From: Bacteroidales bacterium
GTDB taxonomy: Bacteria > Bacteroidota > Bacteroidia > Bacteroidales > Bacteroidaceae
NCBI GenBank assembly: GCA_012517855.1
Contig: JAAYUD010000011.1
Location: 1 to 64,000 of the forward strand
Direction: 5' to 3'
Length of the DNA: 64,000 nt
Below are positions 1 to 64,000 of the stretch, in pieces. Position 1 is the stretch's first letter. Every line of letters begins with the position of its first letter. The notes beneath the pieces are model-generated. The model had not been told where the DNA came from. It saw nothing but the letters and a program-made list of their open reading frames with translations, and made no database searches. Made by a program: the position numbers and the translations under genes.

Positions 1-258
1 AAATTTGTTGACGTCCATACGTTTTCAAAAAAACTTAAGGACGTCACCTGTAAAAGGAACATACGACGATTTTGGTCATGCCGCAGGCTCGAAAGTCTTT
101 ATTTATGTAGTGTGCTCTCTATTAATAATACTTATGTTTAGCTCCCTAGCTTTTACTGCTGCCTCTTGATTGTCCCTAATTTGATTATCTAGGATAAGCT
201 TTTAGTTAAGGTTCGGAAGTCCCATACGAGTGCGGTGTCTGTGTCATACGTGTTCTTA
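1..258. other. intergenic region downstream of the CDF gene
   Basis: No credible gene is seen. The stretch carries copy 1 of the GACGTC hairpin element (10-46) and trails the stop codon of the transporter gene encoded on the minus strand. The short frame at 230-439 is antisense to the transporter and was not accepted. Confidence 0.6.
10..46. repeat. GACGTC hairpin element, copy 1
   Basis: A 37-bp stretch is identical to 8716-8752. Its ends are inverted (TGACGTCC at 9-16, GGACGTCA at 39-46), so it can fold into a stem-loop. The downstream flank GGAACATACG resembles the outer arm next to copy 2. It lies just after the 3' end of a minus-strand gene, so a role in transcript ends is possible, but there is no clear T-run. 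Confidence 0.7.
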
Positions 259-1116
259 TTATGCTTCATCATCAGGTTCTGCATGGACTATAATTTCGCA
301 TCTTGGTATGATCGTACTTATATCTTTTTCTATTTCGTCACAAATTTTGTGTGTCGTCTGTAGATCTAACTCAGATTTGAAATGCACATTTACTTTAATA
401 AATGTATCAGCACCGGCAACTCGTATTTTCAAATCGTGATAATTCTTTATGGCTAAATTTGATCTTAATTTGTTTTCTACTAATTCTGTAATGCCATCTG
501 GAACTTTATCTAATAAAACATCAATCGCTTTTTTCCCTAATTTATAAGAAATATATAATATGATAAGTGCAACGCCGAGTGCTGCAATAGCGTCGGCTTT
601 GTAATATCCGAAATTTGCAAAAACTAACCCTAAAAGAACGACTCCAGAGCTAAGAATATCTGTGGAGAAATGGACCGCATCGGCTTCTAATGCTTGACTA
701 TTATTGTGTTTGGCTGCTTTGAACAGCATTCTCGAACGGCTAATATCAATAATGATTGATGTGATGACAACAATGTAACTCCATATTGAAATTTTAATTT
801 GTATTTCATTGGAAATAAGTCTGAAAATTGCCTCGTAGATGATCCAACCGCTAGTGATTACTAATAATATTGATTCTAAAAAAGCTGATAAGTTTTCTAC
901 TTTTCCATGACCATATTGATGCTCTTTATCGGCTGGTTTATCGGAGATACTTACAGAAATATAGGTTATAAATGCTGCCAGCATATCCAATAGGGAATGG
1001 AGTGCTTCTGATAGAATACCTAAACTGAAAGTTAATAGGCCTACAATGAACTTGAACAGTGTAAGAAACACTGCTGCTAATATAGACGACATTGCAGCTC
1101 TCTTTTTATTAATCAT
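259..1116 (-). CDS. cation diffusion facilitator (CDF) family metal transporter
   Basis: Inner-membrane exporter of divalent metal ions (Zn, Fe, Mn or Co; the ion cannot be told from sequence), normally a proton-coupled homodimer. The first 200 residues contain about six hydrophobic segments. Metal-site pairs are visible as H40/D44 in EALHSLLD and H149/D153 in DAVHFSTD, and the family motif QYGHGKVEN follows the second segment. A cytoplasmic metal-binding tail starts near residue 205 and is His/Glu rich at the end. I chose ATG at 1116 over the in-frame TTG at 1146 because the protein then starts MINKKRAAM, usual for the family. It is transcribed alone, divergent from the DUF2141 operon. Confidence 0.9.
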   Translation of the reverse strand: MINKKRAAMSSILAAVFLTLFKFIVGLLTFSLGILSEALHSLLDMLAAFITYISVSISDKPADKEHQYGHGKVENLSAFLESILLVITSGWIIYEAIFRLISNEIQIKISIWSYIVVITSIIIDISRSRMLFKAAKHNNSQALEADAVHFSTDILSSGVVLLGLVFANFGYYKADAIAALGVALIILYISYKLGKKAIDVLLDKVPDGITELVENKLRSNLAIKNYHDLKIRVAGADTFIKVNVHFKSELDLQTTHKICDEIEKDISTIIPRCEIIVHAEPDDEA

Positions 1117-1221
1117 AAAGTTCTCTTTTCTTTTGTTGAGTAGCAAATTTATGAAAAAATTCTGTTAGTATATTGTTCCATTACTATTTTTATTCTTCTC
1201 AATAAGATATTTATATATTAA

Positions 1222-1253
1222 TTTGGTTTATAAAATAAACTTATATATATTTG
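1222..1253 (+). promoter_or_regulatory. putative Bacteroidales promoter for the DUF2141 operon
   Basis: A -33 like TTTG at 1222-1225 and a -7 box TATATTTG at 1246-1253 are separated by 20 bp, matching the Bacteroides sigma-ABfr consensus. The leader to the ATG at 1390 would be about 130 nt. Confidence 0.5.
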
Positions 1254-1389
1254 CGGAGATATTAGAAGATGAACAGGTCCTTTCATCTATTATTTTTATA
1301 CTTATGGTTTATATTATAAACTAATTTGTTTAATGCGCTTTAGTTATACGGCCGTTGATTGAAGCAATAAAGAAAAAGGAGATTTGAAA

Positions 1390-1839
1390 ATGAAATTATG
1401 TTTAAAAGGTTTTATTCTGCTTATTTTATTTGTTGGCTTTCTTGCGTCAACTTTGATGGGGCAGAATTTGAATATTAAGGTCTCTAAAGTCAGAAATGAT
1501 AAGGGCCATGTGTTGTTAATGATTAGTAAAGCAGTAAATGGGCATGAAAACGATTCTATTGTTTCTTCTACTGATAAGGATGCTCTAAAACCAATCATGA
1601 GATTGCAGAAAGCTTGTAATGGCAGCGTCAATTTTGTAATTCCTATGGATGAATTGAAGAAAATGCATTCAAATAAATTTATTATCTCGGTGTTTCATGA
1701 TGAAAATGGGAACTATAAATTGGATATGAATGACCAACAACGTCCTATCGAAGGTTTTATCCGGCGTACGTATTCAGTAAAGCAATGGGAAAATAATGAA
1801 ACTGCTCAGCTGAATTTGTATTATCCAATTTCTGACTAA
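1390..1839 (+). CDS. DUF2141 domain exported protein
   Basis: 149-residue exported protein of unknown function. A signal peptide covers roughly the first 22 residues (hydrophobic core FILLILFVGFLAS, cleavage near MGQ). The DUF2141 hallmark, a run like FIISVFHDENGNYKLD followed by PIEGF, is present in the second half. The start at ATG 1390 is preceded by AGGAG about 8 nt upstream, an unusually good ribosome-binding site for this phylum; an in-frame TTG at 1384 is less likely. It is the first gene of an apparent four-gene operon with an outer-membrane receptor, a membrane protein and a winged-helix regulator. Confidence 0.8.
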   Translation: MKLCLKGFILLILFVGFLASTLMGQNLNIKVSKVRNDKGHVLLMISKAVNGHENDSIVSSTDKDALKPIMRLQKACNGSVNFVIPMDELKKMHSNKFIISVFHDENGNYKLDMNDQQRPIEGFIRRTYSVKQWENNETAQLNLYYPISD

Positions 1840-1854
1840 TTTATTTTTTTTCTT

Positions 1855-4065
1855 ATGGGTATAATGAATATTGTAGGTCTGAAGGTTAATAAGAAAATAA
1901 TTTTCAGTGTGTTGATGGTTTTATACGTCTCACATACTTATGCTATGTTCGGTGCGAAATCTAAAACGATAGATGTTGAACCAGAGAGTAGGAGTATTCT
2001 TTTAAAAGATAGCGTTGTACAACTGAATGAAGTGGTTGTCAGTACTGGGCGTATTTTTAGAAAATCGGATAGATTTGTATTTCATGTTCCGACTACCTGT
2101 ATGAAAAACTCTGAAGAATTGTTTCGACAATTGCCTGGGGTCTATATGGATGATAAAGATATTTCCATTTATGGTTCTGCCGGTACGAAGGTTTTTATTG
2201 ATGAGCGTGAGGTTAAACTTTCAGGAGAGGCTTTAATCGCATATCTTCGATCTTTATCGTCTTCGAATATTAAACGAATTGAGGTCCAACCTATGTCGGA
2301 TGCTTCGCAAAGCGCAAATTCTAAAGGTGGAATTATACATATTTATCTACGGAAGCGGACTGAAGATGGTTTTCAAAGTAATTTGATATTAGAAAGTCGT
2401 GTTGCTCCATCTTTGAAAGATTATCGTCCTTCTTTTTCTTTGATGGGGCACCATCGGCGATTGGATTATTATGCATCGGCATCTTATATTGGGTGTATCC
2501 AAAATAAGGGGGAGTTGGATGCTACAAGAAACTATAATCAACCCAATTATTCTTTTTTGAGTAAGAGCCTTCTTTCTGTTCCGTCTCATTATGTCGCTAC
2601 TCGGGCAAATGCTGTTTATGCTTTTGACAGTCTGAGGTCTTTGGGGGCAGAGGTCGAATATATTTCGAATTTGCAAAAACGTAATAGCGATAATCACACG
2701 ATCATGAATATCGGCTCTCTTTCGTTCGAGAGTATGGGGCACTATACTCAACCTGACCAGTATCGATTGTATTCTGCTACAGTCAATTATCAACAAAAGC
2801 TAGATCAACGAGGTTCTTTATTTAAAATATTGGCCGATTATGTTCGCAAGCGTTCAACAAGCAATAGCGACTATCATATTAAGCAATATTGGATCAGTTC
2901 CGATACGGTATATCGTAGTCATTTGATTTCTATTTATGATGTTGCTTCAGCAGATTTATCATTGAAGAAGTGTATTCAACCTAATAATACTTTTGTGGTG
3001 GGAATAAAATATACGTATACAGACATGAACGATCATTCCAATTATGAAAGTTGGAAATTGCAGCAGTGGAGTAATCTGCCAGAGTTTGCTTACCGATTAC
3101 ATTATACAGAGCATATTGCTGCCGGATATTTGACGTACGGTACTCGTTGGAATCGTTGCTCAGCCGATTTTGGTTTACGTACGGAATATACAAGAACTGT
3201 GAATCATGATTCTCACAAAAACGATAGTTACGTAGATTTTTATCCCTTTCTTACTTTCAACTATGCATTTGATGAAATTCAACGTTGGATGTTGTCTTGC
3301 CAGTTTGCTCGCAATATAGAACGTCCAGGGTTTTATGCTCTTAATCCTATTAGTATACAAACCTCAGAATATAATTACCAAATTGGTAACCCCTTGTTGA
3401 AACCTACTTATATTAATAAGGTGAGTGCAACATTGATTTATGATTATCGCTATACCCTGACTGTTGGTTGTAATATGCATCATGATCTGATCAGAGAGTT
3501 TTGCAAACAAGATGATGAAAATCCCCAAGTGTCGTATATTACTTACGTGAATCATCATAGGGAGAATCATTGGTTTGTCAATTTAAGTGCTCCATTTCAG
3601 CCACTGGTATGGTTGAATCTTACAAATAATATTACTGCCGTTCGACAATGCATTCAGACCAATCCCGGTGATGCTTATAGTAATCATCATTTATTATTTA
3701 TCCAGTCGGTTGCAGACTTTCGTTTATCCTCCTCTCTTTCGGCAGAGTGGGAATATAATTTTCACAATAAACTTTATTCGGGCAATAGTCAAGTCTATTC
3801 TCATCAACTTCTGAATTTTGCATTAAAAAAGAAATGGAGTGGAGGAAAATGGTTATCAACATTTGGGGTAGATAATATATTTAATGAACAGGATAAATAT
3901 GGTAGCCAGATGGATGCTTATATTATAAATACGGCATACCGTTTGGCTTCTAATGGAAGAATGTTTAAATTTGTGGTTGCATGGAATTTTAATTCCGGTG
4001 TGAAGGTGAAACGTCACTTGTTGGAAAATAGTTCTTCTAACGAACGCAGCCGCTTCAATAAATAA
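1855..4065 (+). CDS. outer membrane beta-barrel / TonB-dependent receptor-like protein
   Basis: 736-residue outer-membrane protein of the OMP_b-brl family. Order: signal sequence (about 1-30), a TonB-box-like stretch LNEVVVSTGR, a plug with the typical LFRQLPGVYM and IDEREVKLSGEAL, then a beta-barrel of about 560 residues rich in alternating aromatic strands. Unlike many relatives it lacks an N-terminal carboxypeptidase-like beta-sandwich and begins almost directly with the plug. The C-terminus does not end in the usual Phe. It follows the DUF2141 gene by 15 bp, so the two are probably co-transcribed. The substrate is not known; peptide or metal uptake or signalling are all open. Confidence 0.85.
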   Translation: MGIMNIVGLKVNKKIIFSVLMVLYVSHTYAMFGAKSKTIDVEPESRSILLKDSVVQLNEVVVSTGRIFRKSDRFVFHVPTTCMKNSEELFRQLPGVYMDDKDISIYGSAGTKVFIDEREVKLSGEALIAYLRSLSSSNIKRIEVQPMSDASQSANSKGGIIHIYLRKRTEDGFQSNLILESRVAPSLKDYRPSFSLMGHHRRLDYYASASYIGCIQNKGELDATRNYNQPNYSFLSKSLLSVPSHYVATRANAVYAFDSLRSLGAEVEYISNLQKRNSDNHTIMNIGSLSFESMGHYTQPDQYRLYSATVNYQQKLDQRGSLFKILADYVRKRSTSNSDYHIKQYWISSDTVYRSHLISIYDVASADLSLKKCIQPNNTFVVGIKYTYTDMNDHSNYESWKLQQWSNLPEFAYRLHYTEHIAAGYLTYGTRWNRCSADFGLRTEYTRTVNHDSHKNDSYVDFYPFLTFNYAFDEIQRWMLSCQFARNIERPGFYALNPISIQTSEYNYQIGNPLLKPTYINKVSATLIYDYRYTLTVGCNMHHDLIREFCKQDDENPQVSYITYVNHHRENHWFVNLSAPFQPLVWLNLTNNITAVRQCIQTNPGDAYSNHHLLFIQSVADFRLSSSLSAEWEYNFHNKLYSGNSQVYSHQLLNFALKKKWSGGKWLSTFGVDNIFNEQDKYGSQMDAYIINTAYRLASNGRMFKFVVAWNFNSGVKVKRHLLENSSSNERSRFNK

Positions 4066-4093
4066 TAATCAGTTATCTAAAAGAAAATTAATT

Positions 4094-4708
4094 ATGGAAG
4101 AAAAGGTGTTAACAGAGAAAGAAAGTTTAGAACTTATCTCTCAAATGATTCAAGCCACAAAGAAGAACAGGGCTGTGAGTCCGGGCAAAGAACTGTTGTA
4201 TTGGGGGTATTTTACTTCTATTTTGGCATTAACCATTTATCTGCTGATTAGATTTACCTCGTCCGGTATTTGGTCGTGGGGGTGGATGCTTATGTTTGTC
4301 TTTTGGGGATTTTCTTTTTTTGTGCATAAAAGAGAAAAAACTGTAGTTACTTATATTGATAAAACAATCGGGCAAGTTTGGCAAGTTCTGGGGTGGATGT
4401 TTGTCATTACCTTTTGGGTAGTCGCTATCTTTGGCGCTATTTATGGACGTGAAGATTTTATATTGATGATGCCTTTATCTCTTTTATATTGTGGTTTAGG
4501 AATTTCTATTACGGGCATTATTGTTCGCGAGCCTTGGATGATTTATCCTCCGCTTCTTTCATTCACTATTTGTTTTTATATGCTACAGGTGTTGGTTATC
4601 AGTCATTATGCTACTAATTTATGGAATTTACTATTTGGTCTTTCTTTTGTTGTGACGTATATCATTCCAGGGCATATAATCAATAAAAAATCGAAAGTAA
4701 AATGTTAA
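4094..4708 (+). CDS. multi-pass inner membrane protein
   Basis: 204-residue protein with a charged N-terminal tail of about 35 residues and five or six hydrophobic segments (for example LYWGYFTSILALTIYLLI, LMMPLSLLYCGLGISITGI). I do not recognise a named family. Its last seven bases overlap the start of the next gene, so translation is likely coupled. Small membrane proteins next to HTH_34-type regulators are common in Bacteroidales, so a sensor or partner role is a reasonable inference. Confidence 0.75.
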   Translation: MEEKVLTEKESLELISQMIQATKKNRAVSPGKELLYWGYFTSILALTIYLLIRFTSSGIWSWGWMLMFVFWGFSFFVHKREKTVVTYIDKTIGQVWQVLGWMFVITFWVVAIFGAIYGREDFILMMPLSLLYCGLGISITGIIVREPWMIYPPLLSFTICFYMLQVLVISHYATNLWNLLFGLSFVVTYIIPGHIINKKSKVKC

Positions 4709-4992
4709 GAGATTTAGATCCGTTACTTCATTCACAGTTGCGTTTGGCCGTTGTATCTATTTTAATGTCGGTTGAAGAGGCGGATTTCGTTTTTTTAAAA
4801 GAAAAGACAAATTCTACGGCAGGCAATCTGAGCGTTCAGTTAGAGAAACTCTCAGAGGCCGGTTATATTGAGGCAAATAGGACTTTAGAAGGAAGACGAA
4901 CTCGTACGGTATGTCGAATGACGGAGAAAGGGCGCCAAGCTTTTGCCAGTTATATTGATACGTTGAAAGATTATTTGAACGTGGGTAAGTAG
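4702..4992 (+). CDS. winged-helix transcriptional regulator (HTH_34/MarR-like)
   Basis: 96-residue single-domain DNA-binding protein. The pattern LHSQLRLAVVSILM, then TAGNLSVQLEKLSEAGYIE (recognition helix) and GRRTRTVCRMTEKGRQAF (beta wing), is the winged-helix fold of the HTH_34 group. No ligand domain is present, so sensing probably falls to the overlapping membrane protein. It is the last gene of the operon starting at 1390 and may act on that operon. Its final codons lie inside a terminator-like hairpin (4975-5005). Confidence 0.85.
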   Translation: MLRDLDPLLHSQLRLAVVSILMSVEEADFVFLKEKTNSTAGNLSVQLEKLSEAGYIEANRTLEGRRTRTVCRMTEKGRQAFASYIDTLKDYLNVGK

Positions 4993-5005
4993 CACCCACG
5001 TTCAA
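4975..5005. terminator. bidirectional terminator overlapping the regulator stop codon
   Basis: Perfect 12-bp inverted repeat (arms 4975-4986 and 4994-5005, loop AAGTAGC) between convergent genes. The left arm and stop codon belong to the winged-helix gene. A T-rich stretch follows on the + strand; the - strand tract is poorer. Confidence 0.65.
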
Positions 5006-5011
5006 CAAGTT

Positions 5012-5647
5012 TTATTCTCCTGTTTTGTTCTTCAATGTGGGTAGCAGTTTATCATATCCTTTCAGTATATCCAATGTCTTTTTGCGAATGGCGTTCTGTT
5101 TGAAGTCCCAGAATCTTTTTTCAAAGAAAAACATGAGATCCAATCCACTAATATTTCCTCCATTAACATACAATCCACTGTGTCCCAATTGAAGTCCCCG
5201 CAACCCTTTCTCTTCTGCAATTTTCGAAGTGATACTCGATGCCAGTGTCGTTGCCCTCGATTGATCCGTATAATGCAGTGGTCCGTTTAGAGGTTCCGAT
5301 TGTCCATTTACTTGGACTATTTTGCAATGAAATATCGGATCCCAATTGTAGGGCGTATTTGCTTTATAGGGTGTCATTGTCAATACAATCTTTTTTCCCG
5401 CATTTTGTGGCAATGTCTCGTCAGGACCGATATTATTGATTTGTATCGGCTCTAGTAATGGATTATTGATGATGTGGTTATCGAAGTGAATGTTCTGAAG
5501 TTCATTCTTGTTGAGTTGTATTTCTTTCTTGTCGTTAAGTATACGATCCAACTTTAATGAATCGGATTTACTCCATTGTGCTTTAACAGATGCCGTAAAA
5601 AGGCATAATAATAGCACTATTATTATTTCTTTTTCTATGTTTGACAT
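5012..5647 (-). CDS. exported protein of unknown function (possibly DUF4858)
   Basis: 211-residue secreted or periplasmic protein. A signal peptide (EIIIVLLLCLFTASVKAQ) ends in a classic AQ cleavage site at about residue 22. The mature part has no motif I can assign; the start WSKSDSLKLDRIL resembles Bacteroides proteins of the DUF4858 group, which I note tentatively. ATG at 5647 is preferred over the GTG at 5680, which would overlap the upstream gene and put charged residues before the signal peptide. It is the last gene of the sigma/anti-sigma operon and may be a target or modulator of that system. Confidence 0.7.
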   Translation of the reverse strand: MSNIEKEIIIVLLLCLFTASVKAQWSKSDSLKLDRILNDKKEIQLNKNELQNIHFDNHIINNPLLEPIQINNIGPDETLPQNAGKKIVLTMTPYKANTPYNWDPIFHCKIVQVNGQSEPLNGPLHYTDQSRATTLASSITSKIAEEKGLRGLQLGHSGLYVNGGNISGLDLMFFFEKRFWDFKQNAIRKKTLDILKGYDKLLPTLKNKTGE

Positions 5648-5670
5648 AAAAATGTTATCCTGAGTTCTTT

Positions 5671-6207
5671 TTACCACCACCTATATCCACTACTGCAAAG
5701 CGGGTTGTTGTAGCATGCTTCGATAGTCCACATTGTTTTCCCGTGGTGTTTTGCATGTTCTTCCCACCAACTGCGATAGCGATTGGCTGCATCTTTTAGT
5801 TCATTGTCGCTCAAAAAATAGATTGCTTCATAGTTTTCGGCGTTTGCTACTACCATGTGGCATCCTTTTGATGCACTGTGCCCCAATCGAATGCTCTCTA
5901 CTATCCATAGCATGCATTCGCCCAATCTTATTTTTGTTTCGTAGGCTGTCGAAGCAGTTGGAGGCATGGGAAAAGACGGTATCACTGACGTATCGGAAGC
6001 GTATTTCAATAATGCTGGAATATCGTCTTCAGTGAAAAGTGGAACTTCTACAAACCCTTGAGGACTCTTTGTCTGATAAGTGCCCGATTTTAATTGTTTG
6101 ACAAAAGCTTCAACGTCCGGATGATTGTAGTTCACCTTATCATCGTTGCAATTGCTTAATGTAATAATGGCCATGATAGCTACCAATATAAAAAGTGCTT
6201 TCTTCAT
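5671..6207 (-). CDS. lipoprotein of unknown function (DUF4943-like)
   Basis: 178-residue lipoprotein. The signal sequence MKKALFILVAIMAIITLSNC ends in a lipobox Cys at position 20, followed by NDDK. The mature part begins with NHPDVEAFVKQLKSGTY, which I associate with the Bacteroides family DUF4943; that name is from memory. A Trp-rich end (SWWEEH, MWTIEA, YRWW) and four Cys residues are notable. It sits between the anti-sigma gene (11 bp upstream) and another exported protein, so it belongs to the same operon. Confidence 0.7.
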   Translation of the reverse strand: MKKALFILVAIMAIITLSNCNDDKVNYNHPDVEAFVKQLKSGTYQTKSPQGFVEVPLFTEDDIPALLKYASDTSVIPSFPMPPTASTAYETKIRLGECMLWIVESIRLGHSASKGCHMVVANAENYEAIYFLSDNELKDAANRYRSWWEEHAKHHGKTMWTIEACYNNPLCSSGYRWW

Positions 6208-6218
6208 AGTGCCGGTGT

Positions 6219-7295
6219 TTAGAAGTTCATACAGAGACCGCTTTGCAAACTAAAAGCATTGCTCTTTTCAGTTCTATAAGATGTGTATTTCGATTCGTTG
6301 TTAAAATAATGTGTTATTGTAGGCTCTGCAAAAATGGCAATCTTATTGTTCAAATGATAACGGATGCCTACTCCCGCCATAGCCGTAAACTGTATATTTT
6401 CATTAGCTGAGCTATGTGTCGCTGCTATGCATTTATCTGCCGATCCGCCTGCTGTAGCATAGATGTCTATTTTTGAAAGTTTGGCAAGTATTGCATTCGC
6501 TTTAACAGGAATACTGAGATAATGCAACGTTTGTGCGTCAGAATGCATATAAGTGTATTTTATGCCCGATTCGACTGCCAGCCAATCATTGAGTTGCCTC
6601 TCCAGTGTGATTGAACCGCTTGTTGGTATTTCAAATTCGCCGCTGGCAGGCATCACCAAGTTTAGAGCAGCTTTAAGTGCCCATCGTTTGTTCGAATTAT
6701 TGTTGGCTGCTATCAGTTTGTCCGTTGTTGTTTGGGTATTATTGTCAGCGTTATTACCCAGTCCTCCGGCTTGCCATGTATTATTACTGTTGCGATTGTC
6801 CAGTGTATTGTCGGCATAAGCTCCGTTGTCTCTCACTCTTACTGTCATGTGAACAGTGACGGTAACGGTAGAGTCGTTGTCGCTTTCTGTAGGTTGTTGT
6901 GCTCTTTTACTTGTGGAGTGGCCGCTAGATGCCGTTCTTGATACTTTTATCTGAGTAGTGCTTGGTGTCTGTTTTGGTTCTATTTCAAGCTTTTGTTTTG
7001 AAGGAGCCATTCGTGACATTGAGGCAGCAGCCTTTGCAATCATCTGAGTCGTATTATTGCTTTTGGGCATGAAGAAAAAAGCGGCCGATGCAGCACCTAT
7101 TATCAATAGCACCGATGCAGCTGATACGGTGCGGTACAATATGAGTTTGCGCCGTCTCTTCTCACTAAGAGAGACATCGTCTTGTATGCTTTCCCAAAAA
7201 CCGTCGCGTGGGGTAATCTCTGCCTTTTCCAGATGGTGTGTGCAGAATAATTGGATTAATTCATCGTTTTCTTTTTTTGTCATTTCTATACTCAT
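6219..7295 (-). CDS. dual membrane-spanning type anti-sigma factor with C-terminal beta-barrel
   Basis: 358 residues in three parts. Residues 1-50 form a charged cytoplasmic segment typical of ECF-binding anti-sigma factors. One transmembrane helix lies near 50-72 (TVSAASVLLIIGAASAAFFF). A long Ser/Thr/Asn-rich, probably disordered linker runs from about 75 to 205. A PorT-like outer-membrane beta-barrel domain spans about 206-358 and ends in Phe, as outer-membrane proteins do. This is the layout of the dual membrane-spanning anti-sigma factors (Dma) described in Bacteroides thetaiotaomicron. Its start overlaps the sigma gene end by 35 bp, which supports a cognate pair. Confidence 0.8.
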   Translation of the reverse strand: MSIEMTKKENDELIQLFCTHHLEKAEITPRDGFWESIQDDVSLSEKRRRKLILYRTVSAASVLLIIGAASAAFFFMPKSNNTTQMIAKAAASMSRMAPSKQKLEIEPKQTPSTTQIKVSRTASSGHSTSKRAQQPTESDNDSTVTVTVHMTVRVRDNGAYADNTLDNRNSNNTWQAGGLGNNADNNTQTTTDKLIAANNNSNKRWALKAALNLVMPASGEFEIPTSGSITLERQLNDWLAVESGIKYTYMHSDAQTLHYLSIPVKANAILAKLSKIDIYATAGGSADKCIAATHSSANENIQFTAMAGVGIRYHLNNKIAIFAEPTITHYFNNESKYTSYRTEKSNAFSLQSGLCMNF

Positions 7296-7815
7296 TAATA
7301 CGGTTCGCTAACAAATACTTGGCGTAATGTAATTGCGATATAGACGAATGTTCTTTAATACCTAGCAGCTCAGCTATATCCTTGTGTGCTTTGTGTTCAA
7401 AGACAACAAGATTGAATACTGTACGGCAGCCTTCAGGCAGTTCGGCAATAAATTTCATCAATCGTTGTTCGCTTAACGTTTCGTCGGCAGGTGCTTCAAC
7501 AAGCTCTGGCACATCGGGAATTTCTTCTTCCGGAACGAAAAGTCGTTCTTTAAGTTGTTTTTTCCTCAAGTAGTCGATGGCTTGCGCCATTACCACTTTT
7601 GTGAGCCATGTTGAAAGAGATGATTCTCCGCGGTACGTAAATCGAGTAAATATTTTGACAAACGCGTCGTGCAGAACATCGTGCGCCGCTTCCATATCGC
7701 CCGTATATCGGTAACATATAGCCAATAACTGCTTGGAATAGGTAGTGTAAAGTTCCTTTCGGGCTGAATTATCTCCCTCCCGACAGCCTTTTATTAGTTG
7801 TCTTTCCTTTTCCAA
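7261..7815 (-). CDS. ECF RNA polymerase sigma factor
   Basis: 184-residue group 4 sigma factor. Region 2 is seen in LLAICYRYTGDMEAAHDVLHDAFVKIF and the promoter-melting part STWLTKVVMAQAIDYLRKK; region 4 has LPEGCRTVFNLVVFEHKAHKDIAELLGI with the recognition helix EHSSISQLHYAKYLL. The only plausible start is TTG at 7815; no ATG lies upstream in frame before a region without RBS-like sequence. It heads a four-gene minus-strand operon with its anti-sigma partner and two exported proteins, and probably controls that operon among other targets. Confidence 0.9.
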   Translation of the reverse strand: MEKERQLIKGCREGDNSARKELYTTYSKQLLAICYRYTGDMEAAHDVLHDAFVKIFTRFTYRGESSLSTWLTKVVMAQAIDYLRKKQLKERLFVPEEEIPDVPELVEAPADETLSEQRLMKFIAELPEGCRTVFNLVVFEHKAHKDIAELLGIKEHSSISQLHYAKYLLANRINEYRNDKKRKR

Positions 7816-8027
7816 TATTACGAATATTACTCGACTCGGGGCTTTTCTTGCGCCGTTCGATAGTTTGACGTACGACTATTTGAAATGTTGCAAAGAAAAA
7901 TCGATTATTTTATGTTTTTTTCGAAAGTCCTTTGCTTTTAACACTTAATAGACATTTAATCAGAGGTTTCATGTCGTGTTATTATTGGCAAAGTTAATAA
8001 TAATTTTTATCAATGCTCCTTTTTTGC

Positions 8028-8035
8028 TACTTTTG
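8028..8035 (+). promoter_or_regulatory. putative -7 promoter box for rlmH
   Basis: TACTTTTG fits the TAnnTTTG consensus, 24 bp before the rlmH ATG. A T-rich region lies about 20 bp upstream in place of a clear TTTG. Confidence 0.4.
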
Positions 8036-8059
8036 TCGATGAATAGCATTATTTAATCG

Positions 8060-8533
8060 ATGAAAGCTTTATTATTGCTCGTCGGGAAGACTGTTGACTC
8101 GCGTATCCAATCGCTTGTGGATGATTATAAAGAGAGGCTGAAGCATTATCTGCCTTTCGAGGTATGTGTCATACCCGAACTTAAGGCAACCAAAAACATT
8201 TCGTTTGACCAACAGAAAGAAAAGGAAGGTGAATTATTGATGAAGTTTTTTCAAGCTGGCGACACGATTGTACTTCTTGATGAGAATGGTAAGGAATTTA
8301 AATCTACCGAATTTGCTTTGTGGATGCAGAAAAAACAAAATACGGTTTCTAAACGGCTTGTGTTTGTCATAGGTGGTCCTTATGGCTTCTCTCCTGACGT
8401 TTATGGTAAAGCTAATGATAAGATTTCTCTTTCGCGAATGACTTTCTCTCACCAAATGGTGCGATTGGTTTTTATTGAACAGCTTTATAGGGCTATGACC
8501 ATATTGCATGGAGAGCCATACCATCACGAGTAA
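8060..8533 (+). CDS. rlmH: 23S rRNA (pseudouridine-1915-N3)-methyltransferase RlmH
   Basis: SPOUT-class enzyme that methylates pseudouridine 1915 in helix 69 of 23S rRNA with S-adenosylmethionine. At 157 residues it has normal family length. The SAM-binding knot shows in VFVIGGPYGF (101-110), and the C-terminal signature SLSRMTFSHQMVRLVFIEQLYRA, then HGEPYHHE, is essentially the family consensus. Monocistronic by position; the upstream operon points the other way. Confidence 0.97.
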   Translation: MKALLLLVGKTVDSRIQSLVDDYKERLKHYLPFEVCVIPELKATKNISFDQQKEKEGELLMKFFQAGDTIVLLDENGKEFKSTEFALWMQKKQNTVSKRLVFVIGGPYGFSPDVYGKANDKISLSRMTFSHQMVRLVFIEQLYRAMTILHGEPYHHE

Positions 8534-8873
8534 TTTTGCTCTATGACATCAAATTCCAGTGAATTTTGAGACCTTACTACTTCATAACACTATTTGACAT
8601 TCAATCATGCAAATTAGAAAAACGAAAATTCGTTTATCGTTGATAGCTAGATAAATAGATGTTTTGAAAAAGCGGTCTATATCTTGCTGAATTGTCGTAT
8701 GTTCCTTTTTTCGGCGACGTCCATACGTTTTCAAAAAAACTTAAGGACGTCAACATTTTTAGGGGCATACGTCATTTTGAAGACTAAAGAAACATTGTGG
8801 TGTGCTCATTGAAACCCTCCTTATTGGTAAAGTTGTGCCTTGTTTTTGTGTGCTATAGTGGAAAATAAAACTA
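8534..8873. other. intergenic region between rlmH and ald
   Basis: No gene is seen. The stretch carries copy 2 of the GACGTC hairpin element and ends at the ald terminator. A small palindrome (AACGAAAATTCGTT near 8624-8637) is also present. Confidence 0.6.
8694..8774. repeat. GACGTC hairpin element, copy 2 with outer arms
   Basis: The core 8716-8752 is identical to 10-46 (37 bp). Around it, CGTATGTTCC (from 8696) and GGGGCATACG (to about 8771) form an outer imperfect inverted repeat, giving two nested stems. Read on the minus strand, the flank CCCCTAAAAATGTTGACGTC closely matches the left side of copy 3 near 28050-28072, so copies 2 and 3 lie in opposite orientation. Confidence 0.75.
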
Positions 8874-8911
8874 AAAAGGAGAAGATCACTCTCATGCGAT
8901 CTTCTCCTTTT
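8874..8911. terminator. bidirectional terminator after ald
   Basis: Perfect 14-bp stem (8874-8887 with 8898-8911), 10-nt loop. T-runs follow on both strands. It sits 27 bp past the ald stop codon. Confidence 0.8.
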
Positions 8912-8937
8912 AATTATATCTATTTGTTATATGTTTT

Positions 8938-10050
8938 TTATAACAACGATTTTGGGTCTACAAATGGTTTTTTATAAAGGTCGGCTACTGCTTTGAAAGT
9001 AACTTTGCCTTCTACAACGTTCAGACCTTTTAGTAGAGCGTCATCGCCTTTGCAAGCTTCTTTCCAGCCTTTGTCTGCCAAAGCAATAGCGTATGGCATT
9101 GTAGCGTTAGTCAGAGCCAGAGTCGATGTGTATGCAACAGCGCCCGGAATGTTGGCTACTGCATAGTGAACAATACCGTCGATTACATAAGTCGGTTCGG
9201 AGTGTGTTGTTGGGTGAGATGTTTCGAAGCAACCGCCCTGATCGATGGCAACATCTACTAGAACAGAACCTTTTTGCATCAACTTCAACATGTCGCGAGT
9301 GATAAGATGAGGAGCTTTATCTCCAGGAATCAATACACTTCCGATAACTAAATCGGTGGTAGGAAGTTCCTTGCGAATACTGTGTTCGGTAGAGTAGAGG
9401 GTATGTACGTTTTGAGGTAATACATTCTGGATGCTTCGTAGAAGAGGCAAATTAATGTCGGTGATAGTAACGTCTGCACCCATACCTGCTGCGATAAGTG
9501 CCGATGCAAATCCTACGTGACCGGCTCCAAGAACTAACACTTTGGCAGGTTTAACACCCGGAACGCCACCCATTAAGATACCTTTGCCTCCTTGTGGCTT
9601 TTCTAAGAAACGTGCACCTTCTTGAACAGCCATGCGGCCTGCTACTTCGCTCATCGGGATAAGTAATGGTAGCGAACGATCGGCTTTCTGAACCGTTTCG
9701 TATGCCAGACATACAGCTCCTGATTTTACCATCGCATTAAAAAGAGGTTCGTCTGAAGCAAAGTGGAAGTAAGTGAATAAAAGCTGGTCTTTTTTGATAA
9801 GTTTATATTCGGGTTCGATAGGTTCTTTTACCTTTATAATCATCTCGGCTATTTTGTAAACGTCTTCGATGGTTGGTAATATTTGAGCACCTACCGCTGT
9901 GTATTCTTCATCGGGGAAACCGCTGCTTTCGCCGGCTCCTTTTTGTAAATATACAGTATGACCATGTTTTACGAGTACTGAGACGCCTGCCGGGGTCATA
10001 CCGACGCGGTTCTCGTTGTTTTTAATTTCACTTGGAATACCAATAATCAT
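8938..10050 (-). CDS. ald: alanine dehydrogenase
   Basis: NAD-dependent oxidative deamination of L-alanine to pyruvate and ammonia, or the reverse; cytoplasmic hexamer in studied members. The 370 residues match the family length and numbering: R15 (NENRVGMTP), K75 (KVKEP), H96 (YFHFA) and D270 (VDVAIDQGG) are all present, with the Rossmann motif VLGAGHVG near 173-180. Single-gene unit with a strong terminator (8874-8911) and a CAATATTA sequence at 10083-10090 that could be its minus-strand -7 box. Confidence 0.96.
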   Translation of the reverse strand: MIIGIPSEIKNNENRVGMTPAGVSVLVKHGHTVYLQKGAGESSGFPDEEYTAVGAQILPTIEDVYKIAEMIIKVKEPIEPEYKLIKKDQLLFTYFHFASDEPLFNAMVKSGAVCLAYETVQKADRSLPLLIPMSEVAGRMAVQEGARFLEKPQGGKGILMGGVPGVKPAKVLVLGAGHVGFASALIAAGMGADVTITDINLPLLRSIQNVLPQNVHTLYSTEHSIRKELPTTDLVIGSVLIPGDKAPHLITRDMLKLMQKGSVLVDVAIDQGGCFETSHPTTHSEPTYVIDGIVHYAVANIPGAVAYTSTLALTNATMPYAIALADKGWKEACKGDDALLKGLNVVEGKVTFKAVADLYKKPFVDPKSLL

Positions 10051-10146
10051 AATTTTCTTTTATTTTAGAGTTAAACATGGTGCAATATTACAGAAAAATT
10101 AAATTCAATATTCAAATTTTTATGTTTTTTTTCGCTATATATTCAG

Positions 10147-10154
10147 TATATTTG
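10147..10154 (+). promoter_or_regulatory. putative -7 promoter box for the M23 peptidase gene
   Basis: TATATTTG matches the TAnnTTTG consensus 27 bp before the ATG at 10181. A T-tract lies about 20 bp further upstream. Confidence 0.45.
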
Positions 10155-10180
10155 CGCCGTCAAATGATGGGAATAATAAT

Positions 10181-11830
10181 ATGAAATATTATATAGCTTG
10201 CTTACTAATAATCTTGAACTTTTTTGCTGGTTTTGCTTCGAGTTTGAAACCTTTTCGCCCTAAATTATTATCACCTCTCAACATTCCTTTGGTACTGAGT
10301 GGAAATTTTGGAGAAATCAGATCAAACCATTTTCATAGCGGTATTGATATAAAGACTCAGCATCGAATAGGTTTGCCTGTTTATGCTATGGCTGATGGGT
10401 ATGTATCGCGTATTCGAGTCACTGCCGGTTCCGGATATATGCTTGATATTGCATACGGACATGGCATCTCTTCCATATATCGTCATTTAGATGGTTTTGT
10501 AGATGCTATATCTGCTTTGGCTAGGAAAGTGCAGTATCGGCGCCAAAGTTGGGAAGTCGATTTTGCATTGGCACCGGGCAAGTTTCCCGTTAAAGCCGGT
10601 CAACAAGTTGCTTGGAGCGGTAATACAGGTTTCTCGGGAGGTCCTCATCTTCATATGGATATGTATCGAACGGCCAGTAAGGAGTTTATCGATCCGTTGC
10701 CTTTCTTGAAGCCTTATATACGAGATCATCGTAAACCGCAGGTTGTCAGTCTTCAGATATTTCCGGTCGAAGGTCAAGGCGAAGTAAACGGAACTTTGCG
10801 TCCTCATATCTTTGCATTTGGCAATACGATGAATGCCTGGGGCAAGATTGGAATTGCGGTTAAGGCTTTCGATCATATAGATGAAACGTGGTATTGTATG
10901 GGCGTGCGCTATGTGACTTTGTTGCAAGACGGAAAGAAAATATTCAGTAGCGATATCAAATGTTATTCACCTGCCGAAGCCAAAATGGTTTATTCGTGGA
11001 CTTACAATGGCTATATGAAGTCATTTATCGATCCCGGCAATACGTTGCGCTTTTTGAAGGCATACAATCGGAACGAAGGGTATGTAACGGTGGATGAAGA
11101 GCGCGATTATCATTTCGAATACGATTTGTGTGATGTGTTTGGTAACCGTTCGTCATATAAGTTTGTTGTTCACGGCAAACGTCAACCTATTCCGAAAGCT
11201 CCAGTTCAGACGGGTGTGCTTTTGGAATGGAATAAGACAAATTATGTGGTGCGTCCCGGTATGGCATTGATTGTTCCCTTTGGTGTACTTCATGAAAATG
11301 TGTATCTTAATTATAAATTGATACCTTCTAAGTCGGGAGTTTCTTATAAATATCAATTAAGTTATCCTCCTGTACCGATGAGTGGGACAGCTGATCTTGA
11401 AATACGGTTGCGCAAACGTCCTGTTGCCGATATTAATAAGTATTATATAGCCAAGTGGGAAGGAAATGTTCCGATGTCTACCAATAATCGCACCATCCAT
11501 AAAGATGCTATTGTAACTAAGATCAAAGCTCTCGGCACTTTCTCTTTGATGATAGATCAGAAACCGCCTCATATTATGCCTGTCGATCAGCGCTCATGGA
11601 GCCGTGGCAAGCTCGTCTTTTCTATTACGGATGCACAAAGTGGAATAAAGAGTTATCATGGCTATATTGATGGGCGTTTCGCCATATTTGATAGGACAGT
11701 AAAAAATACACTTGTTAAATGCAACATTGACTCTACGAGGGTGCAACGCGGTAAAATGCATACATGTACTATGGTAGTAGAGGATATCTGCGGCAATGTA
11801 GCTCGATATTCGAAAACCTTCAAATGGTAA
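10181..11830 (+). CDS. M23 (LytM-like) peptidoglycan peptidase
   Basis: 549-residue exported zinc metallopeptidase. A signal peptide covers about 1-20 (LLIILNFFAGFAS). The LytM domain lies at about 40-165 with a complete active site: H52 and D56 in FHSGIDIKT, H102 in YRHLDGF, and H156/H158 in GGPHLHMD. The remaining 380 residues form a beta-rich C-terminal region of unknown role, usual for the long Bacteroidales members. Probable role: cutting peptide crosslinks in the cell wall. Single-gene unit, convergent with the DUF4468 gene and separated from it by a long terminator hairpin. Confidence 0.9.
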   Translation: MKYYIACLLIILNFFAGFASSLKPFRPKLLSPLNIPLVLSGNFGEIRSNHFHSGIDIKTQHRIGLPVYAMADGYVSRIRVTAGSGYMLDIAYGHGISSIYRHLDGFVDAISALARKVQYRRQSWEVDFALAPGKFPVKAGQQVAWSGNTGFSGGPHLHMDMYRTASKEFIDPLPFLKPYIRDHRKPQVVSLQIFPVEGQGEVNGTLRPHIFAFGNTMNAWGKIGIAVKAFDHIDETWYCMGVRYVTLLQDGKKIFSSDIKCYSPAEAKMVYSWTYNGYMKSFIDPGNTLRFLKAYNRNEGYVTVDEERDYHFEYDLCDVFGNRSSYKFVVHGKRQPIPKAPVQTGVLLEWNKTNYVVRPGMALIVPFGVLHENVYLNYKLIPSKSGVSYKYQLSYPPVPMSGTADLEIRLRKRPVADINKYYIAKWEGNVPMSTNNRTIHKDAIVTKIKALGTFSLMIDQKPPHIMPVDQRSWSRGKLVFSITDAQSGIKSYHGYIDGRFAIFDRTVKNTLVKCNIDSTRVQRGKMHTCTMVVEDICGNVARYSKTFKW

Positions 11831-11889
11831 ACAAAATCAGATCGTATAGAAGAAAGAACTTTGCCTTTCTCTATGCGATCCGATTTTGT
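11831..11889. terminator. bidirectional terminator
   Basis: Long imperfect stem-loop: ACAAAATC, GATCG and CTTTC blocks on the right arm (11865-11889) pair with 11831-11856. It lies between convergent genes and has T-rich tails. Confidence 0.75.
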
Positions 11890-11914
11890 TTATTATGGTG
11901 AAGTAGCGTTTTAG

Positions 11915-12961
11915 CTATTCGCTTTCTGCACTTAGAATCTCGCCTGTTACAACACGTGCGCCATTTTCTATGGTAGATGAAATAGGTTTGCAATGCAATA
12001 CCATTTTTACTCCTTTTGTCCCTTGGTCCATTATCTTGATGATATATCCCTTGGCAGAAGTTATTGCATCGGATTGTTGCTGAGCGTCTAGGTATGCGAA
12101 TGCAGCGGGTTTACCTTGAATAAAGCCTATCGAAATGCCCCTCTTGGCAGTGATGATTGTCATGTCGTCTGCATCTTCACCTACATAGATCACTACTTTG
12201 CAAGAACACATGTCGCTGGTCATCTTAGATTGTACATCTACCGGACTTATTTTGTGGAGAGTAGAGGCTACTGTAGAATTTGTTGTCGTTTGAACCTGCG
12301 CGTTTGTTGAACTCTGTGGAACTTGTATAACTACGATTCCCGTACTTGTAGAAGCTGGAGGCGTAGTCTTTTCGGGGGCCGCTTCGGGTTGAGTGCTTAG
12401 TGCTTTTTCAATTTCTGAATAATAACTGTCGAATAAATCTACCGTTTTGCGGCGCCATTTGGCAAGTCCGATCACTAATTTTGTTTTTGTTTTATTTAGC
12501 GCATACTTATCGGTAATCCACTCTTCTGCCTGATACTTTTCGGTATCCCGATAGGTGTAGGATATTTTTGAAATTTCTATGTTGCATTTGCCCTCACTGC
12601 ATAAGGCCGTGAATTGAAATTTTATTTTGGTGCGATCTAGCGATAGTGCCCCCGAACTAAATACCACCCACTCGTTTGATAATGCGACGATCGATCCTTC
12701 TTCTTTGTTTGTATAGGCTACTCGGCTCATCGGATCATTGTTCTTTGCCATACGGTCGGTAATATAAGAGAGCATGCGATTGTAAATCTCGTCTTTGCTC
12801 ATACCGTTGATGAGAAATTCTTTTGAAAAGACGACTTTTCCATTTACTTCAGGAACGGCTCCTTGCAGGTAGCGTGAGTCATCTCTCTTTTGTGCATTGA
12901 TAGCCATTGGTAGTGTAATGGCACACAATAGCATTGCTGTAAATAACTTTTTGATATTCAT
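11915..12961 (-). CDS. exported DUF4468 domain protein
   Basis: 348 residues. A signal peptide (LFTAMLLCAITLPMAINAQ) ends near residue 23. A DUF4468 domain follows (about 30-150: VNGKVVFSKEF, MSKDEIYNRMLSYITDRM, VVFSSGALSLDRTKIKFQF), a fold seen in many Bacteroidales exported proteins of unknown role. A Thr/Pro-rich linker lies near 195-235, then a second domain of about 110 residues that I cannot name. The MBL-fold hydrolase gene lies 11 bp upstream, so the two are probably one transcript. Confidence 0.8.
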   Translation of the reverse strand: MNIKKLFTAMLLCAITLPMAINAQKRDDSRYLQGAVPEVNGKVVFSKEFLINGMSKDEIYNRMLSYITDRMAKNNDPMSRVAYTNKEEGSIVALSNEWVVFSSGALSLDRTKIKFQFTALCSEGKCNIEISKISYTYRDTEKYQAEEWITDKYALNKTKTKLVIGLAKWRRKTVDLFDSYYSEIEKALSTQPEAAPEKTTPPASTSTGIVVIQVPQSSTNAQVQTTTNSTVASTLHKISPVDVQSKMTSDMCSCKVVIYVGEDADDMTIITAKRGISIGFIQGKPAAFAYLDAQQQSDAITSAKGYIIKIMDQGTKGVKMVLHCKPISSTIENGARVVTGEILSAESE

Positions 12962-12972
12962 TGCTATAAATC

Positions 12973-13710
12973 TTATTTAGATAATTCTGTTAAATCCCAA
13001 TATTGCCCTCGATGGTCTATTGCTAAGAATGAGGCATTCAGTGACTCTGCTGTTGCTTGAAAGGCATTACCTCCTTCATAATCGGTGCCAAAGTGCATCG
13101 GTACAAAGATACGACTTTTTATCATTTCCAAAAATTGTCGGGCACCTTTTGAATAGTCTGTCCCCATCCGTCTATCTACAGGGAACATTGTTACATCAAC
13201 ATTTGCAATGTCGTTTTTGATGTATCCCAGTTCTGCTAGATAGTCTCCTTCTGCCTTTTTCGCTTCTTGTGGAGTAGACTCGTCTATCCAGTGCCAGTTG
13301 TTTAAGTCGCCGGCATGAAAGAAAGACATACCTTCCAATTGGATATGGAATGAATCGCCGGAATCTGTAGAACCGTAAGCCTTAACATTTAGAACCCCAT
13401 CGTCGAAAGTGTCACCTTTCTTTAAAAAGAGCCCGTCTTTGGCTGTGGCTTTTTTGTGTCGAAGAATGTCTTTTGATAGTATGTAGACGATATCCGGATG
13501 AATTTGTTTCCACGCAAGTATCTCGGGATTAAAATGGTCTGGATGAAAATGCGTAGACAGAACATAGATCTTTTTCTCTTTTTGATTTAGAAGTTCATTG
13601 TGAATGATACCATGCAAAGCATCTATAGAATCTTCCCAAAAATCAATAATTACAGTTGTAGTCTGTCCTACAATCGCAAATCCGCTATGATAGATATAGT
13701 AAAGTTTCAT
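12973..13710 (-). CDS. MBL-fold metallohydrolase
   Basis: 245-residue cytoplasmic hydrolase of the metallo-beta-lactamase superfamily; substrate unknown. Metal ligands are visible: H54, H56, D58 and H59 in STHFHPDHF, H132/D135 in FFHAGDLNNW and H206 in PMHFGTD. The start MKLYYIYHSGFAI is typical of a Bacteroidales group annotated as Zn-dependent hydrolases. It is followed after 11 bp by the DUF4468 gene. Confidence 0.88.
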   Translation of the reverse strand: MKLYYIYHSGFAIVGQTTTVIIDFWEDSIDALHGIIHNELLNQKEKKIYVLSTHFHPDHFNPEILAWKQIHPDIVYILSKDILRHKKATAKDGLFLKKGDTFDDGVLNVKAYGSTDSGDSFHIQLEGMSFFHAGDLNNWHWIDESTPQEAKKAEGDYLAELGYIKNDIANVDVTMFPVDRRMGTDYSKGARQFLEMIKSRIFVPMHFGTDYEGGNAFQATAESLNASFLAIDHRGQYWDLTELSK

Positions 13711-14202
13711 TTTATTGAATATGTTGTTTCATGAAAAGTGAAGCAATATAATGATTTATTGCTTAAAATAAGATGACATGATTATAAAAATAGGAAAAAA
13801 TAACTATTTGAGAAAAGTTTCGTTGTTGGATTGTTTTTACCTTAGTTCGGGATATGTCATTAGACTAAACAATATTGTTTAGCCCGTTATAATGACAAAC
13901 GCCCAGATAGAGTAAAATAAAAATAATAGGTTTATAAGAGACGGCACCTGTATCACCATTCTGTTATATTGTATTTATTATAGATTAGGTTTACACTTTG
14001 TCTTAGTATCCAGAAAATCAACCGTATGTTACTGCAGTAACTTCCGTTAGTTATGGCAGCGACATACGTTTGTTTATTTTGTGCTATGATAGCACCATGG
14101 TTACATTTGTAAACCTGAATAAGTAATGGTTTAGAAACAAGCGAAACTCTTTAGTCTGCTTAGCTTATTATTGTTTTAAAAACGATACTGTAAACTTAAT
14201 AT
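13711..14202. other. gene-free stretch with palindromes upstream of the MBL gene
   Basis: No gene is seen in about 490 bp. It holds an exact 18-bp palindrome CTAAACAATATTGTTTAG (13865-13882), an exact 14-bp palindrome GTTACTGCAGTAAC (14028-14041), and an imperfect GGTTACATTTGTAAACC (around 14099-14115). It is flanked on one side by the AraC/Map pair. Confidence 0.6.
13865..13882. repeat. 18-bp perfect palindrome
   Basis: CTAAACAATATTGTTTAG reads the same on both strands. It is about 155 bp upstream of the MBL gene start. It could be an operator for a dimeric regulator; no T-tract follows, so a terminator is less likely. Confidence 0.5.
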
Positions 14203-15033
14203 TTATTTCTTAGAAATATACTCTATTGGAGTTTTTCCTGTAAAGCCTTTGAATTCTTTCAGAAAGTGATTGTAGTCGTAGTATCCATTGGTTATTGCTA
14301 TATCCAGCAAATCATGTGGCTCGTTATACATATTTATATATGCAGATAAAAATCTTTGTAATTGTATGTATTCTTTAGGGGTAAATCCGAGATGTTTAGA
14401 AAAATTCCGCTCTAACCATTTGTAGTTTACACCGACTTCTCGAATCACATTTGCTACTGAAATTTGCCCCTTTGTTTGATTTATTAGTTCGATAGCGGAG
14501 TTTAGTAAACCTGTTTTTGTATTTATAGGAATCAAGTTCTTTACATACGATTCAATGACATCAATCTTTTTCTCAATCGAATCTGCCGCAAATATTTCAT
14601 TTGACAACTCTATGTCAAAGTCAATGTCTGCTAATGATGCGATATTTCGGCTTTTGAAAAATGAAGGATTCAACTTGAATAATTTGTAAAAGCATTCAGG
14701 TCTAAATCTGACAATTAAGATGTAATCAAAGTTTTCAATATATCGCACATAAGCCTTCTTTATTACGCCTGCATCAACCCACCCCGATTTAATTATATTT
14801 TCTTTACCGTCAATGTCAATACAAACTTTGTTGTTCTTTTCCGGAAACAAAATAATTGCAGGAAAACCATCATTAAATATCCAATGCTCTGTTTCACTAT
14901 TAATATCATAAAACGAGTAAAAACTTTCAATGTAGTCTACACATGCTTTAGATGGAGATTTCTTCATCCAATACTCATCATCGGAAACTGTTTTTTCTTG
15001 CTGAATAATCTTTTTTAGAAAATTTATTGGCAT
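14203..15033 (-). CDS. AraC family transcriptional regulator
   Basis: 276-residue regulator. The C-terminal 100 residues carry the two helix-turn-helix motifs (ISVANVIREVGVNYKWLERNFSKHLGFTPKEY, then LLDIAITNGYYDYNHFLKEFKGFTGKTPIEY). The N-terminal 165 residues resemble the cupin-like sensory half of DUF6597-type AraC proteins (CVDYIESFYSF). I chose ATG 15033; the TTG at 15063 would add ten residues. A CAAAGATA -7 box at 15042-15049 would place the start nearly at the 5' end of the mRNA. It is divergent from map and uses AGA/AAT-rich codons. Confidence 0.85.
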   Translation of the reverse strand: MPINFLKKIIQQEKTVSDDEYWMKKSPSKACVDYIESFYSFYDINSETEHWIFNDGFPAIILFPEKNNKVCIDIDGKENIIKSGWVDAGVIKKAYVRYIENFDYILIVRFRPECFYKLFKLNPSFFKSRNIASLADIDFDIELSNEIFAADSIEKKIDVIESYVKNLIPINTKTGLLNSAIELINQTKGQISVANVIREVGVNYKWLERNFSKHLGFTPKEYIQLQRFLSAYINMYNEPHDLLDIAITNGYYDYNHFLKEFKGFTGKTPIEYISKK

Positions 15034-15041
15034 AACGGATG

Positions 15042-15049
15042 CAAAGATA
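15042..15049 (-). promoter_or_regulatory. putative -7 box for the AraC gene
   Basis: Minus-strand TATCTTTG, 8 bp before the ATG at 15033. If used, the mRNA would be almost leaderless. Confidence 0.35.
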
Positions 15050-15119
15050 CATAAAATGTTCAATTCCAGCTGTTTTTCGATGTGTCTAATTTATACTATG
15101 CCAAGTTCTTTTTTGAGTA

Positions 15120-15127
15120 TAACTTTG
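15120..15127 (+). promoter_or_regulatory. putative -7 box for map
   Basis: TAACTTTG, 13 bp before the ATG at 15141. It lies in the 107-bp divergent space shared with the AraC gene. Confidence 0.4.
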
Positions 15128-15140
15128 CATTAAAAAAGAT

Positions 15141-15896
15141 ATGATTATACAAACAGAAGAAGAACTGAGAGGTATTCAGGAAATTAGTAATATTGTTGCA
15201 ATTACAGTGAAGAAGATGAGAGGGTATGCACGAATAGGAATGACCACGAAAGAATTGGATGATTTCGGAGCAGATGTTTTGAAAAAATATGGAGCGAATT
15301 CTGCCCCTTTTGTAACATACAAATTCCCTGGATGGACTTGTATAAGTATTAATAACGAGATGGCACATGGGATTCCGTCAAGCAGAGTTCTAAAAGAGGG
15401 TGATTTAGTAAATATCGATGTGTCAGCTGAATTAAATGGCTTTTATTCTGATAGCGGAGCATCATTTGTACTTGGAGAAGATATCAACAAGAAACAAGCA
15501 TTGGTTGATGCCTCTATTGAGGCATTGCATAAGGCAATCTCCACAATTAGGAGCGGTATTAAAATTTCAGAAGTTGGGCGAACTATAGAAAGGATCGCTA
15601 AAGGTAAAGGTTATAAAGTCATTAAAAATTTGGGAGGCCATGGTGTTGGAAAATGCTTACATGAAGAGCCTGACTGTATATTAAACTATTGTGACAGACA
15701 TGATCGTAGGAGATTTAGAAAAAATAGTGTTGTTGCTATTGAAACATTCTTAGCAACAGACTCTACATTAGTTGATACGGCTATCGATGGATGGACTTTG
15801 GTCGGAAATAAAGGAGGTCTTTGTGTTCAACACGAGCACACTGTTTTAGTAACCTCTGATAAACCTGTCATTTTAACAGCAAAAAACGGTATTTGA
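15141..15896 (+). CDS. map: type I methionine aminopeptidase
   Basis: Removes the initiator methionine from nascent proteins; cytoplasmic dinuclear metal enzyme. At 251 residues it has normal length with all ligands present: D93, D104, H167, E201 and E232, plus substrate His H76 (NEMAHGIPS) and H174 (GKCLHEEP). Bacteroidales normally encode a housekeeping copy in the ribosomal protein cluster, so this is probably a second paralogue; that is inference. It pairs divergently with an AraC regulator, and its Arg codons (AGA, AGG, CGA) differ from the CGT/CGC-leaning neighbours, which suggests acquisition. Confidence 0.9.
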   Translation: MIIQTEEELRGIQEISNIVAITVKKMRGYARIGMTTKELDDFGADVLKKYGANSAPFVTYKFPGWTCISINNEMAHGIPSSRVLKEGDLVNIDVSAELNGFYSDSGASFVLGEDINKKQALVDASIEALHKAISTIRSGIKISEVGRTIERIAKGKGYKVIKNLGGHGVGKCLHEEPDCILNYCDRHDRRRFRKNSVVAIETFLATDSTLVDTAIDGWTLVGNKGGLCVQHEHTVLVTSDKPVILTAKNGI

Positions 15897-16352
15897 GATT
15901 ATATAAATGGGCATTCAGCATAAAATTGAGCTTTGGGCTGCTTATTAATAATTCACTTTAAAATTTATGCTCATGAATGAATTACAATCTGAGCTGGATA
16001 GCTTTGGTTATTTCATATTGTAAAACGCTGAGCCATTGTTGAGCGATTTATTTTGTCTTAATATTACCTTACTTTATTTTATCGTGCTATGGCAATTTCA
16101 TGAATAATATGTTCTCTTATTGTCTATGGTGATGTGGTCATAATTAAACGACTCTGTCTTCTTATTGAATGTCTTTTGTACTTGTTTTATTTTTATGCTT
16201 CTGGAGAGTAGGAGGGTGGAATTTTGATATTAAAGACGCTAAACTTTTGAGAATATTTCTATAGGGAGATGATAAAAATAAGATAAATAGAACGATAATT
16301 CGGAAATAAATACTAATTTTGCCGCCGTTTTTAAACTATAATATAAAATAGA
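15897..16352. other. gene-free stretch between map and the FadL-like gene
   Basis: About 455 bp with no credible gene. A loose inverted repeat (CATTCAGCATAAAATT near 15912, complement near 15964-15983) could be the map terminator. A -7 box for the next gene lies at the right end. Confidence 0.55.
16314..16321 (+). promoter_or_regulatory. putative -7 box for the FadL-like gene
   Basis: TAATTTTG, 31 bp before the ATG at 16353. Confidence 0.4.
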
Positions 16353-17675
16353 ATGAGAAAATTGACTTTGATTGGCACAGCGCTGCTGATCGCCATTTCT
16401 TCCTATGCTGGAGGTCTATTGACTAATACGAATCAGCATATTGCTTTTCTTAGAATGATTGCTCGTGGTGCATCACTTCAGATCGACGGTGTTTACAGTA
16501 ATCCGGCGGGTGTTGCTTTTATGGATAACGGATTGTATTTCTCGCTCAATGGACAGAGCGCGTATCAAACTCGTAATATTGATGCTACTTTCGCTTTTTT
16601 CCCTGAAGGTACTCGTCGTTACAAAGGTACGGCGGCAGTTCCTATTATCCCATCGGCTTATGCGGTATATAAACATGACAATTGGGCTCTGTCGGGATTT
16701 ATTGGTGTTGTTGGCGGTGGCGGTAAAGCCTCGTTTGATGACGGACTTCCTATGTTCGATTCTCGTATTATGGCAGGTATTTACGCGGCTTCACAGAAAA
16801 CAATTACTCCCGATATGTATACAATTAACTCTTCGGTATCGGGTAGACAGTTTATTTATGGTGCTCAGTTAGGTCTGTCATATCGCCTCTATAAGTATTT
16901 ATCAGTATTTGGAGGTGGACGAATGGATTATTTCTCGGGGAATTATTCCGGTTATGCCACAGCTAAACTTAAAGCTAATAGTGCAACTTTGACAGATGTA
17001 GAATTGGATTGCGACCAAACCGGATGGGGAATCACTCCTATAATAGGTTTGGACTATAAAAATGGAAAATGGAATGTCGGAGTGAAGTACGAGTTCCGCA
17101 CGAACCTGAATATTGAAAATACAACAAAGAAAAACAGTGACCCTGATGGTACTTTAGCCGATTATAAAGATGGTGTAAATACGCCTAATGATATTCCTTC
17201 TTTATTGACAGTAGCTGTAGGTTATCAATTCACTTCGCGCCTTCGTGCCACAGCCGAATATCATTTTTATGATGATAAACATGCTCGTATGGCCAATATT
17301 CCGGGTACTACAACCGGTAAACAGCATGCGCTGACTCATGGTACGAATGAGTTCTTGGCCGGTGCGGAATACGATATTAATAAAAAGATAACGGTGAGTG
17401 CTGGTGTACAACGCACTGATTATGGATTGAGTAACGATTATCAGAGCGATACAAGTTTTTCGTGTGATTCTTATTCAATCGGCATGGGTGGCGCAGTAAA
17501 GCTGACTTCTAAGCTGACTATGAATATTGCTTATTTCTGGACAAACTATAGTAAATATACTAAGTCGACTGATGCATCATCACGTGGCGGATACAACGAT
17601 ACAACGCTATCTGGTACAGATGTTTATTCGCGTACTAATAAAGTGTTTGGACTCGGATTTGATTATAAGTTCTAA
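16353..17675 (+). CDS. FadL/OmpP1-family outer membrane transport protein
   Basis: 440-residue outer-membrane beta-barrel. The signal peptide (about 1-19, LTLIGTALLIAISSYAGG) is followed by the family N-terminus: NTNQHIAFLRMIARGA, then DGVYSNPAG, comparable to the NPA region of FadL hatch domains. The body is strand-rich with Gly/Tyr-dense segments and ends in Phe. Known members let hydrophobic compounds such as fatty acids across the outer membrane; the substrate here is unknown. It stands alone between a promoter at 16314 and a very strong terminator. Confidence 0.85.
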   Translation: MRKLTLIGTALLIAISSYAGGLLTNTNQHIAFLRMIARGASLQIDGVYSNPAGVAFMDNGLYFSLNGQSAYQTRNIDATFAFFPEGTRRYKGTAAVPIIPSAYAVYKHDNWALSGFIGVVGGGGKASFDDGLPMFDSRIMAGIYAASQKTITPDMYTINSSVSGRQFIYGAQLGLSYRLYKYLSVFGGGRMDYFSGNYSGYATAKLKANSATLTDVELDCDQTGWGITPIIGLDYKNGKWNVGVKYEFRTNLNIENTTKKNSDPDGTLADYKDGVNTPNDIPSLLTVAVGYQFTSRLRATAEYHFYDDKHARMANIPGTTTGKQHALTHGTNEFLAGAEYDINKKITVSAGVQRTDYGLSNDYQSDTSFSCDSYSIGMGGAVKLTSKLTMNIAYFWTNYSKYTKSTDASSRGGYNDTTLSGTDVYSRTNKVFGLGFDYKF

Positions 17676-17690
17676 GTCTGGTCTTTGATA

Positions 17691-17737
17691 TAACATAAAA
17701 AAGGCGGCAAATCATTTGCCGCCTTTTTTATGTTATA
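17691..17737. terminator. very long bidirectional terminator
   Basis: Exact 23-bp inverted repeat (17691-17713 with 17715-17737) and a 1-nt centre. The core GGCGGCAAAT/ATTTGCCGCC is flanked by A6 and T6 runs. It separates two convergent genes. Confidence 0.9.
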
Positions 17738-17748
17738 TTATTGCTGTT

Positions 17749-19749
17749 TTAAGGCTTCCACATGATAAGTGCTGTTTGTCCGGGAACACCTATCTCGGGC
17801 CCTTTGAGATGACCGAGACCTTCTTCACTTATTTTGCCGTTATTGGCCACTACTGTATAGAATCCATCAGGAACAGTAACTTTAGAATAGCGTAGTGTTG
17901 TATTGAGTGCTACAATTATTGTTCCCCATGTATCTCCTCCCGCATGATTGTTTAAAGCGTAGGCTATTACATTCGGATCTGTTGTAAGAAATTGCATATT
18001 CTTTCTTACGGCATCTGCACTACCTAGGCGGAATGCCGGATGAGCACGGCGTAATCGAATAAGTCCCTTTATATATTCAAAAAGTTCGTTGTTCGTTTCT
18101 TTAAGTTTCCAATTAATGGCATTGATGGCATCGGAACTATTCATGCTATGGCGTACCATTTGTTTATCACGTAGCATCTCGTCACCGCAATAGATTACTG
18201 GGGTACTTTGAGAAAGTATTAGCGCTGTATGTGCAACTTCACTTAATTTAATTTGTTGTGTCGGTGTGACATTAGTCAGTGATGCTTTTAGTCTGTCTAC
18301 TAAACAATAATTATCGTGCGAGGAAAGAAAACCGAAACATTGTGTAGGTTGAAGTGCCCAAGCCCTCTTGCATTCATGAACTCTGTAAAATTTGATTTGA
18401 GAATTTGGAATAGCTCCTGCCATATCGAATCGAATTGTTTCTTCGTTACCAGGAAGTCCTCCTAGAAAACCTATTTTGTGCGTTTCGTTATGCGGACCTA
18501 ATAAGGCATTGCGGAATTCGTGAGCATAAGAGCCAACTCCTTGGGCACGGAATATATTGGCGGCAATTGCCAACGAATCTGTTGATAAGGCAGGTTTATT
18601 GGGCGAAGTTCCATCTCCATAAATCAAAATACTCGAATCAGTTTCGTCGGCTGCCGCTCTAATAGCCCTCATCGTTTCTAAGTCCATCAATCCCATCATA
18701 TCAAAGTAGAAACCGTCTATGTGATATTCGTTTAGCCAATAACGCACCGACTCGACTATAAACTTGCGAGCCATTGGGCGTTCGGTTGCTATTTCGTTGC
18801 CATAACCCGAACCGTCGGCAAATTTCTTGCCTTTCATTCGGAAGAAATATCCTGGAGCAGTCTTTTCGAAATTACTCGATTGTGCATCCGATACATGGCT
18901 ATAGGCCATTTCAAGGATTACTCTTATGCCTGCTTTGTGAAGTGCCATAACCATTTGCTTAAACTCTTTGATACGCGCAGAGGGTAGATTGGGGCGTGTA
19001 GAATAAGAGCCTTCAGGAACATTGTAATTGAGCGGTTGGCTACCATAAGCGTAGCGATTGTGGCGGGTATCGGACTCGTCAATGTCTGCGAAGTCGAATA
19101 CGGGCATAAGTTGCACGTGCGTAATACCCATTTCTTTTAAATGATCGATGCCTGTTGGCAATCCGCTCTGAGTATGAGTCCCGTGTTCGGTTAATGCCAA
19201 ATATTTACCACGATGCTGTATATTGGATGTTGAATCTTGTGTGAAATCTCTGAGGTGCAAATTGTAGATAATTGCTCTTGATGGTGAGTAGAGTGCTGGA
19301 CGGTTATCATGTTCCCAGCCTTTTGGATCGGTTGCCGAAATATCAATAATTGCGGCACGTTTGCCGTTTGTGCTCACAGCATGGGCGTTTAGCCCTGGAG
19401 TATCTCCATGCCACTTATCTTTTATCTTTACGTTGAATGTGTAATATTGGTTAACTAAATCTCCCTCTACAGTGGTTGTCCATGTGCCGTTTTCTCCTTG
19501 TTCCATGTGCACTGTACGATAAGCATGTCCAGAGTTTCCAGTACGAAAAAGCATAAGTCTTACTTCATCGGCATTTGGCGACCAAAAAGAAAACGAAGAC
19601 TTAGTCGGTGAGTAATCCATCTCAGTGAGTTCACCCGTGGGCACAGGATAGTCATTGAACGATTTATACGTTCTTTTAATTAATGTTGTGCAATTTGAGC
19701 AAAGTAAAGCTATACAAATTAATAAAAACAATCGGTTCAGCTTTCTCAT
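17749..19749 (-). CDS. pulA: type I pullulanase-like GH13 lipoprotein with altered active site
   Basis: 666-residue lipoprotein (lipobox Cys20 in LLCSNC). N-terminal carbohydrate-binding-like sandwich (about 45-140), a GH13 barrel (about 155-590) and a C-terminal beta domain. Overall sequence follows Bacteroides pullulanase (YTFNVK, HGDTPG, NYNVPEGSYS, CLVDRLKAS). The catalytic regions differ: region I is E280-MAYSH rather than DVVxNH; region II is GFYFD, so the near-invariant Arg is Tyr348 although Asp350 stays; region III has GDGT where GEGW is expected, so the acid/base Glu is Asp379. His478/Asp479 are kept. Activity on pullulan is therefore doubtful. The ruvC gene lies 8 bp upstream. Confidence 0.85.
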   Translation of the reverse strand: MRKLNRLFLLICIALLCSNCTTLIKRTYKSFNDYPVPTGELTEMDYSPTKSSFSFWSPNADEVRLMLFRTGNSGHAYRTVHMEQGENGTWTTTVEGDLVNQYYTFNVKIKDKWHGDTPGLNAHAVSTNGKRAAIIDISATDPKGWEHDNRPALYSPSRAIIYNLHLRDFTQDSTSNIQHRGKYLALTEHGTHTQSGLPTGIDHLKEMGITHVQLMPVFDFADIDESDTRHNRYAYGSQPLNYNVPEGSYSTRPNLPSARIKEFKQMVMALHKAGIRVILEMAYSHVSDAQSSNFEKTAPGYFFRMKGKKFADGSGYGNEIATERPMARKFIVESVRYWLNEYHIDGFYFDMMGLMDLETMRAIRAAADETDSSILIYGDGTSPNKPALSTDSLAIAANIFRAQGVGSYAHEFRNALLGPHNETHKIGFLGGLPGNEETIRFDMAGAIPNSQIKFYRVHECKRAWALQPTQCFGFLSSHDNYCLVDRLKASLTNVTPTQQIKLSEVAHTALILSQSTPVIYCGDEMLRDKQMVRHSMNSSDAINAINWKLKETNNELFEYIKGLIRLRRAHPAFRLGSADAVRKNMQFLTTDPNVIAYALNNHAGGDTWGTIIVALNTTLRYSKVTVPDGFYTVVANNGKISEEGLGHLKGPEIGVPGQTALIMWKP

Positions 19750-19757
19750 ATATTATG

Positions 19758-20327
19758 TTATTTGTTCACCCTATCCGGATGTTTTATTATAAAATCCTTC
19801 CAACTTTTGGAACCATTGGACGTAACAGGGTGCCCCTTTTGTAGGTAATGACAATAAGCAGCACCTAATGCATCGGTGGCGTCCATAAAGTGTGGCATAT
19901 CTTCTTGTGGTATATGTAGCATGTGCTGTAACATTCCCGCAACTTGTTCTTTCGATGCTTCTCCACTACCGGTAATAGCCATTTTAATTTTGAGTGGAGC
20001 ATATTCCGTAATGGGCAGGTCACGACTGAGGGCCGCAGCTATTGCTACCCCTTGAGCGCGTCCCAGCTTGAGCATCGACTGAACATTTTTGCCAAAAAAC
20101 GGTGCTTCTATGGCTAGTTCGTCCGGCAGGTAGCTGTCTATCACACTTTGCACCCGTTGATAAATTTGCCTTAGTTTGAGATAATGATTAGAAAATTTTC
20201 GCAGGTCAATAACACCCATAGCTACTAAATGGGGCTTATGGTCAATGATATTCAATACACCATATCCCATGATATTGGTGCCCGGGTCAATGCCCAAAAT
20301 AATATGATCGTTAATTGGTTCACTCAT
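19758..20327 (-). CDS. ruvC: crossover junction endodeoxyribonuclease RuvC
   Basis: Resolves Holliday junctions with RuvAB during recombinational repair. 189 residues. All four acidic residues are seen: D14 (LGIDPGT), E74 ([11 protein letters not shown]), D149 and D152 ([14 protein letters not shown]). The gene order ruvC then pullulanase, 8 bp apart, means the pullulanase-like gene is probably read from the ruvC promoter. A CAAAATTA sequence at 20336-20343 (minus-strand TAATTTTG) is the likely -7 box. Confidence 0.97.
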
Positions 20328-20335
20328 TTCGACTA

Positions 20336-20343
20336 CAAAATTA
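20336..20343 (-). promoter_or_regulatory. putative -7 box for ruvC
   Basis: Minus-strand TAATTTTG, 8 bp before the ruvC ATG at 20327. A very short leader would follow. Confidence 0.35.
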
Positions 20344-20387
20344 CTAAAAAAGTAGAGAATTCTCCCTCTTATTAGTCTATAAAAGTG

Positions 20388-20395
20388 TATCTTTG
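20388..20395 (+). promoter_or_regulatory. putative -7 box for pheS
   Basis: TATCTTTG, 23 bp before the ATG at 20419 that would be the family-typical pheS start. Confidence 0.45.
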
Positions 20396-20463
20396 CACAA
20401 CTTTAGTATAAATAGGATATGATAATATAGAATATTAAAAAACTACTTGACGAGGTAGATCAA

Positions 20464-21441
20464 TTGCAAGCTAACAATGCTGAAGAACTGGAGGCATTGC
20501 GCATTAAATATCTGAGTAAAAAAGGTGCTATTAACGATCTAGTAACCGAATTTCGTACGGTACAAGCCGATAAAAAACGCGAGGTTGGCATAAAGCTCAA
20601 TGAACTGAAAACAAGAGCTCAAGAAAAAATAAATAATCTACGTGCCCAGTTCGAGAGAAATTCAGATAAAAACAATGATTTGGATTTGTCGCGTACTGCT
20701 TATCCTGTCCAACTTGGCTCACGCCATCCTATAACTATTGTCAAAAACGAAATTATCGATATATTTTCTCGCTTGGGATTCAGTATTGCCGAGGGGCCGG
20801 AAGTTGAAGATGACTGGCATGTGTTTTCGGCGCTCAATTTTGCTGAAGATCATCCCGCACGCGACATGCAAGATACTTTCTTTATCGAATCGCATCCCGA
20901 TATCCTATTGCGCACTCATACTTCGTCTGTTCAAAGTCGTGTGATGGAAGTGAATCAGCCTCCTATACGTATTATTTGTCCGGGACGTGTTTATCGCAAT
21001 GAGGCTATTAGTGCCCGTGCCCATTGCTTCTTTCATCAGGTTGAGGCCTTATATGTAGATAAAGATGTTTCTTTTACCGATCTGAAGCAAGTGCTTTTGT
21101 TGTTTGCTCGTGAGATGTTCGGAGCCGACACGAAGATAAGACTTCGTCCTTCTTATTTTCCGTTTACAGAACCTAGTGCCGAAATGGATATCAGCTGTAA
21201 TATCTGTGGAGGCAAAGGATGTGGATTCTGCAAACATACCGGTTGGGTAGAAATACTAGGCTGTGGCATGGTCGATCCGAATGTACTTGAATTGAATGGC
21301 ATTGATAGTAAAGTTTATAAAGGATATGCTTTAGGTATGGGAGTCGAGCGTATTACTAATTTGAAATATCAGGTGAAAGATCTCCGTATGTTCTCCGAAA
21401 ATGACATGCGTTTCTTAAAAGAGTTCGAGGCAGCATATTAA
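20464..21441 (+). CDS. pheS: phenylalanine-tRNA ligase alpha subunit; start disrupted by TAG
   Basis: Class II synthetase subunit that charges tRNA-Phe with PheT. The catalytic core is intact: GRVYRNEAISARAHCFFHQVE, FPFTEPSAEMDI, a Cys-rich insert CNICGGKGCGFC, and ALGMGVERI. From the expected ATG at 20419 the frame reads Met-Ile-Ile-stop (TAG 20428-20430), then continues NIKKLLDEVDQLQ like a normal PheS N-terminus. The stated start is TTG 20464; ATT 20434 is an alternative. Either loses only part of the N-terminal coiled coil. No other pheS is in the window, so the true start or a sequence error is unresolved. Confidence 0.85.
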   Translation: MQANNAEELEALRIKYLSKKGAINDLVTEFRTVQADKKREVGIKLNELKTRAQEKINNLRAQFERNSDKNNDLDLSRTAYPVQLGSRHPITIVKNEIIDIFSRLGFSIAEGPEVEDDWHVFSALNFAEDHPARDMQDTFFIESHPDILLRTHTSSVQSRVMEVNQPPIRIICPGRVYRNEAISARAHCFFHQVEALYVDKDVSFTDLKQVLLLFAREMFGADTKIRLRPSYFPFTEPSAEMDISCNICGGKGCGFCKHTGWVEILGCGMVDPNVLELNGIDSKVYKGYALGMGVERITNLKYQVKDLRMFSENDMRFLKEFEAAY

Positions 21442-21452
21442 TCTTTTTTGTT

Positions 21453-22652
21453 ATGCCGAAAGACCGACTTGTCACATCGAGCTATTGCTATATGCTGACG
21501 GCGAATTTTCTGCTGTCGTTCAGCTTTTGGCTGTTGATACCGGTCTTCCCGTTTTATCTTGTGGAGGTGTTTCATACAACTAAAGCCGTGATTGGTTTGG
21601 TTGTGTCGTGTTATACCGTTTCTGCGCTGTGTATTCGTCCGTTTTCCGGCTATCTGGTCGATACCTTTGCCCGTAAGCCCCTCTATCTCTTGTCGTATTT
21701 TGTGTTTGCTTCTGTATTTGCCGGATATATTGTGGCATACTCGCTCACACTATTTATTCTTTTCAGGTTGTTGCAGGGCGGCGCTTTTGGAATGGTGTCG
21801 GTAGGCGGCAATACTATTGTGATTGATATTATGCCTTCTTCACGAAGAGGGGAGGGGATCGGATACTTCGGATTAACCAATAATTTTGCTATGGCTATAG
21901 GGCCGATGGTCGGATTGTTTATGATGCAGAGTGGTGTTTCCTTTTATTATATATTTTGTGTTGCATTGATTTCGTCCGCTATCGGCATTTCTTCTGGTTG
22001 CATGGTGCGGACTCCTTATAAACCTCCTGTCAAACGTGAGCCGCTTTCGCTAGATCGATTTCTTTTAACAAAGGGCTTTCCGGCAGGTCTTAGTCTGTTG
22101 TTGCTCTCCATCCCTTATGGAATGACAACTAACTATGTGGCTCTTTATGCTATCCAAATTGGCATCACAGCTCAAACAGGATTGTTCTTCACTTTTATGG
22201 CGGTAGGTATGGCTATCTCCCGCATCTTTTCAGGGAAGCAAGTTGATAAGGGAAAAGTCACACAAATCATCTCTTTTTCTTTATATATTGTAATTCTCTC
22301 TTTTTTCTTATTGGCTTTTTGTGCAGATCTGTTCAAAGCCGATCATGCATTGGGTACCTACTTGTTCTTTGCTGTGGCTCTTTTGCTTGGCGTCGGTTTC
22401 GGTATCATGTTTCCTGCCTACAATTCGTTGTTCATCAATCTGGCCTCTAATAGTCGTCGGGGTACGGCAACTTCTACTTATCTCACCTCTTGGGATGTCG
22501 GTATTAGTGGCGGTATGATACTTGGTGGAGTGATTGCTCAATATAGTTCGTTTGCCAATGCTTATCTGTTCGGTGCCATATTAACTATCTTGTCCACACT
22601 CTATTTTAATTTCTATGTAGCTCCTCATTATAAAAGAAATAAATTAAGGTAA
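21453..22652 (+). CDS. major facilitator superfamily transporter
   Basis: 399-residue inner-membrane transporter with about twelve hydrophobic segments. The family loop 2-3 motif appears as RPFSGYLVDTFARKPLY (about 57-73), and LLQGGAFGMVSVGGN resembles the motif in helices 4-5. A second loop FSGKQVDKGKV mirrors the first at half-length, as expected from the internal duplication. Closest in feel to drug or sugar efflux MFS proteins; substrate unknown. It starts 11 bp after pheS and ends 14 bp before nth, so the three form a likely operon. Confidence 0.88.
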   Translation: MPKDRLVTSSYCYMLTANFLLSFSFWLLIPVFPFYLVEVFHTTKAVIGLVVSCYTVSALCIRPFSGYLVDTFARKPLYLLSYFVFASVFAGYIVAYSLTLFILFRLLQGGAFGMVSVGGNTIVIDIMPSSRRGEGIGYFGLTNNFAMAIGPMVGLFMMQSGVSFYYIFCVALISSAIGISSGCMVRTPYKPPVKREPLSLDRFLLTKGFPAGLSLLLLSIPYGMTTNYVALYAIQIGITAQTGLFFTFMAVGMAISRIFSGKQVDKGKVTQIISFSLYIVILSFFLLAFCADLFKADHALGTYLFFAVALLLGVGFGIMFPAYNSLFINLASNSRRGTATSTYLTSWDVGISGGMILGGVIAQYSSFANAYLFGAILTILSTLYFNFYVAPHYKRNKLR

Positions 22653-22666
22653 TATACTAAAAGGCT

Positions 22667-23317
22667 ATGACAAAAAAAGAACGTTATGAGAGAGTAATTG
22701 AATATTTCGAGCAAGCTATGCCGGTAGCCGAAACAGAATTGCATTACGACAATCCTTTTCAACTGCTCATGGCTGTTATTTTGTCGGCTCAATGCACCGA
22801 TAAACGTATCAATGAAATATCGCCTGCTTTATTTGCTGCATATCCTACTCCTGAGGTCATGGCTGTGGCTACTCCCGAAGCTGTATTAGAATATGTACAT
22901 AGTGTTTCATACCCCAATTCGAAAGCCAAACATTTGGTCGGTATGGCAAAGATGCTTGTTGAAAAATTCAATAGTATTGTGCCTGATAATCTTGACGACC
23001 TGACGCAACTTCCAGGAGTCGGCAGGAAAACGGCCAATGTTATTCAGGCTGTAGTTTACAATAAGGCTGCTATGGCTGTTGATACCCATGTGTTTCGGGT
23101 ATCAAACCGCATAGGGTTGACTATCAATTCAAAAACGCCTCTTGCAACAGAAAAAGAACTCACAAAATATATTCCTGACAAATTAATTCCCAAGGCGCAC
23201 CATTGGCTCATCCTTCATGGGCGGTATACTTGTACTGCTAAAAAGCCCAAATGCGATAGCTGTGGACTTAAATTGTGTTGCAAATACTATTGTGACCTAC
23301 ATAAAGTAGTCAAATGA
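22667..23317 (+). CDS. nth: endonuclease III
   Basis: DNA glycosylase/AP lyase that removes oxidised pyrimidines in base excision repair. 216 residues, usual length. The helix-hairpin-helix LPGVGRKTANVIQA carries catalytic K121, and D139 sits in AVDTHVFRVSNR. Four cysteines C189, C196, C199 and C205 give the C-X6-C-X2-C-X5-C pattern of the [4Fe-4S] cluster. Last gene of the pheS-MFS-nth run. Confidence 0.97.
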   Translation: MTKKERYERVIEYFEQAMPVAETELHYDNPFQLLMAVILSAQCTDKRINEISPALFAAYPTPEVMAVATPEAVLEYVHSVSYPNSKAKHLVGMAKMLVEKFNSIVPDNLDDLTQLPGVGRKTANVIQAVVYNKAAMAVDTHVFRVSNRIGLTINSKTPLATEKELTKYIPDKLIPKAHHWLILHGRYTCTAKKPKCDSCGLKLCCKYYCDLHKVVK

Positions 23318-23341
23318 TATTTATAAAAAGAATTTTTATTG

Positions 23342-23349
23342 TAACTTTG
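23342..23349 (+). promoter_or_regulatory. putative -7 box for pgk
   Basis: TAACTTTG, about 62 bp before the pgk ATG. Confidence 0.4.
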
Positions 23350-23410
23350 TAGTCATCATTGACTATAGGGAAAAATATTTAAGTTTCAAATAATTAATTA
23401 TAGTGTTATT

Positions 23411-24664
23411 ATGACAATTGATAATTTCAAATTTGCCGGCAAAAAGGCAATTGTCCGTGTGGACTTCAATGTGCCATTGGACGAGAATGGAAAGATTACG
23501 GATGATACTCGTATTCGTGGTGCTCTTCCTACTTTGAAGAAAATTTTGGCTGATGGCGGTAGCCTTATTATTATGTCGCATATGGGCAAGCCGAAGAAGA
23601 ATCCTGATATGAAATTTTCTTTGAGTCAGATTGTTGATGCTGTTTCAGAGAAACTGGGTGTTAAAGTTCAGTTTGCTCCCGACTGTATGAAGGCTGACGA
23701 TGCTGCGAAGGCTTTGAAACCGGGTGAAGCTTTGTTGCTCGAGAATCTTCGTTTCTATGCCGAAGAAGAAGGCAAACCACGTGGCTTGGCTGATGATGCT
23801 TCTGATGAAGAAAAAACAGCAGCTAAAAAAGATATTAAAGCTAAACAACAAGAGTTTGCTAAGCATTTGGCTTCTTATGCCGATTGTTATGTAAATGATG
23901 CTTTCGGTACGGCTCATCGTGCTCATGCTTCAACAGCTGTTATTGCCGATAGCTTCGACAAAGATCACAAGATGCTCGGCTACCTCATGGAGAAAGAAGT
24001 TAAAGCTGTCAATAGCATATTGAGCGACATTAAGCGTCCTTTCACTGCTATCATGGGTGGCTCTAAAGTATCTACCAAAATAGGTATCATCGAGAATCTT
24101 CTTGGTAAAGTAGATAATCTGATCCTTTGTGGAGGTATGACTTATACTTTTGCCAAAGCTCAAGGAGGTAAAATCGGTAAGTCTATCTGCGAGGATGACA
24201 AACTTGATATCGCTCTTGATATTATCAAGAAAGCAAAAGAACAGAATGTGAATTTGGTCCTTGGTACAGACTGTGTTGCTGCAGATGACTTCAAAAATGA
24301 TGCTAATACCCAAATTTGTTCATCGAATGATATTCCTGACGGATGGGAAGGTCTTGATATCGGTCCTGAAACTGAAAAAGCTTTTGCTGCTGCTATCGAA
24401 AACGCCAAGACTATTCTGTGGAATGGTCCTGCCGGTGTATTTGAGATGGACAACTTCGCCAAAGGATCTAAAGCTATAGCCGATGCTATTGCAAAAGCTA
24501 CTGCCAATGGTGCATTCTCGCTTATTGGTGGAGGAGATTCTGTGGCTTGTATCAACAAATTCGGTATGGCCGACCAAGTATCTTATATCTCTACTGGTGG
24601 TGGTGCATTGCTCGAAGCTATCGAAGGAAAAGTTCTTCCGGGTATTGCTGCTATCGAAAAGTAA
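23411..24664 (+). CDS. pgk: phosphoglycerate kinase
   Basis: Glycolytic enzyme moving phosphate between 1,3-bisphosphoglycerate and ADP. 417 residues. Family motifs in order: RVDFNVPLD near the start, the Arg-bearing [37 protein letters not shown], and the nucleotide-binding GGGDSVACI near residue 377. Arg/Lys codons look strongly biased, as expected of a highly expressed gene. It has its own promoter-like box and a terminator at 24688, so it is probably monocistronic. Confidence 0.98.
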
Positions 24665-24687
24665 ATTAGAAAATAATATTCTATATA

Positions 24688-24722
24688 GGGCAGCCAATCT
24701 TTTACAAGGGGCTGCCCTTTTA
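24688..24722 (+). terminator. rho-independent terminator after pgk
   Basis: GGGCAGCC (24688-24695) pairs with GGCTGCCC (24710-24717), then TTTT. It lies 24 bp past the pgk stop codon. Confidence 0.8.
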
Positions 24723-24736
24723 CATACAAAGCCTTA

Positions 24737-25756
24737 ATGATTATGAAAAGAACCGTATTGCCGTTTTGTCTGATTGTTGTTGTGCTGCTTATGTCGTGTG
24801 GTCATAAGAAACGTACTTCTCAAGAGCCGTTGAAGCCTCTCGAAGTAGGCGTGATGGCTACAATGGACGGACTGCCTTTCCTGGTAGCGGCAGATAAAGG
24901 TATTTACGATTCATTAGGGCTTAAAGTGAATTTTACCATATTCCTTAACGAGACAGATCGAGATGCTTCGTTTGAAACACATAAACTGGATGGTATTGTT
25001 ACCGATTATACAAGTGCTGCCGTACTTCAATCAAAAGGTATTCCACTTCGTTCAGTGATGCAAAACGACTGCTGCTTGTGCTTAGTTACTCGTGTAGGTG
25101 GTAAAATGAATTCTATCAACCAGTTGAAAGATATTAATTTCTGTACTTCGAAGAATTCTTTCTCAGAGTATGCAGCCGAATTTGTTTTGCATAAAGCGGG
25201 TATCCCTCTCAATATGGTCAACGAGCCCGAAATAAATCAAATACCTTTGCGCTTGCTTATGCTACAGGGTGGACAAATAGACGCTACTTTCTTGCCTGAT
25301 CCGTATGCTTCTATTGCGATGAATATAGGAAGTCATTCGCTTATTACTACTGGAGATTTAAATATAAATCAATCTACTACAATTTTTAGTCGTCAGACTT
25401 TGAAAAAGAAATCAGAATCTGTCAAGGCCTTAATAAAAGGATATAATTTGGCGATAGACTATCTTTTATCACATCCCAAAAGCGATTGGGGTAATGTGTT
25501 GACTAACCAATTGAAAGTACCTGAAAATGTTATTGGACTTATAGCACTACCATCTTATCGCCATGCGCAGGCCCCCGATCTTGGTGAAGTGAATAAAGCT
25601 ATAGTATGGTTAAAAACCAAGAAAATGGTGAAAGATGAGTACACTGGCACGGAACTTGTCGATTCTTCTTATATAGAGAACGATAACAACCCTATACAGG
25701 TTAGAGAAAAAATAAAAAAGATATTGAAACGCCATGCCAGAAGAAAGTATCAATAA
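24737..25756 (+). CDS. ABC-type substrate-binding lipoprotein (SsuA/NMT1-like), orphan
   Basis: 339-residue lipoprotein (lipobox LLMSC, Cys21). The fold signature of type II periplasmic binding proteins of the NitT/TauT/NMT1 group is visible: VGVMATMDGLPFLVAADKGIYDSLGLKVNF near the start, then DGIVTDYTSAAVLQSKGIP and LMLQGGQIDATFLPDPYAS. Relatives bind taurine, nitrate, bicarbonate or thiamine precursors; the ligand here is open. No permease or ATPase gene is adjacent. The following TPR gene starts inside this one (23-bp overlap), so the two products are likely coupled. Confidence 0.85.
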   Translation: MIMKRTVLPFCLIVVVLLMSCGHKKRTSQEPLKPLEVGVMATMDGLPFLVAADKGIYDSLGLKVNFTIFLNETDRDASFETHKLDGIVTDYTSAAVLQSKGIPLRSVMQNDCCLCLVTRVGGKMNSINQLKDINFCTSKNSFSEYAAEFVLHKAGIPLNMVNEPEINQIPLRLLMLQGGQIDATFLPDPYASIAMNIGSHSLITTGDLNINQSTTIFSRQTLKKKSESVKALIKGYNLAIDYLLSHPKSDWGNVLTNQLKVPENVIGLIALPSYRHAQAPDLGEVNKAIVWLKTKKMVKDEYTGTELVDSSYIENDNNPIQVREKIKKILKRHARRKYQ

Positions 25757-27941
25757 ATATTATGAAAGAGTCCTTTCGTTGATTAGGCAAAAGCGCCTTC
25801 ACGAAGCATTCGACTTGGTAAAGACAGGATTGGGAGAAAGTCGCAGTTGGAATCTGCAATCATCGTTTGACATGATAAATACGGCTTATAATCTCATGAC
25901 ACAATATATGTTGCAAGGTGTACACGATCCCAAGCAACGGGAGATGTATGATAATATTGTTATCCGACTACTCGAAATAGCCGATAGAGTACATATATTA
26001 TTACTTGATAGAGAGTCTCCCAAACTATATCATATTATAAGGAATAGAATGCTTCGTACGAACGACTTGCCAGATACGATGCGTATTGTCCAAGAACTGC
26101 AATCTGTTACAATGGATCTCTCTGTTTGCAACTTATTGCCTGATGCGCATAGAAGAACGGAAATTGCCGATAAATGGTATAAGCTTGAGAAAGAACTTTT
26201 TGAAAAAACGTGGGCTACTATTTCGTGGGATAGCGGTGAAGAAGAAACAGCAAATTATATATTGGAGACTATGCCACTTACTTCTACCGATTTATGTCTC
26301 TATATCGGAGCCGTTACAATGAGCTTGTTTCAATGTTTTGATCTCAATAAGTTGCTTTGGCTGTTTAAAGCTTACGGCTCTGAACAGTTGCCAGTTAGGG
26401 CTCGTCAACGAGCTATTGTAGGTGTCTTCTTTGTACTTCATATTTATGCCGAACGCATAAAATATTATCCATCTGTAATGGTTAGGCTTTCTGTATTGAA
26501 AGAGCAACCGGACTTTGCAAGAGATTTTATGCAATGCTATATCAACTTTTTTCAAAGTCTGGGTACGGAGAAAATTACTCGTATGATGAACGACGAGATT
26601 GTGCCGGATATCATAAAAGGCATGAATAAAATGAAATCGCCTCTTGATGACAAAAGCGGTGATGAAGATAACGGAATTCCCAAAATCATCATGCCCAATA
26701 TAGAAGACAAGGAGATAGAGGCGAAGCTTGAAAAACTGACTAAAATGAGTCTGGAGGGGGGGGACCTCTATATGAGTACTTTTCAGAATTTAAAAGGCTT
26801 CTCGTTCTTTCATGATTTGGAAAATTGGTTCAAGCCTTTTGATGTAAACCAACCGTCTGTGTTGAGGCTCCAAGAGATGGGCTCCAAAATGAATGATACG
26901 ATACTCAATATATTGAAGTCTACCACTTATTTATGCGATAATGACAAATACTCGCTCGTCCATTTGTTCCCCAAAATGCCGCTTCAGCAGTTTGATCTTA
27001 TCAGACAACAGTTGGAGCAGGCAGAAGAGATGCTCAATGAAGAAGACCATAAAGATGATTTGGTTGCGATGGATGAGGCTGATAGTAAGTTGCAGAATAC
27101 AAACTATATGCACGAGCTATATAGACTTTTCAAAGTAAGTCCCCGTAAAAGAGAGTTCTCGGATATATTCCAGATAGATGTCTTTGCCCCAGCATGCAGT
27201 GAAATTAACAAATTGCTTTATAGCTCCAACAATTTAATGTTGCTTGCTGAGTTTTTGTTGAAAAAGAAGTACTGGAGAGAAGCCGCCAGGGCTTTCGAAC
27301 TGCTGGCAGTATTGGATAAAGGAGACGAAAAAAGTGGCGCTCTATATACTCATTTGGGTTATGCCTATCAGCGTCAGAAAATGTATAATCAAGCCCTTCA
27401 GGCTTATATGAAAGCCGAGCTTTTTGTGTCGGATAATGATTGGCTGAAAGAGCAGAAAGCCATTTGCTATCGTCTGACAGGACAATTTAGTGAATCCCTT
27501 TCTTATTATAAAGAATTGGAACAGAAGAATCCCGAAAACACCACATTGCTTTATCAGATAGCTGTTTGCCTTGCCGAGCTGGAACAGTTTGATGACGCTT
27601 TGAAATATTTCTTTAAAATAGATTTTGTACAGCCCAAAAATGAAAAGGCATGGAGAGCTATAGCCTGGTATTCGTTTGCATGTGGTAACTACGAACAGGC
27701 TAAAACATACTATGATCGACTCCTTGCGGCGCCAGTTGCCGGTATGGTCGATTTTCTGAATGCCGGTCATTTAGAATGGGTGATGCACAATGTTCAACAG
27801 GCTTTTCATTATTATCAATCGGCATTGCAACACTGCAAGGATAAAGATGAGTTTGTAACTTTCTTTAGGCAAGATATCGATATGCTGGTAGAAAAAGGTA
27901 TTGACAAAGATCTTATTCCCTTAATGATAGATATGGTGTAG
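25734..27941 (+). CDS. large tetratricopeptide repeat protein
   Basis: 735 residues, no signal peptide seen. The first 480 residues are mostly helical without a motif I can name. The C-terminal part (about 535-700) has four or five TPR-like units, such as LYTHLGYAYQRQKMYNQALQAYMKAE and YQIAVCLAELEQFDDALKYFFK. TPR proteins act as scaffolds; the partner is unknown. ATG 25734 lies inside the binding-protein gene and is the only good start. A run of eight G residues at 26756-26763 sits inside the frame, a possible slippage site. Confidence 0.8.
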   Translation: MPEESINKYYERVLSLIRQKRLHEAFDLVKTGLGESRSWNLQSSFDMINTAYNLMTQYMLQGVHDPKQREMYDNIVIRLLEIADRVHILLLDRESPKLYHIIRNRMLRTNDLPDTMRIVQELQSVTMDLSVCNLLPDAHRRTEIADKWYKLEKELFEKTWATISWDSGEEETANYILETMPLTSTDLCLYIGAVTMSLFQCFDLNKLLWLFKAYGSEQLPVRARQRAIVGVFFVLHIYAERIKYYPSVMVRLSVLKEQPDFARDFMQCYINFFQSLGTEKITRMMNDEIVPDIIKGMNKMKSPLDDKSGDEDNGIPKIIMPNIEDKEIEAKLEKLTKMSLEGGDLYMSTFQNLKGFSFFHDLENWFKPFDVNQPSVLRLQEMGSKMNDTILNILKSTTYLCDNDKYSLVHLFPKMPLQQFDLIRQQLEQAEEMLNEEDHKDDLVAMDEADSKLQNTNYMHELYRLFKVSPRKREFSDIFQIDVFAPACSEINKLLYSSNNLMLLAEFLLKKKYWREAARAFELLAVLDKGDEKSGALYTHLGYAYQRQKMYNQALQAYMKAELFVSDNDWLKEQKAICYRLTGQFSESLSYYKELEQKNPENTTLLYQIAVCLAELEQFDDALKYFFKIDFVQPKNEKAWRAIAWYSFACGNYEQAKTYYDRLLAAPVAGMVDFLNAGHLEWVMHNVQQAFHYYQSALQHCKDKDEFVTFFRQDIDMLVEKGIDKDLIPLMIDMV

Positions 27942-28063
27942 GTCGAAAATGTACTAACACATATTCGCCTCTGTCTTGTGGGCAAAATAGGGCGTGGTAA
28001 ATACAAAGTAAATGGATCGTTTGAATACTTTTTAGTCTTTAAAATGACGATGCCTCTAAAAAT

Positions 28064-28104
28064 GTTGACGTCTATACGTTTTCTGAAAACGTATAGACGT
28101 TAAC
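28064..28104. repeat. GACGTC hairpin element, copy 3
   Basis: Arms of 20 bp (28064-28083 and 28085-28104) pair at 19 of 20 positions with a single-base centre. The left flank CCTCTAAAAATGTTGACGTC matches the minus strand of copy 2. This copy has a longer, more perfect stem than copies 1 and 2. It follows the TPR gene by about 120 bp. Confidence 0.75.
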
Positions 28105-28482
28105 TGTTTTTAAATTAAAGCTTTCTATCATTTTAATTTGCCACAAGATGTTATCGGTTTGCTTGACAATCCTAATAGCAAATATAAGTGTGGTCGGACA
28201 TTACTGTCACAGATTCTGTTTCCATATTTTGGAGTCAACGTAATGAGCCTTAAAATATTCATCCAACTGATGCATCATTCGTTTGAGCTTAGCCCGCTCT
28301 CTGCACTTCTGAATGTTTAAAATGGTACATATTGTTTTTATTTATTTTGTTCGATTATGCCGCATATATAAGCGTATCTTACCGATTGAGAGCCAATTGT
28401 TAGCTAGAAAAAAAACATGCCACAATCTCCTTATAAAGGAGTGATTATATCATTATGTCTTTGTTCTATATATATATAAGAA

Positions 28483-28566
28483 GTCTCACATGAGTGCGAC
28501 AAACGTCTCACAGCTGTGCGACAATTGTCTCACACGTGTGATACAGATGTCGCACACGTGTGAGAC
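28483..28566. repeat. palindrome array A: four 18-bp units, 22-bp period
   Basis: Units are GTCTCACATGAGTGCGAC (28483-28500), GTCTCACAGCTGTGCGAC (28505-28522), GTCTCACACGTGTGATAC (28527-28544) and GTCGCACACGTGTGAGAC (28549-28566). Spacers are AAAC, AATT and AGAT. Each unit is a near-palindrome built from 5-bp ends (GTCTC, GTCGC, GTATC in either orientation) around an ACA-NN-TGT core. The layout is identical to array B at 55473-55556 although the sequence differs. Confidence 0.9.
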
Positions 28567-28630
28567 TTCTGAGCCTTAACTATAAACTTAACCTTAAATG
28601 ACTAACTTATTGGAACAGTCAATTACAGCC

Positions 28631-28857
28631 GGTACTTATCAAAAAGAGTGGAGCACACTTGTCTGTGTGCAAAATTGGCCCTCAGCTATCTGTAGGCTGT
28701 CGTTTAGAATCATTCTAAACGACAGTCCGCTGAAAATAACGTTCCCACAATATGTTCTCAGGCCGATTTTTTGGCCTCTTTTCGCTGGCGTTGTATCTGG
28801 TGTCTTGTTAACCTTCTGTGGGATAGTACGGTATGGTGTCATACGGAGGTGGCAAAG
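28631..28857 (+). repeat. conserved module A of a dispersed element
   Basis: 227 bp that align with the reverse complement of 54835-55060 with one single-base gap, roughly 70-75% identical by eye. Shared blocks include GGTACTTATCAA, CTGCTGAAAATAA-like, GCTGGCGTTGTAT, GTATGGTGTCATAC and GAGGTGGCAAAG. Predicted hairpins: GCACAC/GTGTGC (28652-28670), a 14-bp perfect stem at 28697-28725 and GTATG/CATAC (28831-28844). Both strands stay open for about 55 codons, but differences between copies are not concentrated at third positions. A structured RNA or DNA element is favoured over a gene. Confidence 0.75.
28697..28725. repeat. perfect 14-bp stem within module A
   Basis: CTGTCGTTTAGAAT and its exact complement flank a single C. 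In module B only the inner part (TTAGAA/TTCTAA) still pairs. Confidence 0.8.
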
Positions 28858-29045
28858 AATCTAAATGATAAAATTTTTGCAGAGAGATTAAACCGAATGG
28901 ATTTGTTATCCATTCTTAGTTATTTTGCTTTTGGCCATTCCATTATTATGCATACTACCCCTAACTTTTACTAATAAGCCTATTGAATACTCTAGGTATA
29001 ATTAAATAATTGGCGAATAATGGATTTGTAGAGGGAGTAAAAATA

Positions 29046-29079
29046 AAATCGATGCATTTATTACAATGTATCGATTTTT
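29046..29079 (-). terminator. terminator of the tRNA unit
   Basis: AAAATCGATGCA (29046-29057) pairs with TGTATCGATTTT (29068-29079) at 11 of 12 positions. On the minus strand it is followed by a T-rich tract. It lies 9 bp past tRNA-Glu. Confidence 0.75.
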
Positions 29080-29087
29080 ATGTCTGT

Positions 29088-29159
29088 AGCGCGAGCGGGG
29101 TTCGAACCCGCATTTCAGCCGTGAGAGGGCCGCGTCCTAGCCATTAGACGAAAGCGCCA
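29088..29159 (-). tRNA. tRNA-Glu (anticodon CUC), imperfect acceptor stem
   Basis: 72-nt cloverleaf. D arm GTC...GAC, anticodon stem CGGCC/GGCTG with loop CTCTCAC (anticodon CUC, codon GAG), T arm GCGGG-TTCGAAC-CCCGC. The acceptor pairs GGCGCTT with TCGCGCT: five pairs form, but positions 6-67 (T/C) and 7-66 (T/T) do not. It may be a functional isoacceptor or be decaying; a UUC isoacceptor could read GAG anyway. The genome continues the 3' end as CA, so CCA is only partly encoded. Confidence 0.88.
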
Positions 29160-29174
29160 TTTGGTTTGTATTTG

Positions 29175-29261
29175 CGGAAGCTGCGAGATTCGAACTCGCG
29201 GTACGGTAACCCGCACGGCAGTTTAGCAAACTGCTGGTTTCAGCCACTCACCCAAACTTCC
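29175..29261 (-). tRNA. tRNA-Ser (anticodon GCU)
   Basis: 87-nt class II tRNA. Acceptor GGAAGTT/AGCTTCC, anticodon stem GCAGT/ACTGC with loop TTGCTAA (anticodon GCU, codons AGC/AGU), long variable arm between about 29198 and 29218, T loop TTCGAAT. The discriminator is G, as in other serine tRNAs. It is co-transcribed with tRNA-Glu, 15 bp downstream. Confidence 0.93.
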
Positions 29262-29286
29262 TTGTTGCATTCCTCCAAATGCGGGG

Positions 29287-29318
29287 CAAAGATAAGACTA
29301 TATTTTGGACTATACAAA
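29287..29318 (-). promoter_or_regulatory. promoter of the tRNA-Ser/tRNA-Glu unit
   Basis: Minus-strand -33 TTTG (29315-29318) and -7 TATCTTTG (29287-29294), spaced 20 bp, a full match to the Bacteroides consensus. Transcription would start about 20 nt before tRNA-Ser. Confidence 0.65.
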
Positions 29319-29413
29319 TCTTTTGAAAAGATTTTTTCTTGTTAGTTTGTTTGTATAAGCACCTCTGGTGGCAATGTGTTCAGCGTCAATATATAAATGA
29401 TTTCGGTAATTTT

Positions 29414-29599
29414 TTAGTGGCGTATTAAACTAACAAGCAATGCCCCCAGAATAATAAGTATCCACCAATAATTCTTCATAATCCACGATTTGTCTTCACT
29501 ATCATCGGGTGATGCGAAAAACTTAAATTTTTTATGTTCTTCTGGGCGCATCTTATCCAATAACTTTTTGTCTTCGTCGCTCAAATTAGGATTGTCCAT
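29414..29599 (-). CDS. small membrane protein of unknown function
   Basis: 61-residue protein: a charged N-terminal half (DEDKKLLDKMRPEEHKK) and one C-terminal transmembrane helix (YWWILIILGALLVSLI). The frame has a sensible start and ordinary codon use and stands alone, so I regard it as real, though I know no family. Probably anchored in the inner membrane with its N-terminus in the cytoplasm. Confidence 0.6.
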   Translation of the reverse strand: MDNPNLSDEDKKLLDKMRPEEHKKFKFFASPDDSEDKSWIMKNYWWILIILGALLVSLIRH

Positions 29600-29899
29600 C
29601 TTATTTATATATTTTGTATTTGCTGACGAAGTTATGCAAAATATAGGAGAAAAAGAATTTCAATTGTCATTTTAACTTAATTATTAAAAAGGCTTCTTAT
29701 ACAGGAATATATTCGATGAATAGTTGTAGGGCTTGTCTACGATATATTTAACCGACTGGTAATGAAATGAGAAAAAAATGTTTTTCGAAGGTGATGTGTT
29801 TTATACTATTCTCCGTTTCATAAATATGATTCAATATTTGGATTTAACCGTTATTATCCGTTAATTTGCGCAGCAAATGGAAGAAATAAACACCTCACA
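29600..29899. other. intergenic stretch upstream of the ECF sigma gene
   Basis: 300 bp with no gene. A TTAATTTGCGC sequence near 29859-29870 is a weak -7 candidate for the sigma gene. Nothing else stands out. Confidence 0.5.
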
Positions 29900-30481
29900 A
29901 TGGCGCCTTTGGAGAGATCGATAAACGAAATTATTATTGGAATCAACCGTAAAGATACTGCATCCTATGAATATCTTTATCGGCAATATTACGCCGCCCT
30001 TTGCTCTTATGTTTCTCGTTTGTTGGCTCCTTTGCAGGATGCAGTGGAAGATTTGGTGCAAGAAGTGTTCTTGTCGGTTTACGAAAACAGTCATCAGTTT
30101 GTTGATGTACGCGAGCTTACCAATTATCTATATAAGGCGTGTTATAATAAATGTCTCACATTTATACGCGATACTCGGCTTCATTCAGATATTCTCACAT
30201 CATTTGCCGAAAATCAATCGGAAGAGCAAGACGAAGAGTCCATCTATGCTCTTACTATCCGCGAAGAAATGATACGCCAGCTTTATCTTTATATCAATCA
30301 GCTTCCGACAGAGCAGCGACGTATTATGCTGCTTCGGGTTGAAGGGCACGATTGGAACGAGATAGCCGAAATACTAGGAGTTAGTATCAATACAGTAAAA
30401 ACACAGAAAATGCGCAGTTATAAGTTTCTGAGAAAACATCTCAAAGATTCGCAATTTTCGGTGTTATTGCTGCTCTTTTAA
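29900..30481 (+). CDS. ECF RNA polymerase sigma factor (FecI-like)
   Basis: 193-residue group 4 sigma factor of the Bacteroidetes type that pairs with FecR. Region 2: YEYLYRQYYAALCSYVSRLL, DAVEDLVQEVFLSVYEN and ELTNYLYKACYNKCLTFIRD; region 4: LPTEQRRIMLLRVEGHDWNEIAEILGV with SINTVKTQKMRSYKFLRK. The FecR gene follows after 158 bp. An earlier ATG at 29877 is in another frame. It probably activates the downstream SusC/SusD genes in response to the bound ligand. Confidence 0.92.
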   Translation: MAPLERSINEIIIGINRKDTASYEYLYRQYYAALCSYVSRLLAPLQDAVEDLVQEVFLSVYENSHQFVDVRELTNYLYKACYNKCLTFIRDTRLHSDILTSFAENQSEEQDEESIYALTIREEMIRQLYLYINQLPTEQRRIMLLRVEGHDWNEIAEILGVSINTVKTQKMRSYKFLRKHLKDSQFSVLLLLF

Positions 30482-30639
30482 GTTTGTTTGGGTTTGTTGA
30501 ACCAAACCGATACTGCACGGCATTTTTAGTTAGAGGTGTTTTAAGAAATTCGATGGAAAAAGAATATGTATCCGTTTCTGGCATTTTTTGTCTGTGAATA
30601 TACGTTTTTTTATTTTTTTGTCACCCTTTCTATCTTCTT

Positions 30640-31881
30640 GTGAGTATTCATTATAAATTAACGGATAAAAGTAACGTGAAAAGTGTATTTGATATATATG
30701 ATGACGCTTCTTTATTGCGTAAGGTACTGATCGGAGAGGCTACCGAAACAGAAAAACTTCGGGTCGAAGAGTTCTTGACTCTCCATCCGGACTTGAGAAA
30801 GCAGTATGATGAATTGCGCCGTCAAGACGGTCTCAATGATTCGTTTATTCGTTATAATCGTTATTCAAGTAAAGATGCTTATTCTCGTTTCCTGAGAAAA
30901 GTCAGGCTGACTGGGGTTTATAAATACAAATCTCGCCGCATGTCCTATCGTTGGTATTCGGCTGCAGCTATCGTTTTAATATTAATAGGGATATTTGCTG
31001 TTTGGAGAATGACTTCCGTGCGGCAACCTCTTGGTCATGAATTAACGATCCTTTCGCCCGGTACGAAGAAGGGGCAAGTTTTGCTTCCCGATGGAAAAAC
31101 ATTGAATATTGGATCGAAGAATATAAATATGGTATTGGGCGGTGTCAGAGTGACATATCACCAGGGCTTGTTGTCGTATGTTCCGGTGCAGGTCAATCTT
31201 CCCGATAGTACATCGGCAGCTTCGCAATTCAACACATTTGTTATTCCGCGTGGAGGAGAAAATACGGTGCTTCTGGCAGATGGTACCACTGTGCATCTCA
31301 ATGCGGCTTCCGAATTGAGATTCCCTATGCGGTTCGGCAGTGGTCAACGGGTTGTTGAACTGAAAGGCGAAGCCTACTTTGATGTGAAAAAAGATGCCGC
31401 GCATCCATTTATAGTCAAAACCCGTTACGGAGAAGTCGCTGTATTGGGTACTGTATTCAATGTCAATGCGTATGATGACCGGCAACGTTGTGAGGTGACA
31501 TTGGTCAAAGGGCGAGTGCGGTTTACGACGCCAACGAGAGAGAGTGTTGAACTCGAGCCGGGCGAACAAGCGTTATCTACCGGCAGCCTAGTGCAGAAAA
31601 GGCCTGTTGATGTAGAAGACTATGTCAGCTGGACTAGAGGAGTTTATAATTTCCACAATGAGAGTTTGAGCAATATTGTATCGACCTTTGCCAAATGGTA
31701 TGATGTTGAAGTAGTTTACGATAGCTCTGATATAGCAAGTCAAACCTATACGGGCACTGTACGACGTTATGATACAATGAATGCTTTTCTTGACGTGTTC
31801 GAGATGACAGGCGATTTCTCTTATCATGTGGAAGGGCGATGTGTGTATTTAAGTAGGCGGAATAAAGGAAAAAGGGAATAA
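30640..31881 (+). CDS. FecR-family anti-sigma factor
   Basis: 413 residues. A cytoplasmic sigma-binding N-terminus (1-105) contains LLRKVLIGEATETEKLRVEEFL. One transmembrane helix lies near 107-127 (WYSAAAIVLILIGIFAVW). The periplasmic FecR domain (about 190-285) has FVIPRGGENTVLLADGTTVHL, LKGEAYFDVKKD and TRYGEVAVLGTVFNV. A C-terminal DUF4974 domain (about 325-408) follows and is the expected contact for the STN domain of the SusC protein encoded next. GTG 30640 is the likely start; GTG 30676 is possible. Confidence 0.92.
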   Translation: MSIHYKLTDKSNVKSVFDIYDDASLLRKVLIGEATETEKLRVEEFLTLHPDLRKQYDELRRQDGLNDSFIRYNRYSSKDAYSRFLRKVRLTGVYKYKSRRMSYRWYSAAAIVLILIGIFAVWRMTSVRQPLGHELTILSPGTKKGQVLLPDGKTLNIGSKNINMVLGGVRVTYHQGLLSYVPVQVNLPDSTSAASQFNTFVIPRGGENTVLLADGTTVHLNAASELRFPMRFGSGQRVVELKGEAYFDVKKDAAHPFIVKTRYGEVAVLGTVFNVNAYDDRQRCEVTLVKGRVRFTTPTRESVELEPGEQALSTGSLVQKRPVDVEDYVSWTRGVYNFHNESLSNIVSTFAKWYDVEVVYDSSDIASQTYTGTVRRYDTMNAFLDVFEMTGDFSYHVEGRCVYLSRRNKGKRE

Positions 31882-32011
31882 TCTGTTATAAAAATAAAAG
31901 TTAGAGAGTGTGTTTTAATATGGTTTTCACCAGACAAGAAGATTTGCGCAGATTTAATTGTCCGATGATCGTGGAAGCTGTATGCTTTTGAAAAACCAAT
32001 TTTATATTTAA

Positions 32012-35000
32012 ATGAAAACCCAAACAATGAAGAAAGTAGGACTACTAATGACTATGTTTCTGATGTTGCTGCAAGTATCGGCATTGGCCGTCCCTAAAAA
32101 GACAGTGACGCTCAACTTGAAGGATGTTTCGATGGAAACTTTTCTTGTTGAGATAAAGAAACAGACGGGTGTGAATTTCCTATACAATTCACAAATAACG
32201 AGAGGAGAAAGCGTAACGGTTAAGGCCAATAAAGAAAACTGGGAGTCTGTATTAAGCAGGGTTCTAGAAGAGTATGACCTGACATACGAAATGAAAAATG
32301 GTGTGTGTGTTATTCATAAGATAGAGCGCCGTAATATCAATGTAGCGGGTTTTATCGTCTCGGACGAAGACAATCTTCCTGTCATCGGCGCTTCTATCCG
32401 GATAAAAAACAGCCGAAAGGCAGCCATCACTAATAGTGACGGGCGATTCTCACTATACAATGTCCCCGAAGGTGTGGTTTTGCATATTAGTTATGTCGGT
32501 ATGCAAGAGATGGATATAAAAGCCCGTCCCAACATGAACATTACCATGCAGAGTAATGCTCGTCAATTGCAAGAAGTGGTAGTCACCGGCTATCAGGTAT
32601 TGGATAAACGTAGTTTGACAAGTGCGGTTACTTCTGTGAAAGCCTCAGATGTATTGCGTAGCGACGTGAGCAGTATCGACCAGATGCTTGAAGGTCGTAT
32701 ACCCGATTTGATGGTGAGCCTCAATTCCGGTGAAATAGGTGTCGCTCCTAAAATTCGTATCCGCGGTACTTCCACGTTGATAGGCAATCGCGAACCACTA
32801 TGGGTGGTAGACGGTATTGTGGTGAAAGATCCGGTCGAAATCTCTCCCGAAGAATTGAATGACCCCGACTATGTGAATCGTATAGGAAATGCTATCGCCG
32901 GAATCAATCCCCAAGATATAGATCGTATTGATGTGCTTAAAGATGCCGCTGCTACAGCTATTTATGGAATTAAGGCGGCCAATGGCGTTATCGTCATAAC
33001 TACAAAGCGGGGATACGAAGGTAAGCCGCAAGTAAGCTACAATATGAATGTGAACTATAAACGTCGTCCGAGGTATTCAGATCCTTCGGTAGATGTTATG
33101 TCCAGTAAGGAACGTATACAATTCTCACGCGAGTTGGCGGCCGATCATTATCTTTATAGTTCTGATATCAATTTGGTGGGCTATGAAGGATTGCTCAATA
33201 GTTTATATAACAATGAGATCAATAATACCCAGTTTAATAGTGCGGTGGCTAAATTGGAGGCGCAAAATACAGATTGGTTCAAGATATTGTGTCGGGACAG
33301 TTGGTCTACGCAGCATACTGTCAGCATTAGCGGAGGTTCTGACAAGTCTCGCTATTACGCATCATTAGGTTACGAGGGCGATAACGATGTAATTAAGTCT
33401 AATAGTAGTGAAAGATATACCGCTTCGATGCATCTTGACAACACTTTTAGCAAATTTTTGAGTACTTCGCTCTCGTTTACGGGTTACGATTCTAAACGCA
33501 ATAATTATCAGTCGTCAATCAATCCGGTGGATTATGCTTATCAGACTTCGCGCGCTTTACCTTGCTATACCGACGACGGTAAATATTATTATTATCAGAA
33601 TAAGGTAACAACGACCGAATCGTATAAGTTCAATATTCTTAATGAACTGAATAATAGCTCTAATAAACAAGACGTCTCATCGTTCACCGTCAATGCCAAT
33701 CTACGTTTTACTTTTGCTGATTGGTTGCATGCCAATGCTATTATCTCGTATACCAATCAAAATAGTGACTTTGAAAAATATTGGGGTGACAAAACGTTCT
33801 ATGCCGCAAAATTGCGTGGGGCTGAATTTGGAGAGACAATAAAAGAACAATCTAAATCGCTTATGCCGCAAGGAGGTGAGTTAACCAAAAACACGGTTAA
33901 TGATCGAAACTATACGGCTCGTCTACAATTGGATGCCAATAAGTTCTTCGGAGAGAATGACGTGCATAATATAGACGCAACAGTCGGAACGGAAATATAT
34001 CATGATAAATATAAAACATATCAGAATATTTCAAGAGGTTATTATCCCGATCGTGGCGAAACTTTCGTCACTAATATTGATCCTACGGTATATACTTCTT
34101 ATGCAGCATGGTTGAGCAGTAACGTACCTTTGATAACCGACAACTTGACGAATACCGTATCTGTATACGCATCATTTACTTATGCTTATAACCAAATGTT
34201 CCGTATTAATCTTAACGGGCGCGTCGACGGATCTAATAAGTTCGGTGATCGCTCTAATGACAAGTTTCTCCCTATCTGGTCGCTCTCTGGCTCACTGGAT
34301 ATGAAGCGCATCGGTTTGTTGAATTATAAATGGATCGATTATATGAATTTGAAAGCATCTTATGGCTTTCAGGGAAATATGCTCAGTTCTGAATCGCCTG
34401 CGATGACAATCAAGAAAGGTTCAATGAATACTTATTATAATTCTTATTATTCAACAATCAATTCGTATCCGAATCCTAATCTGAAATGGGAAACGACACA
34501 ATCTTATAATATAGGTTTGGATATGTCTCTTTTCAATAATAAATTGGAGATGGAGACCTCTTTCTATTACAAGAAAACAAAGAATGCTTTCATGACGAAG
34601 AGTATATCTTCCGTTAATGGTATAGAAACCTATGTAATCAATGGTGGCGACGTCACAAACAAAGGTTATAGTTTGGACGTGACTTATAGTCCCATCCTTA
34701 ACCGTAATTTCCGTTGGACTCTTTCTACTTCTATCTCGAAAATCATCAATTCGCTCGACTCACGTCCAGATGCTCAAACTTACAACTTAACAGATTTTCT
34801 TGACGGTAAAGCTCTCGTAAAAGGCAAAAGTGTCAATACATTCTATAGCTATCGTTTCTTGAAACTAAGTTCTGTTGATGGTGGACCTATTTTTGATGAC
34901 TTTCAAGACAATGTTTCCTCCCTTGCCGGGTTGAGTAAATATGATACTTACACGATGGTACTTCAAGCATCGGGTAGGAGAGATCCTGATATACAGGGCA

Positions 35001-35575
35001 GTCTTACCAATACGTTCCGCTATAAGAATTGGCACGCAAACTTTAATCTTGCCTATAGTTTTGGAGCTAAGACACGCCTTTTTGCCATGTATGGAAGTGC
35101 TGCAAGTGGCGGTGTATATACAGCAGATATACGTCCCGACCGCAATTATAGCCGCGACTATCTGAAACGTTGGAAAAAACCAGGTGACGAGAATAAGACC
35201 AATATCCCGGCAATCATATCAAGTGCCAGTGACAATTATACAAAATATGCCAACCATTATTCGACGCGGCCTGTCTATGCCGATAGTGGACAACCTATAG
35301 CCAATAGCGCCTGGGATATGTACGACTATTCTAATATCAGAGTGGTGAGCGCTGATTATTTGAAACTTCAAAGTGCGAGTGTTACATACGAATTTGATGC
35401 TCGAATGCTCAAATACATCAAACTTCAACGGTTGGCCATGACGCTATCTGCGTACAATCTCTTTACGATATGCGATCCTAAATTGAAAGGGCAGACACCT
35501 ACGCAGGGAGGATTCACTACCATACAACTTAGTGAACGCCCAAGCTTCTCATTTGGTATAAATGTTATATTCTAA
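32012..35575 (+). CDS. SusC/RagA-family TonB-linked outer membrane transporter with STN domain
   Basis: 1187 residues. Signal peptide (about 1-28), then an STN domain (30-105: TLNLKDVSMETFLVEIKKQTGVNF, VCVIHK) that signals to the FecR partner. A carboxypeptidase-like sandwich follows (about 112-195: VAGFIVSDEDNLPVIGASI), then a TonB-box-like LQEVVVTGY, a plug with IRIRGTSTL and VDGIVVKDP, and the 22-strand barrel ending in INVIF. It imports a ligand together with the SusD protein, driven by TonB. The STN domain and the adjacent sigma/FecR pair mark it as a self-inducing system. No glycoside hydrolase is nearby. Confidence 0.95.
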   Translation: MKTQTMKKVGLLMTMFLMLLQVSALAVPKKTVTLNLKDVSMETFLVEIKKQTGVNFLYNSQITRGESVTVKANKENWESVLSRVLEEYDLTYEMKNGVCVIHKIERRNINVAGFIVSDEDNLPVIGASIRIKNSRKAAITNSDGRFSLYNVPEGVVLHISYVGMQEMDIKARPNMNITMQSNARQLQEVVVTGYQVLDKRSLTSAVTSVKASDVLRSDVSSIDQMLEGRIPDLMVSLNSGEIGVAPKIRIRGTSTLIGNREPLWVVDGIVVKDPVEISPEELNDPDYVNRIGNAIAGINPQDIDRIDVLKDAAATAIYGIKAANGVIVITTKRGYEGKPQVSYNMNVNYKRRPRYSDPSVDVMSSKERIQFSRELAADHYLYSSDINLVGYEGLLNSLYNNEINNTQFNSAVAKLEAQNTDWFKILCRDSWSTQHTVSISGGSDKSRYYASLGYEGDNDVIKSNSSERYTASMHLDNTFSKFLSTSLSFTGYDSKRNNYQSSINPVDYAYQTSRALPCYTDDGKYYYYQNKVTTTESYKFNILNELNNSSNKQDVSSFTVNANLRFTFADWLHANAIISYTNQNSDFEKYWGDKTFYAAKLRGAEFGETIKEQSKSLMPQGGELTKNTVNDRNYTARLQLDANKFFGENDVHNIDATVGTEIYHDKYKTYQNISRGYYPDRGETFVTNIDPTVYTSYAAWLSSNVPLITDNLTNTVSVYASFTYAYNQMFRINLNGRVDGSNKFGDRSNDKFLPIWSLSGSLDMKRIGLLNYKWIDYMNLKASYGFQGNMLSSESPAMTIKKGSMNTYYNSYYSTINSYPNPNLKWETTQSYNIGLDMSLFNNKLEMETSFYYKKTKNAFMTKSISSVNGIETYVINGGDVTNKGYSLDVTYSPILNRNFRWTLSTSISKIINSLDSRPDAQTYNLTDFLDGKALVKGKSVNTFYSYRFLKLSSVDGGPIFDDFQDNVSSLAGLSKYDTYTMVLQASGRRDPDIQGSLTNTFRYKNWHANFNLAYSFGAKTRLFAMYGSAASGGVYTADIRPDRNYSRDYLKRWKKPGDENKTNIPAIISSASDNYTKYANHYSTRPVYADSGQPIANSAWDMYDYSNIRVVSADYLKLQSASVTYEFDARMLKYIKLQRLAMTLSAYNLFTICDPKLKGQTPTQGGFTTIQLSERPSFSFGINVIF

Positions 35576-35588
35576 AAGCAAAAAGAAG

Positions 35589-37178
35589 ATGAAAAGATTA
35601 TTATCAATTATAAGTATGGTCTTGGCATTGACTACATCGTGCTCCAGTGACTTTCTTAAAGAATATTCTCAAGATTTGAGTAGGGTAAACTCTTATACCG
35701 ATCTTGACGAACTAATGGTGGGTAGTGGCTTTCTTGGTGTCGGACTTGTAGCCAATGCTGATTATTATATACAAATCTATAATACCAATTATTTGCCTGT
35801 ACATTTCATGTCAGACGAGTTGGATGAAAATTTAACACCTCCTACAGATCCTGACCAAAGCTTGAACTATAGAAAATTAATGTATCCTTATTTTACTTGG
35901 CAGCAAGGCTTGTACCTCGATTATCAGCAGAAAGATACTTATGATGATCAAGAAAAATCGTATTGGAATTTGTCGTATAATCATATTGCGACTTGTAACA
36001 TGATTTTGGACGAGGCAAACCGGTTGACAGTTAAAGATCAAGATGATAAGCCACTTGCCAATAAGGTGAATGGTGAAGCTCACTTTCTACGTGCACTTTA
36101 TTATTATGTGCTAGTCAACCTTTATGCCAAACCGTATATCCCTTCTACGGCAGCTTCTATTCCCGGAGTGCCTGTTAAAACCACAGCATATATTGAAGAT
36201 AAAAGCTACACGCGCAACAGTGTCAAAGAAGTTTATGATCAGATTGTAAGCGATTTGTCGGCTGCCGAAGAGTATCTTAAAGATCTGCATTCGCCCGAAT
36301 CAATTCATCGGGTAAGTATTAATGCCGTTTATTTGTTGCGCAGTCGTGTTGCCCTATACATGCAAGATTGGGCTATGGCAGAAAAATATGCTGTATTGTC
36401 GCTTGGTGAGAACAATCAACTTCAACAATTGATTGGGGCAAGTGAAGATGTCTTTCCTTTATCTAAGACAAATGTTGAAAATGTATTCTCAATGGGTGGA
36501 ACTATTTTGGGTAATATTTTATTTTTACGTCCTGGTGGTAGCTATTATGGTACCCCATATTCACCTGTGTGGAAAATATCGAATCATCTTTATTCGTTAT
36601 ATACCAGTAATGATGCACGCAAAAAAACGTTTTTTCAGACAAAGGATGGCGTAGGAAACGAGCCATCTTATCACAAGATAGACAATAGAGAAGAGAGCCT
36701 TGGAGTATACAAAGGGGTCTCTGATCAGTTTTTGTTTCGTTCGGCCGAGGCATATCTTAATGCCGCAGAGGCTTGTGCTCATCTGGGTAAAGATCAGGAT
36801 GCCATCAAATATCTTACTACTCTGCGTCAATATCGTGTAAAGGATGATGCTCCCTTAAATTTGACCGGTGGGGCATTGGTTACTTTCATCAGACAAGAAC
36901 GAGAGCGGGAGTTTTGTCTCGAAGGTCTACGTTGGTATGATATGCGTCGTTATGCTGTCGATCAGAAATATCCGGAGGTAGAGAAAGTAGAACACTCCTT
37001 TACTACTTATGCCTATATCAACCGCCAATATATTCCACAAAATACCAACTATTATGAACTCAGCACCGATGATGGGGGAATGGTTCTAGATATTCCGAAA
37101 GCTGTAAGAGAATTCCAAAATACGATCGGCAGTAATGAACGTCCGATTCGTAAAGTGGTAAGGTCTAAAGCTTATTAA
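35589..37178 (+). CDS. SusD/RagB-family surface lipoprotein
   Basis: Outer-membrane lipoprotein that captures ligand over the SusC channel. The start at ATG 35589 gives MKRLLSIISMVLALTTSC with lipobox Cys18, better than the upstream ATG at 35562 that overlaps susC. About 529 residues. Family features: NHIATCNMILDEA, GEAHFLRALYYYVLVNLYAKPYI, VYDQIVSDLSAAEEYL, and late FRSAEAYLNAAEAC followed by FIRQEREREFCLEGLRWYDMRRY. Ligand class is unknown; peptides, glycans and metal complexes are all possible. Confidence 0.94.
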   Translation: MKRLLSIISMVLALTTSCSSDFLKEYSQDLSRVNSYTDLDELMVGSGFLGVGLVANADYYIQIYNTNYLPVHFMSDELDENLTPPTDPDQSLNYRKLMYPYFTWQQGLYLDYQQKDTYDDQEKSYWNLSYNHIATCNMILDEANRLTVKDQDDKPLANKVNGEAHFLRALYYYVLVNLYAKPYIPSTAASIPGVPVKTTAYIEDKSYTRNSVKEVYDQIVSDLSAAEEYLKDLHSPESIHRVSINAVYLLRSRVALYMQDWAMAEKYAVLSLGENNQLQQLIGASEDVFPLSKTNVENVFSMGGTILGNILFLRPGGSYYGTPYSPVWKISNHLYSLYTSNDARKKTFFQTKDGVGNEPSYHKIDNREESLGVYKGVSDQFLFRSAEAYLNAAEACAHLGKDQDAIKYLTTLRQYRVKDDAPLNLTGGALVTFIRQEREREFCLEGLRWYDMRRYAVDQKYPEVEKVEHSFTTYAYINRQYIPQNTNYYELSTDDGGMVLDIPKAVREFQNTIGSNERPIRKVVRSKAY

Positions 37179-37197
37179 TAACATAAATTCTGTGGAA

Positions 37198-38121
37198 ATG
37201 AAAAAGATCATATTTTATATAGCGTGCGTTGCAATCATATTCGGGTTCGCTTCGTGTGCCAATCAAGAAGATACCTCACCTAGTTATGCTGATCAGAATC
37301 TTTTTGCGCCTTCGGATGAAGATCATAGTACAATGGCCGACTTGCAACGAGATTTCTATAAAGAGACGGGTGCTTACTTACTATTCAATGATACGCTCAA
37401 AAAAGTTAAGAATGGTACAGATGCGTATGGTAATCCAATATGGAATACCGAAATGGTAGATGTAGAATATCCATTCATTGGAGATGTATCGTCTTATACC
37501 TATACCTATAAATATATTCGGAATATAGATCAGCAAAAGAAAGTGGCAGATCTAATAAAAGAAAAATTGGCTAAACGTTTGGGTAAGGCTGTACCTTATT
37601 CTTTTCTCATAGTAGATTCTATCACTACTTGGGTAAACAATAATGGCGTATTAGAAATCGCTCCGGAAGATTCGTGGTCGGGAACGGTACCTCATCCCAC
37701 TCAAGTATTGGGCACTCGCTGCTATGCTGTTAGTACGAGTGGTGATACCGGTTATCAGGATGCAAACTATTTTACGACCATCTTCAGTCAGATCGTTCTG
37801 AACAAGTTGAAGCGTTTAAATCCCGATAAATTGGCAAAGTTTTATAGTTACGGAGAATCTTACTATCTCGTTGATAAAACAGATCTTGGCTTGGAATACG
37901 GAGTCAATGACAGTATTGCTCGAAGTCGGGGCTTTTGGAAGGACCACAACTATTATTATCTTGCAGTAAAGGATACCGACTTGCAATATTTTTCCAATGC
38001 TGTCTGTACTTACTCGGAGTCTCAGGTAAAAGAGATGATGGCTGCCTTTCCTATAGTTATTGAAAGGTTTGAGCTACTTAGAAACGTAATCAAGTCGATG
38101 GGAATAAAACTGGATGATTAA
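37198..38121 (+). CDS. lipoprotein resembling zinc-binding metallopeptidases, without HExxH
   Basis: About 307 residues, lipobox Cys near position 20 (FGFASC). The pattern of alternating hydrophobic strands, then a helix TTIFSQIVLNKLKRLNPDKL, then ARSRGFWKDHNYYYLA and a C-terminal helix resembles the SusD-associated putative zinc-binding metallopeptidase lipoproteins of Bacteroidales. In those the central helix carries HExxH; here it does not, so it would be inactive or only a binding protein. This assignment is from memory. It follows susD by 13-20 bp and precedes the FISUMP gene. Confidence 0.6.
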   Translation: MKKIIFYIACVAIIFGFASCANQEDTSPSYADQNLFAPSDEDHSTMADLQRDFYKETGAYLLFNDTLKKVKNGTDAYGNPIWNTEMVDVEYPFIGDVSSYTYTYKYIRNIDQQKKVADLIKEKLAKRLGKAVPYSFLIVDSITTWVNNNGVLEIAPEDSWSGTVPHPTQVLGTRCYAVSTSGDTGYQDANYFTTIFSQIVLNKLKRLNPDKLAKFYSYGESYYLVDKTDLGLEYGVNDSIARSRGFWKDHNYYYLAVKDTDLQYFSNAVCTYSESQVKEMMAAFPIVIERFELLRNVIKSMGIKLDD

Positions 38122-38137
38122 AAAGAACTGTGTTATG

Positions 38138-38854
38138 AAGAAACTATTTTATATATTTATTTTGTTTGTCGCTCTTATTTCCTCTACTTCGTGTGGCGAT
38201 GATAAAGACGATAATATTAACGTGAAACCTTCTGCTACAGGCACCATGACCGACAAAGAAGGCAATGAGTACAAATGGGTGCGCATTGATAAATTGGATT
38301 GGATGGCTGAGAATCTGAAATGCGGTACGCCATACTATGACCTTACAGAACCTTCGGAATGGGGAGGAGTAGATAATATTGTAAGTGTGAGTGATTTTGC
38401 AAAAGCAAAAGAATATTTAGCCGATTTTGGTAATTATTATTCTTATCAGCAGGCTTTGGATAATTGTCCTGTGGGATGGCGTTTACCTTCCGATCAAGAT
38501 TGGAAACAATTGGAAACGGCTTTAGGGATGAAACACACGGATGTAGATAGAGATGGCTGGAGAGATGGGGCTGCATCTTTGATGATACAGAGTATTGAAC
38601 AGGGTACCGGACTGAATTTACGCTTTGGTGGGGAATTGTGTAAATGGGGGTATATAAGTGATAGTGATAAATCAGTGAAGCCTTATCGTCAGTATGACGA
38701 AGGAATGTATTGGACATCTACCGTTGACTCAACAATGAGTAACCCTTGTGTCTTTTATCGTAAGATAATGCCCAATATAGAGAAGGTAGAACGTCGCAGC
38801 GCTACCATCTTTGCCCATTATTTTAGTGTGCGCTATGTGCGCGATGTTAAATAA
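38138..38854 (+). CDS. FISUMP-domain lipoprotein
   Basis: About 238 residues. Signal and lipobox LFYIFILFVALISSTSC. The FISUMP pattern is clear: DKEGNEYKWVRIDKLDWMAENLKC near the start, YYSYQQALDNCPVGWRLPSDQDW in the middle, and a late MYWTSTVDST then SVRYVRD. FISUMP proteins are surface or secreted in Bacteroidetes and Fibrobacteres, role unknown. ATG 38138 fits the signal peptide; ATG 38114 would overlap the previous gene and add a poor leader. Confidence 0.88.
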   Translation, partial: KKLFYIFILFVALISSTSCGDDKDDNINVKPSATGTMTDKEGNEYKWVRIDKLDWMAENLKCGTPYYDLTEPSEWGGVDNIVSVSDFAKAKEYLADFGNYYSYQQALDNCPVGWRLPSDQDWKQLETALGMKHTDVDRDGWRDGAASLMIQSIEQGTGLNLRFGGELCKWGYISDSDKSVKPYRQYDEGMYWTSTVDSTMSNPCVFYRKIMPNIEKVERRSATIFAHYFSVRYVRDVK

Positions 38855-38866
38855 ATCAGCTTGGTC

Positions 38867-39838
38867 ATGAAAAAAATATTAATCGTATATCTTTCATTAT
38901 TGTTTTCGGTAGCTGTTTCCGGACAAACAACTACCAACGCTATCTTATTCAAAATATCGGGTAATGGTTTGAAGAGTCCGTCGTATATCCTCGGCAGTTT
39001 TCATATTATGCGTGGAGAGACGGTCAGTAGTATTCCCGAGTTTGAGAAGATATACAAGGCTATACCGCAAGTATGCTTCGAAACCGATATGAACCAAAAT
39101 CCAACAAGTGCTGCTATGAGTAAAGAAGTGCAACCACCTCACGCAAAGTCAATGGGTAAACTTACTCCTCAAGAAATACTCTTGCCGGCCGATAGTACTT
39201 ATGATAAAATAATAGGTGTCGAAAAAGCTGCCGAAGTCGACACCGTCATGAAGGCTGTTTTCCCTATGTACGTTTCCAATATGCGCCCAACGTATGCAGC
39301 CATTATATTGCGGATGATGTATTCCATGCAGATGTTTGGCATCACTCAAGAAAATAGGCATAAGAAATTCACTCCGATTGACTATTATGTGCATGCACAA
39401 GCCGTGAGTGATGGCAAGTCGATTGAGATGCTCGAACCTTTTGCCGTACAAGATTCCATTTTGAAAAAGATGAAGATGCAAAAGAGTGCTTCGAAGAAAC
39501 AAACTCTAACCGAAGAGATGAATTCCTTATCCGATTTTTGTCATACCTATAGTAGCAAGGTACAGTTGATAAAAAAGTTGAAGAAACTGTATGCTGAAGG
39601 TAGGGGAGAGGACATCATGCTCGAGTTGCAGAACAATCAGTATGCTTCAGGGCTGACCTCCGGTCTATTTGATGTGAACAAACGCAATGCCGAGTGGATG
39701 AGAAAGATTCCGCAGATGATAAAGAAAAAGCCTACTTTGATTGTCGTGGGGCTGGCACATTTGCTCAAGAACAAAGAAGCAGAAGGTATTGTAGCAGATT
39801 TAAAAAATTTGGGATATAAAGTAGAACCGATAAAATAA
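38867..39838 (+). CDS. TraB/GumN-family exported protein
   Basis: About 323 residues with a signal peptide (MKKILIVYLSLLFSVAVSGQ). The family's two GxxH motifs are present, GSFHIM near residue 47 and VGLAHLL near the C-terminus, with an ETDMNQ acidic patch after the first. TIKI-like members of this superfamily are metal-dependent peptidases; bacterial GumN members are mostly uncharacterised. Periplasmic or surface location is likely. It sits in the SusC/D operon 12 bp after the FISUMP gene. Confidence 0.87.
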   Translation: MKKILIVYLSLLFSVAVSGQTTTNAILFKISGNGLKSPSYILGSFHIMRGETVSSIPEFEKIYKAIPQVCFETDMNQNPTSAAMSKEVQPPHAKSMGKLTPQEILLPADSTYDKIIGVEKAAEVDTVMKAVFPMYVSNMRPTYAAIILRMMYSMQMFGITQENRHKKFTPIDYYVHAQAVSDGKSIEMLEPFAVQDSILKKMKMQKSASKKQTLTEEMNSLSDFCHTYSSKVQLIKKLKKLYAEGRGEDIMLELQNNQYASGLTSGLFDVNKRNAEWMRKIPQMIKKKPTLIVVGLAHLLKNKEAEGIVADLKNLGYKVEPIK

Positions 39839-39852
39839 AAAGATTCGTAATA

Positions 39853-41232
39853 ATGAAAAAAAGAAAATTAGCCGTCCTTTTCGTAAGTATACTTATGGCG
39901 GCACCTTGTGTTGTACAGGCGCAACTACTGAAACTGAACGTGGCCGATACGGCTTTGCAAAAAAGAACATTGATCGCTTCTCCTGCTATCAATAACAAAG
40001 GTCCTAAGATGTTTCAACCCAAGTTTGATGCAAAGGGCAATTATGTTTATAATGATACTTTGCCGAATGGCTACTTCCGTTATCTTATGGGATTTAATCA
40101 AAAAGTGGCAACCGCCTTTTTGAAAAGCGGAAAGACACTAAAGGTCAAAGCTCAGCAAAAGGATGGGAAAATTGTATTGGAGTTCAGCGGAGATGGAAGC
40201 GATGCCTGCCGTTTACTCGAGGCTTTTAACGACGGCTATTCGTATCCCAAGTATTTTTCTCTCACAGGAGATCAAAACGAGATATTGACAAATTACGACC
40301 ATAAGTTGGCGATGCTCGATAAGTATCATACCGACTTTGCTGTCATGGTAAATAAGCTCAAGGAAAAGGAACTGATACCTCAAATAAGGCTGATGAATGA
40401 ATGTGAGTATCTTCGCAACCGTCTTGCATTAATGAGGTGTTATGACAGGTTCAAAGATATAGATGTTATTGCTGACGAAGCATTTCAGAAATTGCTAGGA
40501 AACATCGATTTGAATGATCCCGAATACGAAAGCTATTCGCTTATCTCTACTTTTGTGCGTGGCAAAATATCGAGTAAGTATGATGATGATCCTGCTACAT
40601 ATGGAGTGGAGTTTGTGAACATCGCCAATAAGTATGTGAAGAATGCCGAAATAAAGAAATCGCTCGAAATGGCGATTGTCAATTACGTGACGCAACGCTG
40701 TGCAGGCGACGATATAGATAAGTTTTGGGTGCCTTACAAGGCGGTGGGCGATAGTGAAATTGTCAAAGCTTATAGCTATAAAATAGAGGCGATGAAGAAT
40801 ACGAAGTCTGGAACGGTAGCACCCGACGATGAGTTTGCCGATAAGGATGGAAAGCTACACCGCTTTTCCGATTATAAAGGGAAGTTGCTTTATGTCGATT
40901 TTTGGGCTACATGGTGTGGTCCTTGCAAAGCCGAAATTCCTCATTTGGCAAAACTCGTAGAGCATTATAAAGATAATCCGAATATTCAGTTTATCAGTGT
41001 GTCTCTCGATAGCAATGTCGATTCGTGGAAAAAGATGATAACCGACGATGCTCCTGTATGGCCGCAGTTTATAGCCGATAAGGAACAAAATGAGAAGATC
41101 AGTAAAGATTGGGGCATTGCTGCTATTCCTCGTTTTATAATGATTAATGCCGACGGTACAATCAATTCGGCCGATGCATTGCGTCCAAGTGATGGTTCGT
41201 TGATACCGCTCTTGGATAAACTACTCAAATAG
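39853..41232 (+). CDS. TlpA-like thiol-disulfide oxidoreductase
   Basis: 459-residue exported thioredoxin-fold protein. Signal peptide about 1-24 (LFVSILMAAPCVVQA). The first 310 residues are a Bacteroidales-specific region without a clear fold. The thioredoxin domain (about 325-459) has the active site WCGPC at 354-358 and the cis-Pro loop AIPRFIMI. It should reduce or rearrange disulfides in the periplasm; the partner may be the Cys-bearing lipoproteins of this operon. It is the last gene before terminator 41284-41316. Confidence 0.9.
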   Translation: MKKRKLAVLFVSILMAAPCVVQAQLLKLNVADTALQKRTLIASPAINNKGPKMFQPKFDAKGNYVYNDTLPNGYFRYLMGFNQKVATAFLKSGKTLKVKAQQKDGKIVLEFSGDGSDACRLLEAFNDGYSYPKYFSLTGDQNEILTNYDHKLAMLDKYHTDFAVMVNKLKEKELIPQIRLMNECEYLRNRLALMRCYDRFKDIDVIADEAFQKLLGNIDLNDPEYESYSLISTFVRGKISSKYDDDPATYGVEFVNIANKYVKNAEIKKSLEMAIVNYVTQRCAGDDIDKFWVPYKAVGDSEIVKAYSYKIEAMKNTKSGTVAPDDEFADKDGKLHRFSDYKGKLLYVDFWATWCGPCKAEIPHLAKLVEHYKDNPNIQFISVSLDSNVDSWKKMITDDAPVWPQFIADKEQNEKISKDWGIAAIPRFIMINADGTINSADALRPSDGSLIPLLDKLLK

Positions 41233-41283
41233 TTTTTAGCCTGAAAACAAAAGATTATTAATCTCTTCTTTATAATATATTAG

Positions 41284-41316
41284 AAAGGCGTTGAAGTTTT
41301 GCTTCAACGCCTTTTT
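41284..41316. terminator. bidirectional terminator between tlpA-like gene and mutB
   Basis: AAAGGCGTTGAAG (41284-41296) pairs fully with 41302-41314, then a T-run; the A-run upstream serves the minus strand. Convergent genes end on both sides. Confidence 0.85.
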
Positions 41317-41338
41317 TAAGTATATGTGGTGCCTTCTT

Positions 41339-43483
41339 TTATTCTCCTAGAAGAATATGAAGAATATCACAAGCACATTTCGATACTTTAGTACCGGGGC
41401 CGAAGATGCCTGCGACTCCTGCTTTGTAGAGGAAGTCGTAGTCTTGTGTCGGGATTACACCGCCGGCGATAACAATAATGTCGGGGCGTCCCAGCTTTTT
41501 CAGTTCGGCAATGATTTGCGGAACCAATGTTTTGTGACCTGCAGCCAACGATGAAACGCCGACTACGTGAACATCATTCTCTACCGCTTCGCGGGCAGCC
41601 TCTTCGGGAGTCTGGAATAACGGTCCCATATCAACGTCAAATCCGCAGTCGGCATAGCCGGTTGCTACGACTTTGGCACCACGGTCGTGACCGTCTTGCC
41701 CCATTTTGGCTATCATGATACGTGGACGACGTCCTTCTTGCTTTGCAAACTTGTCGCAAAGTGCGCAGGCTTCCTTGAAACTCTTATCGTTTTTGCTTTC
41801 TGATGAATACACGCCTGATATTGTTCTGATTACTGCTTTATAACGTCCTGCTATTTTCTCGCATGCCATTGAAATCTCTCCCAAGGTTGCGTCGATGTGT
41901 GCAGCTTTCACTGCTAGGTCGAGCAGGTTGCCTTCGCCAGTCTCTACACTCTTGGTGATGGCGTCGAGAGCTTCTTTTACTTTCTTTTCGTCACGGCGAG
42001 CGCGAATTTTATTCAGTGTCTCAATCTGTTCGTCGCGAACGGCTGTGTTGTCGATTTCTAAAATATCGATAGGAGCTTCTTTTTCCAAACGATATTTGTT
42101 CACACCTACGATGGTCTGCGAACCGCTATCAATACGAGCCTGAGTGCGGGCAGCAGCTTCTTCGATGCGCATTTTCGGAATACCCGATTCGATAGCCTTG
42201 GCCATACCGCCTAGTTTTTCAACTTCTTGAATATGTTCCCATGCCTTATGAACCAGTTCGTTGGTTAGAGACTCTACATAGTACGAACCGCCCCATGGGT
42301 CGATGCCTTTGCATACGTATGTTTCGTCTTGAATGTAAATCTGAGTGTTGCGGGCTATGCGGGCCGAAAAATCGGTAGGCAATGCGATAGCTTCGTCCAA
42401 TGCGTTGGTGTGCAACGATTGAGTATGTCCCAATGCAGCCGCCATTGCCTCGATACAGGTACGACCTATGTTATTATAGGGATCTTGCTCGGTGAGCGAC
42501 CAACCGGATGTCTGGCAGTGAGTACGGAGTGCAAGAGATTTTGAATTTTTCGGGTTGAATTGTTTCACAATCTTTGCCCACAACATACGTGCTGCACGCA
42601 TTTTGGCAATTTCCATGAAGTGGTTAGTACCTATCGCCCAGAAGAACGACAAGCGGGGAGCGAAAGCATCGATGTCGATACCTGCTTTCACGCCGGCACG
42701 TAGGTATTCCAAACCGTCGGCAAGTGTGTAGGCCAATTCGATGTCGGCTGTAGCACCGGCTTCCTGCATGTGGTAGCCCGATATGGAGATAGAGTTGAAT
42801 TTGGGCATCTTCTGCGAGGTGTATTCAAAGATATCCGAGATAATCCGCATCGAGAATGCTGGCGGATAAATATAGGTGTTGCGCACCATGAACTCTTTCA
42901 GAATATCGTTTTGGATCGTACCTGCCATTTCTTCCAATTTGGCTCCTTGATCAAGACCTGCGCAGATATAGAATGCCATGATTGGTAATACGGCACCGTT
43001 CATCGTCATTGATACAGACATCTTATTCAATGGAATACCATCGAACAGCACTTTCATGTTGTCAAGGCAGCAGATAGATACGCCGGCTTTGCCCACGTCG
43101 CCCACTACACGTGGATGGTCGGGGTCGTAGCCACGGTGGGTAGCCAAGTCGAATGCGACAGACAAACCTTTCTGTCCCGAAGCCAAGTTGCGGCGATAGA
43201 ATGCGTTTGATTCTTCGGCCGTAGAGAAACCTGCATACTGGCGGATGGTCCACGGGCGGAACGGATACATCATAGAATACGGGCCACGCAGATAGGGAGG
43301 AATACCGGCCGAATAGTCGAGGTGTTCCATGCCTTCAAGGTCTTCTTTTGTATATACCGGTTTCACACCGATGTGTTCGGGTGTTTCCCAGTTTTCTTCA
43401 ATTCCGTTAGCCTTCTGCCATGCCATCCCGTCGGCCGGTTTGAAAGCTTCGTTTATATTTATATTTTTAAAATCTGGTTTCAT
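41339..43483 (-). CDS. mutB: methylmalonyl-CoA mutase large (catalytic) subunit
   Basis: Interconverts succinyl-CoA and methylmalonyl-CoA using adenosylcobalamin, the key step of succinate-to-propionate fermentation in Bacteroides. 714 residues. The substrate barrel includes [17 protein letters not shown] and [18 protein letters not shown]; the C-terminal B12 domain has the cobalt-ligand motif DGHDRGAKV near residue 597 and the downstream [12 protein letters not shown] and VIAGGVIP. Translated from a start 1 bp after mutA, so both subunits are made together. Confidence 0.98.
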
Positions 43484-43484
43484 C

Positions 43485-45380
43485 TTACTTCAATAATTTA
43501 GCGTTGTATTCTTTTAATGTTTCCAATACGTTGCAACGTACATGGATGAAGTTTTCTATTCCTTCTTTCTTCAAGTCTTCCATGCAGGCTGGTGATCCGG
43601 CAACGATAAAGATGGCACGGCCGTTTATGGCTTTGAAAGTCGGAACAGCGTATTCGGCATATTCGTCGTCGCTCGAACACAGTACAACGATGTCGGCTTT
43701 AGCTTCCATAGCAGCTTCAACTCCAGCTTCTACAGTGTCGAATCCTAGATTGTCCACTACTTCGTATCCGGCACAAGCCAAGAAGTTACAAGAAAATTGA
43801 GCACGGGCTTGGCGCATGGCCAAATTACCGATAGTAAGCATGAATGCCTTGGGGCGATGAGCCGATTTCTCGGTAGCAAGACGAAGTGCTTCAAATTCAT
43901 CAGCCAAACGTTCGGTGCAAAGTGTATCTATTGTTTTTTCTTCTGTAGCGCAACCACAGTGACAAGCCGCATCTTCTACGATCTTATCGGCTGCTGTCTC
44001 ATTGAAGTTGGGGAACTGATTGGTTCCAAGTAAAGTCTCGCGACGTTTGGCAAATGCTTCGTGGCGGGCTTTATTGCTTGTATTGATAGTCTCCTGTACT
44101 TTTCCACCACGTACGGCTGTTTCGAAACCGCCATCTTCGCATACCGAAAGGAATTGTTTCCAACCTTCGCGGGCGATAGATGCCGTCAGTGTCTCTATGT
44201 ACCATGAGCCGCCGGCCGGGTCGACTACTTTGTCGAAGTGCGATTCTTCTTTCAACAACAATTGTTGGTTGCGAGCTAAATGTTCCGAAAATTCGTCCGG
44301 TTCTTTGTATGCTTTGTCAAACGGAACAAGGGTCATGGAGTCTACTCCGGCAAGTGCGGCGCTCATTGCTTCCGTTTGCGAACGAAGCAAGTTTACATAC
44401 GAGTCGAATACCGTCTGATTGTATTGCGATGTCTCGGCATGAATTTTCATCTTGGCAGCACAACGGCATTCGCCATTAGCACCCTGATTTTTGCATTCGC
44501 CATGACATTCGGGATTGTAAGAAGCTACGATGTTGGCCCATAGTGTGCGGGCAGCACGGAATTTAGCAATTTCCATGAAGTAGTTGGTGCTCACGCCCAT
44601 CACGAATTTAATTTTCTTGGCAACGGCAGCTGCAGGAAGTCCGGCATCTGTCAGTTGGCGTAGATATTCGTTACCCCACGCCAGAGCATATCCCAATTCC
44701 TGGTAAATATAAGCACCTGCATTGGTCAGCGAGTTGGCATGAACTGTAAAGGTGCGATATTTGGGGAGTTCGGCCGTGATGTCGAGCAATTGTTTGCACG
44801 TTTGCACAAAATCTTCTTTCTCTTTGCCTTTTTTCAACATTACATTGAAATGATCGTATTCTACCGAGCCGATCAGCTTGGATAGGTCGTATCCCTTTTT
44901 CTTGAAATACTCTACGAGTATCTGAGCCAATTCTGCTACTTTGTTGGGGCACGTAGTGAAATTCAATTCCACACATTCGGCGCATATATCTTTCAGCAAT
45001 GTTTCGATTAGTTCGGGACTCAGATTTTTGCCTTTAATTTTAAAACCCAGCGAGTCGATGCCTTTATTAAGAATATCCAGCGCTTTGCCGTTGGCTACTG
45101 TGGCATCGTCTACAACGATGTCTTGCCGCACGAGCCAAAGGTTATTATCCTTTTTAGTTCCTCTCAAGTAGGGGAATTCACCGGGAAGAGAATCGATAGA
45201 CTTCAAGTCTTTGAGGTCTTCCATTCGGTAGAAGGGTTGTACTTTGAATCCTTCATTTGTTTTCCAAACAAGTTTCTTCTCGAAGTCGGCGCCTTTTAGG
45301 TCAACCTGGATTTTCGCAAGCCATTCTTCGGTAGAGACGGAAGGAAATTCCGAGAAGAGTTTTTCTTTTTTATCTGCCAT
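43485..45380 (-). CDS. mutA: methylmalonyl-CoA mutase small subunit
   Basis: 631-residue non-catalytic partner of MutB. It shares the barrel fold but the C-terminal Rossmann-like domain lacks the cobalamin DxHxxG motif, as usual for small subunits. Two Cys-rich places are visible: a C-X3-C-X8-C-X-C insert near 289-306 (ECHGECK, ECRCAAK) and CHCGC near 470. I recall a similar insert in other Bacteroides MutA proteins, so it is probably a lineage feature; metal binding is untested. A minus-strand TATATTTG at 45458-45465 is the likely -7 box. Confidence 0.95.
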
Positions 45381-45457
45381 AGTTTATCTAAATAAAAATT
45401 TTGTAAAAGGTTTATTCAAAGCCGTTTTTGGCTTGAAGTATTTTTCATAACCGACCA

Positions 45458-45465
45458 CAAATATA
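45458..45465 (-). promoter_or_regulatory. putative -7 box of the mutA-mutB operon
   Basis: Minus-strand TATATTTG, 78 bp before the mutA ATG. No clear TTTG at the expected distance. Confidence 0.45.
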
Positions 45466-45704
45466 CAAAATGATATGTAAGTGTGATACTCTTTTCATGA
45501 AAATCAGATAATTATATTTCAATTTATAACAGTTAATAAATATTTGTAACTTACAACTGCTTTATTCTTCCGAAATAGCACAAAGATTGTGTTTTATTCT
45601 TCTATTTTTTGTTGTCGCTCTTTTGAAGGAGTGAGTCCATTTGTTCACCGTGCGGTCGTTTTTTTGCGCAAACGCTATTCCGATCAGCATGTCGCATTGC
45701 AGAG

Positions 45705-46035
45705 AGTGCGTTTTCGTATCGATTGGGGTTTGGAAGTGGAAAATGCACTGCCGATTGCAATCGTTTGGTTAACGAAAGCCAAATATGCAATGAATATTGG
45801 TTTGCTTTGTTAACGAAAGCCAATTCGTCATTGACGATTTGACCGCTGGGTTAAAGGAAGCCAAATATGCAGTGCATTTTTAACTTTCAAAGCCCCAGCG
45901 GACCAATATGCAGTGCATTTTGCATTTCCCGACCCCAATCGATTGCAATTGTCGCTGCATTTTGCACTTCCGAAGGCCAATCGATTGGTTTACGAGGCTT
46001 ATTTTGCATTTCGGAGGCCCCATTGATTGGAGTTT
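45705..46035. repeat. degenerate tandem repeat, period about 42-45 bp
   Basis: Recurring blocks AATCGATTGG, GGTTAACGAAAGCCAA, ATATGCAGTGCATTTT and GCATTTCSGARGCCC appear in varying order, for example around 45760, 45800, 45850, 45905, 45950 and 46000. Several blocks are themselves palindromic (CCAATCGATTGG, TGCAGTGCA-like), so hairpins may form. The last three units are most regular (42-43 bp apart). Function unknown. Confidence 0.7.
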
Positions 46036-46292
46036 TAACACTCATGCACTACCTCGGCCCGATGCGATACATTTTTCTAAAAAAAAGAGAGTGATATATA
46101 CGAGCTTTAGCTCTAATGTGTGTTTATTTTCAATGTCAAACATAGTTGAACGATGAAGACTTTAAGAATCTATCTCGTATGTATATTGTTGCTATCGTTG
46201 CCAGGAGCGGAGAGAAATAAAATAGGGCTGAAACTTGTAAAATTCGAAATTTAAATTTAAGTTTGCATGAGATAATCTACGGATGAACAATT

Positions 46293-46925
46293 ATGAATGA
46301 GAATTATGTAATTAATATTGGGCGCCAATTGGGAAGTGGAGGGCACGAAATAGGAGACAAACTTGGTGCGCGTCTAGGCATTGATTTGTACGACAATGAA
46401 CTTATTAATGCGGCTTCGGAAAACAGCGGCCTTTGCAAGGAATTTTTTGAAAGAGCTGACGAAGAGGCGTCACAAGGGATGTTTGGTGTTCTTTCTAATT
46501 TACATTTTGCTTTTGCCGATAGTTCGGCTCCAAGTGCCAGTATGTTGAGTAATAATTCTCTTTTCAAAATTCAGAGCGATGTGATTCGTATGATCGCTGC
46601 AGCCAAGTCTTGCATCTTTATGGGCCGTTGCGCCGATTATATATTGAGGGACAATCCTCGGCATATTAATCTTTTTATCACTGCTGATTTTGACGATCGT
46701 ATTGCCCGCATTTGTGCTAAGCGTCATATTTCGGCCGAAGTTGCAAAGACGGCTATTGAAAAGTGCGATAAGAAGCGTGCCGATTATTATAATTATTATT
46801 CTGCAAAGACTTGGGGTGCCGCTGAATCGTATGATTTGTGCATCAACTCTTCTATCTTCGGTATCGACAAGACTGTCGATTTTTTATTCGATTTTATTCA
46901 ACAGAAATTAAATATAAAAAAGTAG
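46293..46925 (+). CDS. cytidylate kinase-like family protein
   Basis: 210-residue P-loop kinase-like protein of the cytidylate kinase-like family (Pfam AAA_26/Cytidylate_kin2 type), found beside or in addition to true Cmk in Bacteroidales. The P-loop reads GRQLGSGGHEIG (11-22), followed by LGIDLYDNELI, and a late FMGRCADYIL with ICAKRHIS. The substrate is not proven to be CMP. Single gene; terminator immediately downstream. Confidence 0.85.
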   Translation: MNENYVINIGRQLGSGGHEIGDKLGARLGIDLYDNELINAASENSGLCKEFFERADEEASQGMFGVLSNLHFAFADSSAPSASMLSNNSLFKIQSDVIRMIAAAKSCIFMGRCADYILRDNPRHINLFITADFDDRIARICAKRHISAEVAKTAIEKCDKKRADYYNYYSAKTWGAAESYDLCINSSIFGIDKTVDFLFDFIQQKLNIKK

Positions 46926-46954
46926 CAACACCTTTATGATGTTGCTACTTTTTT
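46921..46954 (+). terminator. terminator after the cytidylate kinase-like gene
   Basis: AGTAGCAACA (46921-46930) pairs with TGTTGCTACT (46940-46949), then T6. The left arm overlaps the stop codon. Confidence 0.85.
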
Positions 46955-47002
46955 GTCTATATCTTCTTTATCGGCTATATTGCCGCATCAGTGGTCGTGA
47001 TG

Positions 47003-49483
47003 TCATAATATGACTTCGTTATTGTCTTTATCTTTTTTCTCCTTTTTCTCTTTCGTGTTTTTTACTCCTTCGGGTGGTACCGGTTCGCCTAAATCGACTT
47101 CGTTACCTCCTCCGGTGTTAACTAAACTATCGTCGAGATTGACCGATGTAGAGTCGCTTTTATTGTTATAATAAACGCTCTGGCAATTATAGTCTCTTGT
47201 TATCGTCTGTTTTGGTTTGGGGAATTTTCCTTTGTATTGGGCAAGAGACGGATCGGACAATACACGTTGCATGAAGTAACCATACACGGGCAGTGCCGTT
47301 CGGCTACCTTGTCCATAAGCTCCTGTCTGGAAGTGGATGCTTCGGTGTTCCCCGCCGACCCAAGCACCGGCAACTAAGTGAGGAGTGACACCGACAAACC
47401 ACGCATCTGAATGATTTTGCGAGGTACCGGTTTTTCCGCCAAATTCAGTTTCTCGAGTGTAAGGTGAAACGTATTCCCATAAAGCTTGCGTTGTGCCTCC
47501 CGGTTCGGTGAGTCCGCCTTTCAGCATTTCTTGCATGAGGAAAGCCGATTCGTAAGGAATTACTTGCGTTTGGGTGTCGTTGGCTTCGTAAATGGTTTTT
47601 CCGCTCTGATCTTCTATTCTTGTTACCAAGATAGGGTCATGGGCTTTGCCATCGTTAATGACGGTGGAGTATGCGTTGACCAACTCTTCGAGCGATACGT
47701 CCGAAGCTCCTAAACTTAATGCCGGAGTTTCTTCTAGCGGTGTTTTTATACCCATTGCCTTAGCAGTTTCGGCTACGGTGTGAATGCCTACCTCTTGAGC
47801 TACTTGAACGGCGATAGTGTTGATCGACTGTGCGAAAGCCGCTTTCAAAGAATATTCACGACCTGTATAGTTACCATTGGCATTGCCGGGAACCCATTTG
47901 GTGGGTTTGCCATGATCTAACACGTCTAACTGGATGTAATGATCAACGCGTGTATCGCAAGGAGACATTCCATGATTCATTGCAGCTGTATAGTCGAACA
48001 ACTTGAATGTAGAACCCGGTTGGCGTTTTGCTGTAACTTTGTCGTATTTCCATGCTTCGAAATTGATATCACCGACCCACGCTTTTACATATCCAGTCTG
48101 TGGCTCCATGGCAATAAAGCCGCAGTGCATGAAGCGTTCCATATAGCGTATGGAGTCCATCGTACTCATTGTTTCATCGTGCATTCCTTTGTCGTAAGAG
48201 AATATCCTTACTTTATGAGGCTTGTTCAGGTAGTAATGAATGGAGTCGCCATTATTGTTATATTTAGTTTGCAATAATTTATATACCATTGTCTTTCTAG
48301 CCAAGTCTTCTATAAAGTTCGGTATTTCCTTGTGATGTTCGTCACACCATGGATTTTTCTTTCCCCACTGGCTGTTGAAATTCTTTTGAACCTGCCGCAT
48401 TTTCTCGTCGACAGCTTCTTCGGCATATTTCTGCATTCGGGTGTCAATGGTGGTATAGATCTTGAGCCCGTCGCTGTATAGATCTAAATCATTATCTTTA
48501 AGCCAAGCATACAGCTCGTTTGCAACCGCTTCGCGGAAGTAAAGAGCGATACCGTCATAATTGCTTTCTACAGCATAGTTCAACTTAAGGGGAATCTGTT
48601 TTAGTGAATCACATGTTTGTTGACTTATTACGTTGTGGGTTACCAGATTTCCGAGCACTACATTGCGCCGTTTCAATGCATTTTTCGGATTTAAGCGGGG
48701 ATTGTAGTACGTTGTAGCTCTGAGCATACCAACTAATACGGCAGCTTGTTCGTAGTTGATTTGTGACGGAGTGGTATGGAAATAGGTTTTGGCAGCTGTC
48801 TTGATGCCATAAGCGTTGCTGCCGAAGTCCACCGTGTTGAGGTACATGGTTAGAATTTCTTTTTTCGAATAGAACATCTCGATTTTGATTGCATCGATCC
48901 ATTCTTTGGATTTCTGAATAATAAGTCGTACACCTGGCAGGATACCTAAAATACCGGTTGAATATTGTGAACGAATTTTGAACATGTTCTTTACCAGCTG
49001 CTGGGTGATGGTGCTTGCTCCTCGACTTCGTCCATGCATCATGTCGTTAGCGGCCGAGAAAAGACCTTGAAAGTCGATTCCAAAATGATGGTAAAACCGT
49101 TCATCTTCGGTGGTAACCAATGTCTTAATTAATATGGGCGAAATCTCTTCATATTTTACAGGTATACGGTTCTCGCGGAAGTACTTGCCTATTAGTTTCC
49201 CGTCAGCGCTATATATTTCTGAAGCAACTGGTTGTTCAGGATTCTGGATACTGTTTAAGCTAGGTGATTTGCCGAACAGCCACAATAGATTCCAATCTAC
49301 CATTCCTAAATAGAGCATGAAAACAATCATGAAGGAAAGGATTCCGACCAAAAGCTTTTTATACCATGGGCTGCCTATATAGAGACCTTTGTACCATGTC
49401 CAGAACTTTTTAGATTTTTTGGAAATGAATGCAAAAACAGGTTTTGCATTTTGCATTGTTCTTTTTGATTTATTATTAATCAT
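47003..49483 (-). CDS. mrcA: bifunctional penicillin-binding protein 1A
   Basis: 826-residue class A PBP that polymerises glycan strands and crosslinks peptides. A cytoplasmic tail and transmembrane helix (LLVGILSFMIVFMLYLGMVDW, about 45-65) lead to the GT51 domain with TTEDERFYHHFGID and ASTITQQLVKN. The transpeptidase has the catalytic STFK around residue 492, SINT, and KTGTS around 683. The C-terminal tail of about 60 residues is Lys/Glu rich. Members polymerise in the periplasm. Single gene with a -7 box at 49508-49515. Confidence 0.95.
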   Translation of the reverse strand: MINNKSKRTMQNAKPVFAFISKKSKKFWTWYKGLYIGSPWYKKLLVGILSFMIVFMLYLGMVDWNLLWLFGKSPSLNSIQNPEQPVASEIYSADGKLIGKYFRENRIPVKYEEISPILIKTLVTTEDERFYHHFGIDFQGLFSAANDMMHGRSRGASTITQQLVKNMFKIRSQYSTGILGILPGVRLIIQKSKEWIDAIKIEMFYSKKEILTMYLNTVDFGSNAYGIKTAAKTYFHTTPSQINYEQAAVLVGMLRATTYYNPRLNPKNALKRRNVVLGNLVTHNVISQQTCDSLKQIPLKLNYAVESNYDGIALYFREAVANELYAWLKDNDLDLYSDGLKIYTTIDTRMQKYAEEAVDEKMRQVQKNFNSQWGKKNPWCDEHHKEIPNFIEDLARKTMVYKLLQTKYNNNGDSIHYYLNKPHKVRIFSYDKGMHDETMSTMDSIRYMERFMHCGFIAMEPQTGYVKAWVGDINFEAWKYDKVTAKRQPGSTFKLFDYTAAMNHGMSPCDTRVDHYIQLDVLDHGKPTKWVPGNANGNYTGREYSLKAAFAQSINTIAVQVAQEVGIHTVAETAKAMGIKTPLEETPALSLGASDVSLEELVNAYSTVINDGKAHDPILVTRIEDQSGKTIYEANDTQTQVIPYESAFLMQEMLKGGLTEPGGTTQALWEYVSPYTRETEFGGKTGTSQNHSDAWFVGVTPHLVAGAWVGGEHRSIHFQTGAYGQGSRTALPVYGYFMQRVLSDPSLAQYKGKFPKPKQTITRDYNCQSVYYNNKSDSTSVNLDDSLVNTGGGNEVDLGEPVPPEGVKNTKEKKEKKDKDNNEVIL

Positions 49484-49507
49484 ATATAATGTGATATAAT
49501 TATTCCT

Positions 49508-49515
49508 GCAAATAT
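49508..49515 (-). promoter_or_regulatory. putative -7 box for the PBP1A gene
   Basis: Minus-strand TATATTTG, 25 bp before the ATG at 49483. Confidence 0.4.
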
Positions 49516-49550
49516 ACGAAGTGCTTTCCTTACTACAATCGTTTAAGACT

Positions 49551-49587
49551 AAAAAAAAGGAATTCCAAGTAGTGGAATTCCTTTTTT
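49551..49587. terminator. bidirectional terminator after the L31 gene
   Basis: GGAATTCC (49558-49565) and GGAATTCC (49573-49580) form the stem, extended by A7/T7 runs on both sides. It ends the L31 transcript just upstream of the PBP1A promoter. Confidence 0.85.
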
Positions 49588-49608
49588 TAACTTTTAGAAG
49601 TAATCTCT

Positions 49609-49863
49609 TTATTTCTTTTTACGATCACCATAGCGGCTGAGGAACTTATCAACCCGTCCTGCACTATCAACCAAAGTAGATTTACCTGTAAAGAAGGGGT
49701 GAGAAGTACTCGAAATTTCGATCTTAATCAACGGATAAGTTTCACCTTCAAGCTCGATGGTCTCTTTGGTGGCACAAGTTGATTTGGATAAAAACATATC
49801 GCCGTTTGACATATCTTTAAAAACTACCGGGCGGTATGATTCGGGATGAATACCTTTTTTCAT
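49609..49863 (-). CDS. rpmE2: 50S ribosomal protein L31 type B
   Basis: 84-residue ribosomal protein of the zinc-independent (C-minus) L31 class: the CxxC pair of type A is absent. The family stretch [20 protein letters not shown] and [16 protein letters not shown] is intact. It bridges the subunits near the central protuberance. In organisms with both types, type B replaces type A at low zinc; whether a type A copy exists here cannot be seen. Single gene with terminator. Confidence 0.97.
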
Positions 49864-49928
49864 TATCGTATATACTTTTAATTTATTATCTTATATGTTA
49901 TTAAGTGTAATGGTCAAAATTCAGTGCG

Positions 49929-49936
49929 CAAAGTTA
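49929..49936 (-). promoter_or_regulatory. putative -7 box for the L31 gene
   Basis: Minus-strand TAACTTTG, about 65 bp before the ATG at 49863. Confidence 0.4.
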
Positions 49937-50081
49937 CAGCTTTTATTTTGAATAGCAATAATATTGCCTCTTTTTTTCTTCTCTGTCTTTTATAAAAAAG
50001 AGAAAAATAATATCTATAGATAAATAATCACAAATAGATTTATTTGTCGATAAATAGTTTTTAGGTTAAAACTTAAATTTG

Positions 50082-50089
50082 TACATTTG
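50082..50089 (+). promoter_or_regulatory. putative -7 box for fba
   Basis: TACATTTG, about 40 bp before the ATG at 50129, with a T-tract (50058-50062) near the -33 position. Confidence 0.45.
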
Positions 50090-50128
50090 CATTGAATTCT
50101 ATTCAATTAATATATAAAGATAAACAAA

Positions 50129-51136
50129 ATGATTAATTACAAAGACTTAGGACTCGTAAACACCCGTGAGATGTTTAAGAGAGCTATTAACGGCGGATAT
50201 GCTATCCCCGCTTTCAACTTCAACAATATGGAGCAGCTTCAGGCCATTATCAAGGCCTCTTCTGAATTGAAATCTCCGGTTATTCTTCAGGTTTCTAAAG
50301 GCGCTCGTAACTATGCCAACCAAACATTACTTCGCTATATGGCACAGGGTGCTGTAGAATATGCAAAAGAACTTGGATGTGAACATCCTGAAATCGTATT
50401 GCATTTGGATCATGGCGATAGCTTCGAACTCTGCAAGAGCTGTGTTGATTTCGGCTTCTCTTCAGTTATGATCGATGGATCTTCTCTACCTTACGAAGAG
50501 AATGTTGCATTGACTAAAAAAGTTGTTGAATATGCTCACAAATATGGTGTGTCTGTTGAAGGTGAACTTGGTGTACTTGCCGGTGTTGAAGATGAGGTTG
50601 CTTCTGAAGTATCTCATTATACAAAACCTGAAGAAGTGATCGATTTCACAAGCAAAACCGGTTGTGATTCTTTGGCTATTTCTATCGGAACAAGTCATGG
50701 TGCATATAAGTTCAAACCCGAACAATGTACTCGTGACCCGAAGACAGGTCGTTTGGTTCCTCCTCCATTGGCTTTTGATGTATTGGATGCTGTAATGGTT
50801 AAGTTACCTGGATTCCCTATCGTTCTCCACGGATCTTCTTCTGTTCCTCAGGAATATGTTGATATGATCAATCAGAATGGTGGTAAATTACCTGATGCTG
50901 TTGGTATTCCAGAAGAAGAACTTCGTAAGGCTGCCAAGAGTGCTGTTTGCAAGATTAATATCGACTCAGATTCTCGTTTGGCATTTACTGCAGCTGTTCG
51001 TAAAGTATTTAACGATAAACCAGGTGAATTTGATCCTCGTAAATATTGCGGACCTGCTCGTGATGCAATGGAGAAAATGTACAAAGATAAAATACTTAAT
51101 GTACTTGGCTCTGACAACAAACTGGCTCAGTTATAG
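50129..51136 (+). CDS. fba: class II fructose-bisphosphate aldolase
   Basis: Zinc-dependent aldolase of glycolysis and gluconeogenesis, splitting fructose 1,6-bisphosphate into two trioses. 335 residues. Zn and active-site motifs: LHLDHGDSFELC (about 90-101), MIDGSSLPYEEN, VEGELGVLAGVEDEV, IGTSHGAYKF and VLHGSSSVPQEY, then KINIDSD. Codon use is strongly biased, fitting high expression. Single gene with promoter and terminator. Confidence 0.97.
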   Translation: MINYKDLGLVNTREMFKRAINGGYAIPAFNFNNMEQLQAIIKASSELKSPVILQVSKGARNYANQTLLRYMAQGAVEYAKELGCEHPEIVLHLDHGDSFELCKSCVDFGFSSVMIDGSSLPYEENVALTKKVVEYAHKYGVSVEGELGVLAGVEDEVASEVSHYTKPEEVIDFTSKTGCDSLAISIGTSHGAYKFKPEQCTRDPKTGRLVPPPLAFDVLDAVMVKLPGFPIVLHGSSSVPQEYVDMINQNGGKLPDAVGIPEEELRKAAKSAVCKINIDSDSRLAFTAAVRKVFNDKPGEFDPRKYCGPARDAMEKMYKDKILNVLGSDNKLAQL

Positions 51137-51162
51137 TATTTCTGTATTTACTAATAGAAAAA

Positions 51163-51191
51163 GCTGTTTGCTGCTGCAAGCAGCTTTTTTT
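51163..51191 (+). terminator. terminator after fba
   Basis: GCTGTTTGC (51163-51171) pairs with GCAAGCAGC (51176-51184) with one G-U, then T7. Confidence 0.85.
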
Positions 51192-51216
51192 CTCTATTTT
51201 ATATTCATTATAATAT

Positions 51217-51801
51217 ATGATACTATCTAATTTATCGAAATACAAGATCATTTTGGCTTCTAATTCTCCTCGGCGTAAAGAGCTATTGTCGGGATTGGAT
51301 GTCGAATATGTCGTGAAGACTTTACCCAATGTGGATGAGAAATATCCAACTTCGCTGAAAGGAGCCGAAATACCTGTGTATATTGCACATCAAAAGGCTG
51401 CGGCTTATCGTAAATTTATAATGGGAAATGAGCTGGTTATTACTGCAGATACGATCGTATGGCTTCATGATGAAGCATTGGGGAAACCGCATGATGAAGA
51501 GGAGGCAAAAATTATGCTTCGAAAACTTTCTGGTGTGACACATCAGGTCATTACTGCTGTCTGTATTACTACTGCCCAACTTCAAAAGAGTTTTAGCGTC
51601 ACTTCTGAAGTCACCTTTTCAGAATTGTCCGACGATGAGATTAATTATTACGTGAAACGTTATTTGCCACTAGATAAGGCTGGAGCTTATGGCGTTCAGG
51701 AATGGATTGGTTTTATTGGCGTTAATGATATAAAAGGTAGCTATTATAATGTAATGGGATTGCCTGTACAACGTTTGTATGCAGAACTGAAAACTATTTG
51801 A
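51217..51801 (+). CDS. maf: Maf-family nucleotide pyrophosphatase
   Basis: 194-residue house-cleaning pyrophosphatase that hydrolyses non-canonical or excess nucleoside triphosphates such as dTTP/UTP. The family motifs are LASNSPRRKELLSGL (10-24), the catalytic-base region TADTIVWLHDEALGKP (71-86), and DKAGAYGVQEW near 148-158. It precedes dinB by 27 bp; both act on genome fidelity, so co-transcription is plausible. Confidence 0.94.
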   Translation: MILSNLSKYKIILASNSPRRKELLSGLDVEYVVKTLPNVDEKYPTSLKGAEIPVYIAHQKAAAYRKFIMGNELVITADTIVWLHDEALGKPHDEEEAKIMLRKLSGVTHQVITAVCITTAQLQKSFSVTSEVTFSELSDDEINYYVKRYLPLDKAGAYGVQEWIGFIGVNDIKGSYYNVMGLPVQRLYAELKTI

Positions 51802-51828
51802 TTATAGAAATTAAGGGGGACATGTCTT

Positions 51829-52920
51829 ATGTTGCGGAAAATTATTCATATTGATATGGATGCTTTTTTTGCATCGGTAGAAGAACGCGATCATCCGGAA
51901 TTTCGTATTGTGCCTATGGCGGTGGGGCATGCCGACAAACGTGGCGTGATAGCTACTGCCAATTATGTGGCACGACGTTATGGGGTTCATTCTGCATTGT
52001 CGTCGTTAAAGGCCAAATTGCTTTGTCCGCAACTTATCATACTGCCAGGACGAATGGAATTGTATAAAGAGGTCTCGGCACAACTTCGTGATATTTTTCT
52101 TGATTATACGGATATTATTGAGCCTTTATCTATTGATGAGGCTTTTCTAGACGTAACCGAGAATAAAAAAAATATAGAGAATGGCGTTGATGTGGCTATT
52201 GAAATAAAACGCCGTATACGTGATGAGTTGCACCTTACTGCGTCGGCAGGAGTATCATATAATAAGTTCTTGGCAAAAATAGCATCCGAATATCGTAAAC
52301 CGGATGGACTTTGTACTATTCATCCCGATAGGGCGCTCAATTTTATCGCGCGTTTGCCTGTCGAATCGTTTTGGGGTATAGGGCCTGTTACCGCAAAAAG
52401 GATGCATTTACTTGGCATACATAACGGAAAACAACTGCGTGGCTGTTCTCGCGAAATGTTGATTCGACAGTTTGGGAAAGCAGGTATATTCTACTATGAT
52501 ATGTCTCGTGGAGTAGATGAAAGGGCTGTTACTTCTGTTCGAGTGAGAAAGTCAGTAGGGTGTGAAACAACTTTTGAGCAAGATATCAATCGTCGTTCTG
52601 CTGTCATTATTGAACTATACCATGTCGCTCTCGAATTGGTGGAACGGTTACACCATCAGCAATTTCATGGTGTGACGCTTACTTTAAAAGTAAAGTTCGC
52701 AGATTTTACTCAAATAACCCGTAGTCTGACAGTCGATCGTCATACGGATTTATATCAACTCAAAGAGATACTCCCAATTGCCAAACAATTGCTTCGTCAA
52801 GTTGATTATTCAAAACGATATATTCGTCTTATAGGTCTTTCGGTGTCAAATCCTCTTGGCGAGTCAGATAGTCAAAACAAACATGTACCTCTACAACTCG
52901 AATTGGATTTGAAATACTGA
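51829..52920 (+). CDS. dinB: DNA polymerase IV
   Basis: Y-family translesion polymerase. 363 residues. Catalytic acidic residues match the Escherichia coli numbering: D9/D11 in IHIDMDAFFASVEE and D103-E104 in PLSIDEAFLDV. The helix-hairpin-helix part (GIGPVTAKRM) and the little-finger domain follow. The end lacks a clear beta-clamp motif QxxLF, although QLELDL near the C-terminus is similar and could serve. Its stop codon lies one base before the stop of the convergent TPR gene. Confidence 0.95.
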   Translation: MLRKIIHIDMDAFFASVEERDHPEFRIVPMAVGHADKRGVIATANYVARRYGVHSALSSLKAKLLCPQLIILPGRMELYKEVSAQLRDIFLDYTDIIEPLSIDEAFLDVTENKKNIENGVDVAIEIKRRIRDELHLTASAGVSYNKFLAKIASEYRKPDGLCTIHPDRALNFIARLPVESFWGIGPVTAKRMHLLGIHNGKQLRGCSREMLIRQFGKAGIFYYDMSRGVDERAVTSVRVRKSVGCETTFEQDINRRSAVIIELYHVALELVERLHHQQFHGVTLTLKVKFADFTQITRSLTVDRHTDLYQLKEILPIAKQLLRQVDYSKRYIRLIGLSVSNPLGESDSQNKHVPLQLELDLKY

Positions 52921-52921
52921 G

Positions 52922-54001
52922 TTATTTTCTTTTTGTTTTGCTTTGTGCTTCTTGCGCCAGCTTTAAATTGTCTGATGCTACTGAATATGTCGGATTGATG
53001 GTTAGTGCTTTTTTGAAAGCAGAAATGGCCTCGTCATATTTTTTCATAATGCAATAGATACTCCCTAAGCTATTGTATGCTTCCGCATCTTTTGAGTCAA
53101 TTTGTATTGCTTTGTTGCAAGCATCGATAGCTTCGCTGTATTTTTTCTTTTCGCAGTATACACTTCCCAATCCTTTGTATGCTTCCGAGTCTTTCGGATC
53201 AATCTGTATTGCTTTGTTGAAAGCATTTATAGCGTCGTTATATCTTAACATCTCATCATATACGAAGCCTAAGTTGTGAAAGGCTTTGCCATTTCGGGGA
53301 TTGAGTGCTGCTGCTTTTCTAAATACTGAAATCGCCTCATAATTTCTTTCCAATTCAAAATAAGTTTCTCCCAAGTCATTGTATATTCTACTATCTTGTA
53401 GCCCCAATTGGATGGCTTTATTATAATATTTCACGGCCTCTTTATGCTTTTTTTGTTGGCTGTATGACAATCCGAGCCCATAGTTGGAATAACTATCTTT
53501 GTAGTTTAGACGAATTGCTTTTTGAAAGTTGTTTGCGGCTTCTTCATAATGTTCTTCATTAAAGGCTATTTCGCCGGTAATATACCATGCCATTGCCGGA
53601 TTTGTGTGGTATAAATCAGCTTCTTTAAGTAAGTCCATTGCGACACTGTTTCGCTTCATTTTAGCATAGAGAATGGCTTTATTGATTGTGTAGCTTTTAT
53701 TGTTGGAGTCTTTTGCCAATAGCGTATTGATCAATTGTATGGCATTATTTACTTCGCTAGGCTCTTGCTGTTGGTAATAATATACTAGGCTATTTATAAA
53801 GTAGATATCTTCGGGATATTTTGTGATGCCTTGTTGAAGAGTTTTTACATACTGTTGGTCATCTTTTGTTTTTAGGTAATTTTTGGCTTTACTTTCTAGT
53901 AATCTTGCACCATAACTAATGGGGGCGTTAGCTCCGTATGCTATGCCGACAATTATTGCAAACAAAAATGTCAAGCAGTATCTTAAATGGCTTCGTTTCA
54001 T
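52922..54001 (-). CDS. exported tetratricopeptide repeat protein
   Basis: 359 residues with a signal peptide (LRYCLTFLFAIIVGIAYG). About seven TPR units run from residue 60 to 350; the last ones are nearly identical to each other, for example EAYKGLGSVYCEKKKYSEAI and EAYNSLGSIYCIMKKYDEAI, each ending KAIQID-like. Such duplication suggests recent repeat expansion. Periplasmic scaffold or binding role; no partner is adjacent apart from convergent dinB. Confidence 0.85.
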   Translation of the reverse strand: MKRSHLRYCLTFLFAIIVGIAYGANAPISYGARLLESKAKNYLKTKDDQQYVKTLQQGITKYPEDIYFINSLVYYYQQQEPSEVNNAIQLINTLLAKDSNNKSYTINKAILYAKMKRNSVAMDLLKEADLYHTNPAMAWYITGEIAFNEEHYEEAANNFQKAIRLNYKDSYSNYGLGLSYSQQKKHKEAVKYYNKAIQLGLQDSRIYNDLGETYFELERNYEAISVFRKAAALNPRNGKAFHNLGFVYDEMLRYNDAINAFNKAIQIDPKDSEAYKGLGSVYCEKKKYSEAIDACNKAIQIDSKDAEAYNSLGSIYCIMKKYDEAISAFKKALTINPTYSVASDNLKLAQEAQSKTKRK

Positions 54002-54237
54002 GGTAATGATCTTTTAAGAAGCAAATTTAATAAATTTCAATGAAAATGCAAGAGTCTCTTTTAGAAAAGTTTACATGACTATTTCTATGTTATGGATGCC
54101 ATAAAGTAAAAATAGTTTCTATATTCCCTAAACTTTTTAATTATTCTGTTTGTAAATTGCGAGGTATTTTTGCGATGCCATCATAACATGTTTTTTATGA
54201 TAAGATTAAGAGAATACCTTTTCATAGTGTTGTAATT

Positions 54238-54380
54238 GGGGGAGAGTAGATAAAAACTCTCTCCGGCTTGTCACAAGTCAGAGAAAGTTGCTTTTGTTTA
54301 TTTTTAATTAATGTCTATTATAAATCATACAGATCTTCTGTTGTAATTTTTCCCGACTTATCGCAAGTCGAGAAGAACTT
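54238..54380. repeat. pair of related hairpin repeats
   Basis: An inverted repeat GGAGAGT/ACTCTCTCC (54241-54264) is followed by two related hairpin units, one near 54263-54290 (GGCTTG-TCA-CAAGTC) and one near 54352-54380 (CGACTT-ATCGC-AAGTCG), each followed by GAGAA. Copies are about 22 of 28 alike, 89 bp apart. The second ends in a T-run, so it could also terminate a transcript. Confidence 0.55.
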
Positions 54381-54834
54381 TTTTTATTATATATTACAAT
54401 AATATTAACTATTCATCCAATTTATAATAAACTTCTATAAGAGAGAGAGTTCCTATTTTTATCTTTCGGACTTTTTAGGACCGAAGAAATATGCTACGGT
54501 AATGAAATAAGCTGGAGCTATTTGTCACTGCCTTTCTCCTTACACGCTGCAAAGGTATGGCTATTGGTGAAATAAAACAAAGAAAGTGAGTGCTACATTT
54601 TTATTAATTTCAACGATCTTGTTAGCTACTTACGATTTCATATAAACTAATAGTCTTATGCTTGGATTCGTAACTTCTTGAGGGCGTCTAAATGTATAAT
54701 CGGAATTTCAAAGGATTAATGAAAAATTATTATGCGGTTTTTATGTGGATAGGCCTTACGTCTATTTTTATAATTCAGATGAGGGTTCACAGGCGAGAAT
54801 TGGGGTACTCATCAAATTCTATCTGCATTTCAAC

Positions 54835-55060
54835 CTTTGCCACCTCTGTATGACACCATACGGAGCTATCATACAACAGATTAATGATGCACCGTATACA
54901 ACGCCAGCGGAAAAAGATCCGAAAATCGGCCCTAGAGTATACTGTAGAGTCCTTATTTTCAGCAGACCTTTGCTTAGAACGATTCTAAATGATAGGCTAC
55001 AGGTATCTGAGGAGCAGTTTGTACACAAATGGGTGTGAACCATCTTTCTTGATAAGTACC
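54835..55060 (-). repeat. conserved module B of the dispersed element
   Basis: 226 bp on the minus strand align with 28631-28857 with one single-base gap. Conserved hairpins include GTATG/CATAC and the inner TTAGAA/TTCTAA. The module lies 412 bp from array B, whereas array A and module A are only 64 bp apart. Frames on both strands are open in both copies but with no codon-position signal. Confidence 0.75.
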
Positions 55061-55258
55061 TCTACAAGTTACTTAAGTTTGGGATAAGAACTCAAGTATT
55101 GACTATGAATTATTCTGCTCGGATTGTGGTTTTGTCGTCTCTTGTAGCTCCAATAGTTTCTGCTACGTCATCTTGTTGTTTATGAACGATATATGCTGAA
55201 ATGTATTGTTTAAGGAATATTCAAAAGCATGTTGCCTTACTTATTATTGATGTGTTGT

Positions 55259-55286
55259 GAAATGCAAATCGAACGATTCGCATTTC
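55259..55286. repeat. 28-bp inverted repeat between module B and array B
   Basis: GAAATGCAAATCG (55259-55271) pairs with CGATTCGCATTTC (55274-55286) at 12 of 13 positions around AA. There is no T-run on either side. Confidence 0.65.
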
Positions 55287-55472
55287 AACCGATTATCTTA
55301 TTACTCGATATTTGCCGTGTGCGCACTGTCTGGAAACTCTCGGGCGTGGGAATATCGATGCTGTTGCTATTGCATGGTCTTCGCGTGAGAGTAGGGGACA
55401 TTTTTGTGCACATCGTATTTAATTATGGTTATCGTATTTAAGGTATTTCTGTTGGCTCATTTAGGTTTTGTC

Positions 55473-55556
55473 GTTCCACATATGTGATTCGATCAACTCA
55501 CATATATGGAACGATCGAATCACATATGTGAGTTGATCGAATCACATATGTGGAAC
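55473..55556. repeat. palindrome array B: four 18-bp units, 22-bp period
   Basis: Units are GTTCCACATATGTGATTC (55473-55490), AACTCACATATATGGAAC (55495-55512), GAATCACATATGTGAGTT (55517-55534) and GAATCACATATGTGGAAC (55539-55556); all three spacers are GATC. Unit 4 is the exact reverse complement of unit 1. Half-sites GTTCC, GAATC and AACTC are shuffled around an ACATATGT core. The array is bracketed by GTC and GAC and folds on itself over about 36 bp per side. Confidence 0.9.
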
Positions 55557-55822
55557 GACATTCTTCTTAGGACAAAGAGATGAAACCTTCCTGATATGAA
55601 CCAATTTTCATCAGAATGTCTCACAGATCTCTCCTTTTTGGGGAGTTGTTATGGAACGCAATAAACCCTTTCATCGCTGCTCGCACGAAGAAAGACTATT
55701 CTTTTCTCTTTTGTCTAGGGGGTAAAACTTCCTTTTGATGTTTATTGCGTGTGCAAAGATTGTATCTTTCAAACGACATTGATTATCGTTTTCCTTTTAA
55801 TCGAAATGTTTTGTGCCGGAAT

Positions 55823-58126
55823 TTAGAACGGATAGCCCACAGCGAAATGGAAAGTCATATCTCGGCTGAATGAAGGATGATATATGGGATATCTCTGTGG
55901 ACCACTGGAATAAGCGGGATTAATTGCTTTCATACCAAAGTCGAAACGCAAGATGCAAAAGTCGAAATCCATGCGCATCCCAAGTCCATAAGCCATCGCT
56001 ATCTGTTTATAGAATTCGTTGAATTTAAATACACCACCCGGTTGATTCTCGTAGTTGCGTATGCTCCAAATATTACCTGCATCTATAAATGCTGCACCAC
56101 GTAATTTCCAAAATAGTCGGGAGCGAAGTTCAATGCTGCTATCGAATTTAATGTCTCCCGATTGGTCTAGATAGTTTCCATCTCCTGCAAATTTTCCCGG
56201 ACCTAACTCACGTACTGCCCATCCACGTACACTATTGGCACCTCCACTGAAGTATTGTTTCTCGAATGGCACCGTTTTCGAATTAAGATATGGTACGGCA
56301 ATGCCAAATGCGGCATGAATGGCCAAAGTGTTGCGGTGATCGAGTACTAGTTTGCGTACGTAGTCGAAATCTCCTTTCAGATATTGCGCATAAGGAATGC
56401 TGAATATGGAATATTGTCCGTTAGAATTTTTTGGAAAGGCGGCAGCTTTCGAGAGAATATAGAGCAAATTACCGGCCGACTCAAATCCTGCCCGGATAGA
56501 ATATGAATTGTCATTGTTGTTGTAATAAGTATCTTTATTGCCCAACGAATTGTAAACATAGGTGTAGCCGCAGCGGAATATGAAGCGGCTGGTATAATTA
56601 TATTGGAAGATATAATTCTGTCCTTTGTTGATATAGTTTTCTTTGAAAGTATCTGAAATCCATGGCAAGTAAATATAACTGATGTCCATAAGATCAATGC
56701 GATGTTGTATGCGTTGCTGCTGATTCCATTTATAGCTCCATGAGGCAGAAAAAACAGTACGCGAGAATTCAGGCCTCAGTTGATAATTGATTCTAAAACC
56801 GAATTCGGTAGAAGCATTGCTTTTCCTTTTGTAGTCTTTTGATATAAACGGTGCTACAAAGCGTGGAAAATTCAGGGTAGCCTCTGTTCCGTATTCGTAA
56901 TATCCATTGTTTGTATATCCTTCTAGTCCTGATATGGCTTCGTATGCTCCCCGTAGTTTCAGAGTGAGCAATTCAGATCCGTGAAAGAGATTACGATGCT
57001 GTAGCGAAACACTTGCTGCCATACCCAAATCGCCTGCGGAGTTAGTACCTTCTATTTCGAATGATGCAGATTTATTTTTGTTTGGCGTGAGCAGTAGATA
57101 ACTATTCAGCTTTGTGCTGTCTTCTGGTACTTCGGTGAATCGGATGTTTGAATAGTTAAGAGCTGAAAATCGTCCGAAATTACGGTAGGTGCGTTGTATG
57201 GCCTGGCTTTTGTATAAATCTCCTGGTGCAAAATGTAGATTGTCGATGAGCACCTTAGGCCTTAACAATAGCTTGTCTTTGAAGTATATGGGATATCCGG
57301 CATAATGTATAGAGTCGTTTATTTCGATGCCGGAAGGCGATGAAGCCTGCATCATGTCAAAATCGGTGATAATAGATACGTTATTAATATGGTATTGTCT
57401 ATAGGGAGCCGGTTTGTAATTTTTACTACCAGAGAAAGGTATAAATCGCATTTTGAGGTCTATTTCTTTGCTATTGCGTATGGTGTCGGCAACGAAAGTA
57501 ATGTATTCTTTGCTGAAATGATAATACCCGTTGTTAGTGAGAAGGTTGGCTATACGGTCACGCTCGGCGTCAATGACATTGACGTCAAAAAGCATACCTT
57601 CTTTTATAAGCGATGCCGAGGATCGGCTTTTAATGAGATCAAGTATATCTGCATCTATAGTGTCATAAGAAAAATGGCGCAGCTTGTAGGGCTGTCCTCC
57701 TTTGATGCGATAGATGAGCTCGAGTCTTTTTCGTTTCATCTTAGCCGTCAACTCCACATTGGCTCCTATATATCCTTTGTTTTGTACTGCTCGTAGTAAT
57801 TCTTTTTGCGAACGTTGGGCATCTTTTTCGTTGAAAATAATTGGTGGGGTGCCGAGTTTACGCATGGTACGGTTGATCCATTTGGTGGAATCGCGGCCCG
57901 ACATATTGTAGATGTATAGTTGCGTTTTAAATAAACTGAACCATTTGGCGTTGGTAGTCAGATGGATGTATTGTTTCAACTCGGAAGGGGGGAGATCTTC
58001 TTTGTCAGAGTAGATTTTGACTTTGTTCAGCAAAAAATCACCATCCGGAACATACTTCGTAGCCGAGCAAGCCATGATGAACAGCATGGTAAACAAAACA
58101 CATAGCGAATGACAAAATCTTCTCAT
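55823..58126 (-). CDS. TamA/BamA-like outer membrane protein (lipoprotein start)
   Basis: About 767 residues. From ATG 58126 the protein starts MRRFCHSLCVLFTMLFIMAC, a lipobox signal; the longer start at 58171 would spoil it. An N-terminal POTRA-like region is followed by a surface-antigen (D15) barrel in the C-terminal 400 residues with NSVRGWAVRELGPG (the RGF/Y-type loop of the Omp85 family) and DAGNIW, and the protein ends in Phe. Inferred role: outer-membrane protein or lipid handling, comparable to TamA. Divergent from the TrmH-family gene. Confidence 0.87.
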   Translation of the reverse strand: MRRFCHSLCVLFTMLFIMACSATKYVPDGDFLLNKVKIYSDKEDLPPSELKQYIHLTTNAKWFSLFKTQLYIYNMSGRDSTKWINRTMRKLGTPPIIFNEKDAQRSQKELLRAVQNKGYIGANVELTAKMKRKRLELIYRIKGGQPYKLRHFSYDTIDADILDLIKSRSSASLIKEGMLFDVNVIDAERDRIANLLTNNGYYHFSKEYITFVADTIRNSKEIDLKMRFIPFSGSKNYKPAPYRQYHINNVSIITDFDMMQASSPSGIEINDSIHYAGYPIYFKDKLLLRPKVLIDNLHFAPGDLYKSQAIQRTYRNFGRFSALNYSNIRFTEVPEDSTKLNSYLLLTPNKNKSASFEIEGTNSAGDLGMAASVSLQHRNLFHGSELLTLKLRGAYEAISGLEGYTNNGYYEYGTEATLNFPRFVAPFISKDYKRKSNASTEFGFRINYQLRPEFSRTVFSASWSYKWNQQQRIQHRIDLMDISYIYLPWISDTFKENYINKGQNYIFQYNYTSRFIFRCGYTYVYNSLGNKDTYYNNNDNSYSIRAGFESAGNLLYILSKAAAFPKNSNGQYSIFSIPYAQYLKGDFDYVRKLVLDHRNTLAIHAAFGIAVPYLNSKTVPFEKQYFSGGANSVRGWAVRELGPGKFAGDGNYLDQSGDIKFDSSIELRSRLFWKLRGAAFIDAGNIWSIRNYENQPGGVFKFNEFYKQIAMAYGLGMRMDFDFCILRFDFGMKAINPAYSSGPQRYPIYHPSFSRDMTFHFAVGYPF

Positions 58127-58144
58127 AATACCCCAAAAATTATG

Positions 58145-58152
58145 CAAATATA
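58145..58152 (-). promoter_or_regulatory. putative -7 box for the TamA-like gene
   Basis: Minus-strand TATATTTG, 18 bp before the ATG at 58126, which supports that start over 58171. Confidence 0.45.
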
Positions 58153-58160
58153 AGCGATAT

Positions 58161-58192
58161 TTTGGTAGCATAAAAATAATTCAATAGTTTTG
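58161..58192 (+). promoter_or_regulatory. promoter of the TrmH-family gene
   Basis: -33 TTTG (58161-58164) and -7 TAGTTTTG (58185-58192), spaced 20 bp, a full consensus match. It overlaps the upstream part of the divergent promoter. Confidence 0.6.
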
Positions 58193-58213
58193 CATCAAAT
58201 TGATACTTGCATT

Positions 58214-58984
58214 ATGATAGAATCTCGATTGAGTAAAAATAGAATAAGTTATATCCATTCTTTGGAACGTAAAAAAAACAGAAATATAGAAGGTGTCTTT
58301 CTTGCAGAAGGGGGCAAAGTTGTGGGTGATTTGATGGGGACTTTTCACTGCCTTTTTATTGCTGCAGAGAAAGAGTGGCTGGATGTTCACCCGAATGTTT
58401 GCGCCGATGAAATGTGTTGTGTATCGGAAGAAGAACTTCAACGTGCCAGTTTGATGAAAACTCCTCAGCAGGTTCTTGCTGTTTTTGCACAACGAAAAGA
58501 ATCTTTTGATATATCTTCTTTAAACAGCATCCTTTGCCTTGCGCTCGATGGCGTTCAAAACCCTGGGAATTTAGGGACTATCGTTCGCCTTGCCGATTGG
58601 TTTGGTATCGAACATATCGTATGCTCACCCGATACAGCAGATATCTATAATCCGAAAACTATTCAAGCTACAATGGGAGCTATGGCACATGTCAAGACTC
58701 ATTATATGGAATTGTCTTCGTTTTTTGAAATGCTGCCCGAAAATGTTCCAATTTATGGGACATTGCTTAATGGAAACAATATATATGAGGAAAAGTTAAC
58801 GCCTTACGGCGTTATTGTGATGGGTAATGAAGGAAGAGGTATACGACCGGAAACGGAAACATTTGTTAATCGCCGTTTGTATATTCCCAATTATCCTCAG
58901 AATAGATTGACTACCGATTCTCTTAATGTAGCTATTGCTACGTCAATCGTATGCGCTGAGTTCCGGCGACAGGCTGTTTATTGA
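58214..58984 (+). CDS. TrmH/SpoU-family RNA 2'-O-methyltransferase
   Basis: About 256 residues. The substrate-binding N-terminus (FLAEGGKVVGDL) leads to the SPOUT knot: LDGVQNPGNLGTIVRLADWFG, then VMGNEGRGIRPE and the closing PNYPQNRLTTDSLNVAIATSI. It methylates ribose in rRNA or tRNA; the target cannot be told from sequence. ATG 58214 fits the promoter at 58161-58192; the TTG at 58190 lies inside that promoter. The last 47 bases overlap the convergent small gene. Confidence 0.92.
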   Translation: MIESRLSKNRISYIHSLERKKNRNIEGVFLAEGGKVVGDLMGTFHCLFIAAEKEWLDVHPNVCADEMCCVSEEELQRASLMKTPQQVLAVFAQRKESFDISSLNSILCLALDGVQNPGNLGTIVRLADWFGIEHIVCSPDTADIYNPKTIQATMGAMAHVKTHYMELSSFFEMLPENVPIYGTLLNGNNIYEEKLTPYGVIVMGNEGRGIRPETETFVNRRLYIPNYPQNRLTTDSLNVAIATSIVCAEFRRQAVY

Positions 58985-59192
58985 TACAGTTGTATGGAGA
59001 GTAGTGATATGCTACCAGTTTACCTTCTTCTTCAACAATTTTGATAAGTCCGTCTAGCCAGATAGTCGCCGCCAATTCTTGTTCGAACGGATATTTTCGT
59101 TTGAACTCGCCATTTTCCAATTCTATTATCTGCTTGACCAGAATATTGCCATTCATCAATTGCAATAATGGAGATGCATAGCGGTGTTTCAT
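58938..59192 (-). CDS. small conserved protein following the DUF4296 gene
   Basis: 84 residues, no signal peptide. I do not recognise a named family. Its ATG overlaps the stop of the DUF4296 gene by one base (TAATG), so it is translationally coupled, and its 3' end overlaps the convergent methyltransferase gene by 47 bp. The sequence is ordinary for a cytoplasmic protein (for example ATIWLDGLIKIVEEEGKL). Coupling is the main reason to call it a gene. Confidence 0.7.
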   Translation of the reverse strand: MKHRYASPLLQLMNGNILVKQIIELENGEFKRKYPFEQELAATIWLDGLIKIVEEEGKLVAYHYSPYNCINKQPVAGTQRIRLT

Positions 59193-60304
59193 TATTTTGT
59201 TTTCTTTGTTGGAATCGGATATTTCGACTTGTTTTGTTGTATTTGTTTCTCGAGCGCTTGTTGTCTGAGTTGATATCCGTGTGGAGTGGGAGAGTCTGTG
59301 CGTCTCTTGTTTAGCTCTTCGGGCATTAGTCTATGAATACCTTGTATCACCGCTTTTGATGTATCGACTTTTGTGGCATTCGGAACTTTACCTCCAGGAG
59401 TGCTCGGTATGTGTTGACCAATATTGGCAGGTGCTGCCTGCGGTATGGGTTGCCCGTTTGGTTGCATTTGTCCATTGGGTGGCATTGGATGTCCGTTTGG
59501 CATATTACCAGGCATATTATTGTTGGGAGCACTTGGCATTAGTGCATTGCCATGTGCATGATAGCGTTTTAATGCTTTCGTTTGAATGACAATAGCTCCC
59601 TGTACTCCCTTTGGAACATAAATAAAACCATTTATTTTTCGAATGGGAATAGGCTGATTGTTTTGAACTCTTAGCGAGCGATTGCCCGAACCCATAAGTT
59701 GAGCGATCTGAGTTACTGTACTGTCGTTTTGGTAACAAATACTTAATGCCATTGTGGCACCTCCATTCATCATTCCTGTAGAAATGAAGTTCACGTTCCA
59801 TTCAAATGCATCTCTTGGATGGAAAGTCGAATCGGGGGAAATAGAAAAAACCATTTTATTATGCATATCGTCATCTGTCAGACGAGTATTTTTGGCGAAT
59901 GTCCAAATGTTCAAACTGTCTCCGGATGCAGCTCCTATTGGATTGCGTTGTGATTTGGTTATCAACTTATTCATCTTGTTGATATTCGATTTCAACCGGT
60001 CTTGAACTTTTTTATAAATGTCAGACATGTCTTCCGTATGTCTGCAATACCATACCATTGACGAGTCGAAGTCTGCTTCCGAAATACCGTATTTGTCGAA
60101 AACTCCTTGAACGTAGTAGCGCTGTTTATACATCTGGTCAGGAGGAAGATTCTCTGCCATAGAACGAGCAAGGTGATAGTCGTACAATACGTCTTCCATC
60201 TTTCCCTTTGAAAGTACATTCTTGGGACGGCGTTCGCAACTCGTAACAGAGACGAGCAGCATAGCAATAAAAAGAAGGAAGAAGTATTGTGGGGAATTCT
60301 TCAT
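59192..60304 (-). CDS. DUF4296-domain lipoprotein
   Basis: 370 residues. Signal peptide with lipobox near 23 (MLLVSVTSC). The DUF4296 domain occupies about 30-115 (MEDVLYDYHLARSMAENLP, VFDKYGISEADFDSSMVWY). A central region of about 130 residues is unassigned, and residues 265-320 are a Pro/Asn/Gln/Met-rich low-complexity stretch (MPGNMPNGHPMPPNGQMQ). It is linked to lspA by 19 bp; DUF4296 genes next to lspA are common in Bacteroidales. Confidence 0.85.
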   Translation of the reverse strand: MKNSPQYFFLLFIAMLLVSVTSCERRPKNVLSKGKMEDVLYDYHLARSMAENLPPDQMYKQRYYVQGVFDKYGISEADFDSSMVWYCRHTEDMSDIYKKVQDRLKSNINKMNKLITKSQRNPIGAASGDSLNIWTFAKNTRLTDDDMHNKMVFSISPDSTFHPRDAFEWNVNFISTGMMNGGATMALSICYQNDSTVTQIAQLMGSGNRSLRVQNNQPIPIRKINGFIYVPKGVQGAIVIQTKALKRYHAHGNALMPSAPNNNMPGNMPNGHPMPPNGQMQPNGQPIPQAAPANIGQHIPSTPGGKVPNATKVDTSKAVIQGIHRLMPEELNKRRTDSPTPHGYQLRQQALEKQIQQNKSKYPIPTKKTK

Positions 60305-60323
60305 GACACAGGATAATAATTAT

Positions 60324-60947
60324 TTATTTGAGCTGTTTGAAAGATGCGTTGAAGTATTTGCTATAAAAGATAATCAGTGCGATAATTCCACAACTGATGC
60401 ACGAGTCTGCAAAATTAAATATCGGACTGAAGAAAATAAAATGTTCTCCTCCCACAACCGGCATCCACATAGGCCAGTATGTATCAATAATAGGGAAATA
60501 AAACATGTCTACGACTTTGCCGTAAAGCAGTGAAGAGTATCCACCTACTGCTGGAAAAAGAGATGCTATTTGGGTATTGGTGCTCTCGTTGAAGATTACA
60601 CCATAGAACATACTATCGACAATATTTCCTACTGCACCTGTAAATATGAGCGATACACAGATGATGAAGCCTGTTTTTGCACCATTTTTTACCATCTTAT
60701 GCAGGTACCATCCAATGAGGATGACAGCGGCAATACGAAAAGTTGTCAGAAATAGCTTTCCGAACAATTCCATTCCGAAAGCCATTCCGTTGTTTTCGGT
60801 GAAGTAAATATAAAACCAATTGGCAATACGAATATTATCGTGAAGATACATATGTGTCTTCACGATAATTTTAATTGTTTGGTCAATGATAAGTGTACCG
60901 ATAATGACGATCCATGCGATACGTCCTTTCGTAAAAAAATCTTTCAT
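60324..60947 (-). CDS. lspA: signal peptidase II
   Basis: Inner-membrane aspartyl protease that removes lipoprotein signal peptides; needed for the many lipoproteins in this window. 207 residues, longer than the 164 of Escherichia coli because of a loop at about 118-168. Catalytic aspartates are D111 (GNIVDSMFYG) and D181 (FNFADSCI). Start codon overlaps the previous stop by one base, coupling it to the DksA/TraR-like gene. Confidence 0.95.
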   Translation of the reverse strand: MKDFFTKGRIAWIVIIGTLIIDQTIKIIVKTHMYLHDNIRIANWFYIYFTENNGMAFGMELFGKLFLTTFRIAAVILIGWYLHKMVKNGAKTGFIICVSLIFTGAVGNIVDSMFYGVIFNESTNTQIASLFPAVGGYSSLLYGKVVDMFYFPIIDTYWPMWMPVVGGEHFIFFSPIFNFADSCISCGIIALIIFYSKYFNASFKQLK

Positions 60948-61327
60948 TAATGAAAACCTTTTTGTTTGGCTTCAACACTGAGTGTCGCATGAGGTACGGC
61001 ACGAAGTCGTTCGGCCGGAATCAATTTGCCTGTAGCCCGACATATTCCGTATGTTTTATTTTCAATACGTACCAACGCAGCTTGTAATTCTTTTATAAAT
61101 TTGAGTTGGCGAGCTGCCAAACGGGTAGTCTCTTCTTTAGACAATGTATTGGCACCTTCTTCGAGCACTTTATACGTGGGTGATGTGTCATCGGTGTCAT
61201 TACCGTCGGTTCCCATCAGGCTCTTTTTGAGCATATCATAATCACGTTGTGCTAATCCCAGCTTCTCATTGATTATAGCACGGAATTCTTCGAGCTCCGT
61301 GTCGGAATATCTCGTCTTTTCTGCCAT
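60947..61327 (-). CDS. DksA/TraR-family protein lacking the zinc finger
   Basis: 126 residues. The coiled-coil half and the C-terminal YGICRATGKLIPAERLRAVPHATL match DksA/TraR-type proteins, which bind RNA polymerase in the secondary channel. Only one of the four zinc-binding cysteines is present (C in YGIC); the second pair is replaced by SVEA. This seems normal for the Bacteroidales version and implies a zinc-free fold. It sits between ileS and lspA in one operon. Confidence 0.88.
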   Translation of the reverse strand: MAEKTRYSDTELEEFRAIINEKLGLAQRDYDMLKKSLMGTDGNDTDDTSPTYKVLEEGANTLSKEETTRLAARQLKFIKELQAALVRIENKTYGICRATGKLIPAERLRAVPHATLSVEAKQKGFH

Positions 61328-61349
61328 TTTTTTCGGTTTTATATTATTA

Positions 61350-64000
61350 CTATTTGTCTTTCATAATTTTAATCATCAAATCGAAATCATCAAAGTTTAG
61401 TACCGTTCCGTCTTCTATTTTATCAACCAATTGGAGTGACAGGCCCAATACTTGACCGCAAATATATTGATTATATTCGGTTACAGCATCATCTGTCAGT
61501 TTATTTTTGGCTAATTCTATATGTATTTTATCGGTAATGTCAAATCCACTCTGCTTTCTTAAGTTCTGAATACGGTTGACCAATTCGCGAGCAATGCCTT
61601 CTTTGCGTAGATCATCTGTCAGCGTCACTTCAAGGGCAACGGTAAGTTTCCCTTCATTAGCAACCAACCATCCTGGGATGTCTTCGTTTAGGATCGTTAC
61701 ATCTGCCGTTTCGAGTGTTACGTTCGTATCACCGAGCTGCAATTGAATTGCTCCTTCTTTTTCAAACTTGCTGATCTCTTGCTGCGTGAGCTTTTCTGCT
61801 GCACCGGCTACCTGTTTCATTTGTTTGCCAAATTTCGGACCTAGCTTTTTGAAGTCGAGTTTGATCTTTTTGATAAGTACACCGGCGGTATCGTCGATAA
61901 ACTTCACTTCCTTCACATTGACTTCTCCTTTTATCAGTTCTTTTACCGCTTCAATATGTTGACGTTGTTCGTCGTCTACAATAGGTATCATAATGCATTG
62001 TAGCGGCTGACGTACTTTGATGCTGACTTTGCGGCGCAATGCTAGTACCATAGATGTTATATCTTGAGCTATTTGCTGGCGGGCTTCCAAGTCACTATTG
62101 ATGCACTTTTCGTTTGCGATAGGAAAATCGGCCAAGTGAACAGATAGATGTTTTCCATCATGCCCTGATACTGCTGTTAGATCAGAATAGAGCATATCCG
62201 AATAGAATGGAGCGATAGGTGCCATCAGTTTGGCGACTGTCTCGAGACAAGTATATAGAGTCTGGTATGCTGAAAGTTTATCCTCTGTGAATTCTCCACC
62301 CCAAAAACGTTTACGGTTTAGACGAACATACCAGTTGGATAGGTTGTCGCTGACAAAGTCCGAAATGAGTCTTCCAGCCTTAGTCGGCTCTAAGTTATTG
62401 TATGCGAAATCTACTTTTTTGATAAGGGTATTCAGCAATGACAATATCCAACAATCTATTTCGGGACGCTTTTCGAAAGGAATATCAGCTTCTTTATATT
62501 CAAATTCGTCAACATTGGCATACAATGCAAAGAATGAATAAGTATTGAACAATGTTCCGAAGAATTTACGACGTACTTCATCAATACCTTCCAAATCAAA
62601 CTTCAAGTTATCCCAAGGAGCTGAGTTGGTAATCATGTACCAACGTACAGGATCGGCTCCGTATTTGTCCAAAGTGGCAAATGGATCAACGGTATTGCCT
62701 ATACGTTTAGACATCTTGTTACCATTTTTATCAAGTACCAACCCGTTACTCATTACTGATTTGAAAGCGACGCTGTCGAATATCATCGTTGCAATGGCGT
62801 GGAGTGTAAAGAACCAACCGCGTGTTTGATCTACGCCTTCGGCGATAAAGTCGGCAGGGAATACTTTTCCCGAATCCAACAATTCTTTATTTTCGAACGG
62901 ATAGTGTATTTGAGCGTAAGGCATGGAACCAGAATCAAACCAAACGTCAATAAGGTCTGTTTCTCTTTTCATTGGTTTGCCGGAATCGGAAACTAATATC
63001 ACATCATCCACAAACGGACGGTGCAAATCTATTTTATTATAATTTTCTTCGGTATATGTGCCTGGTTGAAACCCTTTCTCTTTTAACGGATTCGATTTCA
63101 TTATACCGGCTTTTACCGATTTTTCTATTTCGTTATAGAGTTCTTCTACAGACTCTATGCATTTTTCGTCTTTATTGTCTTCGCTTCGCCAAACAGGTAA
63201 TGGAGTACCCCAAAAACGCGAACGGCTCAAATTCCAATCGTTCAAGTTTTCCAGCCATTTGCCAAAACGTCCTGTCCCTGTTGATTCGGGTTGCCAGCGA
63301 ATCGTTTTGTTGAGTTCGTACATCCTTTCTTTGCAAGCAGTCGACCGGATAAACCAACTGTCTAGCGGATAGTAAAGCACTGGCTTGTCAGTACGCCAGC
63401 AATGTGGATAACTATGAACGTGTTTCTCTATCTTGAAAGCCTGATTGTTCATCTTGAGCATCATGCATAAGCTGATGTCCAGTGTTTCATCTTTATCAGT
63501 TAGCTTCGGATCGTAGTCGTTCTTTACAAAACGACCGGCATATTCATTGTAGAGTTCTACATTCATATTTGCCTGAACGAATTCTTCATCCAGCTCTTCT
63601 ACCAAATAAAATTTACCAGTAAGATCTACCATCGGCCGAATCTCACCTTTCTTATTGATGAGCTGAATAGCAGGAACACCCGCTGCTTTTGCAACATTCG
63701 CATCATCTTGACCAAAGTTTGGCGCGATATGTACAATACCTGTACCATCTTCCGTCGTTACATAGTCACCGGGAATTACTCGAAAAGCTCCTTCTCCAGG
63801 ATTCACCCAAGGCATCAGTTGTTCATATTCCATGCCTACCAGGTCAGTACCTTTGTATTCTCCTACAATTTTGAAAGGAATGATTTTATCGCCTTCTTTG
63901 TAGTCTTCTAGTTTCATTCCGTCGGCTTTGTGATCAAAATAACCATATATACGCTCTTTTGCCATTACAACCGTAATAGGCTTGCCGGTATACATGTTAT
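61350..64000 (-). CDS. ileS: isoleucine-tRNA ligase, 5' part outside the window
   Basis: Class I synthetase charging tRNA-Ile; its editing domain removes mischarged Val. The visible 883 codons run from the middle of the editing domain to the stop; about 250-270 N-terminal residues, including HIGH, lie beyond the edge. Seen here: GTGIVHIAPNFGQDD and RFWGTPLPVWR, WFDSGSMPYAQ, GWFFTLHAI, and a KMSKR variant of the KMSKS motif (GNKMSKRIGN). The C-terminal anticodon domain ends in DLMIKIMKDK. First of the ileS-dksA-lspA-DUF4296 run. Confidence 0.96.
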   Translation of the reverse strand, partial: NMYTGKPITVVMAKERIYGYFDHKADGMKLEDYKEGDKIIPFKIVGEYKGTDLVGMEYEQLMPWVNPGEGAFRVIPGDYVTTEDGTGIVHIAPNFGQDDANVAKAAGVPAIQLINKKGEIRPMVDLTGKFYLVEELDEEFVQANMNVELYNEYAGRFVKNDYDPKLTDKDETLDISLCMMLKMNNQAFKIEKHVHSYPHCWRTDKPVLYYPLDSWFIRSTACKERMYELNKTIRWQPESTGTGRFGKWLENLNDWNLSRSRFWGTPLPVWRSEDNKDEKCIESVEELYNEIEKSVKAGIMKSNPLKEKGFQPGTYTEENYNKIDLHRPFVDDVILVSDSGKPMKRETDLIDVWFDSGSMPYAQIHYPFENKELLDSGKVFPADFIAEGVDQTRGWFFTLHAIATMIFDSVAFKSVMSNGLVLDKNGNKMSKRIGNTVDPFATLDKYGADPVRWYMITNSAPWDNLKFDLEGIDEVRRKFFGTLFNTYSFFALYANVDEFEYKEADIPFEKRPEIDCWILSLLNTLIKKVDFAYNNLEPTKAGRLISDFVSDNLSNWYVRLNRKRFWGGEFTEDKLSAYQTLYTCLETVAKLMAPIAPFYSDMLYSDLTAVSGHDGKHLSVHLADFPIANEKCINSDLEARQQIAQDITSMVLALRRKVSIKVRQPLQCIMIPIVDDEQRQHIEAVKELIKGEVNVKEVKFIDDTAGVLIKKIKLDFKKLGPKFGKQMKQVAGAAEKLTQQEISKFEKEGAIQLQLGDTNVTLETADVTILNEDIPGWLVANEGKLTVALEVTLTDDLRKEGIARELVNRIQNLRKQSGFDITDKIHIELAKNKLTDDAVTEYNQYICGQVLGLSLQLVDKIEDGTVLNFDDFDLMIKIMKDK

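Follow-up and report, generated by a model that had tools for sequence, protein, structure and literature searches.

Two arrays of short palindromes in the DNA of a Bacteroidales bacterium, each lying upstream of a copy of the same conserved module, raise the question of whether array and module belong to one unit and, if so, of what kind of element they are part. The initial annotation of this stretch of 64,000 nucleotides (the window) read each pair as a single dispersed unit, possibly a small mobile element. The arrays and modules were indeed found where it had placed them, with module B on the minus strand and its array upstream. Array A consists of four palindromes at 22-bp spacing at positions 28483-28566 (TRF score 91, 3.8 copies, period 22) and precedes module A, named M, which occupies about 28632-28862 of the plus strand with an ungapped core at about 28679-28860 and reaches past the limit of 28857 initially given. 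Array B, also four palindromes at 22-bp spacing, lies at about 55469-55560 (TRF 55477-55552, period 22, 3.5 copies, score 96). The core of module B is at about 54832-55013 on the minus strand, where a 55-bp M pattern matches 54847-54901 with 1 mismatch. The two modules are inverted relative to each other, with 76% complementarity over 186 nt (28672-28857 against 54835-55020).

Array classes and module M in the genome

Searching the bacterium's own genome with the 55-bp pattern at up to 3 mismatches revealed 53 copies of M (26 forward, 27 reverse), far above chance expectation; the reversed pattern used as control gave 0 matches genome-wide. No M match was found in the 60 relatives searched. 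In 149 relatives, with at most 3 candidates scored per genome, the composite element gave a single 29-bp match and nothing else, and the genome-contig, viral-contig, plasmid and phage collections yielded no match (the source record is possibly absent from the genome contigs). As far as searched, M is restricted to this lineage. Several contigs of the draft genome G000 (C12, C23, C43, C82, C104, C106, C107, C109 and others) end in or beside these repeats or the insertion sequence (IS) described below, and repeat copy numbers are therefore probably lower bounds.

Arrays A and B differ in sequence, with cores CACACGTGTG and CACATATGTG, respectively. Each fits four TCAY-N4-RTGA sites at 22-bp spacing at 24 of 24 scored positions, a fit reached in 0 of 200 shuffles for a motif that was defined post hoc. 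Three array classes, counted by grouping overlapping pattern matches, populate the genome: A1 (CACACGTGTG) includes Array A, which holds matches to the genome pattern at 28509-28540 and 28531-28562; A2 (CACATATGTG) includes Array B and has at least 30 loci; A3 (TTTCGTCCTTAT) is found at 43 places. Of the 16 A1 arrays, 10 have an M copy at a distance of 1 kb or less, as do 23 of the 43 A3 arrays, when uniform scattering would give 0.47 and 1.25, respectively. For A2 the figure is 4 of the 30 loci listed (0.87 expected if uniform) and, because intergenic space is limited, it does not show a unit with M. Array A and module A are parts of one unit. Array B has a different sequence and 26 of the 30 listed loci of its class have no M within 1 kb, so that pair B is likely to be two neighbours, probably distinct elements or repeats sharing one gap, with Array B outside the module B element. 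The single unit initially proposed for both pairs thus holds for the A1 class and fails for the class of Array B. Solitary parts had been named as evidence against it and they do occur: 37 of the 53 modules have at least one array of the three classes within 1 kb and 16 have none, while M is missing near 6 of 16 A1 and 20 of 43 A3 arrays in addition to the A2 loci given above. A depth map of the 53 M loci reveals that the upstream parts joined to M differ between copies.

Another dispersed inverted repeat, R90 (GACGTCCATACGTTTTC..AAAAACTTAAGGACGTCACC), is found at 73 places of the genome and in the window at 10-72, 8690-8778 and 28050-28100. At some loci (L071, L073-L078, L084) a different module replaces M between an A3 array and R90, and most of these replacing modules are in turn followed by an additional array of the 22-bp type, based on AACTAACGTTAGTT. 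Inspection by eye showed M to be interrupted at a TTTAG/TTCTAA palindrome in L067, L080 and L103. The foreign end at the interruption, CCTGAATAATTCAC, is common to L067 and L103, as if another insertion sequence targeted the palindrome of M.

The sequence of M was examined for signs of a gene or a structured RNA using 49 copies (modules A and B are both in the alignment, from which L020, L060, L067 and a copy truncated at a contig end were omitted). One frame is free of stops in 30 of 52 copies. Divergence is about even across the three codon positions (0.11, 0.15, 0.12) and there is no surplus of synonymous changes (313 versus 325 expected), statistics on which a coding gene was rejected. Depletion of changes to stop in the open frame (8 versus 39 expected) counts the other way; when each change is counted once the numbers are 6 versus 8. 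We tentatively read the depletion as shared descent of an open sequence rather than selection. A non-coding RNA with a binding-site array was among the initial proposals, and was considered here as a dispersed structured RNA with M as its core and the array as its control region. The plus-strand consensus fold of M reaches -53.8, where 60 column shuffles give -44.5 (sd 3.7), with a z of 0.14 for the minus strand; 92% of cells are paired, a share that drops to 41-47% once partners are shifted by 1-3 columns, and single copies fold more stably than their flanks (mean z -1.62 versus -0.37 and -0.57, 24 each). However, compensatory changes are no more frequent than in shuffles (both partners changed in 5 pairs versus 6.5; covariation score 0.142 versus 0.148), the high-ranking coupled columns fall outside the consensus structure, the reverse strand is almost equally stable in single copies (z -1.28) and no Rfam family matches M. 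The RNA reading is thus left without the covariation it would call for and we regard it as improbable. For the block conservation of the mostly non-coding M, a subterminal transposition site or a 3'-end signal are our guesses.

A parent locus with HU and VapE genes

The origin of the element interior is suggested by locus L139 of the same genome. A VapE/DUF3874 gene is followed there by four 22-bp-spaced palindromes of class A1, a divergent HU-type gene and M at the 3' end of the latter. The 397-aa VapE-like protein matches PF05272 (E 3.6e-28) and DUF3874 (E 8e-17), and the 205-aa HU-HIG protein matches its family with E 5.5e-27. We consider L139, whose two genes are apparently intact, as the parent. 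M aligns to L139:5104-5279 with 86% identity, starting in the last HU codons and running on past the gene. The start of M descends from the end of the HU gene, in a frame other than the open frame of M.

Traces of both genes are found in the dispersed copies. HU matches at E<=1e-3 were obtained for 12 of the 53 M loci, parent included. In the window element (element A, L001) the first part of module A matches the C-terminal codons 182-204 of the parent HU gene with 70% identity at E 8e-4 without composition correction, a weak match which, like those of L003 and L005, is lost at E 1e-4 with composition correction. A remnant of the VapE-like gene 5' end was assigned to approximately 28238-28370 on the minus strand through DNA alignment with L016, for which a match to the parent VapE protein was obtained (32 aa, 66%, E 2e-9); element A has no direct match to the VapE protein at E 1e-3.

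Two further loci have related arrangements: L143 combines an A1 array with an HU paralog (51%) and VapE fragments, and in L157 an A2 array separates a VapE relative (42%) from HU remnants. The gaps of L139, L143 and L157 all carry four TCAY-N4-RTGA sites at 22 bp. VapE sequence is present at 7 of 12 A2 loci examined (L146, L147, L151, L153, L154, L155, L157) and also at L012, L028 and L059, while an HU match was found at 3 of 7 A1 loci examined (L139, L140, L143). Because of these matches A1 and A2 look like the gaps of two HU/VapE lineages. For A3, no HU or VapE match was found among the loci searched.

Element ends and a helper-type insertion sequence

In several copies M is bordered by an inverted repeat of the GGCTCAYCAGTAAAAGTTAGGGG kind, with which larger composites also begin. 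There are 24 such end-like sites in the genome at up to 2 mismatches and 0 in the control. One of them is the right terminal inverted repeat of element A, GGCTTATTAGTAAAAGTTAGGGG, at 28958-28980 on the minus strand, with 0 mismatches to the degenerate pattern; no left end of element A was recognised. The module B element has a possible decayed right end, GGTTCACAGGCGAGAATTGGGGTA, at 54784-54807 on the plus strand; the match is weak (10 of 24 positions differ from the consensus end), at the position where other copies carry their end. Few copies have two clear ends: a right-side end is matched at up to 8 of 24 mismatches in 13 of the 51 M copies with data, and a left-side end at up to 5 mismatches in 9 of 53.

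The most complete derivative is L008, whose ends are 673 bp apart and enclose an A1 array, HU remnants and M. It is flanked on both sides by GTTTAATT, a perfect 8-bp target duplication (8/8). ISL3 elements typically generate target duplications of 8 bp. The HU remnants are the sole protein matches of L008, which has no transposase of its own. Among the 12 end pairs examined, L008 is the one perfect case; L023 has a 7/8 duplication at a 1-bp shift, and in the other 10, several of them with poor or internal ends, no convincing duplication was found.

An insertion sequence of the same genome offers a candidate source of the moving activity. Its end, GGCTCACCAGTAAAAGTTGGGGG, is shared with the 24 element-type sites. 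A gene in L105 begins with the same end and matches ISAon1_upstream (E 1.8e-37, 128 bits, cut-off 55), so that the gene for the N-region is present. Copies of the IS stop at the ends of contigs C106 and C50, and the ISL3 DDE domain PF01610 was not found in the draft genome. At C109:25977/25978 this IS gene directly harbours an A3-class element bearing the same kind of end, and the contig stops before the other end. In other genomes, both ends of this general sequence are found at 2 of 19 ISAon1_upstream loci (L123 and L125, 7/23 mismatches), neither of which has an 8-bp duplication; the second gene of L123 encodes an ISAon1 transposase (E 3.7e-160). End matches are one-strand or weak at L120, L129 and L130, and 14 of the 19 loci have no such end at up to 8/23 mismatches. 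The absence of a transposase reported initially for the window holds for the 10 window proteins scanned, and movement of a small element in trans, proposed at the same time, is supported for elements of the type of element A by the ends and duplication of L008 and by the resemblance of the ends to those of an ISAon1-type IS in this genome.

The best reading of element A is that of a decayed miniature transposon (MITE) with ISAon1/ISL3-type ends, the interior of which is an array with end pieces of an HU/VapE unit. This interior would be what is left of a two-gene unit, namely the VapE-like 5' end, the four-palindrome array, HU remnants and M, the latter corresponding to the sequence that borders the HU gene on its 3' side in L139. 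Copies would have spread in trans through the activity of an ISAon1-type transposase making 8-bp target duplications. The general hypothesis that we favour, with moderate confidence, is one of miniature transposons, mobilised in trans, whose cargo is the operator or origin array belonging to an as yet undescribed HU/VapE pair, with protein binding and present mobility both presumed. The MITEs may descend from a complete two-gene transposon or result from capture of gene pieces; both readings stand because L139, L143 and L157 have no recognisable ends of this type at up to 6/23 mismatches.

A different view is that nothing moves at present: arrays and M would be old regulatory or chromosome-structure repeats that selection has kept in place, and nested repeats would have produced the inverted ends by chance. 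It accords with the conservation of M in blocks at a mean pairwise identity of ~81%, with the lack of near-identical pairs among the 53 loci (92.5% for the best long pair) and with a preference for convergent gaps: rough ORF calls for the 44 copies with ORFs on both sides gave 15 convergent, 13 and 11 co-directional and 5 divergent cases. However, the perfect duplication of L008, the element inside the IS gene and the HU/VapE remnants in copies speak against it, and identical young copies would probably vanish at assembly breaks. We judge this view unlikely.

The proposed MITEs have the short non-coding body, the ISAon1-type-like inverted ends and, in one case here, the 8-bp target duplication of MITEs of the ISL3/ISAon1 group. 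They differ from this group in an interior that derives from paired HU and VapE genes together with a palindrome array, in that the right part (M) is the only widely shared one, and in the formation of nested composites. Pack-MITE-type capture places transposon ends around gene fragments; the same disposition is seen here, the fragments being accompanied by their control region. The main text of a review on prokaryotic MITEs (PMC10969869) contains neither 'ISL3' nor 'Bacteroid'. BrickBuilt of Porphyromonas gingivalis is also dispersed and intergenic, and is described as a MITE with 23-nt tandem units between a leader and a tail, that is, short units with two unlike flanking parts (PMC4596501). 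Its ends are of the GAGACCTTTGCA type and IS5-like, and its units number from 1 to 22.8 (PMC4596501), whereas the ends found here are GGCTCACCAGTAAAAG, of ISAon1 type, and each array contains some four palindromic units of 22 bp. The differences in ends, IS family and unit length led us to reject membership in BrickBuilt, and a BrickBuilt-like MITE with IS5-type ends around an internal minisatellite is a highly improbable account of element A.

The array architecture in other Bacteroidales

Records with a VapE match were found in the plasmid collection, and 16 of 36 were examined. A divergent HU-type gene is present in 7 of the 16 (six annotated, L161 by eye). In 6 of these 7 loci, from named Bacteroidales, the gap between the genes has a best period of 22 bp, reached in 0 of 100 shuffles. 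The four TCAY-N4-RTGA sites, a motif read post hoc, reach scores of 19-24 out of 24 when spaced by 22 bp and of 13-18 at spacings 20, 21, 23 and 24. In the seventh, L171, a DUF4248 gene intervenes, the period is 20 bp and there is no 22-bp motif. L167 has no HU neighbour and a motif score of 24, and no such array was found in L168, L172 and L173, also without HU neighbour. Period 22 was found in 0 of 7 true control gaps, L163, L170 and L171 being test gaps and not controls. Four Phocaeicola massiliensis loci (L162, L164, L165, L166) have VapE without an adjacent HU gene and upstream arrays with periods of 21, 22 or 44 bp, built on another motif that is not specific to spacing 22. Two plasmid-labelled records carry housekeeping genes (transketolase and rpiB in NZ_OY725913, fusA and rpsL in NZ_OY725757) and therefore look like mislabelled chromosome pieces.

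Since the motif was read from the plasmid loci, 8 of 136 records from the phage collection were examined as a second set. Among those with a divergent HU gene, L175 gives a strong score of 22 (0 of 300 shuffles), L180 a weak one of 17 (10 of 300), and in L179 the motif is absent (score 15, 150 of 300). Among those without it, L181 scores 18 (1 of 300) and L176 scores 17 (15 of 300); nothing was found in L174, L177 and L178. The architecture of the HU/VapE gap is common in the sample and not universal.

The same arrangement between divergent HU/VapE genes in named Bacteroidales makes a binding-site array a plausible identity for arrays of the A and B type. The palindromes of the parent are most probably bound by an HU/winged-helix protein that would control two divergent promoters; the main alternative is an origin used by VapE. 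Iterons of plasmid origins and multi-site operators similarly have several related sites about two helical turns apart, beside a replication-type or DNA-binding gene. The arrays described here share the presence of several regularly spaced sites, and their centre varies between loci. In the open-access literature searched, no paper was found on an HU/VapE pair with such an array. A broader possibility, which we put forward tentatively, is that Bacteroidales have a widespread and undescribed pair of HU/winged-helix and VapE-like proteins, encoded back to back, with a gap array of four symmetric TCAY-N4-RTGA sites at 22-bp spacing and a pair-specific centre, that this pair functions as a private operator or origin system, and that in the present genome ISL3-type transposition spread fossil and miniature copies of it.

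An anonymous repeat thus becomes a traceable story in which the parent locus, the array, the miniature derivatives and a helper-type IS are found in one genome. The regularity seen across genera, four palindromes at 22 bp with a variable centre in the gap between HU-family and VapE genes, predicts binding sites of HU-family proteins and is directly testable. If the broader possibility is correct, many intergenic regions of this bacterium would have received surplus sites to which the protein of the unit itself could bind.
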